The translations under genes were made by a program, and so were the position numbers. A stretch of 35,779 nucleotides of DNA from contig CACXVS010000028.1 in NCBI GenBank assembly GCA_902771155.1, positions 1-35,779 on the forward strand. Reading direction: 5' to 3'. Position 1 is the stretch's first letter. Each line of letters begins with the position of its first letter. Source of the DNA: an uncultured Prevotellaceae bacterium. GTDB lineage: Bacteria > Bacteroidota > Bacteroidia > Bacteroidales > Bacteroidaceae. The notes under the pieces are model-generated. The model was not told the DNA's origin and made no database searches. It saw only the letters and a list, made by a program, of their open reading frames with translations. This document shows, piece by piece, positions 1 through 35,779 of the stretch.

Positions 1-204
1 ATCCAGATTACCTGCTACGACCGCAACGGCGACGTGGTGAAGCGCGTGACCACCACCAGCGGCGAGGTGGAGGATCCCGAAGGTGGCGACGGCGACAACG
101 GCCAGAGCCAGGGCGGTAACCAGAGCCAGGGCGGCACCGACAACGGTGGCACCGGCAACGGCGGTGGCAGTGATCCCGAGGAAGACGATCAGGGGAAGAA
201 CTGA
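1..204 (+). CDS. C-terminal tail of a Gly/Asn/Gln-rich protein (5' end outside window), possibly HU-like
   Basis: Frame 1 is open from the window edge to a TGA at 202-204, giving the last 67 residues of a protein. A short ordered stretch (IQITCYDRNGDVVKRVTTTS) could be a terminal beta strand pair. It is followed by a low-complexity acidic tail rich in Gly, Asn, Gln and Asp. A perfect 14-bp direct repeat (103-116 and 121-134, 18-bp period) encodes the repeated Gln-Ser-Gln-Gly-Gly-Asn unit. The smalltalk gene 142 bp downstream suggests, by context only, an HU-family DNA-binding protein, since HU-like genes with disordered tails commonly precede smalltalk in Bacteroidales. No conserved catalytic motif is visible in this fragment. 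Confidence 0.55.
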   Translation: MQITCYDRNGDVVKRVTTTSGEVEDPEGGDGDNGQSQGGNQSQGGTDNGGTGNGGGSDPEEDDQGKN

Positions 205-212
205 AGTAATTA

Positions 213-318
213 AACACAGAGATACAGAGACACAGAGGTTTTAATGGCTTAGAGAAAAATAGTGGATGATGAGAAGAGAGTATAAAAGAAAAACTCTGTA
301 ACTCTGTGTCTCTGTGTT
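213..318. repeat. Imperfect 30-bp inverted repeat (CACAGAGA-rich) with 46-nt loop
   Basis: The left arm is 213-242 and the right arm 289-318. By eye the arms are complementary at 26 of 30 positions, including ten outer positions in a row (AACACAGAGA against TCTCTGTGTT). Each arm is itself made of reiterated ACAGAG units. The loop (243-288) is purine-rich and has no clear open frame. It sits between the stop of the upstream gene and the smalltalk start, so it could be a transcribed hairpin or a dispersed REP/MITE-like element. Confidence 0.75.
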
Positions 319-346
319 GAAAATTATTTTGAAAAATTGAAGGCTT

Positions 347-448
347 ATGAGTAAGAAGGAAACACTGAAATGGACGCTACAGATACTGGCTTCGATCATC
401 TCTGCGGTACTCACCGCCCTGGGCGCTACGAGCTGCGTAGGGGCATAG
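347..448 (+). CDS. Smalltalk protein (33-aa membrane micropeptide)
   Basis: An ATG at 347 opens a 33-codon frame ending with TAG at 446-448. The peptide has a charged N-terminus (MSKKETLKW), one hydrophobic segment (about residues 10-28) and a C-terminal TSCVGA, the pattern of the Bacteroidales smalltalk family (KxTLKW start, hydrophobic core, AxTSC end). The late Cys resembles a lipobox but comes at the extreme C-terminus. These peptides are usually found between an HU-like gene and an N-acetylmuramoyl-L-alanine amidase gene. Here no amidase follows, and a terminator comes 12 bases after the stop. The molecular role is not known to me. Confidence 0.85.
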   Translation: MSKKETLKWTLQILASIISAVLTALGATSCVGA

Positions 449-460
449 GCAAAAGAAGAA

Positions 461-505
461 GGGAGCCTCGGAAATTGATCCGGGGCTCCCTTTGATTGTT
501 TTGAT
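461..505 (+). terminator. Rho-independent terminator after smalltalk
   Basis: GGGAGCCTCGG (461-471) pairs with CCGGGGCTCCC (480-490) across an 8-nt loop with one G-T pair. A T-rich tract including TTTGATTGTTTTGATT follows. It closes the left-edge transcription unit. Confidence 0.8.
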
Positions 506-523
506 TATTTTTTCAGCGAAAGG

Positions 524-555
524 TTTGGAGGTTACAAATAAAAATAGTATCTTTG
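524..555 (+). promoter_or_regulatory. Bacteroidetes-type promoter for the PAP2/EptA pair
   Basis: TTTG at 524-527, a 20-bp spacer and TATCTTTG at 548-555 match the TTTG/TAnnTTTG consensus. Transcription should start near 560, which favours the ATG at 598 as start of the first gene. Confidence 0.75.
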
Positions 556-597
556 CACTCCAAAATGCTTTCACAGCTCGGAAATTGTAAGAGAAAA

Positions 598-1320
598 ATG
601 AACAATTGGGAGAAATTATCTTTTGATGGTGTTGAAGATAAAGGGGTAATCATTAAAGCGGTTTATCTCTATATATTCGCATATCTGGGTGTGCTCGCAG
701 CCATAGTGGGAATGTTGTTTTTTTATCCGAAGCCGGAACTTCACATGCTGCTCAACTCGCACCACTCAAGCCTACTGGATTCTTTCTTCAAGTACTTTAG
801 CTATCTGGCTGAAGGGCCTCTGTATGTGCTGATTCTGCTCCCCCTGCTGTGGAAGAAGACAAAGATGACGGTGTTATTTGCCGTAAGCGAACTGACGGGA
901 GGTACCATCCTGCAGATCATGAAGCACATCATCAGCAAAGACCGTCCTGTCACCGTGTTCGAGAACCATCAGGACCTGGTGTTGCCACTGGTGGAGGGGG
1001 TGGATATGCATCACGGCAATTCCTTCCCATCGGGCCATGCCTCTACGTTCTTCGTGTTTTGCACATGCATCGCTATTATACAGGCCTATTACTATTGCAG
1101 GAAGAGGCCCCACACGCTTACAACTCAGGTGGTGTTTAACATCGCCATGTTGCTGCTGCTGGCTTTTGCCGTGATAGGCGCCTTCTCGCGTGTATATCTT
1201 TCACAGCACTTCCTGTTGGATATATGCGTGGGCAGCATCATCGGCTTTACGACACCGTTCATAATATTCTACTTGTTCAAGGACAAACAGCTAAGCTTTA
1301 AAAAAAGAGTGAAAAAATGA
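598..1320 (+). CDS. PAP2-family membrane phosphatase (lipid A phosphatase LpxE/LpxF-like)
   Basis: This 240-aa integral membrane protein carries all three motifs of the PAP2/acid phosphatase superfamily: KHIISKDRP (K109-P117), FPSGHAS (catalytic-region H147), and SRVYLSQHFLLD (R198, nucleophile H204, D208). Hydrophobic segments before, between and after the motifs fit a six-TM topology with the active site at the outer face of the inner membrane. The family removes phosphates from undecaprenyl-PP, phosphatidylglycerol phosphate or lipid A. The stop overlaps the start of a phosphoethanolamine transferase by 4 bp (ATGA), so lipid A is the likeliest substrate by context. The ATG at 598 is chosen because upstream candidates lie at or very near the predicted transcription start. 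An undecaprenyl-PP phosphatase role cannot be excluded. Confidence 0.85.
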   Translation: MNNWEKLSFDGVEDKGVIIKAVYLYIFAYLGVLAAIVGMLFFYPKPELHMLLNSHHSSLLDSFFKYFSYLAEGPLYVLILLPLLWKKTKMTVLFAVSELTGGTILQIMKHIISKDRPVTVFENHQDLVLPLVEGVDMHHGNSFPSGHASTFFVFCTCIAIIQAYYYCRKRPHTLTTQVVFNIAMLLLLAFAVIGAFSRVYLSQHFLLDICVGSIIGFTTPFIIFYLFKDKQLSFKKRVKK

Positions 1321-2870
1321 TGGCATTATTACGCAAGGCGAAGGAAGCACTCCTCCGGCCTGTTTCGCTTTTTACTTTCTCGTGTATCGTCAGCATAGGC
1401 ACCCTGGTGCTCTTCAACATACCATTCTTCAAGTTCGTGATTGCCAACAGCAATGAGGGCACGGCCGGAGTAGTATGGCTGACAGTATCGCTGGTGGCTA
1501 TCATGTTGGTGCTGAACTTTATGATGACCTATCTGGCCATGTTCTGCCTGAGGATTGTGGGGCGCATCGTGCTGGCCATCCTGTCGGTGATCAATGCCAC
1601 AGCCGTATATTTCATACTGACCTACAACGTGATCATCGATGCCACCACCATCGAGAACGTGTTCAACACCAGATACTCGGAGGCTTCGGGATTCTTCAGT
1701 TGGTCGCTGTGGCTTTTCATCCTGGCATTCGGCGTTCTACCCGCCTTGTTCTGTCTGTTGCAGCCGGTAGTGATTGGCAAGGCTAAGAAACTGGGGGTAT
1801 ATTGCGGCTGTTCGCTGGTGGTCATACTCGTTTTCGGCTTGCTGAACATCAGCCAGACACTGTTTATCAGTCAGCACGACACCGAGTTGGGTGGATTGCT
1901 GCAGCCCTGGTCGTACATTGCCAACACGTATCGTATCATCAGCTTCAGCCAGGACGAACAGGAGGAGGAGATCAAACTGCCCGACGGCAAGATTACCGAC
2001 AACGAGAAGGCGGTGGTGGTGCTCGTCATCGGCGAGTCGGCCAGAAAAGCCAACTTCCAGCTATACGGCTATCAGCGCGATACCAACCCCCTGCTGTCGA
2101 AGCAGAAGGAGCTGAAGGTGTATGAGGCCAACTCGTGCGCCACCTACACCACAGCAGGTACCAAGGCTATTCTTGAACCGAAGGACTGCGACGACCTGTA
2201 CGAGCTGCTGCCCAACTATGCCTTCCGTACGGGAGTGGATGTGTCGTGGCGCACCTCTAACTGGGGGGAGCCGCCTATACATATCGACGAATATCTGACA
2301 GACCCTGAACTGGGCAAGCTCTATGGCATGAGCAATGCCTACGACGACATACTCTTCAAAGGGCTCCGCGAGCGCATTGAGTCGAGTACCAAGAACAAGG
2401 TGCTGATCATTCTGCACACCAGCACCAGCCACGGTCCGCAATACGCCAGCAAATACCCCAAGGAGTTTAAGGTGTACAAGCCCGTGGCCAAGAATGTGGA
2501 GGAGGGCGAGAAGAACGTGGGCATGCTGGTGAATGCCTACGACAACACCATCCGCTACACCGACTACCTGCTGAACGGACTCATAGACACACTGCGCAGC
2601 ATGACGGAGTGGAAGACGGCTATGATCTTCGTGTCGGATCATGGCGAATCGCTCGGCGAGAACAAGATGTTCATGCATGGACTGCCGATGAAACTGGCTC
2701 CCAAAGAGCAGTACGAGATTCCGCTGCTGGTGTGGACTTCAGAGAATTTCAGGACGTACAAGAGCGAGTTGCCGCCGGTGCTGGAGCAGCATTATATTTT
2801 CCACTCGGTACTCAACCTGCTGTCAATCCAGTCGCCTGCCTATAACAAGGATTTGGATATATTTGAATAA
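1317..2870 (+). CDS. Phosphoethanolamine transferase, EptA/sulfatase superfamily
   Basis: The 517-aa protein has about five N-terminal TM segments (first ~190 residues) and a periplasmic alkaline-phosphatase/sulfatase-fold domain. Visible family motifs are GESAR (239-243, metal-binding E240), SCATYTTAG (putative Thr nucleophile T276), a TSHGPQYASKYP region, and VSDHGESLGEN (D441, H442) followed by MHGLP (H454). These match EptA-type enzymes, which transfer phosphoethanolamine from phosphatidylethanolamine to lipid A phosphates. The nucleophile motif reads CATYT where proteobacterial enzymes usually have CGTxT. The start overlaps the PAP2 stop by 4 bp, implying translational coupling. ATG codons at 1317 and 1320 are both possible. 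The substrate is inferred from family and neighbour; transfer to another glycan is an alternative. Confidence 0.85.
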   Translation: MMALLRKAKEALLRPVSLFTFSCIVSIGTLVLFNIPFFKFVIANSNEGTAGVVWLTVSLVAIMLVLNFMMTYLAMFCLRIVGRIVLAILSVINATAVYFILTYNVIIDATTIENVFNTRYSEASGFFSWSLWLFILAFGVLPALFCLLQPVVIGKAKKLGVYCGCSLVVILVFGLLNISQTLFISQHDTELGGLLQPWSYIANTYRIISFSQDEQEEEIKLPDGKITDNEKAVVVLVIGESARKANFQLYGYQRDTNPLLSKQKELKVYEANSCATYTTAGTKAILEPKDCDDLYELLPNYAFRTGVDVSWRTSNWGEPPIHIDEYLTDPELGKLYGMSNAYDDILFKGLRERIESSTKNKVLIILHTSTSHGPQYASKYPKEFKVYKPVAKNVEEGEKNVGMLVNAYDNTIRYTDYLLNGLIDTLRSMTEWKTAMIFVSDHGESLGENKMFMHGLPMKLAPKEQYEIPLLVWTSENFRTYKSELPPVLEQHYIFHSVLNLLSIQSPAYNKDLDIFE

Positions 2871-2879
2871 TTAGGGAGT

Positions 2880-3590
2880 TCAATCTTCCTTCACAATCGG
2901 ATAGAGTTCGAGGAACTGGCCCTGGTGGTTCTGCCCGTCGTTGATGAGCTCTACGAATTTCTGACCAACGGTCTCGATGTCGTGGAAACCAGGGAGCGAC
3001 ATGTTGCCATTGAGATCGGTAGTAGTGGGTCCTGGATGCACGGAGAAGATCTCAACGGGGGTGCCTGCCTGCTGGAACTCGATAGCCATCACTCCCATCA
3101 TAGCGTTCTGGGCTGCCTTGCTGGCAACATAGGCCAACGGGTGCCAATAGGGGCTGATCTCTGAGGGAACAGTGATATTGGCAATACGTCCCTTATTCTT
3201 GGCAATCAGGGGGATGAGGGCCTTGGTGAGGGCGAAGGTGCCGACGAAGTTGATATCGAGGGTTTCGCGGATGACACTGATCTCCGTATGCTCGCTATCC
3301 ACACTCATATCACCGGGAATACCTGCATTGTTGACGAGAAGCGTCAGATCAGGATACTCCTCTTTAATCTGCGTGACAGCCTTGGCGATGCTGTCGAGGT
3401 CGGCTAATTCGATGTTCACCCACCCCAGCACTTCTACACCTGCCGACTTTAAGTCGCTGATGGCTTTCTGGGCGCGCTGTTCATCACGGGCACCGATAAC
3501 GACTTGCCATCCACTGATGCCCAGGTGCTTGGCTATTCCGAACCCGATGCCCTTGTTGGCACCTGTTATGAATACAATCTTTTTTCCCAT
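2880..3590 (-). CDS. Short-chain dehydrogenase/reductase (classical SDR)
   Basis: This 236-aa Rossmann-fold oxidoreductase shows the nucleotide-binding TGANKGIG (9-16), NNAG (87-90) and the active-site YVASK (Y154, K158). The C-terminal HPGPTTTDL is also typical of SDRs. The catalytic Ser is probably S143 or S146; spacing to Tyr is slightly unusual (SEISPYWHPLAY). R35 after the second beta strand (VIGARDE) suggests NADP(H) preference. The substrate cannot be told from sequence. It is divergent from an Lrp/AsnC gene 134 bp away and convergent with the eptA-like gene, whose stop is 9 bp from its own. The regulator may control it. Confidence 0.85.
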   Translation of the reverse strand: MGKKIVFITGANKGIGFGIAKHLGISGWQVVIGARDEQRAQKAISDLKSAGVEVLGWVNIELADLDSIAKAVTQIKEEYPDLTLLVNNAGIPGDMSVDSEHTEISVIRETLDINFVGTFALTKALIPLIAKNKGRIANITVPSEISPYWHPLAYVASKAAQNAMMGVMAIEFQQAGTPVEIFSVHPGPTTTDLNGNMSLPGFHDIETVGQKFVELINDGQNHQGQFLELYPIVKED

Positions 3591-3637
3591 TTTCTCATTC
3601 AGTTTTAGTGATTAATGTATATGCTTGTTTCGGGGTG

Positions 3638-3669
3638 CAAAGATACAAAGATTAATTATTTCCTCCAAA
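3638..3669 (-). promoter_or_regulatory. Promoter of the SDR gene
   Basis: Read on the minus strand, TTTG (3666-3669), a 20-bp spacer and TATCTTTG (3638-3645) match the consensus. The start codon lies 47 bp downstream. Confidence 0.75.
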
Positions 3670-3672
3670 CAA

Positions 3673-3704
3673 TTTGCGCAATTCGGAAAATTATTCTAAT
3701 TTTG
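3673..3704 (+). promoter_or_regulatory. Promoter of the Lrp/AsnC gene with overlapping palindromes
   Basis: TTTG (3673-3676), a 20-bp spacer and TAATTTTG (3697-3704) form a consensus promoter. AAAATTA-TTC-TAATTTT (3687-3703), with perfect 7-bp arms, overlaps the -7 box. TTGCGCAA (3674-3681) overlaps the -33 box. The AT-rich dyad is a good candidate operator for autoregulation. Confidence 0.75.
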
Positions 3705-3724
3705 CAGCAAAAACAGAATAATTT

Positions 3725-4189
3725 ATGGCATACACACCCGACGAGACTGACTTGCAGATACTAAAGACACTGCAAAGGAATGCGAAACTGACCACCAAAG
3801 AACTGGCCGACGCCGTACACCTGACCCCTACCCCCGTGTTTGAGCGGCAGAAAAGGCTGGAGAAGCAGGGGTATATCAGGAAATACGTGGCTGTGCTCGA
3901 TCCTGAGAAGTTGGGACAGGGACTGCTGGTGTTCTGCAAGGTGAAACTGAAGCAGATCAACCACGAGATAGCCGACTCGTTCGTGAGACGGATACAGCGG
4001 ATACCAGAGGTGACCGAGTGCTACAACACCAGCGGATCGTACGATTATCTATTAAAGGTACGCGCACGAGACATGAAGCAATATCAGGAATTTGTACTCA
4101 ACAAACTGGGCGACATCGACATGGTGGGATCTATCGAAAGTACCTTCGTTATGAGCGAGGTAAAACAGGACTTTGGCATTAATATTTAG
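3725..4189 (+). CDS. Lrp/AsnC-family transcriptional regulator
   Basis: The 154-aa protein has the two-domain feast/famine regulator layout. An N-terminal winged HTH (about residues 6-55: LQILKTLQRNAKLTTKELAD, then LTPTPVFERQKRLEKQGYI) precedes a C-terminal RAM/AsnC ligand-sensing alpha-beta domain (about 65-150), with the characteristic RIPEVTECYNTSGSYDYLLKV segment. Full length for the family. Such proteins bind DNA as dimers or octamers and respond to amino acids. The start ATG follows the -7 box by 20 bp. It is divergent from the SDR gene with back-to-back promoters, so autoregulation and control of the SDR are likely but not proven. The effector is unknown. Confidence 0.9.
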   Translation: MAYTPDETDLQILKTLQRNAKLTTKELADAVHLTPTPVFERQKRLEKQGYIRKYVAVLDPEKLGQGLLVFCKVKLKQINHEIADSFVRRIQRIPEVTECYNTSGSYDYLLKVRARDMKQYQEFVLNKLGDIDMVGSIESTFVMSEVKQDFGINI

Positions 4190-4226
4190 GAAAAATGCAG
4201 TTTTTTGAAAAAAAAGTGCGATAAAA

Positions 4227-4258
4227 TTTCGGTATCTCACTGAAAAACAGTATCTTTG
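4227..4258 (+). promoter_or_regulatory. Promoter of the HU gene
   Basis: TTTC (4227-4230, one mismatch to TTTG), a 20-bp spacer and TATCTTTG (4251-4258). It leaves a leader of roughly 60 nt before the ATG at 4328. Confidence 0.65.
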
Positions 4259-4327
4259 CAACCCGAAATCGAGGTATCTCGGTTTTTACACATTATTAAT
4301 ATATGTATTTATAAAGAAATAAGAGAA

Positions 4328-4603
4328 ATGACAAAGGCAGAAATTATCAACAAGATTTCCGAGGAGACAGGCGTTGCCAAAAAGGATGTAGCTACTACCG
4401 TAGAGGCCTTTATGGAAGAAATTCGCCAGAGCCTTGCTGAGAACAAAGAGAATGTGTATCTGAGAGGATTCGGTACGTTCGTAGTAAAGCGCCGTGCACA
4501 GAAAACCGCCCGTAACATCTCTAAGAATACAACGCTCATTATCGATGCTCACGACATCCCGGCTTTCAAGCCATCGAAGAGTTTCATTGAGAAAATGAAG
4601 TAA
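4328..4603 (+). CDS. HU-family nucleoid DNA-binding protein
   Basis: This 91-aa protein is full length for HU/IHF. It opens with the dimerisation helices (MTKAEIINKISEETGVAKKDV), has the LRGFGTFVVKRRAQKTARN beta-arm entry (about 48-66), and ends with IPAFKPSKSFIEKMK, the HU return strand and C-terminal helix. It bends and compacts DNA. The upstream in-frame codons are ignored because they fall within or before the promoter. A 29-aa basic ribosomal-type peptide gene follows 24 bp downstream, so the two are probably co-transcribed. Confidence 0.93.
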   Translation: MTKAEIINKISEETGVAKKDVATTVEAFMEEIRQSLAENKENVYLRGFGTFVVKRRAQKTARNISKNTTLIIDAHDIPAFKPSKSFIEKMK

Positions 4604-4627
4604 TTAACAATTAAATATAGTTATATT

Positions 4628-4717
4628 ATGCCAAACGGAAAGAAAAAGAAGGGCCACAAGATGGCTACCCACAAGCGTAAGAAGAGACTGCGCAAGAATC
4701 GTCATAAGAGCAAGTAA
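4628..4717 (+). CDS. 29-aa AURKAIP1/COX24-domain (mS38/bS22-like) small basic ribosomal peptide
   Basis: ATG at 4628 opens a 29-codon frame ending in TAA (4715-4717). The product is very Lys/Arg/His-rich, with KKKKGHKMATHKRKKRLRKN as core, the pattern of the AURKAIP1/COX24 domain. That family includes mitochondrial mS38 and the tiny actinobacterial bS22 of the small subunit. Ribosomal incorporation is therefore inferred. It lies 24 bp after HU and upstream of a stem-loop and the RNase G gene. Codon use and the conserved motif argue for a real gene despite its size. Confidence 0.85.
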   Translation: MPNGKKKKGHKMATHKRKKRLRKNRHKSK

Positions 4718-4749
4718 AGCTTTGCGGCTCGAAATGACATGAAGGTAAT

Positions 4750-4805
4750 GAAAGGAGTGTGCCGGACTATTCGATGAGAATAGCGGCGCACCCTTTCGAG
4801 TTTTT
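4750..4805 (+). terminator. Long stem-loop between the small ribosomal gene and rng (terminator or leader attenuator)
   Basis: The segment 4750-4772 pairs with 4777-4796 in two blocks: GTGTGCCG against CGGCGCAC, and CTATTC against GAATAG, with a GATGA-type loop. A short TTTTT (4801-4805) follows. It could end the HU transcript or act as a structured 5' leader of the RNase G gene, whose ATG is at 4830. Confidence 0.65.
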
Positions 4806-4829
4806 ACGAACCACCCCTATCATCAGAAA

Positions 4830-6401
4830 ATGACTAGTGAAGTAATCATTGATGTTCAGCCGAAAGACATCTCGATAGCACTGCTCGAAGACAAAGAACT
4901 GGTGGAATACCAGAAGGAGCAGCGCACCGTGTCGTTCTCGGTAGGAAACATCTACGTGGCAAAGGTGAAAAAACTGATGCCAGGACTCAACGCATGCTTC
5001 GTTGACGTAGGCGCTGAGCGTGTCGCCTTCCTGCATTATCTTGACCTGGGGGGGCAATTCCACTCTTACGAGAAATACCTGAAACAGGTGGTTAGCGACC
5101 GTAAGAAACTCTTCCCCATACAAAAGGCCACCATACAGCCTACACTGCAGAAGGAAGGCAGTATAGCCAACGCACTGAAGGTGGGACAAGAGATACTGGT
5201 GCAGATCGTGAAGGAACCCATCAACACCAAGGGGCCACGACTGACTTGCGAGCTGAGCTTCGCCGGGCGCTATCTGGTTCTCATTCCATTCGACGACTCG
5301 ATCTCTGTCTCCACGAAGATTAAACGAGGAGAAGAGCGAAGCAGACTAAAACAGCTGATACAGAGCATTAAACCGAAGAACTTCGGAGTCATTGTGCGCA
5401 CGGTGGCAGAAGGCAAACGCGCCGCAGAACTCGACGCCGAACTCAAGATACTGCTGAAACGCTGGGAAGACACCATCACGAAAGTACAGAAGACAACAGA
5501 GCGCCCACAACTGTGCTTTGAGGAGGAAAGCAGGGCCGTGGCACTACTTCGTGACTTGTTCAACCCCACATACGACGGCATTCACGTGAACGACAGCAGC
5601 ATCTTCGAGGAAATCAAGAACTACCTGGGCATCATCGCCCCAGAGAAGAAAGACATCGTGAAAATGTATAATGGCACGGTTCCTATCTTTGACAACTTCG
5701 GTGTTACCAAACAGCTGAAATCGGGATTCGGAAAGACCGTCAACTACAAGCACGGAGCCTACCTCATCATTGAGCAGACAGAGGCCATGCACGTGGTGGA
5801 CGTGAACAGCGGTACACGCATCAAGAAAGAAAACAACCAGGAGGCCAACGCCCTGGAGACTAATCTGGGTGCTGCCGACGAACTGGCACGCCAGTTGAGA
5901 CTGCGAGACATGGGGGGTATCATCATCGTTGACTTCATCGATATGAAACTGCCCGAGGACCGGCAGATGCTCTATGAGCGCATGTGCAAGAACATGCAGA
6001 AGGACCGTGCCAGACATAATATCCTGCCGCTCTCGAAATTCGGACTCATGCAGATTACACGTCAGCGCGTGCGCCCTGCCATGAGTGTGAACGTGGAAGA
6101 GACATGTCCTACGTGTTTTGGAAAAGGAACCATCAAATCGAGTATCCTCTTTACGGATACACTGGAGAGTAAGATTGATACCCTCGTCAACAAAATCGGA
6201 ATACGAAAGTTCTACTTGCATGTACATCCCTACGTGGCTGCCTACATCAACAAGGGCGTCATCAGCCTGAAAGCTAAATGGCAGATGAAGTACGGACTGG
6301 GTGTGCATGTGATCCCCTCGCAGAAGTTAGCCTTCCTACAGTATGAATTCTACGATGCCGACAGGCAGTTCATCGACATGAAGGAAGAAACTGACAATTA
6401 A
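4830..6401 (+). CDS. rng: Ribonuclease E/G family endoribonuclease (RNase G)
   Basis: The 523-aa protein has RNase G size and lacks a long RNase E scaffold tail. An S1 RNA-binding domain lies near the N-terminus (FSVGNIYVAKVKKLMPGLNACFVDVG, about 36-130). The DNase I-like catalytic core shows HVVDVNSG (metal Asp D324) and IIIVDFIDM (D368, D371). CPTC (426-429) is the Zn-link motif used for dimerisation. RNase G trims the 16S rRNA 5' end and initiates mRNA decay in the cytoplasm. A GT2 glycosyltransferase gene follows 9 bp downstream, indicating co-transcription. The structured leader may allow feedback control, as known for RNase E in enterobacteria, but this is inference. Confidence 0.93.
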   Translation: MTSEVIIDVQPKDISIALLEDKELVEYQKEQRTVSFSVGNIYVAKVKKLMPGLNACFVDVGAERVAFLHYLDLGGQFHSYEKYLKQVVSDRKKLFPIQKATIQPTLQKEGSIANALKVGQEILVQIVKEPINTKGPRLTCELSFAGRYLVLIPFDDSISVSTKIKRGEERSRLKQLIQSIKPKNFGVIVRTVAEGKRAAELDAELKILLKRWEDTITKVQKTTERPQLCFEEESRAVALLRDLFNPTYDGIHVNDSSIFEEIKNYLGIIAPEKKDIVKMYNGTVPIFDNFGVTKQLKSGFGKTVNYKHGAYLIIEQTEAMHVVDVNSGTRIKKENNQEANALETNLGAADELARQLRLRDMGGIIIVDFIDMKLPEDRQMLYERMCKNMQKDRARHNILPLSKFGLMQITRQRVRPAMSVNVEETCPTCFGKGTIKSSILFTDTLESKIDTLVNKIGIRKFYLHVHPYVAAYINKGVISLKAKWQMKYGLGVHVIPSQKLAFLQYEFYDADRQFIDMKEETDN

Positions 6402-6410
6402 ATTCAACAG

Positions 6411-7604
6411 ATGAAGACTATGGTGTTGCTGGAAATCCTTTTCTGGGCTATGTTGCTCATCGTATTCTACACCTATATCGGGTACGGAATATTATTATAC
6501 ATCATCATCAGGCTGAAACGGCTCCTCAAGGGTAAACCCTTTGAGGCCGTACTGCCTGCTGACGACAAACTGCCCACCATCACACTGATGATATGCGCCT
6601 ACAACGAGGAGGACGTAGTGGCCGAGAAGATGGAGAACACACGGGCCATCGACTATCCACGAGACAAATTCCACGTGATGTGGGTGACGGATGGCAGCAA
6701 CGACCGCACCAACGAACTGCTGAAAGCCTACCCCGAAGTAGATATCGTGTTCAGTCCTGAACGCAGGGGAAAAACAGCAGCATTGAAGCATGGTCTGAAA
6801 GAGGTGAAGACACGCTATGTGGCCTTTACGGATGCCAACACGATGATCAACCCAGATGCCATGCGCGAAATAGCCCGACAGTTCATGGACTCACGCGTGG
6901 GCTGCGTATCGGGCGAAAAACGTGTAACTGCCAGAAACAAGGGAGAAATGGCGGCTGAAGGCGAAGGACTCTATTGGAAATACGAGAGTATGCTGAAAAA
7001 ATGGGACAGCGAACTCTATTCAACCATGGGTGCCGCCGGAGAACTGTATGCCATCGATCCGAAACTGGTGCGCGAGGTACCCGACGAAGCTCTGCTTGAC
7101 GACTTTATGATGTCGATGTATGTCGTGGAGGACGGATATCGCATCGCCTATACGCCTGATGCCTATGCCTGCGAATTCGGCTCTGCCAACATCTACGAAG
7201 AGTCGAAGCGCAAGCGCCGCATCGCCGCCGGGGGGCTGCAGAGCATCTGGTGGCTGCGCAGTATGTTAAATCCTATAAGACAGCCGCTGGTTACCTTCCA
7301 GTATGTGAGCCATCGTGTGCTCAGATGGAGTCTTACGCCCATTGCCATGGTGGTGCTCTTGTTGGCTAACATCGCACTGGTGTGGATGGATGCCGGCAAG
7401 GTCTATACATGGGCACTGATAATACAAGCCTTCTTCCTGCTGATGGCCTTTCTGGGTTGGTTGCAAACACGATTCGGACAAAAGAACAAATGGCTGTACA
7501 CAGCCTATTATTTCCTCTTTATGAACCTGAACGTATTCCGTGGAATGGCCTATCTGAAAAGCCATGGGAAAAGCGGGACATGGGAGAAAGCCAAAAGAGG
7601 TTGA
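6411..7604 (+). CDS. Membrane GT2-family glycosyltransferase
   Basis: The 397-aa protein has an N-terminal TM segment (about 5-32), a cytoplasmic GT-A domain and two or three C-terminal TM segments (about 297-380). GT2 motifs are visible: ICAYNEE near residue 63, VTDGSND (D94), FTDANT (D141 as the DxD-like metal site), LDDFMM (D230/D231) and RKRRIAAGG. This layout resembles processive or polyprenyl-type synthases (chitooligosaccharide/PNAG-like), but a canonical QxxRW is not clear. The product could be a cell-surface glycan. It lies in the rng operon, and the terminator hairpin spans its stop codon. Confidence 0.85.
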   Translation: MKTMVLLEILFWAMLLIVFYTYIGYGILLYIIIRLKRLLKGKPFEAVLPADDKLPTITLMICAYNEEDVVAEKMENTRAIDYPRDKFHVMWVTDGSNDRTNELLKAYPEVDIVFSPERRGKTAALKHGLKEVKTRYVAFTDANTMINPDAMREIARQFMDSRVGCVSGEKRVTARNKGEMAAEGEGLYWKYESMLKKWDSELYSTMGAAGELYAIDPKLVREVPDEALLDDFMMSMYVVEDGYRIAYTPDAYACEFGSANIYEESKRKRRIAAGGLQSIWWLRSMLNPIRQPLVTFQYVSHRVLRWSLTPIAMVVLLLANIALVWMDAGKVYTWALIIQAFFLLMAFLGWLQTRFGQKNKWLYTAYYFLFMNLNVFRGMAYLKSHGKSGTWEKAKRG

Positions 7605-7628
7605 AAGCATTCCTCTTTTTTATCTTTA
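7593..7628 (+). terminator. Terminator of the rng-GT2 operon
   Basis: AAAAGAGG (7593-7600) pairs perfectly with CCTCTTTT (7612-7619) across an 11-nt loop that contains the GT2 stop codon. A T-rich tract follows. Confidence 0.75.
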
Positions 7629-7667
7629 AAAAATCAAAATTTTTTCTTTTAATTAGAAAATAATGAC

Positions 7668-7675
7668 TACCTTTG
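7668..7675 (+). promoter_or_regulatory. Probable -7 box for the hybrid kinase gene
   Basis: TACCTTTG matches TAnnTTTG 53 bp before the ATG. No clean TTTG is found at the expected -33 distance; the region is a T-rich tract. Confidence 0.5.
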
Positions 7676-7728
7676 CCACGATTAAACCTTTGTGATAACT
7701 CTATAACGGGAAAAGTAGTAACTCAATA

Positions 7729-8985
7729 ATGGAAAAAGAGGAGAAAGAGATTCTATTGCAGAAGTTTGCTGACGCAAATCGAAGACTGGCGCTGGTTAGC
7801 GAGCAGTTAGATATTGCGAACAAGAAACTGAAGGAATACGAAGAAAAGGCTGAGAAGGCTGAGAACGCCAGCAAGATGAAGTCGCTCTTCCTTGCCAATA
7901 TGAGTCATGAAATACGCACACCCCTGAACGCCATCGAAGGATTCTCGAGAGTGATGGTGGAGACCGACTCGCAGGAAGAGCGCATGAGGTACTACGAGAT
8001 TATCGAGACCAATAACAACCGGTTGCTGAATCTGGTGAATGAGATTCTGGATCTGTCGAGGGTGGAATCAGGAGAGATTGTCATGAAGAAGACCCAGACC
8101 GATCTGAACGATTTGTGCGGTGGCATAAGGAACCTGTTTAAGTTCCGCTGTCCTGATTCCGTGAAACTGGAGTGGCACAAGCCGTTGATGCCTGTGATCT
8201 TCATCACAGATCCGAACCGACTGGTACAGGTATTCACGAACTTAATCAGTAACGCACTCAAGCATACACCCAAGGGCAGCATTACCTATGGATATGAGCT
8301 GACAGACGAATGCCACGAGATAAAATTCTACGTCAAAGACACTGGTTCGGGTATCGCCCCAGAGGATTTTGATAAGATATTTGAACCTTACGTCTCAAGA
8401 GACGCAGAGAGCAACAAGAACGGTTACGGTCTGGGACTGCCACTCTGTAAGATTATCGTTGAGAAAATGGGGGGACATATCACTGTTGACTCCGTACTAG
8501 GCGAAGGTTCTACCTTTACATTCGTCTTGCCATTCGAAGGTACCGTCGGAGGCATGAACAATACAAACACCACGACTACATCGAATGTGCGCACCATCCG
8601 CATCAGCGGACATGCCAACGAGAACGATACGAAGAAGATTCTTGTGGCTGAAGACGAGGACAGCAACTACGAACTGGTGAAGATCGTGCTGCAGAAACGC
8701 TACAGGTTGCTGCGTGCCCATAATGGTATCGAGGCTGTGACTATCAACGAGGACGAAAAGCCCGACTTGATCCTGATGGATATCCGTATGCCTGAGATGA
8801 ATGGTCTGGATGCCACGCGAATCATTAAGGAGGTCAACTCGAGTACGCCAGTGATAGCACTCAGTGCCTACGCCTTTGAGGAAAACATCCGAGAAGCCAA
8901 GGAAGCCGGCTGCGACGAGTTTATGGCAAAACCGTTTAAGGTGGAGAACCTCATCGAGACTGTCAAGAAGTATTTGGACGAATAA
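7729..8985 (+). CDS. Soluble hybrid histidine kinase / response regulator
   Basis: The 418-aa protein has no TM segment. An N-terminal coiled coil rich in Glu/Lys/Ala (about 1-48) leads into HisKA (LANMSHEIRTPLNAIEGFS, phospho-acceptor H60). The HATPase_c domain has an N box NLISNALKH (N171/N175), DTGSGIAP and a GYGLGLPL lid. After a Thr/Asn-rich linker (about 277-290) a C-terminal receiver domain carries the acidic EDED pocket (308-311) and phospho-acceptor D351 (LILMDIRMP). No output DNA-binding domain or sensor domain is visible, so the phosphate probably moves to another protein or the receiver tunes the kinase. The EEP-family gene 24 bp downstream is likely co-transcribed. Confidence 0.9.
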   Translation: MEKEEKEILLQKFADANRRLALVSEQLDIANKKLKEYEEKAEKAENASKMKSLFLANMSHEIRTPLNAIEGFSRVMVETDSQEERMRYYEIIETNNNRLLNLVNEILDLSRVESGEIVMKKTQTDLNDLCGGIRNLFKFRCPDSVKLEWHKPLMPVIFITDPNRLVQVFTNLISNALKHTPKGSITYGYELTDECHEIKFYVKDTGSGIAPEDFDKIFEPYVSRDAESNKNGYGLGLPLCKIIVEKMGGHITVDSVLGEGSTFTFVLPFEGTVGGMNNTNTTTTSNVRTIRISGHANENDTKKILVAEDEDSNYELVKIVLQKRYRLLRAHNGIEAVTINEDEKPDLILMDIRMPEMNGLDATRIIKEVNSSTPVIALSAYAFEENIREAKEAGCDEFMAKPFKVENLIETVKKYLDE

Positions 8986-9009
8986 ATTACATTATACATT
9001 TATATAATC

Positions 9010-10074
9010 ATGGGAAAACTCGCAGTACAGAAATATTTCTCATTCATGATGCTGATCATTACCTTCTTGTTGATGATCTTCACATTTACAGGTCTTTTTG
9101 GAGGTGATGTGCCACCAGCAGGCAACACAGCGCGCGCCATGTTGGTGTACGCCTTGCCGCTGCTCATCATCGGCAACGTGTTCTTCCTGATCTATTGGCT
9201 TGTGATGCGTCGTGTGCATTGGGCTTGCATGCCCCTGATAACATTACTGTGCTGCATTCCGTATGTGGGCACGATGTATAAGTTCGGCTCTCAGGATGAC
9301 AAGGCTGATGCCAAGCCAGGCCTGAAGATTGCCACTTACAACGTAGCCATGTTCGGACGTGAGACATCGGGATTCATGGCGCAGGATATTCTCTCAGAAA
9401 TGAAGAAGCAGAAGGTTGACATCGTCTGTTTCCAGGAGTATAGCGACCAGGCGGGTGACAAAAAGAACTCCGACTCCTATAAGGAATATTTCAAGTATAT
9501 GGCTGTAGGAAAAAGCGACATGGTGATTTACAGCCGCTACCCTATTGTCAAGACTCAGAACATCCCGTTTGAGAGGACCAACAACAGTGCCATGTGGGCA
9601 GAGATCAAATACAACGACAGCATCTACCGCGTTTATAATGCTCACTTGGAGACAACGGGTATCAACAGGGCACTGCACAAGGCTGCCAAGCAGAAGAACC
9701 AGGGTATCGACGTGCACAACAACACACTCATGGACGTTCTTTATGGCAGCTATACGGTAGGTATGATTGCCCGCTCAGGACAAGCCAACCAGTTAGCCAT
9801 GGATATGAAAGGGTGCGAAGTGCCTATCATCGTATGCGGCGACTTCAACGATGTGCCCTACTCCTATGTGTATAACACGATGCTGGGCGACAAGGTAGAT
9901 GGCTTCAAGGAATGTGGCAGCGGATTCATGAACACCTTCCGCGGTGGCAAGAAACATGTACGTATCGACTACATCTTCCACAGCAAGGAGATGGAAGGTT
10001 TGTCATACTATAAGAAAGAGTTAAGTTACTCTGACCACTACCCCGTGTTCATGCGGGTAGGTATCAAACAATAA
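9010..10074 (+). CDS. Membrane-anchored endonuclease/exonuclease/phosphatase (EEP) family protein
   Basis: The 354-aa protein has three N-terminal hydrophobic segments (about 10-30, 41-64, 70-90). An EEP-fold domain (about 107-354) follows: LKIATYNVAMFGRE, CFQEYSD (metal-binding E143), YSRYPIV, NAHLET, CGDFND (D278, N280, D281), RIDYIF and SDHYPVF (D342, H343). All catalytic positions are present, so it should be an active Mg-dependent phosphoesterase. Substrates in this superfamily range from DNA to phosphoinositides and sphingomyelin, and cannot be assigned here. The C-terminal end overlaps the convergent AlaX-like gene by 11 bp. Confidence 0.87.
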   Translation: MGKLAVQKYFSFMMLIITFLLMIFTFTGLFGGDVPPAGNTARAMLVYALPLLIIGNVFFLIYWLVMRRVHWACMPLITLLCCIPYVGTMYKFGSQDDKADAKPGLKIATYNVAMFGRETSGFMAQDILSEMKKQKVDIVCFQEYSDQAGDKKNSDSYKEYFKYMAVGKSDMVIYSRYPIVKTQNIPFERTNNSAMWAEIKYNDSIYRVYNAHLETTGINRALHKAAKQKNQGIDVHNNTLMDVLYGSYTVGMIARSGQANQLAMDMKGCEVPIIVCGDFNDVPYSYVYNTMLGDKVDGFKECGSGFMNTFRGGKKHVRIDYIFHSKEMEGLSYYKKELSYSDHYPVFMRVGIKQ

Positions 10075-10534
10075 TCTTGAACCTCACTCTAAACGAACGT
10101 TCATGCTCGTCCCAATTGGTGCCGAGCATTTCGAAACGTCCTATCTGCGATGTAGAACGCACGTGCTTGCCAATACAGGGGCAGACATCGTAATCACCGA
10201 TACGTACCAGACGGATGGTGTCTGACACATCTTCAGGCAGACGGTCCTTATCCACCTCCTCAGGCAGTTCGTCGTAAGTAACAAACTCGAAGGTAACAGG
10301 CAGATCCTGCTCTATCAGTTCGTTCATCGTGCGCTCAATGTCCTTCTCTTCCTGCCTGCTGGGCTTATGATCGAGATAGAAACTCATCTTACTCTTCTTA
10401 CGCTCGATATGGGCATTATGAGAACGCCCGCAGCCAAACAGCCGGATCATCGTCTGGTTCAGAAGATGCTCAGCCGTATGGGCTGGGGGAAACTCATCTT
10501 TATTGTGCTCGTTCAGGATATAGTCTTCTGCCAT
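10064..10534 (-). CDS. AlaX-type alanyl-tRNA editing protein (standalone editing domain)
   Basis: The 156-aa protein matches the second-additional-domain fold of threonyl/alanyl-tRNA synthetases. HTAEH (H19, H23) and CIGKH (C120, H124) form the expected Zn site. Free-standing versions hydrolyse Ser or Gly mischarged on tRNA-Ala in the cytoplasm. Its size fits the short AlaX class without a glycine-rich extension. The neighbouring GH13 gene ends at 10541, 6 bp upstream, so it may be the last gene of the fabD-amylase transcript. The 3' ends of this gene and the EEP gene overlap tail to tail by 11 bp. Confidence 0.85.
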   Translation of the reverse strand: MAEDYILNEHNKDEFPPAHTAEHLLNQTMIRLFGCGRSHNAHIERKKSKMSFYLDHKPSRQEEKDIERTMNELIEQDLPVTFEFVTYDELPEEVDKDRLPEDVSDTIRLVRIGDYDVCPCIGKHVRSTSQIGRFEMLGTNWDEHERSFRVRFKIIV

Positions 10535-10540
10535 CGTTGG

Positions 10541-12196
10541 TTATGCTTTGAATTTCAAAACTGCGGCTCCTAAAGGATCGAGATCGACAGACACGTAGCA
10601 GTCGCGATACAGCTGGCGCTTAATCTCCTTGCCTGTGAGCAGATCGACGATAGTGGCATTCTTACGCTCCTTCATCTTCAGATAATCGAAAGCATGAGCC
10701 GGAATGGTGACATCCATCGTGGCAGGCGATTGGTCGAAATTAGCCACCACCAGCAGCACCTCACTACCTGCCTTGCGAAGAAAAGCGTACTGACGCTGAT
10801 ACTGACTGTTCACATACATCAGGTCGAAGCATACACCGTCGATGACGGCTTTCTCTGTAGTGGCAATGGTAATAACTCTCTGGTACATATCCTTCAGCGC
10901 TCGTTCGTCTTTTGTCAGCTTGCGCCCTGCTGCACGTACCAGCGTATCAATGCTCCAGTAGTCGAAAATCGTGGTTCGTCCATCCATTCCGCTGAAGCCT
11001 TCCTTATCCATACCACGCTCACCATATTCCTGTCCTGCATAGATCATCAGCGGATTTTGCTGAAGAAGGGCTGAGACCACAAGTCCGGGAACACCCTTAC
11101 GAGCGTTTCCTGCAAAGAAATCGCTGGCAATACGCTGTTCGTCGTGATTCTCAAGGAAATAAAGCATGTGATCGCGTATGTCGTCTGTCTGTTGCCAGGC
11201 ACCTGTGATGGCTTGAACAGACTGGCGACCGCAAATCACCTCACGCACCGTATCGTACATGCCGACCTTATCGTACAGATAGTCGAAACCTGCACCCAAA
11301 TAATGACGATACTCAGAGGGATTATAGACCTCACCCACAAAAACGATGTCAGGATAGCTATACTTCACCTTGTCTGTGGCCCAGTGCCAAAACTCTGCAG
11401 GTACCATTTCTGCCATATCACAACGGAAACCATCGATACCCTTCGAAGCCCAGAAAAGGAGGATGTTGGTCATCTTATCCCATGTATTAGGGATGGGTGT
11501 GAAGTGCCCCACTCTGCCTGCATAATAGTCGAGGCCGTAGTTCAACTTTACGGTCTCATACCAGTCGTTCATACCTGGTGCATTATGAAAACAGTCGTTG
11601 CCTGTGGCTTTGGCAGGATTCTCCGTATATGGCTCTTTCTCACCATGATACATATCGAGATATGGTGTAAAACTTTGACCTGGACAATAATAGAAATTGT
11701 TTTGTGGATCAAAGCCCATCTGGGGGTTGTCCTCTTCACCAAGATTCTTCACCCATTCTGGTTTACAGATGGAGTGATACTGACGGGCCACATGATTAGG
11801 AACAAAATCGATAATCACCTTCATACCAGCCTTGTGCGTGCGCTCAACAAGTTTTTCAAACTCTTGCATTCGCTGATTCACATCGGTAGCCAGATCAGGA
11901 TCAACATCATAATAATCCGTAATGGCATAGGGCGAACCTGCCTTACCTTTTATGACTGCTGGATGATTCTTGGGAATACCATAGGCTGAATAGTCAGTCT
12001 GTGTGGCATGACGGATGATACCTGTGTACCAAATATGGCTCACGCCCAACTCCCTGATTTTCTTCAGGGCACTGGGCGTGAAGTCATTTAATTTTCCACA
12101 ACCGTTCTCCTCTATGTTACCATTCTCCTTGCGGGTGGTATTACTGTTACCATAGAGACGGGTGAAAACCTGATATATAACTATCTTCTCTTTCAT
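10541..12196 (-). CDS. GH13 alpha-amylase family enzyme (cytoplasmic)
   Basis: The 551-aa protein lacks a signal peptide, so it should act on intracellular glucan. GH13 conserved regions are present: VIIDFVPNHVA, GIDGFRCDMAE (nucleophile D260), VFVGEVYNP (acid/base E289) and LENHDEQR (transition-state D352). The C-terminal ~90 residues form the usual beta domain. Family members include alpha-amylases, neopullulanases and branching-type enzymes; the exact bond specificity is not evident. The start ATG overlaps the fabD stop by 4 bp, implying coupled translation. With glycogen synthase and phosphorylase encoded 3-7 kb away it probably takes part in glycogen turnover. Confidence 0.87.
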   Translation of the reverse strand: MKEKIVIYQVFTRLYGNSNTTRKENGNIEENGCGKLNDFTPSALKKIRELGVSHIWYTGIIRHATQTDYSAYGIPKNHPAVIKGKAGSPYAITDYYDVDPDLATDVNQRMQEFEKLVERTHKAGMKVIIDFVPNHVARQYHSICKPEWVKNLGEEDNPQMGFDPQNNFYYCPGQSFTPYLDMYHGEKEPYTENPAKATGNDCFHNAPGMNDWYETVKLNYGLDYYAGRVGHFTPIPNTWDKMTNILLFWASKGIDGFRCDMAEMVPAEFWHWATDKVKYSYPDIVFVGEVYNPSEYRHYLGAGFDYLYDKVGMYDTVREVICGRQSVQAITGAWQQTDDIRDHMLYFLENHDEQRIASDFFAGNARKGVPGLVVSALLQQNPLMIYAGQEYGERGMDKEGFSGMDGRTTIFDYWSIDTLVRAAGRKLTKDERALKDMYQRVITIATTEKAVIDGVCFDLMYVNSQYQRQYAFLRKAGSEVLLVVANFDQSPATMDVTIPAHAFDYLKMKERKNATIVDLLTGKEIKRQLYRDCYVSVDLDPLGAAVLKFKA

Positions 12197-13089
12197 TCTG
12201 TTTCTATTCCGTGAGCTGATACTTCACGGTTGATCTTAACAATCATACCCTGAAGAGCCTTACCTGGGCCACACTCTGTAAAGTCATCGGCACCATCGGC
12301 AATCATATTCTGAACACTCTGAGTCCAACGTACAGAACTTGTGAGCTGTGCAATAAGGTTCGCCTTAATCTCAGCAGGATCGGTATGTGGCTTTGCATCG
12401 ACATTCTGATAGACAGGGCATTTGGGAGCCTTGATCTCTGTAGCCTCGATAGCTGCCTGAAGTTCGTCCTTGGCAGGCTGCATCAGCGGAGAGTGGAAGG
12501 CACCTCCCACCTTCAGCACCAAAGCACGCTTGGCACCAGCAGCCTTTAACTGCTCACAGGCCTCTTCGATTGCCTCAACATTACCACTGATAACCAGCTG
12601 ACCAGGACAGTTATAGTTGGCAGGAACCACAACACCCTTACCCATCTTGCTGACCTCGGCACAAACCTCTTCTACCTTCTCATCAGGCAGAGCAATAATG
12701 GCTGCCATTGTTGAGGGCTGAGCCTCACAAGCCTTCTGCATAGCCATTGCACGGGCATAAACCAATTTCAGGCCATCTTCGAAACTCAGTGCACCAGCAG
12801 CTGTCAGTGCAGAGAACTCACCCAGTGAGTGACCAGCAGTCATTTTGGGATCAAAGGCGTCACCCATACAGAGGGCTGAAATCACGCTATGCAGGAATAC
12901 GGCTGGCTGAGTGACCTTCGTCTGCTTCAGATCCTCATCAGTACCCTCAAACATGATGTCTGTGATACGATATCCAAGTATCTCATTGGCTTTTTCAAAA
13001 AGTTCTTTTGCCAGCGGGTTGTTGTCATAAAGATCCTTACCCATTCCTACAAACTGTGCTCCCTGTCCGGGAAATACGAATGCTTTCAT
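12193..13089 (-). CDS. fabD: Malonyl-CoA:ACP transacylase
   Basis: This 298-aa protein is full length for FabD. FPGQGAQFVGMG lies at the N-terminus, the nucleophile elbow is GHSLGE (S88), R113 (YARAMAM) binds the malonyl carboxylate, and GGAFHSPLM carries the catalytic H199. It loads malonyl groups onto ACP for fatty acid synthesis in the cytoplasm. No other fab gene is adjacent. Its stop overlaps the start of the GH13 gene by 4 bp, an unusual pairing of lipid and glucan enzymes. A TAATTTTG box on the minus strand at 13168-13175 is the likely promoter element. Confidence 0.95.
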   Translation of the reverse strand: MKAFVFPGQGAQFVGMGKDLYDNNPLAKELFEKANEILGYRITDIMFEGTDEDLKQTKVTQPAVFLHSVISALCMGDAFDPKMTAGHSLGEFSALTAAGALSFEDGLKLVYARAMAMQKACEAQPSTMAAIIALPDEKVEEVCAEVSKMGKGVVVPANYNCPGQLVISGNVEAIEEACEQLKAAGAKRALVLKVGGAFHSPLMQPAKDELQAAIEATEIKAPKCPVYQNVDAKPHTDPAEIKANLIAQLTSSVRWTQSVQNMIADGADDFTECGPGKALQGMIVKINREVSAHGIETE

Positions 13090-13167
13090 CTTTGAATTTT
13101 CAATTTTAACGATTTACAATTATCAATTTAATGTTTTAAAATTCCTCCTTTTTCTTATTTCAGTGTG

Positions 13168-13175
13168 CAAAATTA
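13168..13175 (-). promoter_or_regulatory. Probable -7 box for fabD
   Basis: Minus-strand TAATTTTG matches TAnnTTTG, 78 bp upstream of the fabD ATG. No convincing TTTG is seen at -33. The 195-bp gap to the divergent gene at 13285 holds this box and the one at 13251 and no other recognisable feature. Confidence 0.5.
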
Positions 13176-13250
13176 CTATAAATTTCTGAAAGATGACCCC
13201 TCGAACGTCATTTTTTTGACCAAAGAGATGCTAATATCGAAAAAATTGTG

Positions 13251-13258
13251 TAAGTTTG
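13251..13258 (+). promoter_or_regulatory. Probable -7 box for the ThiE/TenI-like gene
   Basis: TAAGTTTG matches TAnnTTTG, 26 bp before the ATG at 13285. No TTTG is seen at the standard distance. Confidence 0.5.
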
Positions 13259-13284
13259 CACATTAAAAGGGAAATAATACAGAA

Positions 13285-13893
13285 ATGAAGCTCATTGTAA
13301 TGACCAAACCCACCTTCTTCGTTGAAGAAGACAAGATACTGGCCAACCTCTTCGAGGAGGGATTGGAAAACCTTCATTTATATAAGCCTGGTGCCTCGCC
13401 CATGTACTCAGAGCGCCTGCTAACTTTACTGGGTGAGGATTATCACAGCAAGATTACGGTTCATGGACATTTCTACCTGAAGGAAGAATATCGCCTGAAA
13501 GGTATCCATATCGACGATGCGTTCACAGAACCTCCTGTGGGATATAAAGGCAGTGTTACTCGCACTTGTCATGCCATCGAAGAACTGAAAGAGGCCAAGC
13601 ATCATTCCAATTATGTCTTCCTCCACTCCATCTTCGACAGTCAGACAAATACCGACGAGAAACAGTCGTTCACGAGGGAAGAGCTGCAGAGAGCCTCAAA
13701 GCAGGGATTGATCGACAAGAAGGTATATGCACTGGGCGGCATGAACATCGACACTATCAAGGCCATCAAGGATCTTGGTTTTGGAGGTGTTGTCATCTGC
13801 GGCGACCTGTGGAATCGTTTCAACATCCACCACGAAATTGACTACAAAGAGTTGCTCAGTCATTTTGAGAAACTTAGAAAGACTATTGATTAA
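13285..13893 (+). CDS. Thiamine phosphate synthase / TenI-family TIM-barrel protein
   Basis: The 202-aa protein has the ThiE/TenI barrel pattern: LHLYKPGAS near residue 31 (first strands), VHGHFYL, GIHI, SVTRTCHAIEEL (S-x-H-type phosphate/thiazole region), VYALGGMN and a glycine-rich GFGGVVICGDLW phosphate loop near the C-terminus. ThiE joins the pyrimidine and thiazole phosphates of thiamine, while TenI relatives aromatise thiazole or have unknown roles. The usual GxGPxxxTxTK loop of bona fide ThiE is not evident, so a divergent paralogue is likely. prs, 21 bp downstream, makes PRPP and is probably co-transcribed. Confidence 0.7.
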   Translation: MKLIVMTKPTFFVEEDKILANLFEEGLENLHLYKPGASPMYSERLLTLLGEDYHSKITVHGHFYLKEEYRLKGIHIDDAFTEPPVGYKGSVTRTCHAIEELKEAKHHSNYVFLHSIFDSQTNTDEKQSFTREELQRASKQGLIDKKVYALGGMNIDTIKAIKDLGFGGVVICGDLWNRFNIHHEIDYKELLSHFEKLRKTID

Positions 13894-13914
13894 ATAAATA
13901 ATACACATAAAAAC

Positions 13915-14856
13915 ATGATGAGTGAAAACAACTCTTATATGGTATTCTCAGGTACAGCAACGAGATACCTGGCAGAGAAAATCTGTCAAAGTCTGGAGTG
14001 CCCGTTAGGACAATTACTAATCACCAAATTCTCTGATGGAGAGTTCGCTGTTTCATACGAGGAAAGTATTCGCGGGCGCGACATCTTCCTAGTACAGAGC
14101 ACATTCCCCAATTCAGACAATCTGATGGAGCTACTGCTGATGATTGATGCAGCAAAACGTGCTTCTGCACGGACCATCAATGCCGTCATCCCCTACTTCG
14201 GTTGGGCTCGACAGGATCGGAAGGACAAACCCCGTGTCAGCATCGGTGCCAAACTGGTGGCTGACCTGCTGAGTGCGGCTGGTGTGAACCGGGTGATTAC
14301 GATGGACCTGCATGCTGATCAGATTCAAGGATTCTTCGATGTACCTGTTGACCATCTCTATGCTTCGAATGTCATCATACCTTATCTGAAGAGTCTGAAT
14401 CTGGATGATCTGGTTATCGCATCACCCGATGTAGGCGGTTCGAAGCGTGCCAACACTTACGCCAAATACCTGGGATGCCCGCTGGTGCTGTGCAACAAGA
14501 CACGTGCCCGTGCCAATGTAGTGGCAACAATGCAGATTATTGGCGAGGTAGAAGGTAAGAACGTAGTCATCATCGACGACATGGTAGATACTGCAGGAAC
14601 CATTACAAAGGCTGCCGACCTGATGAAGGCCAGTGGTGCCAAGACGGTGAGAGCCTGTGCCAGCCACTGTGTGATGAGTGGTCCTGCCAGCGACCGTGTA
14701 CAGGAGTCGGCACTCGAAGAGATCGTATTTACCGATTCTATTCCATACACCCAGCGCTGTGCCAAGGTAAAACAACTCTCCGTGGCTGATATGTTTGCCG
14801 AAGCCATTCGTCGCGTCATCGACAACAAGAGCATTAGCGATTTATACATTGTATAA
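13915..14856 (+). CDS. prs: Ribose-phosphate pyrophosphokinase (PRPP synthase)
   Basis: The 313-aa protein is full length for class I PRPP synthase. Visible landmarks are KFSDGE, the ATP-binding YFGWARQDRKDKPR region (about 101-114), MDLHADQIQGFFD, the flexible loop KTRARANVV and the PRPP signature VVIIDDMVDTAGT. It transfers pyrophosphate from ATP to ribose-5-phosphate for purine, pyrimidine, His and Trp synthesis. ATG codons at 13915 and 13918 are both possible starts. The downstream lipoprotein gene begins 4 bp after the stop. Confidence 0.95.
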   Translation: MMSENNSYMVFSGTATRYLAEKICQSLECPLGQLLITKFSDGEFAVSYEESIRGRDIFLVQSTFPNSDNLMELLLMIDAAKRASARTINAVIPYFGWARQDRKDKPRVSIGAKLVADLLSAAGVNRVITMDLHADQIQGFFDVPVDHLYASNVIIPYLKSLNLDDLVIASPDVGGSKRANTYAKYLGCPLVLCNKTRARANVVATMQIIGEVEGKNVVIIDDMVDTAGTITKAADLMKASGAKTVRACASHCVMSGPASDRVQESALEEIVFTDSIPYTQRCAKVKQLSVADMFAEAIRRVIDNKSISDLYIV

Positions 14857-14860
14857 TATA

Positions 14861-15373
14861 ATGACAAGCAGATCCCTTATCGGACTGGCTGTTGCAGGCA
14901 TCATGTTCTGCGCATGCCAGTCTGATTCTTTTCAGATCAACGGTTTTGCTCGCGATTGTCAGGATGGCGACACCATCTGCCTGGCATTGGAGGATGATAC
15001 GATCCTGTTCGCACAAACCATTGTCAAGGATGGACATTTCAAACTCTCTGGCACAACGGATACCATCTGCCTGTGCAGGGTTTTCTTAAAACAAGAGCCT
15101 CGTGATGGGACATCCTTCTTCATCGAACCTGGGACTATCACCATTGAGTTACATCGTCAGCCTGATATTTCCAGGGTATCGGGCACCCTCATCAATAATG
15201 AATGGCAAAGGCTATCCGACTCCGTCAACCTGATATTCAATGAGAGGACGCAACCATTCGACAGTCTGCATAGACGGATGTCTGATTGTATTATGAATGC
15301 AGCACAACGTAATAAGGACAACCCGTTAGGACGTTATATAGAACAACATTACAAGAAGCCCGAGTTCAAATGA
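14861..15373 (+). CDS. DUF4369-type lipoprotein
   Basis: The ATG at 14861 gives 170 residues. A lipoprotein signal (RSLIGLAVAGIMFCAC, lipidated C19) is followed by a short beta-rich domain (about 25-115) containing DGDTICLALEDD and DGHFKLSGTTDTICLCRV. This resembles the DUF4369 domain that in Bacteroidetes usually sits N-terminal to a thioredoxin domain. Here the thioredoxin part is absent, and the protein ends in an Arg/Asn-rich helix. Its role is unknown. It is likely the last gene of the thiE-like/prs transcript, because a terminator overlaps its stop. Confidence 0.7.
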   Translation: MTSRSLIGLAVAGIMFCACQSDSFQINGFARDCQDGDTICLALEDDTILFAQTIVKDGHFKLSGTTDTICLCRVFLKQEPRDGTSFFIEPGTITIELHRQPDISRVSGTLINNEWQRLSDSVNLIFNERTQPFDSLHRRMSDCIMNAAQRNKDNPLGRYIEQHYKKPEFK

Positions 15374-15402
15374 ATGAACCCGGGCTTCTTTCTTCTTTCT
15401 TA
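15353..15402 (+). terminator. Terminator overlapping the lipoprotein stop codon
   Basis: AAGAAGCCCGAGTTC (15353-15367) pairs with GAACCCGGGCTTCTT (15376-15390) with one mismatch. The TGA lies in the loop. TTCTTCTTTCTT follows. The A-rich left flank means it could also serve the convergent glycogen phosphorylase gene, which stops at 15414. Confidence 0.85.
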
Positions 15403-15413
15403 TTTCATATTGA

Positions 15414-17990
15414 TTAGTTCAATGCGGGAAGTTCCAACCACTTAATGTAGCAGAAATCCTGACGGTGAGGCAGGTTCTTGTTCTTCGGGAACATACGCAC
15501 TGCACTCTTGTACTGTCCGAACTGCTTAGGCTTCAGATCTGCCTCAAAAGTAAAGTTGTTACCTTCACGACCAGTTACCTTCAGAGGTTCTACACTGAAC
15601 ACCTTCTCCTCGCCATTTTTGTCAAGCAAAACATTAACCTTCTCCAAACCGACAGCATCATCGAGACCCTGCTCGTTGATTACATACTTCAACTTGTAGG
15701 TCTGACCAGCCTCTGCACCGGTAGCGGGGAAGTCCCACTCGGCTGATACCACATTGATGGCATCCCAGCGCTCTACTACAGCTTCCTTCCACTGGGCAAT
15801 CTCCTTAGCCAGACGGTTGTCGTTCTTAGAGAGTTCCTTGAAGCGCTTAGCTTCCTTCTCATAAAACTTAGTATAATAGTCATCAAGCTGACGCTTCATG
15901 GTGTAGTGAGGAGCAATCTGAGCAATCGAGTTCTTGACCACCTCGATCCAGCCCTTTGAGATGCCCTTCTTGTCCTTATCGTAGTACAGAGGAATAATCT
16001 CGTTCTCGAGCAGGCTATAGATGGTAGCAGCATCGAGCTGATCCTGATAGCCCTGGTTCTCGTAGGTACGCTTTTCGGTCAATGCCCATCCGGCACCCTC
16101 ACGATAGCCCTCCAACCACCAGCCGTCTTTAACGGAGAGGTTCACCACACCGTTCATCTCAGCTTTCTCACCAGATGTACCAGAAGCCTCGAGCGGACGT
16201 GTAGGTGTGTTCATCCAAATATCAACACCCGATACCAGACGACGGGCTAACAGGAAGTCGTAGTCCTCGAGGAAGATAACCTTGCCGAGGAACTCAGGAC
16301 GCTGGCTGATCTCGTAAATCTTCTTAATCAGTCCCTGACCAGCACCGTCAGCGGGGTGAGCCTTACCGGCAAACAGGAAGATAACGGGATGCTCGGGATC
16401 GTTCACAATCTTACTCAGACGCTCCAGATCGGTAAAGAGCAGATGAGCGCGCTTGTAGGTAGCAAAGCGGCGGCAGAAGCCGATAACCAGTGCATTGGTG
16501 TTGAACTGCTCCAGCAACTTCACCACACGTGAGGGATCGCCCTGGTTCTTCAGCCATGTCTCGCGGAACTGTTCCTTAATATACTCGAAGAGCTTAGCCT
16601 TCAGCGCCTGGCGTGTAGCCCAGATCTCCTCATCGGGACAGTTGTAGATGCCATACCAGATATCCTCGTTCGACTGGTCGCTCATGTGCTTCTCGTCGAA
16701 GTACTTGGCATAGACACGACGCCACTCGGTAGCACACCAGGTGGGGAAGTGGACACCATTCGTCACATAACCCACGTGACTCTCCTCGGGGTAATAGCCG
16801 TTCCAGATGGGTGCAAACATCTTCTTTGACACCTCACCATGGAGCCAAGATACGCCGTTGACCTCCTGACAGGTGTTGCAGGCGAAGGTCGACATACAGA
16901 ACTTCTCGCCCTTATCCTCGGGATTGGTACGACCCATGCCGATGAATTCGTCCCAAGAAATACCGAGCTTCTGAGGATATGCGCCCATATACTTACCAAA
17001 CAGGCCCTCTTCGAAGTAGTCGTGACCAGCAGGTACTGGTGTATGAACGGTATACAGACCTGAAGCACGAACAAGCTCAAGAGCCTGGTTGAATGTCAGA
17101 CCGTCTTCCTCAATATAGTCGCACAAACGCTGCAGATTGCAGAGTGCTGCGTGACCTTCGTTGCAGTGATAGATATCTTTCTTGATGCCCAACTTCTTCA
17201 GCAGCAGCATACCACCAATACCCAGCAGAATCTCCTGCTTCAGGCGGTTCTCCCAGTCGCCACCATAAAGACTGTGGGTGATGGGCTTGTCAAAGTCTGA
17301 GTTCATTTCGTTGTCAGTATCAAGCAGATACAACTTTACACGACCTACATTAACACGCCATACATAAGCGTGAACCATGTAGTTGGTGTAAGGCACATCG
17401 ACTACCAACGGATTGCCGTCCTTATCAAGCTGACGCTCAATGGGCAGACTTCCGAAATTCTGACTCTCGTAGTTGGCAATCTGCTGACCGTCCATCGACA
17501 GGCTCTGTGTAAAATAGCCAAAACGATACAGGAAACCAACGGCACACATATCAACATTCGAGTCGGAAGCCTCCTTCACGTAATCACCAGCCAACATACC
17601 CAGACCACCAGAATAAATCTTAAGGGCAGAGTGGATACCATACTCCATACAGAAGTAGGCTACTGACGGACGCTTGCTATCAGGCTTCACGTCCATGTAC
17701 TTGCGGAACAGGTCATAGACACTTTTCACGCGCTTCATCAGCGCCTTATCCTTTAAGATTTGCTCCTTGCGCTCAAAACTCAGACGCTCCAGTAACATAA
17801 CAGGATTGTGCTTCACATCATGGTAAAGCTCAGGGTCGAGATCACGGAACAAGTCACGTGCCTCGTAGTTCCATACCCACCACATATTGTGGGCAATCTC
17901 ATCCAAACACTTCAGCTCTTCAGGAAGGCTCGACTTCACAATCAGTTCTCTCCACTGTGGAGCATTTGCGTAATCTGCTTTAATTTTCAT
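15414..17990 (-). CDS. glgP: Alpha-glucan (glycogen) phosphorylase, GT35
   Basis: The 858-aa protein belongs to the bacterial/archaeal phosphorylase branch with an N-terminal DUF3417-like region (about 1-110). [21 protein letters not shown] precedes the core. The PLP region reads [14 protein letters not shown] with K609 as the Schiff-base lysine, then NLSVKDGWW. The C-terminal ~110 residues form a beta domain seen in Bacteroidetes homologues. It releases glucose-1-phosphate from glycogen. The glycogen synthase gene lies 32 bp upstream on the same strand, so synthesis and breakdown enzymes share a transcript. The start ATG at 17990 fits the usual N-terminus. Confidence 0.93.
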
Positions 17991-18022
17991 ACTTAATCAA
18001 ATTATATATTTGAATCCTTATT

Positions 18023-19681
18023 TTACTTTTTTCGTGTTTCAGCTTTCTTGAGGGCAATATCGTATGCCTCGTAATAGTACTTGATAAACTCACTCCAGAG
18101 AGCCTTCTTCGACAGGTTGCCTGCATTCTTTCTACATGCCTCAATCTGTTTCTTCGTCATATTCGAGTAGGCTGCTACTGTGTCTTTGATATTGTCGGCC
18201 ACCTCCGAGTAGTTGTAGTCGGTACGGTGAATCACCTTCACACCGTCCTCCAATTCTCCGAAATGTCCGAATACGGAATTAGCCCAAAGACCAAAGCCAG
18301 CGAGGTCGGTTGTGATGCAGGGTACCTTGAAGGCCACTGCTTCCAGTGGCGTATAACCCCATGGCTCGTAATAGGAAGGATAGATGCAGAGGTCATTGCC
18401 CAACACCACATCGTAGTAGGTCATATTCACAATACCGTCGTTACCATCCAGATAACATGGCAGGAAGATCACCTTCACCTTCTCGTCCTTACGGTTGTGC
18501 ATATCGTAGTACTTCAACATGCCCAGCACATTGTCATGGCTCATATTGTGCAGCCAGTGTGTCACCTGTGGCACATCCAACGGAGTATCATATTTTTTGC
18601 CACTCTTCAGACGTTCCTGCAGATCCTTGCGGGGCTCGCCTACCCATCCGGGCACTTCGATGAAAGCCACCACCTTCTTCTTCAGGTCGCGATCTCTCAG
18701 CAAACGGTTCATTGCCTCTACAAACACGTCGATACCCTTGTTACGGAACTCGTAGCGCCCAGAGGTGGATACCAACAGCGTATCGTCGTCCAGATCCTCA
18801 CCAAGAAGTGCGTTGGCAATATCCAACATCTTCCTGCGGGCTACAGTGCGCTTACGGGCGAACTTCTGTGCGCTCGGCACAAAACTGTCGTCAAAGCCGT
18901 TAGGCAATACCACATCCACAGGTTTGTCGAGCAACTCTACGCATTCCTTGGCAGTAATATCACTCACCGTCGTAAAACAGTCCACAAAGTGGGCCGTCTG
19001 CTTCTCAATCGAGTGCTTCGACTGCATATTCAACTCTCCTGCCATCTGGTCACCGTTGTAGGCAAACAGGTAGTCATAGAGCGGTTTCATGTTTCCTGCT
19101 ATCGAACGACCGATACTTGTGGCATGAGTCGTGAAGATGGTACCAATCTGGGGCAGGTTATTGTTGATGTATAGAGCTCCAAGTCCGCACATCCACTCGT
19201 TAGCGTGGTAGATCACCTTCTGCTTCTCATCCAGATAGTAGTTGTAGAAACTCTCCACCACCAGTGCAGCTGCATACGAGAACATCGATGCCTCATCGTA
19301 GTCGCCGTAAGCATGCAGTGAGTCAACACCGTAGTGTTGCCACAACCAACCATATATCTCATTCTTCTTCTCAAAGAACGGATTAAAATCCACCAGAATT
19401 GCGATAGGCTCTCCAGGCACTGTCCAGCGCCCCACCCTTAACTTAAGACCCTGCTCTTCTGCCACCTCTTGCCAATCAGCAAAAAGTTTCTTGTCCTCTC
19501 TGAAATAAGGACTCTCTTGTTCTTTCCAAAAATCAGGACCGATGAAAACAATCTTATCCTGAAGTGCCTCCTGTAGGGTCTTGGCACGTGTCGAAAGGAC
19601 TGTATAGATTCCCCCTACTTTGTTGCAGACTTCCCAACTTGACTCGAAGATGTAGTCTGGCATTAACTGCTTTTTCGCCAT
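18023..19681 (-). CDS. Glycogen synthase, GT3 (eukaryote-like) family
   Basis: The 552-aa protein starts with FESSWEVCNKVGGIYTVLSTRA, the nucleotide-sugar binding GGIYTV motif of GT3 enzymes. It contains YHANEWMCGLGALY, TTHATSIGR and YYEPWGYTPLEAVAFKVP (conserved E439 and E447 of the retaining GT-B active site). This is the animal/yeast-type synthase found in Bacteroidetes in place of the GlgA GT5 enzyme. It elongates alpha-1,4-glucan in the cytoplasm. It is first in the operon with glgP, behind a TAACTTTG promoter box on the minus strand. Confidence 0.92.
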   Translation of the reverse strand: MAKKQLMPDYIFESSWEVCNKVGGIYTVLSTRAKTLQEALQDKIVFIGPDFWKEQESPYFREDKKLFADWQEVAEEQGLKLRVGRWTVPGEPIAILVDFNPFFEKKNEIYGWLWQHYGVDSLHAYGDYDEASMFSYAAALVVESFYNYYLDEKQKVIYHANEWMCGLGALYINNNLPQIGTIFTTHATSIGRSIAGNMKPLYDYLFAYNGDQMAGELNMQSKHSIEKQTAHFVDCFTTVSDITAKECVELLDKPVDVVLPNGFDDSFVPSAQKFARKRTVARRKMLDIANALLGEDLDDDTLLVSTSGRYEFRNKGIDVFVEAMNRLLRDRDLKKKVVAFIEVPGWVGEPRKDLQERLKSGKKYDTPLDVPQVTHWLHNMSHDNVLGMLKYYDMHNRKDEKVKVIFLPCYLDGNDGIVNMTYYDVVLGNDLCIYPSYYEPWGYTPLEAVAFKVPCITTDLAGFGLWANSVFGHFGELEDGVKVIHRTDYNYSEVADNIKDTVAAYSNMTKKQIEACRKNAGNLSKKALWSEFIKYYYEAYDIALKKAETRKK

Positions 19682-19701
19682 GTTTCAATTATAATTGGCT
19701 G

Positions 19702-19733
19702 CAAAGTTACTTAAAAATTTCTAAAAACAGCAA
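19702..19733 (-). promoter_or_regulatory. Promoter of the glycogen synthase-phosphorylase operon
   Basis: On the minus strand TTG (19731-19733), a 21-bp spacer and TAACTTTG (19702-19709) lie 20 bp upstream of the ATG. Confidence 0.6.
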
Positions 19734-19784
19734 CCATTTTCCTAATATTTTTAGTTAATTCTCGTAAATAATGATATAGATTAG

Positions 19785-19792
19785 TATCTTTG
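19785..19792 (+). promoter_or_regulatory. Probable -7 box for the small secreted protein gene
   Basis: TATCTTTG matches TAnnTTTG, 25 bp before the ATG at 19818. The -33 region has no clear TTTG. Confidence 0.5.
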
Positions 19793-19817
19793 TCAGCAAA
19801 AAAGAAAAAGAGTGAGT

Positions 19818-20237
19818 ATGAAGCAGTTCTTCCTTCAAGCCGTTCTGTTTGTCATTCCCTTGATGGGATATGGCCAAAACGACAGCAAACCGTTTCGCGC
19901 GTACCTATATAATAATGAATACGACGTCTATCTGCGCATCGACTTCTATGACGAATCGATCACCATTCCTGGTCAGGAACTCTATGGCAAGCTGCCTGGC
20001 TATCTGGGCAAGAAGAACAACAATTTCTGTTGGGTCATCACCTCTGCCGATGTGTCGGGGCCTACAGCCCACATATCATTAATCAACGACTATGGCAGCG
20101 AGGACCTTACCGCCACACTTACCGTTAAAAGCGATTCCCTCTACGAGCTGAAGCAGGTAGAGGGAAGCACGTTGAAAGTTCCGAAGAACGGCAAGTGGCA
20201 GAAACTGCCTAAGACACTTGAACTTAAGCGCCGCTAA
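19818..20237 (+). CDS. Small secreted protein of unknown function
   Basis: The ATG at 19818 gives 139 residues. A type I signal peptide (MKQFFLQAVLFVIPLMGYGQ, likely cleaved near residue 19-20) precedes a ~115-residue beta-rich domain with many Tyr, Asn and Asp residues and a basic C-terminus (TLELKRR). I do not recognise a family. It is monocistronic, with its own promoter box, and ends 2 bp from the convergent C10 peptidase gene. A periplasmic or surface location is inferred from the signal peptide only. Confidence 0.7.
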   Translation: MKQFFLQAVLFVIPLMGYGQNDSKPFRAYLYNNEYDVYLRIDFYDESITIPGQELYGKLPGYLGKKNNNFCWVITSADVSGPTAHISLINDYGSEDLTATLTVKSDSLYELKQVEGSTLKVPKNGKWQKLPKTLELKRR

Positions 20238-20239
20238 AT

Positions 20240-22054
20240 TTACTTTATCACTACCTTACGGCCGTTGTGGATATAGATGCCTTTAGCAGAAGGGGCACCA
20301 TTCAGGCGCATACCCGACAACGAGTGCCAATCTCCCTGCTGCATCTCTGTCTGGTTACTCACAGCCTTAATGCCAGAAGGAGGCTCAGGATCGGAGCCAT
20401 AAACAAACGTGGCCTTGTTTCCTTTGATGGTCATCGTCACCAAGTTTATGTCTTCACCATCCCGGCACGTCTTCCAATCCAAACTATTCCACTCAGCGCC
20501 AGCCACGCTGCACAGCATCTTGATCTGATAAATGCCATCGCCCAGTCCGGAGCCGATGGGCATAGTAGGATATTCATCAGATGACTCGAAAGTCAGATAA
20601 TGCCACAAAGGCAGGTCATAGCCACTCTCGTTCATGAAAGTCATACCCGAAACCAATACACCATTCTGGTATATGCCAAGAGCAGGTATGAAAGTTACAT
20701 GTGGAAAGTCGTAATTGGAGAAATAGAAAGCATATTCCACCTCGAATCCATCCGACTCTTTCTGGCGCTCATACACCATATCATCATAACCCGTAAGAAT
20801 ATAGTCGCAATACCATCTCATGTCAGTTGCAGCTATACCTTTACCGTTAGGTCCCATACCTGGTGTAGCCAACTGCGACTCTGTGAAGCCTATCTCGTTT
20901 CCATAGTCATCGAACAACCAACCCGGTCTCATGACATCCAGAGCGACATAACCATCGTCGTCACCATCCCAACCCCAGTTCGCGTAGAAATAATCGTTGC
21001 CGTCCACGTTCTTATAGCCATCGAGGATAAACTGGTGACCACCAGAACCGTCAGGACAATCACCACCAAAGAGCAACGGTCCTTCCTGGGCAATCACATC
21101 ATAGAGAGCATCAGCCCATCCCTGAGCATCATAGTTCCACTGATGAATCAGATACACATCTTTATAACCGAAAGTCTCATAAAGAGCATACACCAACGAG
21201 TCGGTCCTGGCCGATGACTCCATACCATATTGCATATGTGCAGCAAGACCACAATACTGCATCAGTCTCGATACAGCCTCTACCTGCGCCTCCGTACTAT
21301 TTTCGCCATAAGTGTCAGTTATGTTTGCCCAGTCTATCACGGCTCCTTTCTGCATAGCCTCCGTCGTCCATTCCACCTGAACCGTATCCCTTGGACTCTC
21401 GTCACCGTCCAGCATGACAGGCACACCAGCTATGCCTTGATAGCTCTGAACACCAGTGAGCGTAGCATTCGGATAACGATAATAGTTCAGCAACTGCGCC
21501 ATCGACGTTGCCACACAACCCGTAGCAGCATTTACCTTTTGCTCCATATCCATATATCTGACCAACAATTCTGGGGCATGAATGTTATAGGGCCAGTCCT
21601 GCCCCCAGGCAGTCTTCAACTTTGGTTCCAGCGGTGCTTTCTGTGTGCGAGTCAAAGCACGCTGCTGAGGCTGCACATGGGCGGGCAGTTTCTGAATCTT
21701 CTTCACATAGCCGTCCAGCCAATGTTTCATGTTAATCGGCATCTTGGCCGCATCGATATGGCCATGCTCACTGAAAGCAAGGATTTCTGCCGTCCGGTCG
21801 TCACCCGATACCACCACATATCCTCCACCGTCAAAATTAAAGATATATAATGGTGCATCGTTCACCGATTCCATAGCACTCGCTGTTGCCAACGGCACAA
21901 ATACTCTTTGAAGTGTCCTCACACCACGTGTCAAGGGTCTCTTTTCCATAAATGACTTGGCTTTCTCTCTGGCTTGTTGTTCATCTATCTGCCCTGCTTC
22001 AGCCTGCATTACAACTGAAAGAAGCGCTACTGTCAGTACAAACAATTTCTTCAT
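20240..22054 (-). CDS. Secreted C10-family cysteine peptidase (streptopain/PrtT-like)
   Basis: The 604-aa preproprotein has a signal peptide (MKKLFVLTVALLSVVMQAEA), a propeptide of the streptopain inhibitor type (about 21-140, with YIFNFDGGGYVVVSGDDR), then the catalytic domain. The nucleophile is C180 in ATGCVATSMAQL and the general base H340 in GGHQFILDGY, followed by YANWGWDG. A beta-rich C-terminal region ends with LSGMRL...KGIYIHNGRKVVIK, the short C-terminal motif common on exported Prevotella proteins and reminiscent of type IX secretion sorting domains. It likely degrades host or dietary proteins outside the cell. It is transcribed alone. Confidence 0.9.
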   Translation of the reverse strand: MKKLFVLTVALLSVVMQAEAGQIDEQQAREKAKSFMEKRPLTRGVRTLQRVFVPLATASAMESVNDAPLYIFNFDGGGYVVVSGDDRTAEILAFSEHGHIDAAKMPINMKHWLDGYVKKIQKLPAHVQPQQRALTRTQKAPLEPKLKTAWGQDWPYNIHAPELLVRYMDMEQKVNAATGCVATSMAQLLNYYRYPNATLTGVQSYQGIAGVPVMLDGDESPRDTVQVEWTTEAMQKGAVIDWANITDTYGENSTEAQVEAVSRLMQYCGLAAHMQYGMESSARTDSLVYALYETFGYKDVYLIHQWNYDAQGWADALYDVIAQEGPLLFGGDCPDGSGGHQFILDGYKNVDGNDYFYANWGWDGDDDGYVALDVMRPGWLFDDYGNEIGFTESQLATPGMGPNGKGIAATDMRWYCDYILTGYDDMVYERQKESDGFEVEYAFYFSNYDFPHVTFIPALGIYQNGVLVSGMTFMNESGYDLPLWHYLTFESSDEYPTMPIGSGLGDGIYQIKMLCSVAGAEWNSLDWKTCRDGEDINLVTMTIKGNKATFVYGSDPEPPSGIKAVSNQTEMQQGDWHSLSGMRLNGAPSAKGIYIHNGRKVVIK

Positions 22055-22083
22055 AACCTATTACTTATTGATTGATTTTGTCG

Positions 22084-22114
22084 CAAAAATACTAAAAAAA
22101 CAGCAAATCTCAAA
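22084..22114 (-). promoter_or_regulatory. Promoter of the C10 peptidase gene
   Basis: On the minus strand TTTG (22111-22114), a 19-bp spacer and TATTTTTG (22084-22091) lie 29 bp upstream of the ATG. Confidence 0.65.
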
Positions 22115-22135
22115 GGATTATTCGAAAAAAACCAT

Positions 22136-22143
22136 TAATTTTG
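22136..22143 (+). promoter_or_regulatory. Probable -7 box for nth
   Basis: TAATTTTG matches TAnnTTTG, 19 bp before the ATG. It lies in a ~108-bp divergent region shared with the C10 peptidase promoter. Confidence 0.5.
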
Positions 22144-22162
22144 CACGAAAACTCACTTCAAG

Positions 22163-22795
22163 ATGAGGAAAGAAGAACGATATGAACGCATTCTGAACCA
22201 TTTCCGTGAACAGATGCCCGAAGTAACGACAGAATTGGAGTTCGGCAACGTCTTTCAGTTGTTGGTGGCCGTTATTCTCAGTGCCCAGTGTACCGACAAA
22301 CGCATCAACCAGGTCACACCCGAACTCTTCCGCCATTACCCCGATGCCAGATCAATGGCCAGTGCCGAGGTCGAAGATGTTTTAGAATATATCCGTAGCG
22401 TTTCTTATCCTAATAGCAAGGCTGCACACCTCGTGGCGATGGCACGTGCCCTCATGGAGCACCACGATGGAGAAGTACCTTCAGATATGAATGCCTTACT
22501 CGATCTCCCGGGTGTAGGCCGCAAGACGGCCAACGTCGTCCAAAGTGTTGCCTTTGGTAAATCCACAATGGCCGTTGATACCCACGTGTTTCGCGTGGCC
22601 CATCGCATCGGTTTGGTGTCGAAGAGCGACAATACCCCCTATAAAGTAGAACAAACGCTTGTTAAGTATATTCCAGAGAAAGATATCCCCCGTGCCCACC
22701 ATTGGCTCCTACTGCATGGGCGCTACGTCTGCACCTCGCGCAAGCCTCATTGCGACAAGTGCGACATCGCCTCCTTATGCCTTAAGGTGATATAA
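22163..22795 (+). CDS. nth: Endonuclease III (DNA glycosylase/AP lyase)
   Basis: The 210-aa protein is full length. The helix-hairpin-helix LLDLPGVGRKTANVV carries catalytic lysine K121, the catalytic aspartate is D139 (AVDTHVFRV), and C190, C197, C200 and C206 (C-x6-C-x2-C-x5-C) bind the 4Fe-4S cluster. It removes oxidised pyrimidines and nicks the abasic site in base excision repair. The gene ends 3 bp from the convergent Spy-like gene and appears to be a single-gene unit. Confidence 0.95.
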   Translation: MRKEERYERILNHFREQMPEVTTELEFGNVFQLLVAVILSAQCTDKRINQVTPELFRHYPDARSMASAEVEDVLEYIRSVSYPNSKAAHLVAMARALMEHHDGEVPSDMNALLDLPGVGRKTANVVQSVAFGKSTMAVDTHVFRVAHRIGLVSKSDNTPYKVEQTLVKYIPEKDIPRAHHWLLLHGRYVCTSRKPHCDKCDIASLCLKVI

Positions 22796-22798
22796 AAA

Positions 22799-23245
22799 TT
22801 ATCTGCGAGGAACTGGGCGACCGCTACGCTGGTGGCCCCAATTACGGAATGCTCTGCGATGGAATCGGTCTTCGGCTATAATGGCATCGAATACCTTGGA
22901 GGGCTGAAGCACCTTAAAGAACTTATTATGATAGGTTTGCTGGATGGTCTTCAGCTCCAGCTCATAGGCATCGCGTTTCTGTACCACCTTCTTAATCTCT
23001 TCCTCATTCGAGGGGCGCTGGCTGCACTCTTTCTTGATCTTGTCATATACCACACGTTGCTTCTGATGCATCTCGCGCAACAGCGGGAAAAACTTCGTGG
23101 CTTCATCGCTGGTAAGTTTGGCTTCCTGCGTGATAAACTGCTCCATATCGGCCTGAAACTTCTCAGGTGAGAACTTCTGCTGTTCTTGCGCCTTCACCAA
23201 TGTGAGGTAGAACAGGCATAAGGTGATGCATAACAGTTTCTTCAT
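22799..23245 (-). CDS. Spy/CpxP-like periplasmic helical protein
   Basis: The 148-aa protein has a signal peptide (MKKLLCITLCLFYLTLVKAQ) and a mature part that is nearly all charged helix, with KLTSDEATKFFPLLREM standing in for the LTxxQ-type repeats of Spy/CpxP/ZraP chaperones. The C-terminal 15 residues are strongly basic (RRAFRNWGHQRSGRPVPRR). Such proteins often follow ECF sigma and anti-sigma genes in Bacteroidetes and bind unfolded or metal-stressed envelope proteins. It is the last gene of the operon, 15 bp after the one-TM protein. The family link is from pattern and context, not a search. Confidence 0.65.
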   Translation of the reverse strand: MKKLLCITLCLFYLTLVKAQEQQKFSPEKFQADMEQFITQEAKLTSDEATKFFPLLREMHQKQRVVYDKIKKECSQRPSNEEEIKKVVQKRDAYELELKTIQQTYHNKFFKVLQPSKVFDAIIAEDRFHRRAFRNWGHQRSGRPVPRR

Positions 23246-23260
23246 GATGGCTGACTTTTT

Positions 23261-23605
23261 TTAGTTTTCTGAAAGGAGGGCGTAGATGTCATGGTTATCA
23301 AGCATCATGTAGTCGGCTGCCTCGTCAAACTCGTCGTAAGCCTCTTGCTGCTGGGGCTGAGTTACAAGGACAGCTTCGTGCTTAGGCTCATCCGACACAG
23401 ACAGATACACACCCGTACAGATGAGCAGCGCAGCGATACTGGCTGCTACATAGAGTACAGGCCGCATCCAGACAGACTTTGCCTTAGGCTTTCGCTCAGG
23501 CAATGCCTTCATAATCTGATCGGGCAACTGATCGAAATAACCTTCAGGAACCAGAAATGGATTCCGCTTCCCTACTTGCTCTTCTATGTACTTCTCTTCG
23601 TTCAT
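23261..23605 (-). CDS. One-TM putative anti-sigma factor
   Basis: The 114-aa protein has a cytoplasmic N-terminal half with the NPFLVPEGYFDQLPDQIM motif common in small Bacteroidetes proteins encoded after ECF sigma genes. A single TM segment (about 49-69) and an acidic periplasmic tail rich in Asp/Glu (about 90-114) follow. It lacks the Zn-binding HxxxCxxC of classical anti-sigma factors. Position between the sigma gene (31 bp) and the Spy-like gene (15 bp) makes regulation of that sigma factor the best guess. Direct evidence of binding is absent. Confidence 0.6.
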   Translation of the reverse strand: MNEEKYIEEQVGKRNPFLVPEGYFDQLPDQIMKALPERKPKAKSVWMRPVLYVAASIAALLICTGVYLSVSDEPKHEAVLVTQPQQQEAYDEFDEAADYMMLDNHDIYALLSEN

Positions 23606-23636
23606 CGCATATATGACGTAAAAATATACAAAAGGT

Positions 23637-24176
23637 TTAATCGCGTGATTTAAAAAATTCAGTGATTTTTTTCACTGCTATATGATAGGAGGCCTTCAGG
23701 GCTCCTTCTGAGGTGTTAAGCATCTGACTGATGTCGCTGTATTTCATCTCGTCAAAGTAGCGCAGGAGAAACACGGTGCGCTGTACATCAGGCAGCGTGG
23801 CGATGGCTTCCTGCAGCATCGCCTCGGCTTCGGAACCATCGAAATACTCATCGGCCGTCAGACGACTGACAGACACTTCTTCTACACTGACCGTCGGGTG
23901 TTTGCGACGACGTAAGAAATCAAGGCTCTCATTAATTGCTATACGCGAGAGCCAGGTGCTGATCTTAGAGTCGCCATGAAAAGAGTCGAGTCCGTTCCAG
24001 GCTTTCAAAAAGGTGTTCTGAAGCACATCGTTGGCATCGTCGTGCTCAATCACGATCTTACGGATAATCCAATAAAGTTGTTCGGAATAACCTCGCACCA
24101 AGAGTTCAAAACCCTTGCGCTGGGTAGCTGCTTCAGAAAGCAACTGGATTATTTGTTGTTCATCTCGTTCGTTCAT
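23637..24176 (-). CDS. ECF-type RNA polymerase sigma factor
   Basis: The 179-aa protein has sigma region 2 (about 18-85: HDDANDVLQNTFLKAWNGLDSF, then TWLSRIAINESLDFLRRRK) and region 4 (about 120-175: LPDVQRTVFLLRYFDEMKYSDISQML). No region 1.1 or 3 is present, as in ECF sigma factors. The ATG at 24176 is chosen over a TTG two codons upstream. The gene starts 15 bp after the L,D-transpeptidase stop and precedes the putative anti-sigma. In this arrangement it probably responds to envelope stress. Its target promoters are not evident in the window. Confidence 0.9.
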   Translation of the reverse strand: MNERDEQQIIQLLSEAATQRKGFELLVRGYSEQLYWIIRKIVIEHDDANDVLQNTFLKAWNGLDSFHGDSKISTWLSRIAINESLDFLRRRKHPTVSVEEVSVSRLTADEYFDGSEAEAMLQEAIATLPDVQRTVFLLRYFDEMKYSDISQMLNTSEGALKASYHIAVKKITEFFKSRD

Positions 24177-24191
24177 TGACAAACAACAAGG

Positions 24192-25769
24192 TTAAAGTAA
24201 GAATGGAGCACCAGCCCGGCCTATGATCTTATCATATCCATAATGATCGGGCCATGTCTCGACAACACCTGTGGCCGGATTAGGATAAGCCGTATAATAT
24301 AAAATGTACACGGGCACGTGAGGATCTACAGTCTGACTGGTTATAGCCTTCAGTGGGCGCGGATCATCGGCATGGGTATTCAGATACTGTAAGCCGCGCT
24401 CTGTCTCAGGACGAATATCCATGGAAATACGAATACGGTCTAAGAGCCACTCATCGGCATTGGGCAAAAGAAAACTGGCCAGGTCGAACGGCTTCTGCAC
24501 GCGCACACATCCGTGCGACAAGGTGCGGTGTGCACTATTGAAGGCACCCCGATTGCTGGTGTCGTGGAGATAGACATCGAAATCGTTGGGGAATCGGAAC
24601 ACGATGCGGCCCAAGGAATTTCCTGCTCCCCCCTTCTGCCCTACGCGCAGACGACCTGAGCGCAACAAACCAGGGTCCACATGGGCAGGATTAAGCGTGT
24701 CGCCAGAACTGCGATCAATAATATAATAACGGCGCTTGGCAAAATACGAAGAATCGCCACCATGATGAGCCACCTCATTATCGATGATATTCTTTGGGAT
24801 GAGCCACTCGGGATTGACTTGCATATACTTGATCTGACTATGCAGTAGAGGCGTCTTCGTGGCTTTGGCTCCACAAACGATACGCATATTCAGTACCGTA
24901 TCACCACCAACAGCCCACAACTGCAAGGCTGGGATATTCACAAGCACCCTACGACCTGTTTCCTCTGGTTGCTTCACTCTCCATCGGCAGCGTTCCATAT
25001 TCACTGCCAGACGATGACGGGCCTCCTTGTCAGTAGTACGTTCGAGCTCACGCTGAAGGGTCTGGTACAGGCTCGAGGTGGGCTGCGATGACTTGAGGTA
25101 ATCCATCTTAGTTACCCCTGCTTCTGTCAACTTCTCAAGGGCCTCCTTGTAATCAGCAGCCTCAAGGTTATAATCAAATAGCCGCGCATAACTGCCATTA
25201 GGCTTAAAATCCAACTTGTTAAAGAGCCGATCAGGACGTGTGAAGCCATAACGCTGACCACTTGCATAGCGCACATATGCCTTCGAGAGGTAATAGTCCA
25301 GACGAGGCAGCACTTCGTTGATACTTACCCCTATGGAATCGAAAGCCAGACCGTGCACCGTCTGAAGGTCTTCAGCAATCTGGGAGATATAAAATGCCGA
25401 ACTGTCGAGCGCATGTTTAGGAAGTTCACGACTCAGGAAGGCCAACAGCGAATCAGCCTCGGGTACAACCCCCATCCTGGAGTACCACAGCGGCGTACCC
25501 TCGAGTTTACCGATGGCGGCATAGCGTTCCTTCACAACCTTATCACCCTCCCAACGGGCAGAATCGGTTTTCAACAAGCTGTCGAGTTGATGCTCTAACT
25601 GTAAAGTGTCGAGTTGATAGACATAGTTGCCAAAAGCAGACAGTTCAGCCTCACTAGGCTCGTGGTTTCCAGCAACACAGGAACCCAAGAGCACACAGGA
25701 ACCGGCTAGTGATAGAACTAATGAACGGAAACCTTTCTGACTACTTTGCCCACCTTTACGATATAGCAA
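24192..25769 (-). CDS. L,D-transpeptidase lipoprotein (YkuD domain, YcbB/LdtD-like)
   Basis: The ~525-aa protein has a lipoprotein-type signal (hydrophobic SLVLSLAGSCVLLG and lipobox LLGSC, C31), a long alpha-helical N-terminal half with a putative substrate/peptidoglycan-binding region, and a C-terminal YkuD catalytic domain. VNPEWLIPKNI and YLHDTSNRGAF lead to SHGCVRV (H419, nucleophile C421). The family makes 3-3 peptidoglycan crosslinks or attaches proteins to the wall in the periplasm. No ATG or GTG lies upstream of the signal peptide; an in-frame TAA is two codons before the TTG at 25769, so TTG is the likely start. It overlaps the preceding gene by 52 bp. Confidence 0.85.
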   Translation of the reverse strand: MLYRKGGQSSQKGFRSLVLSLAGSCVLLGSCVAGNHEPSEAELSAFGNYVYQLDTLQLEHQLDSLLKTDSARWEGDKVVKERYAAIGKLEGTPLWYSRMGVVPEADSLLAFLSRELPKHALDSSAFYISQIAEDLQTVHGLAFDSIGVSINEVLPRLDYYLSKAYVRYASGQRYGFTRPDRLFNKLDFKPNGSYARLFDYNLEAADYKEALEKLTEAGVTKMDYLKSSQPTSSLYQTLQRELERTTDKEARHRLAVNMERCRWRVKQPEETGRRVLVNIPALQLWAVGGDTVLNMRIVCGAKATKTPLLHSQIKYMQVNPEWLIPKNIIDNEVAHHGGDSSYFAKRRYYIIDRSSGDTLNPAHVDPGLLRSGRLRVGQKGGAGNSLGRIVFRFPNDFDVYLHDTSNRGAFNSAHRTLSHGCVRVQKPFDLASFLLPNADEWLLDRIRISMDIRPETERGLQYLNTHADDPRPLKAITSQTVDPHVPVYILYYTAYPNPATGVVETWPDHYGYDKIIGRAGAPFLL

Positions 25770-26038
25770 CCTTTAGGAATATTCAGTTCAAATTTTTGTG
25801 AAGGGTTGTCTATCTGCTGCTCAAAGACCTTCTTACCCGTCAACGAGATCACTTCAAGCGTTAAGCCTTCACCACCCGAAACATAAATAGAACCCTGTGA
25901 ATATGAGATCGACACTTCATCATCCTGAAAGTCCAGAATGCCTGCAGCGTAATTTTTCGACACACTGGCATTGGCCGTTGTCGGAACAAACAAGGCAAGG
26001 GCCAAAACAGCAGATACGATGATTACAATTCTCTTCAT
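25718..26038 (-). CDS. Mini secreted protein resembling a stand-alone T9SS-type C-terminal domain
   Basis: The ATG at 26038 (or 26044) gives 106 residues. A signal peptide (MKRIVIIVSAVLALALFVPTTANA) is followed by only ~82 residues. Their second half (LEVISLTGKKVFEQQ, then IPKGCYIVKVGKVVRKVSV) matches the beta-sandwich sorting domain found at the end of type IX secretion cargo in Bacteroidetes. There is no passenger domain. Consensus promoter elements lie upstream. The last 52 bp overlap the L,D-transpeptidase gene in another frame. Function is unknown; it might be a decoy, a periplasmic chaperone or a remnant. Confidence 0.7.
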   Translation of the reverse strand: MKRIVIIVSAVLALALFVPTTANASVSKNYAAGILDFQDDEVSISYSQGSIYVSGGEGLTLEVISLTGKKVFEQQIDNPSQKFELNIPKGCYIVKVGKVVRKVSVH

Positions 26039-26055
26039 ATACATAAATTCCTTCG

Positions 26056-26087
26056 CAAAAGTACGAAAAAAAACGTATTCTACCAAA
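26056..26087 (-). promoter_or_regulatory. Promoter of the five-gene sigma/L,D-transpeptidase operon
   Basis: On the minus strand TTTG (26084-26087), a 20-bp spacer and TACTTTTG (26056-26063) match the housekeeping consensus, 17 bp before the ATG at 26038. Confidence 0.7.
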
Positions 26088-26119
26088 TATTTCGGCAAAA
26101 AAGTGCAGTTTTAAGGCCA

Positions 26120-26911
26120 TTATACGTCAAAAACGGCTATTTCGTTACTCAAAAATGTGTTTTCAAACACCTCTTTGGCCTCGTTGAGCAACACCTCTTC
26201 TTTCTCATAGCGCGAACTGTAATGGCCCAGCAACAGCTTCCCCACCTTAGCTTCGGCAGCCACCATAGCAGCCTGGCGCGCCGTAGAGTGGTAATACTTC
26301 TCCGACTGCGCGATATGGTCTTCACCATAGGTGCTCTCGTGGTACAGGGTATCGACACCCATCAGCTGCTCGTGTAACTTGGGCATATAGCGCGTGTCGC
26401 TGATATAGGCATAGCTGCGAAGGTGGTCCTCAGGTCTGCGCGTGGGTTTCTCTTTGATCAGATAACCGCAGCAAGGCACACGATGCTCCAGCGGGATACT
26501 CTCTACCGTGATGCTGCGATCCTCGTAAACCACCTTTCGTTGAGAAGTATCCACGGGATAGAACACCACCTCAAAACCCAGATCGTGGGTGAAGAACCGT
26601 ATCTGGCGATCCAGTTCTTCTCCCAGTGCCTCTGGTCCATAGATATGCAGACGAGCCGTGCGCCCCAACAGTCCGAAGGTGGAGATCATGCCGATGAGTC
26701 CGAAACAATGGTCACCATGAAGATGAGTGATAAACACATGCCCCAACTTGGTAAACCGCAGACGACTCTTGCGAAGCTGCATCTGCGTACCTTCGGCACA
26801 ATCCAGCATCAGCAACTTCTGACGCACCTCAACTACCTGCGACGAAGCATTATGACGGAGCGTAGGAAGCGCACTGCCACAGCCTAATATATGTACCCTA
26901 AAGGGATCCAC
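26120..26911 (-). CDS. rnz: Ribonuclease Z (tRNA 3' processing), internally shortened
   Basis: The 263-aa metallo-beta-lactamase-fold protein has GCGSALPTLRHNASSQ, the metal motif THLHGDHCFGL, LEHRVPCCGYL, SYAYISDT and LLLGHYSSRY, so all metal ligands appear to be kept. It cleaves tRNA precursors just after the discriminator base. Bacteroidetes homologues are, from memory, about 300 residues and have roughly 40 residues between the EK after CCGYLxx and RxYAYxSDT; here only EKPTRRPEDHL joins them. This deletion accounts for the reduced length. It is the third gene of a mazG-lipoprotein-rnz run, with a 9-bp gap to the lipoprotein gene. Confidence 0.9.
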   Translation of the reverse strand: MDPFRVHILGCGSALPTLRHNASSQVVEVRQKLLMLDCAEGTQMQLRKSRLRFTKLGHVFITHLHGDHCFGLIGMISTFGLLGRTARLHIYGPEALGEELDRQIRFFTHDLGFEVVFYPVDTSQRKVVYEDRSITVESIPLEHRVPCCGYLIKEKPTRRPEDHLRSYAYISDTRYMPKLHEQLMGVDTLYHESTYGEDHIAQSEKYYHSTARQAAMVAAEAKVGKLLLGHYSSRYEKEEVLLNEAKEVFENTFLSNEIAVFDV

Positions 26912-26920
26912 TATCGACAG

Positions 26921-27616
26921 TTATATCTTATTAAACTCGTCGTTGGTATCCTCAAGTTCCAGTCCGTGAAGATCCACTTTGGGTTTCTCTTTCCAACGTT
27001 TATACTCGAAGGTCTCGATCTCATCCTTGGGCTTGTTCAGCGTGCGGTAAGCCAAAGTGTCGGCACCCAGAGCCAGAATCTCGTAGCGGTTCTCTTCCTC
27101 CTCATCACCACCGCCTTCGCGTACCAACAGGATTTCAAGCTCTCCGTTGAAGATCTTCCACGTGCGATAAATGATGGTGCTCTGGTCGATGCTCTCTGCC
27201 ACGCCGCCTTCTTTAATGCGGATGCCAATCTCATCGCTACCATCCAGCGGATCGGGCATCACCCAGTCGCCCAACAGTGTGTTCAGATTAATCACAATCT
27301 CAGCTTCCTTACCAGTCTTGTCGGCCACCACAGCCATACGGTCAGAAACCTGCATGCCACCAAACACCTTACCAGCCTCGTTAGCCTTCGTCAGACTCAG
27401 ACGCAGTGTATCACCGCTGTCGGTAATCATCTCGAGGGTGTTCATAGCAGAACCATCTGTACAAATGCCATAAATGGTTTTGTCACGGGGCACTAGTTCT
27501 TCTGTGTTTTCAGAATCCTGATCTACTTCAGCGGTCTGCTGTTGCTGTTTTCCACCACAGCTGCCGAGTGCAAACACTGCGGCAGCAGTCATCATTAAAA
27601 GAGATACTTTTTTCAT
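26921..27616 (-). CDS. Lipocalin-like lipoprotein of unknown function
   Basis: The 231-aa protein has a lipoprotein signal peptide (MKKVSLLMMTAAAVFALGSC, lipidated C20), a Gln/Glu linker and a two-part beta-rich body. The segments TIYGICTDGSAMNTLEMI and GDRMAVVADK-like (SDRMAVVADK), then TLLGDWVMPDP and GIRIKEGGVAESI, match a recurrent Bacteroidales lipoprotein family with lipocalin-like second half. Location is the periplasmic face of a membrane. It lies between mazG (33 bp) and rnz (9 bp) in the same direction. Ligand and role are unknown. Confidence 0.7.
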   Translation of the reverse strand: MKKVSLLMMTAAAVFALGSCGGKQQQQTAEVDQDSENTEELVPRDKTIYGICTDGSAMNTLEMITDSGDTLRLSLTKANEAGKVFGGMQVSDRMAVVADKTGKEAEIVINLNTLLGDWVMPDPLDGSDEIGIRIKEGGVAESIDQSTIIYRTWKIFNGELEILLVREGGGDEEEENRYEILALGADTLAYRTLNKPKDEIETFEYKRWKEKPKVDLHGLELEDTNDEFNKI

Positions 27617-27649
27617 AACACCTATTTTAATATAAATACACTTAATTCC

Positions 27650-28522
27650 TTAATCTCGAACCTCATTTTTCTTGGCCTCATTCCACAAGGCGTCCATCTC
27701 CTCGAGTGTCATTTCTGTCAAAGGCTTGCCTTTCATAATGCTATGATCCTCAATATAATTGAAGCGATTGATAAACTTTCGGTTTGTCATCTCAAGGGCA
27801 TTGTCCGGATTCAGTTTATACAGGCGTGCAGCATTGATGACAGAGAAGAGAAAGTCGCCCAGTTCCTCTGTCGAACGCTGCTTATCCTCATGGGCCAGTT
27901 CAGCCTCGAGTTCATCGAGTTCCTCGCGTACTTTCTTCCATACATCCTGCTTGTCTTCCCAATCGAAGCCCACATTACGGGCTTTATCTTGAATGCGATA
28001 GGCCTTAATCAGACTGGGCAAAGCCTCGGGAACGCCCGAGAGCACACGCTCGTTACCGTCTTTCTCTTTCAACTTAATCTGTTCCCAGTTCTCAAGCACC
28101 TGTGTAACGGTGGTGATCTTGCCGGAATCTGCGGGGTTTCCCGAATTGTCGTAGTTCTCCGGCACGTAAGGCAAGGGCTTAGGATTCTCGGCATCAATCT
28201 GAGATGGATGATATACATGCGGATGACGCGTTATCATCTTCTTTGTCAGTGCATTACACACGTCGGCCATATCAAATTGTGCCTTCTCTTCGGCTATCTT
28301 CGCATAGAAGCAGATATGCAACAGCACATCGCCCAGTTCCTTACAGATATCAAGGATATCATTCTTGATCAGGGCATCACAGAGCTCGTAAGTCTCCTCG
28401 ATGGTATTGGGTCTCAGACTCTCGTTGGTCTGCTTTTTGTCCCACGGACAATTAGCTCTCAAAGCGTCCAACACATCGAGAAACCGACCGAAAGCCTGCA
28501 TCTTTTCTTCCTTCGTATGCAT
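27650..28522 (-). CDS. mazG: Nucleoside triphosphate pyrophosphohydrolase MazG
   Basis: The 290-aa protein has tandem MazG folds. The first (about 10-95) shows CPWDKKQTNESLRPNTIEE, IEETYEL and KELGDVLLHI. The second (about 185-255) shows KARNVGFDWED, REELDELEAEL and EELGDFLFSV. It hydrolyses dNTPs/NTPs to the monophosphate and limits ppGpp signalling in enterobacteria. An extra ~25-residue linker (NPKPLPYVPENYDNSGNPAD region) makes it slightly longer than E. coli MazG. It is first in the mazG-lipoprotein-rnz unit, with a TATCTTTG box on the minus strand at 28543-28550. Confidence 0.92.
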   Translation of the reverse strand: MHTKEEKMQAFGRFLDVLDALRANCPWDKKQTNESLRPNTIEETYELCDALIKNDILDICKELGDVLLHICFYAKIAEEKAQFDMADVCNALTKKMITRHPHVYHPSQIDAENPKPLPYVPENYDNSGNPADSGKITTVTQVLENWEQIKLKEKDGNERVLSGVPEALPSLIKAYRIQDKARNVGFDWEDKQDVWKKVREELDELEAELAHEDKQRSTEELGDFLFSVINAARLYKLNPDNALEMTNRKFINRFNYIEDHSIMKGKPLTEMTLEEMDALWNEAKKNEVRD

Positions 28523-28542
28523 AATTTTTATAAATTATGTGG

Positions 28543-28580
28543 CAAAGATACGACTTTTCGCTGGAATTTTACTAATTTTG
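28543..28580. promoter_or_regulatory. Divergent -7 boxes of mazG and valS
   Basis: Minus-strand TATCTTTG (28543-28550, for mazG) and plus-strand TAATTTTG (28573-28580, for valS) are separated by 22 bp. RNA polymerase footprints on the two promoters would overlap. Neither has a clear TTTG at -33. Confidence 0.55.
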
Positions 28581-28634
28581 CAGCGATTTTTTAAGAAATT
28601 GCGATTTTAGAGCATAGAAATAACAAAAAATAAT

Positions 28635-31406
28635 ATGGAATTAGCAAGCAAGTACGACCCAAAAGAGGTCGAAGGCAAATGGTATCAGTACTGGCTCGAT
28701 CACAAACTTTTCGCCAGCAAACCCGATGGACGTGAACCCTATACGATCGTTATTCCCCCGCCCAACGTAACCGGTGTGCTCCACATGGGTCACATGTTGA
28801 ACAACACCATCCAGGACATCTTAGTGCGCCGTGCCCGCATGGAAGGCAAGAATGCCTGCTGGGTGCCTGGCACCGACCACGCCTCTATCGCCACAGAGGC
28901 TAAGGTGGTGAAGAAACTGGCAGAACAGGGAATTAAGAAGCACGACCTGACGCGTGAGCAGTTCCTGGAGCACGCCTGGGACTGGACTCACGAGCACGGA
29001 GGCATCATCCTCAAGCAGTTACGCCGTCTGGGTGCCAGCTGCGACTGGGACCGCACCGCCTTCACGATGGACGAGAAGCGTTCAGAGAGTGTCATCAAGG
29101 TGTTCGTCGATCTCTACAACAAAGGTCTCATCTATCGTGGCCTGCGTATGGTGAACTGGGATCCGAAGGCCCTTACTGCCCTCTCTACCGAGGAGGTGAT
29201 TTATAAAGAGGAGCAGAGCCATCTGTTCCATCTGAAATATTATGTGGCAGATCCCGAGAATCTGGTTATTCCCGAGAATCCTGAAGAATCAGGCAACGTC
29301 ATCCATAAGGATGCCAAAGGCTATTACGCCGTAGTAGCCACTACGCGCCCTGAAACCATCATGGGCGATACCGCTATGTGTATCAACCCCAAGGACCCGA
29401 AGAACCAGTGGCTGAAAGGTCGCAAGGTCATCGTTCCTCTGGTGAACCGTGTGATCCCCGTGATTGAAGACCGCTACGTGGATATCGAGTTCGGTACGGG
29501 CTGTCTGAAGGTGACACCAGCTCACGACACCAACGACTATATGCTTGGTAAGACGCACAATCTGGAAACCATCGACATCTTCAACCCCGACGGCACCATC
29601 TCCGAGCAGTCGCCCATCTATGTGGGTATGGACCGCATGGACTGCCGCAAGCAGATTGCCAAGGACCTTCAGGAAGCCGGTCTGATGGAGAAGATTGAAG
29701 ACTATGTGAACAAGGTGGGCTACTCTGAGCGTAACCCCGACACAGCCATCGAGCCGCGCCTCTCACTGCAGTGGTTCCTCAAGATGCAGCACTTTGCCGA
29801 CATCGCCCTGCCTCCTGTATTGAATGGCGAACTGAAGTTCTATCCGCAGAAATACGTGAACACCTATAAGAACTGGCTGGAGAATATCCAGGACTGGTGT
29901 ATCTCTCGCCAGCTTTGGTGGGGCCATCGTATTCCAGCCTACTATATTGAAGCCCCCTCCAACCTCCCCCAAAAGGGTGAGGCTATTCCCGAAAACGCAT
30001 TCGTTGTGGCTGTGACAGAAGAGGAGGCATACAAACTTGCTGTCGAGAAATTCCCACAACTGAAGAACCTTCCCCCCTTGGGTGACACAGGCAGGGGCTT
30101 TACCTTGCGCCAGGAAGAGGATGCCCTCGACACCTGGTTCTCTTCATGGCTCTGGCCTATCTCCCTGTTCGACGGCATCAACAATCCCGGCAACGAGGAA
30201 CTGAATTACTATTACCCCACCAACGACCTGGTGACGGGTCCTGATATCATCTTCTTCTGGGTGTCGCGCATGATTATGGCCGGCTACGAGTTTGTAGGCA
30301 AGATGCCTTTCAAGAACGTATATTTCACGGGTATCGTTCGCGACAAGCTGGGTCGTAAGATGTCAAAATCACTCGGCAACAGCCCCGACCCCATCGAACT
30401 CATCGAGAAGTTTGGTGCCGACGGTGTGCGTATGGGCATGATGCTCTCCGCCCCCGCAGGCAACGATATCCTCTTCGATGAGACCCTCTGCGAGCAGGGA
30501 CGTAACTTCAACAATAAGATATGGAACGCCTTCCGCCTCGTGAAGGGTTGGAGAGTGGCCGATATCGAGCAGTCGGAGGCTGGTAAGATTGCAACCTCGT
30601 GGTTCGAGGCCAAACTGCGCCAGACCAATGCCGAAGTTGACGACCTCTTCAAGAAGTACCGCATCTCAGAGGCCCTGATGGCAGTCTATAAGCTCTTCTG
30701 GGACGAGTTCTCCTCATGGTACCTGGAGATGGTGAAGCCCGCCTATATTAATGGTGAGGCACAGCCCATCGACCAGTTGACCTACGACAAGACCCTCGGA
30801 TTCTTCGAGCAGCTGCTGAAGATGCTCCACCCCTTCATGCCGTTTATCACCGAGGAGCTGTGGCAGCACCTCTACGACCGCAAGGATGGCGAGAGCATCA
30901 TGCGCGACAAGCTCGAGATTGCCGCACCCACCGAAGCCGACGCTAAGCTTGTCGATCAGATCGAGAACGTGAAGCAGATCGTGTCGGGTGTCCGTACTGT
31001 ACGCTCTTCCAAGAACATTGCCCCGAAGGAGCAGGTTGAGCTGCAGGTGATCGACCAGAACGACTTCGCCGATTTCTATCCAGTGATCATCAAGATGGCT
31101 AACCTCAGCTTTATCAACATTGTGGTTGAGAAAGATCCAACAGCCTCTGCCTTCATGGTAGGCACCTACGAGTTTGCAGTGCCCCTCGGCAATATGATCG
31201 ACGTAGAGGCCGAGATCGCCAAGATGGAGGCACAGCTCCAGCACCTTGAGGGATTCCTTGCCGGTGTCAAGAAGAAGCTCTCCAACGAGCGTTTTGTGCA
31301 GAATGCCCCCGAGGCCGTTGTCGCCCTGGAGCGCAAAAAGCAGAGCGACTCTGAAGAGAAGATTGCCTCACTGAAAGAATCCATTGCAGCTTTGAGAAAT
31401 CAATAA
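28635..31406 (+). CDS. valS: Valyl-tRNA synthetase with two small in-frame inserts
   Basis: The 923-aa class I synthetase has the HIGH-equivalent HMGH (50-53), a CP1 editing domain ([24 protein letters not shown]), the KMSKS motif (575-579), the anticodon-binding helical domain and a C-terminal coiled coil (about 850-920). It charges tRNA-Val and edits Thr. Two stretches not expected in the family, residues 439-452 and 478-489, flank the conserved [15 protein letters not shown] segment between the editing domain and the second half of the catalytic core. They are encoded by related GC-rich palindromic sequences. carB follows 19 bp downstream. Confidence 0.95.
29949..29990 (+). repeat. GC-rich palindromic insert, copy 1, within valS
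   Basis: Positions 29963-29970 (CCTCCCCC) and 29975-29982 (GGGTGAGG) form an 8-bp stem with one mismatch and an AAAA loop. It translates in frame as residues 439-452, with a NLPQKGE core. The motif at 29961-29980 is 15 of 20 identical to the second copy. Confidence 0.7.
30066..30101 (+). repeat. GC-rich palindromic insert, copy 2, within valS
   Basis: Positions 30066-30085 align with 29961-29980 at 15 of 20 bases and in the same reading frame, giving NLPPLGD. Its right end GGGGCTT is the reverse complement of AAGCCCC at the left end of copy 1, so the pair also has inverted outer ends. It encodes residues 478-489. Confidence 0.7.
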
Positions 31407-31425
31407 AAATAACCATAAAAGAATT

Positions 31426-34400
31426 ATGAAGAAAGAACTGAAGAAGGTGCTGGTTCTCGGCTCTGGCGCCTTGAAGATTGGACAGGCCGGTGAATTTGAC
31501 TACTCCGGATCGCAGGCTCTGAAGGCCCTGCGCGAGGAAGGCATCAAGAGTGTGCTCGTAAACCCCAACATCGCAACCATCCAGACCAGTGAGGGTATTG
31601 CAGACAAGGTGTATTTCCAGCCTGTCAACACCCACTTCGTCACCGAAATCATCAAGAAGGAGCGTCCCGATGGCATCCTGCTGGCTTTCGGTGGTCAGAC
31701 AGCACTTAACTGTGGTACCGAACTCTATCTGAACGGCACCCTGAAGGAGTATGGTGTCGAGGTGCTGGGTACCAGCGTCGAGGCCATCATGAACACCGAG
31801 GACCGCGACCTCTTTGTGAAGAAACTGGGAGAGGTCGATCTGAAAGTGCCCGTCAGCCATGCTGTCGAATCGATGGAAGATGCCCTGAAGGCAGCCCACG
31901 AGATCGGCTTCCCCATCATGATCCGTTCAGCCTACGCCCTTGGCGGTCTGGGCTCCGGAATATGCCCCGACGAGAAGCGCTTCATCGAACTGGCCGAGTC
32001 GGCCTTCACCTTCGCCCCGCAGATCCTCGTCGAGGAGTCGCTGAAGGGATGGAAGGAGATTGAGTTCGAGTGCATCCGCGATGCCAACGACCGCTGCTTC
32101 ACCGTAGCCTCGATGGAGAACTTCGACCCCCTCGGCATCCACACGGGCGAATCTATCGTGGTGGCCCCCACCTGCTCGCTCAAGGACGATCAGGTGAAGA
32201 TGCTTCAGGATATCACCATCCGCTGCGTGAAGCACCTGGGTATCGTGGGTGAGTGCAACATTCAGTTCGCTTTCAACGCCGAGACCAACGACTACCGCAT
32301 CATCGAGATCAACGCCCGCCTCTCGCGCTCTTCGGCACTCGCCTCGAAAGCCACCGGCTATCCCCTCGCCTTCGTGGCAGCCAAGATTGCCCTGGGCTAC
32401 ACCCTCGACCAGATTGGTGAGATGGGTACCACCTCGTCGGCTTACGTCGCTCCGCAGCTCGACTATATGATCTGTAAGATTCCCCGTTGGGACCTCACCA
32501 AGTTTGCCGGTGTCAGCCGTCAGATTGGCTCTTCGATGAAATCCGTAGGCGAGATTATGTCGATAGGCCGCTCGTTCGAGGAGATGATGCAGAAAGGCCT
32601 GCGCATGATCGGTCAGGGCATGCACGGATTCGTGGGCAACGACCACACCAAGTTCGACAACCTCGACGAAGAGCTGGCCAACCCCACCGACCTGCGCATC
32701 TTCGCCATCGCCCAGGCTCTTGAAGAGGGCTACACCATCGAGCGCATCGAGGAGCTCACCAAGATCGACGTCTGGTTCCTGGAGCGCCTGAAGCATATCG
32801 TCGATCTGAAGCACGAGCTGCAGAAGTACAACAAGCTTGAGGAACTGCCCGACGAACTGCTGCTCGAGGTGAAGCGCTGCGGGTTCAGCGACTTCCAGAT
32901 TGCCCGCTTCGTGCTGAAGTCTAAGTCCACCAATATGGAGAAGGAGAATCTCGAGGTGCGCAAGTACCGCAAGCAGAAAGGCATCGTGCCCTCTGTAAAG
33001 CGCATCCCCACGGTAGCCTCCGAGCATCCCGAGCTCACCAACTACCTCTACTTCACCTATACCCATGTGCCCGCCTTCGGTGATCCTACAGGAGAGAAAT
33101 ATGTACCCGCGCACGATATTAATTATTACGCACACGAGAAATCGGTTGTCGTACTCGGCTCCGGAGCCTACCGCATCGGCTCGAGCGTAGAGTTCGACTG
33201 GTGCTCTGTGAATGCCATCAACACGGCCCGCAAGCTGGGTTACAAGTCGATTATGATCAACTACAACCCCGAGACCGTATCAACCGACTACGACATGTGC
33301 GACCGCCTCTACTTCGATGAGCTGTCGATGGAGCGCGTGCTCGATGTCATCGACCTCGAACAGCCCCGTGGCGTCATCGTCAGCGTTGGTGGCCAGATAC
33401 CCAACAACCTCGCCATGAAGCTCCATCGCCAGGGAGTGCCCGTACTCGGCACCTCGCCTGTCGATATCGACCGTGCAGAGAACCGCGACAAGTTCTCGGC
33501 CATGCTCGACAAGTTGGGCATCGACCAGCCCGCATGGCAGGCCCTCACCTCGTTCGACGATGTGAAGACCTTCGTGGCAAAGGTAGGCTATCCCGTGCTG
33601 GTACGCCCCTCTTACGTGCTCTCAGGCGCCGCCATGAACGTGTGCTACGATGAAGAAGAGCTGCACCGTTTCCTCAACATGGCCACCGAGGTCTCCAAGG
33701 AGTTCCCCGTGGTGGTATCGAAGTTCATGACCGAGACCAAGGAAATCGAGTTCGATGCCGTAGCCGACAAGGGCGAGGTGGTAGAGTATGCCATCTCCGA
33801 GCACGTCGAGTATGCAGGTGTCCACTCGGGCGACGCCACGATGGTGTTCCCTGCCCAGAACATCTACTTCTCCACCGTCCGCCAGATTAAGAAGATAGCC
33901 CGTAAGATAGCAGCCGAGCTCAACATCTCGGGTCCGTTCAACATCCAGTTCCTCGCCAAGAACCGCGAGGTGAAGGTCATCGAGTGCAATCTGCGCGCCT
34001 CGCGTTCGTTCCCCTTCGTGTCGAAGATCCTGAAGCGCAACTTCATCGAGACCGCCACGAAGATCATGCTCGATGCCCCCTATCAGCGCCCCGACAAGAG
34101 CGAGTTCGACATCGACCGTATCGGTGTGAAAGCCTCCCAGTTCTCGTTTGCCCGTCTTCAGAATGCCGATCCCGTTCTGGGTGTCGATATGAGTTCCACC
34201 GGCGAGGTGGGCTGTCTGGGCGACGACCTCAACGAAGCCCTGCTCAACTCACTGATTGCCACAGGCTACTCGATTCCTAAGGATGCCGTCCTCATCAGCT
34301 CGGGTGGCGCCAAGGGTAAGGTGTCGCTGCTCGAGCCAGCCCAGCAGCTTGCCAAGAAGGGCTACACCATCTACGCCACCGGTGGCACAGCCAAGTTCTT

Positions 34401-34686
34401 CAACGACAACGGCGTGAAGGCCGTGGCAGTGGCTTGGCCCGACGAGGATGGCGACAACAACGTGATGGACCTCATCTCGCAGCACAAGGTGGGTCTGGTG
34501 ATCAACGTGCCCAAGAACCACACCTCGCGCGAGCTCACCAACGGCTACCGCATCCGCCGTGGTGCCATCGACCACAATATCCCTCTCATGACCAATGTCC
34601 GTCTGGCTAAGGCCTTCATCGAGGCCTTCACCGCCATGTCGCTCGAGGATGTGAAGATCAAGTCTTGGCAGGAGTATAATAGTTAA
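31426..34686 (+). CDS. carB: Carbamoyl-phosphate synthase large subunit
   Basis: The 1086-aa protein has duplicated ATP-grasp halves. [23 protein letters not shown] opens the first and [19 protein letters not shown] (about 568) the second. [15 protein letters not shown] and [15 protein letters not shown] lie in the first synthetase unit, and [15 protein letters not shown] in the second. A C-terminal MGS-like allosteric domain (about 955-1070, [10 protein letters not shown]) binds effectors. With a CarA subunit it makes carbamoyl phosphate from glutamine, bicarbonate and ATP for pyrimidine and arginine synthesis. No carA is present nearby; valS lies 19 bp upstream and a YigZ-type gene immediately downstream. 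Confidence 0.95.
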   Translation: [1086 protein letters not shown]

Positions 34687-34689
34687 GAG

Positions 34690-35283
34690 TTGAGAGTGGG
34701 TTGCGACGAATATCGTACGATAAAGACTGGAGGCGAGGGCTACTACACCGACAAGCGTAGCAAGTTCCTCGCCTTCGCTCATCATGTATCGTCTGTCGAT
34801 GAGATCAAGGACCTGCTGGCCGGCTACCGCAAGAAGTATTACGATGCCCGCCACGTGTGCTATGCCTACATGCTGGGCCCCGAGCGCCTGGAGTTCCGTG
34901 CCAACGACGACGGCGAGCCCTCCAGCACAGCCGGCAAGCCCATTCTCGGTCAGATCAACAGCCACGAGCTCACCGACGTGCTCATCGTCGTGGTGCGCTA
35001 CTATGGTGGCGTCAACCTCGGCACCAGCGGTCTTATCGTGGCCTACCGCGAAGCCGCAGCCGATGCCATCGCCCACTCCGAGGTAGAGACGCGCCAGGTA
35101 GAGGAAGTCGTCACCTACACCTTCGCCTACCCCATGATGAACGACGTGATGCGCATCGTCAAGGAGATGAATCCCCGCATCGTTTCGCAGACCTACGACA
35201 ACACCTGCGAGATTCAGTTGAGCATCCGCAAGAGCGAGGCAGAAGAGTTAAAGAGCCGTCTGGCCAAACTTTCTTTCGACTGA
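34690..35283 (+). CDS. YigZ/IMPACT family protein
   Basis: The ~197-aa protein has the IMPACT/UPF0029 signature: a KRSKFLAFA start region, YDARHVCYAYML, RANDDGEPSSTAGKPIL (about 70-86) and VRYYGGVNLGTSGL, then a C-terminal ferredoxin-like domain (about 138-197). The eukaryotic relative regulates Gcn2; the bacterial role is unsettled, with a ribosome or RNA link proposed. There is no ATG near the N-terminus. TTG at 34690 or GTG at 34696 must be used, only 3 or 9 bp after the carB stop, so expression probably depends on translational coupling from carB. Confidence 0.87.
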   Translation: MRVGCDEYRTIKTGGEGYYTDKRSKFLAFAHHVSSVDEIKDLLAGYRKKYYDARHVCYAYMLGPERLEFRANDDGEPSSTAGKPILGQINSHELTDVLIVVVRYYGGVNLGTSGLIVAYREAAADAIAHSEVETRQVEEVVTYTFAYPMMNDVMRIVKEMNPRIVSQTYDNTCEIQLSIRKSEAEELKSRLAKLSFD

Positions 35284-35305
35284 CGGGAAGTTTCCTTGCA
35301 AATCT

Positions 35306-35337
35306 TTTGGTGGTTTCAGAATTTTGCATTAACTTTG
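35306..35337 (+). promoter_or_regulatory. Promoter of tRNA-Ser
   Basis: TTTG (35306-35309), a 20-bp spacer and TAACTTTG (35330-35337) match the consensus exactly. The mature tRNA begins 48 bp downstream. Confidence 0.8.
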
Positions 35338-35385
35338 CACCCGCTTAACCCCAATGAGGGTTTACAAGCTTTTTTTTGACACATT

Positions 35386-35473
35386 GGAAGGTTGGCAGAG
35401 TGATCGATCGCGCTGGACTCGAAATCCGGTATACCCCTTTCGGGTATCGGGGGTTTGAATCCCTCACCTTCCG
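35386..35473 (+). tRNA. tRNA-Ser (anticodon CGA)
   Basis: The 88-nt gene has acceptor arms GGAAGGT and ACCTTCC (perfect 7 bp), an anticodon stem CTGGA/TCCGG around the loop CTCGAAA (anticodon CGA, reading UCG), a long serine-type variable arm (TACCC/GGGTA) and a T arm GGGGG-TTTGAAT-CCCTC. The discriminator base is G. CCA is not encoded, so it is added after processing, consistent with the RNase Z gene in this window. Confidence 0.95.
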
Positions 35474-35487
35474 CCGCAAATAAGAAT

Positions 35488-35520
35488 AATCCCAACCGCT
35501 TTGGTTGGGATTTTTCTTTT
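35488..35520 (+). terminator. Terminator after tRNA-Ser
   Basis: AATCCCAACC (35488-35497) pairs perfectly with GGTTGGGATT (35503-35512), followed by a TTTCTTTT tract. Confidence 0.9.
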
Positions 35521-35523
35521 GTA

Positions 35524-35779
35524 CTACTTAATGGTCAGCCATACGGGTTCGTCTTTGTTTTTGGCCTCTACGATCTTCTGTTTCAGTTCATACACCCACT
35601 TGCGCGATTCCAGCACGTGGCCTACTATCTGATTCCTCCCCAGAAGGATGCACCCTTTCGTGTCGTCTGCCGTGTTGCCTGGATGGATGCGGATACCGCT
35701 GAACATCGGCACTCCGAGCAGCAATGGCAGAAATTTCTTCATCTTCGGGCTCCACGTAATCACCACCGCGTAACGGCCT
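35524..35779 (-). CDS. DUF5675-family protein, 5' end beyond window
   Basis: The minus-strand frame is open from the right edge to a TAA at 35524-35526, giving the C-terminal ~84 residues. The segment FLPLLLGVPMFSGIRIHPGN followed by TADDTKGCILLG is the conserved core of DUF5675, a small domain common in prophages and mobile elements of Bacteroidetes, possibly related to peptidoglycan-acting L,D-peptidase-like folds (HPGN and GCIL as the paired motif). Internal ATG and GTG codons exist, but the upstream frame remains open to the edge, so the true start lies outside. The gene points toward the tRNA-Ser terminator. Confidence 0.75.
   Translation of the reverse strand, partial: GRYAVVITWSPKMKKFLPLLLGVPMFSGIRIHPGNTADDTKGCILLGRNQIVGHVLESRKWVYELKQKIVEAKNKDEPVWLTIK

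Follow-up and report, generated by a model that had tools for sequence, protein, structure and literature searches.

What are two short, GC-rich, palindrome-like sequences doing in frame within valS, the gene of an essential enzyme, in an uncultured Prevotellaceae bacterium? A preliminary description of the 35.8-kb stretch of DNA analysed here (35,779 nt; the window) took them for two protein-coding palindromic elements inserted in an otherwise conserved valyl-tRNA synthetase (ValS), and that reading is right in kind. We put at roughly three in four the probability of a fuller one: the two sites are mirror-image halves (each an outer arm and a hairpin, together an inverted dimer) of a palindromic repeat dispersed in rumen Prevotella and related Bacteroidales, which is non-autonomous, mobile or amplified, and tolerated when it stands in frame in loops, and the ValS segment has apparently been exchanged between lineages. 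The repeat would spread through these genomes, we infer by transposition or copying, and where it landed in frame in a loop it would be translated as a Pro/Gly-rich coil and tolerated, which would account for its persistence in ValS and other enzymes; the segment with its copies would then be an allele passed among lineages. A large population of such repeats in rumen Prevotella and relatives, in frame in enzymes such as ValS, LpxB and CTP synthase, would make the transition from repeat to protein sequence observable, as the same loops are filled, half-filled or empty across relatives.

The valS gene is intact and the enzyme with its elements presumably still works (Table 1). ValS residues 1-440 and 490-918 align with the Thermus thermophilus enzyme (1gax), and the variable segment between them stays unaligned. 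As had been expected, the protein is longer than its closest relatives outside its near-identical group, with 63 residues from WWGHR to DALDTW against 41 in L083 and P0101. The AlphaFold model is poor (mean pLDDT 54, too low to place loops); at that low confidence it has a strand (456-458) and two helices (462-472 and 474-478) between the sites and suggests that both sites are coil (440-455 and 479-489).

Table 1. Features of valS and its variable segment in window coordinates
Feature	Position	Strand	Details and basis
valS, valine--tRNA ligase, 923 aa	28635..31406	+	ORF; NCBIfam equivalogs NF004349 and TIGR00422 over cut-off
Variable segment ('Y' allele), residues 439-489	29949..30101	+	Comparison with other ValS loci
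Left half-element	29950..29984	+	Outer arm from 29950 (AAGCCCCCTCCAA), hairpin, then CT; encodes 11 residues
Left hairpin, CCTCCCCC-AAAA-GGGTGAGG	29963..29982	+	In full CCTCCCCCAAAAGGGTGAGG; 8-bp stem with one mismatch
Enclosed ValS strand and helix, 22 residues	30000..30065	+	Homologous to, and distinct from, the empty-allele counterpart
Right half-element	30064..30100	-	Inverted, degenerate; read as 11 residues in ValS; 26/39 with left half
Right outer arm, GGGGCTT	30094-30100		
Right hairpin remnant, TCCCCCC-TTG-GGTGA	30071..30085	+	

The two GC-rich half-elements stand either side of one ValS helix. They had been described as direct repeats with 15 of 20 bases in common, one reading frame (NLPQKGE and NLPPLGD) and inverted outer ends (AAGCCCC and GGGGCTT), all of which the sequence confirms, but an inverted pair fits better: the left element and the reverse complement of the right one agree at 26 of 39 aligned bases in an alignment that begins at those outer ends, a score that none of 300 shuffles reaches. 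Palindromes had been claimed within or next to both copies. The left one is recognisable as a hairpin with one mismatch, but the right one is a degraded remnant, and the palindromic nature of the elements is established by comparison with relatives, the window by itself being insufficient. At the right site of the G203 ValS (L081), for instance, stands a perfect hairpin, CCTCCCCCAGTCGGGGGAGG. The first ValS 20-mer, searched with up to three mismatches, matched only itself in the 35.8-kb window (0 expected), which holds no further copy. Both window copies are old, with the right one in decay. An RNA function through a known family was also considered and set aside, as no Rfam match was found in window 29850-30200 or in six other loci and the folding energies of the two hairpins were unremarkable against shuffled sequences (z -1.27, left; +1.10, right).

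Whether relatives carry the same insert was examined in three samples: the best 80 of 592 stretches from a scan of genome contigs, the best 120 of 7999 from a protein search, and the 398 genomes of the genus of G001, where a DNA match was found in 369 and the best 30 were taken as loci. We call the window-type segment 'Y', and the shorter, empty-type segment that replaces it in other ValS 'n'. Among the 77 readable loci of the contig scan, 64 have 41-47 residues between the two motifs, and these empty sites include Bacteroides and Paraprevotella, so that the extra residues are not common to all Bacteroidales ValS; the other 13 are longer, and four (L001, L049, L059 and L061) have the Y type. 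The Y segment is present in 100 of the 120 proteins of the second sample, which were picked for likeness, and a 69-residue segment query matched 25 of the 398 genomes at E <= 0.001 (15 at E <= 3e-10). It is identical in P0002-P0006, P0009 and P0011 and differs by one residue in P0007 and P0008 (P0001 being the window protein). Beyond this near-identical group, the closest ValS bodies among those listed, L083 (93.5% aa identity) and P0101 (93.3%), are without both elements. Intermediate states exist as well. One or both hairpins are absent in frame in P0029 and P0074, the left hairpin occurs twice in P0086, and L016 has an otherwise empty-type segment with a different half-element, in opposite orientation, at the first site. 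The ValS of G095 is empty, and that of G039 is lengthened differently, by an insert that is not GC-rich. At 8505-8600 of L061, another inverted hairpin pair lies in frame near the ValS C-terminus, where L059 has a short remnant-like stretch.

Related repeats elsewhere, which the preliminary description had proposed to look for, were found in close relatives' genomes, in frame in coding genes. The copy numbers given here come from those genomes, the window species being represented by its 35.8 kb. A comparison of the 33-nt left element (29952-29984) with contigs from six genomes, partly chosen for known hits and totalling 1.52 Mb, gave 11 matches of at least 25/33, two of them the G203 ValS copies, against none in the reversed control. 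The best match beyond ValS lies in lpxB of another species (G226), at 31/33, in the same frame and with the same 11-residue peptide; among these comparisons it is the strongest single evidence that the ValS insert probably belongs to a dispersed family. The right ValS hairpin of G203 is likewise identical (20/20) to a hairpin in that genome's GH43 gene. The exact hairpin CCCCTCC..GGAGGGG has 26-65 copies per genome in six relatives with GC-rich ValS inserts and none in G095 or G039, and the reversed control gave none in all eight. With a looser hairpin pattern applied to 77 genomes, the median count is 93 in the 17 with a Y allele and 22 in the 60 others (one-sided Mann-Whitney p 0.0027). At least 34 such hairpins occur in 16 of the 17 Y genomes (34-144 each) and in 25 of the 60 others; the link between allele and hairpin count is loose, because many non-Y genomes are hairpin-rich and G002, a Y genome, has a count of just 4. 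On contig C50 of G214 (L183), nearly identical hairpins whose loops read CTACAG or CTGTAG are clustered at 7700-7880 and 16200-18370, some in short ORF calls and the rest outside ORF calls.

In a complete copy, a spacer separates an outer arm and 20-nt hairpin from their inverted counterparts, hairpin first and outer arm last. Inverted dimers with short spacers occur at L115, which measures 77 nt from GCCCCC to GGGGGC, and at L121, and the spacers span 16-105 nt in 19 hairpin pairs (gap <150 nt). In 11 of 18 Y alleles the ValS halves can still be recognised as inverted copies of each other; in the other 7 they cannot. The idea that a left half fits its own right half better than those of other genomes is unsupported: own pairs score higher on average, and the ranges overlap. 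L043 has two composite palindromic elements that resemble each other in their inner sequence and lie 2.6 kb apart, at 5430-5540 and 7985-8100, one within valS, further downstream than the variable segment, and the other before valS. Conservation was assessed on few sequences, the DNA of four species with the NLPQxGE type (the window, L081, L082 and L099). Of the 29 positions in the left arm and stem, a single one differs among the four species, against 27 of 72 in the enclosed helix (Fisher p 4e-4); at third codon positions the contrast is 1/9 for arm and stem against 17/24 for the helix. The loop differs at 3 of its 4 positions. All four read GGGT, a synonymous change from the palindromic GGGG, which argues for one old, retained insertion, not four new ones.

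In-frame copies also stand in unrelated genes. Fourteen proteins were chosen from hairpin loci of the relatives and named by Pfam, and in each the hairpin lies inside the open frame: GH43, LpxB, CTP synthase, an Era-like GTPase with a KH domain, an FGGY kinase, RsmF, CydB, thiamine pyrophosphokinase, MetG, UvrA, GH97, an EPSP-synthase family enzyme, a tRNA nucleotidyltransferase and a class-I tRNA synthetase, which we take to be of the Ile type. Simple ORF calls contain 14/14 hairpins in G226, 12/12 in G203, 8/10 in G001, 13/18 in G007, 16/27 in G214 and 15/37 in G003. As ORFs cover 0.91-0.97 of the DNA, a place inside an ORF is expected by chance, and the figures indicate no avoidance of genes in G226, G203 and G001, and not a preference for them; in G003 only the 15 of 37 lie inside. 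A search that required the outer arm found 107 half-elements, 64 of them in ORFs, against 12 in reversed contigs; the decayed ValS copies of the window fail it. Reading phase is uniform for PLLLEG/PLSLEG in G226 (4/4) and for LTPxPSPKGEG in G001 (4/4), groups that were defined after looking, and three of the four copies of the GCCCCCTCCAACCTCCCCC type share one phase, the fourth having another. The idea that the elements might be specially free of stop codons in all six frames found no support: 7/7 fell inside the shuffled range.

Within single loops, the presence of the halves differs among relatives. Among the best 120 of 8000 LpxB relatives, one loop carries either the pair NLPQKGEA...PLSLEGDGGR or the pair SPHPSPKGEG...PLFLEGDRGR, and the same loop in others listed has the right half alone, the left half alone, another insert or none. 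Among the best 120 of 892 GH43 relatives (protein sequences only), the loop holds other GC-rich pairs or tandem peptides of other make-up, or is nearly empty. Other repeat-like peptides were seen in loops of the GH43 homologs P0242, P0246, P0264 and P0249 and the LpxB homologs P0155, P0207 and P0209 (NLKSQTS, KNSKIEKL and SHLSPLTSHL, with QLKLIVQSSKFKV at a different LpxB site); judged from the peptides, these look like further coding-repeat families.

The ValS segment itself tells a less expected story. The claim that two insertions interrupt otherwise conserved sequence holds as far as the elements are present and empty relatives exist, but the enclosed segment is itself replaced and the two sites are halves of one architecture, so that the segment is better regarded as an allele than as two insertions into an unchanged enzyme. 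Against L083, the window is identical at 31/35 and 31/34 positions in the nearest flanks and at 13/25 across 30031-30056; its enclosed helix is homologous to, and distinct from, YVVAETREEALKMAQQKDPKVT of L083, and ten Y alleles agree with the window there at 17-22 of 25-26 positions. A FastTree phylogeny of 208 ValS bodies without the segment (105 Y, 103 other) implies 32 allele changes. With branches below 0.95 support collapsed, at least 20 are needed, against at least 60 in 200 label shuffles. On 58 hand-picked rows (IQ-TREE, quick), 15 changes are required, at least 9 of them forced by supported branches, and a single Y clade is rejected (p-AU 9.9e-6, on the same hand-picked rows). Moreover, L049 and L059, whose bodies are 75.6% and 76.9% identical to the window, have its inner helix type. 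Exchange of a short ValS segment between lineages is likely, because hairpin loss alone could not regenerate the other helix. Among n alleles, too, the helix is of at least two types, QQKDPKVTDADL and ARKESGNANLQLSDL, and these also look mixed among relatives. This exchange is the least expected part of the analysis and raises the question whether short gene segments are exchanged more readily when hairpins form their ends.

One answer would be that the hairpin-bounded segment of ~150 nt is a cassette that species exchange, its ends formed by the inverted hairpins. The alternation of Y and empty alleles on the body tree (15 changes over 58 rows, 32 over 208), the switch in divergence close to the element borders, the window-type inner helix in the distant bodies of L049 and L059, and the composite element present twice in L043, 2.6 kb apart, would all suit it. 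The same pattern is expected, however, from plain homologous recombination of short tracts; the immediate flanks are no more alike among Y alleles, one or both hairpins are gone in several of them, and the inner tract, at only ~70 nt, is too short for a secure tree. We consider such a cassette unlikely, although it is the rival we take most seriously, and are slightly more doubtful of its fullest form, in which the whole segment, hairpins included, would travel between genera in one piece and take the place of the resident one in frame. A family of palindromic elements would then be reshuffling parts of essential proteins across species.

The remaining alternatives dispense with a mobile repeat or give it a role. 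Hypervariable, low-complexity, GC-rich loops could arise by replication slippage, their likeness being convergence on Pro/Gly coil, and repeat-like peptides in the GH43 and LpxB loops (NLKSQTSNLKSQTS, KNSKIEKLKNSK and LSQQPIANSQQ), together with the element deletions and one tandem duplication in ValS (P0029, P0074 and P0086), are of the kind that slippage would leave. It is nevertheless improbable in view of the 31/33 DNA identity between the window ValS and another species' lpxB, with no reversed-control match at 25/33, of the inverted dimers with outer arms, and of exact hairpins at 26-65 per genome in six genomes against none in the control. A little less credible again is a functional reason for keeping the hairpins in ValS, as mRNA or DNA structure or as a helpful peptide loop. 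The low variability of the left arm and stem relative to the enclosed helix (1/29 against 27/72 in four species, Fisher p 4e-4), with a loop that differs at 3/4, speaks for it, but this comes from only four DNA sequences, several of which, including the window, have a lost or decayed right half, 64 of the 77 readable loci (best 80 of 592) have just 41-47 residues, and the window hairpins have ordinary RNA stability and no Rfam match in the stretches searched. An artefact of assembly, or chance, is refuted by independent records: the identical segment in P0002-P0006, P0009 and P0011, the one-residue variants in P0007 and P0008, and the homologous elements in other species. A dispersed palindromic repeat tolerated in loops remains our preferred reading.

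Coding palindromic elements have been reported mainly from Rickettsia and, as intragenic REPs, from some other genomes, as far as the parts of the literature consulted go. The Rickettsia palindromic elements (RPEs), to which the ValS sites had been likened, are described there as palindromic in-frame insertions of several families in unrelated genes (PMC10969869; mentioned in PMC3733652). The likeness lies in short palindromic repeats that are read in frame as part of unrelated proteins (across the relatives; in one gene in the window). Counts per genome are high in the relatives. The elements described here differ in their hosts, Prevotella and relatives, in being GC-rich, in size (~77 nt for the L115 dimer against ~150 bp for RPEs), and in their inverted dimers with outer arms and the exchange of a ValS allele. 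The comparison stands as an analogy, and family membership is not supported: no RPE model is among the NCBIfam matches (E up to 1) of ValS, LpxB and GH43, a search of protein models only in a library that presumably includes RPE models.

Intragenic GTAG/CGTC REPs are a second point of comparison. The relevant sections of the source describe palindromes of 20-40 nt, often inverted dimers encoding 20-30 residues, which occur in tRNA synthetases and uvrA, and two Xanthomonas recB genes with different REPs at about one site (PMC3733652). Short palindromes, inverted dimers and copies in tRNA synthetases and uvrA are features in common, whereas the present elements show no enrichment of the tetramer (within 10 nt of 12 of 101 perfect 7-bp hairpins against a 21% background) and, in G226 and G203, no avoidance of genes. 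REPINs are two inverted palindromes with a short spacer that go with RAYT transposases, and the inverted palindrome pair in the window ValS, in 11 of 18 Y alleles and in other genes resembles them. A RAYT/Y1 transposase as the general mover is unsupported: the Y1 family PF01797 gave no match in five hairpin-rich genomes (G203, G214, G391, G232 and G003, drafts in which absence is uncertain), passed the cut-off in the hairpin-bearing G226, G001 and G059, and matched in four hairpin-poor genomes (G095, G039, G097 and G356), a distribution that leaves no consistent tie. The outer arms and inverted halves also recall the terminal inverted repeats of MITEs. Inverted repeats translated within essential genes are described from nematomorph mitochondrial genomes (PMC6649704), and this is the feature in common; there the arms encode conserved protein sequence, and the passages concerned make no mention of a dispersed repeat family (PMC6649704). 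A search of mostly open-access papers found no coding palindromes in Prevotella or Bacteroidetes among the titles and abstracts listed; the repeat family of Prevotella and relatives described here is GC-rich, untagged and built of inverted dimers. Apart from these elements, the window has a 22-nt, A/T-rich tandem repeat of 2.2 copies at 13095-13143, 5' of an ORF at 13285.
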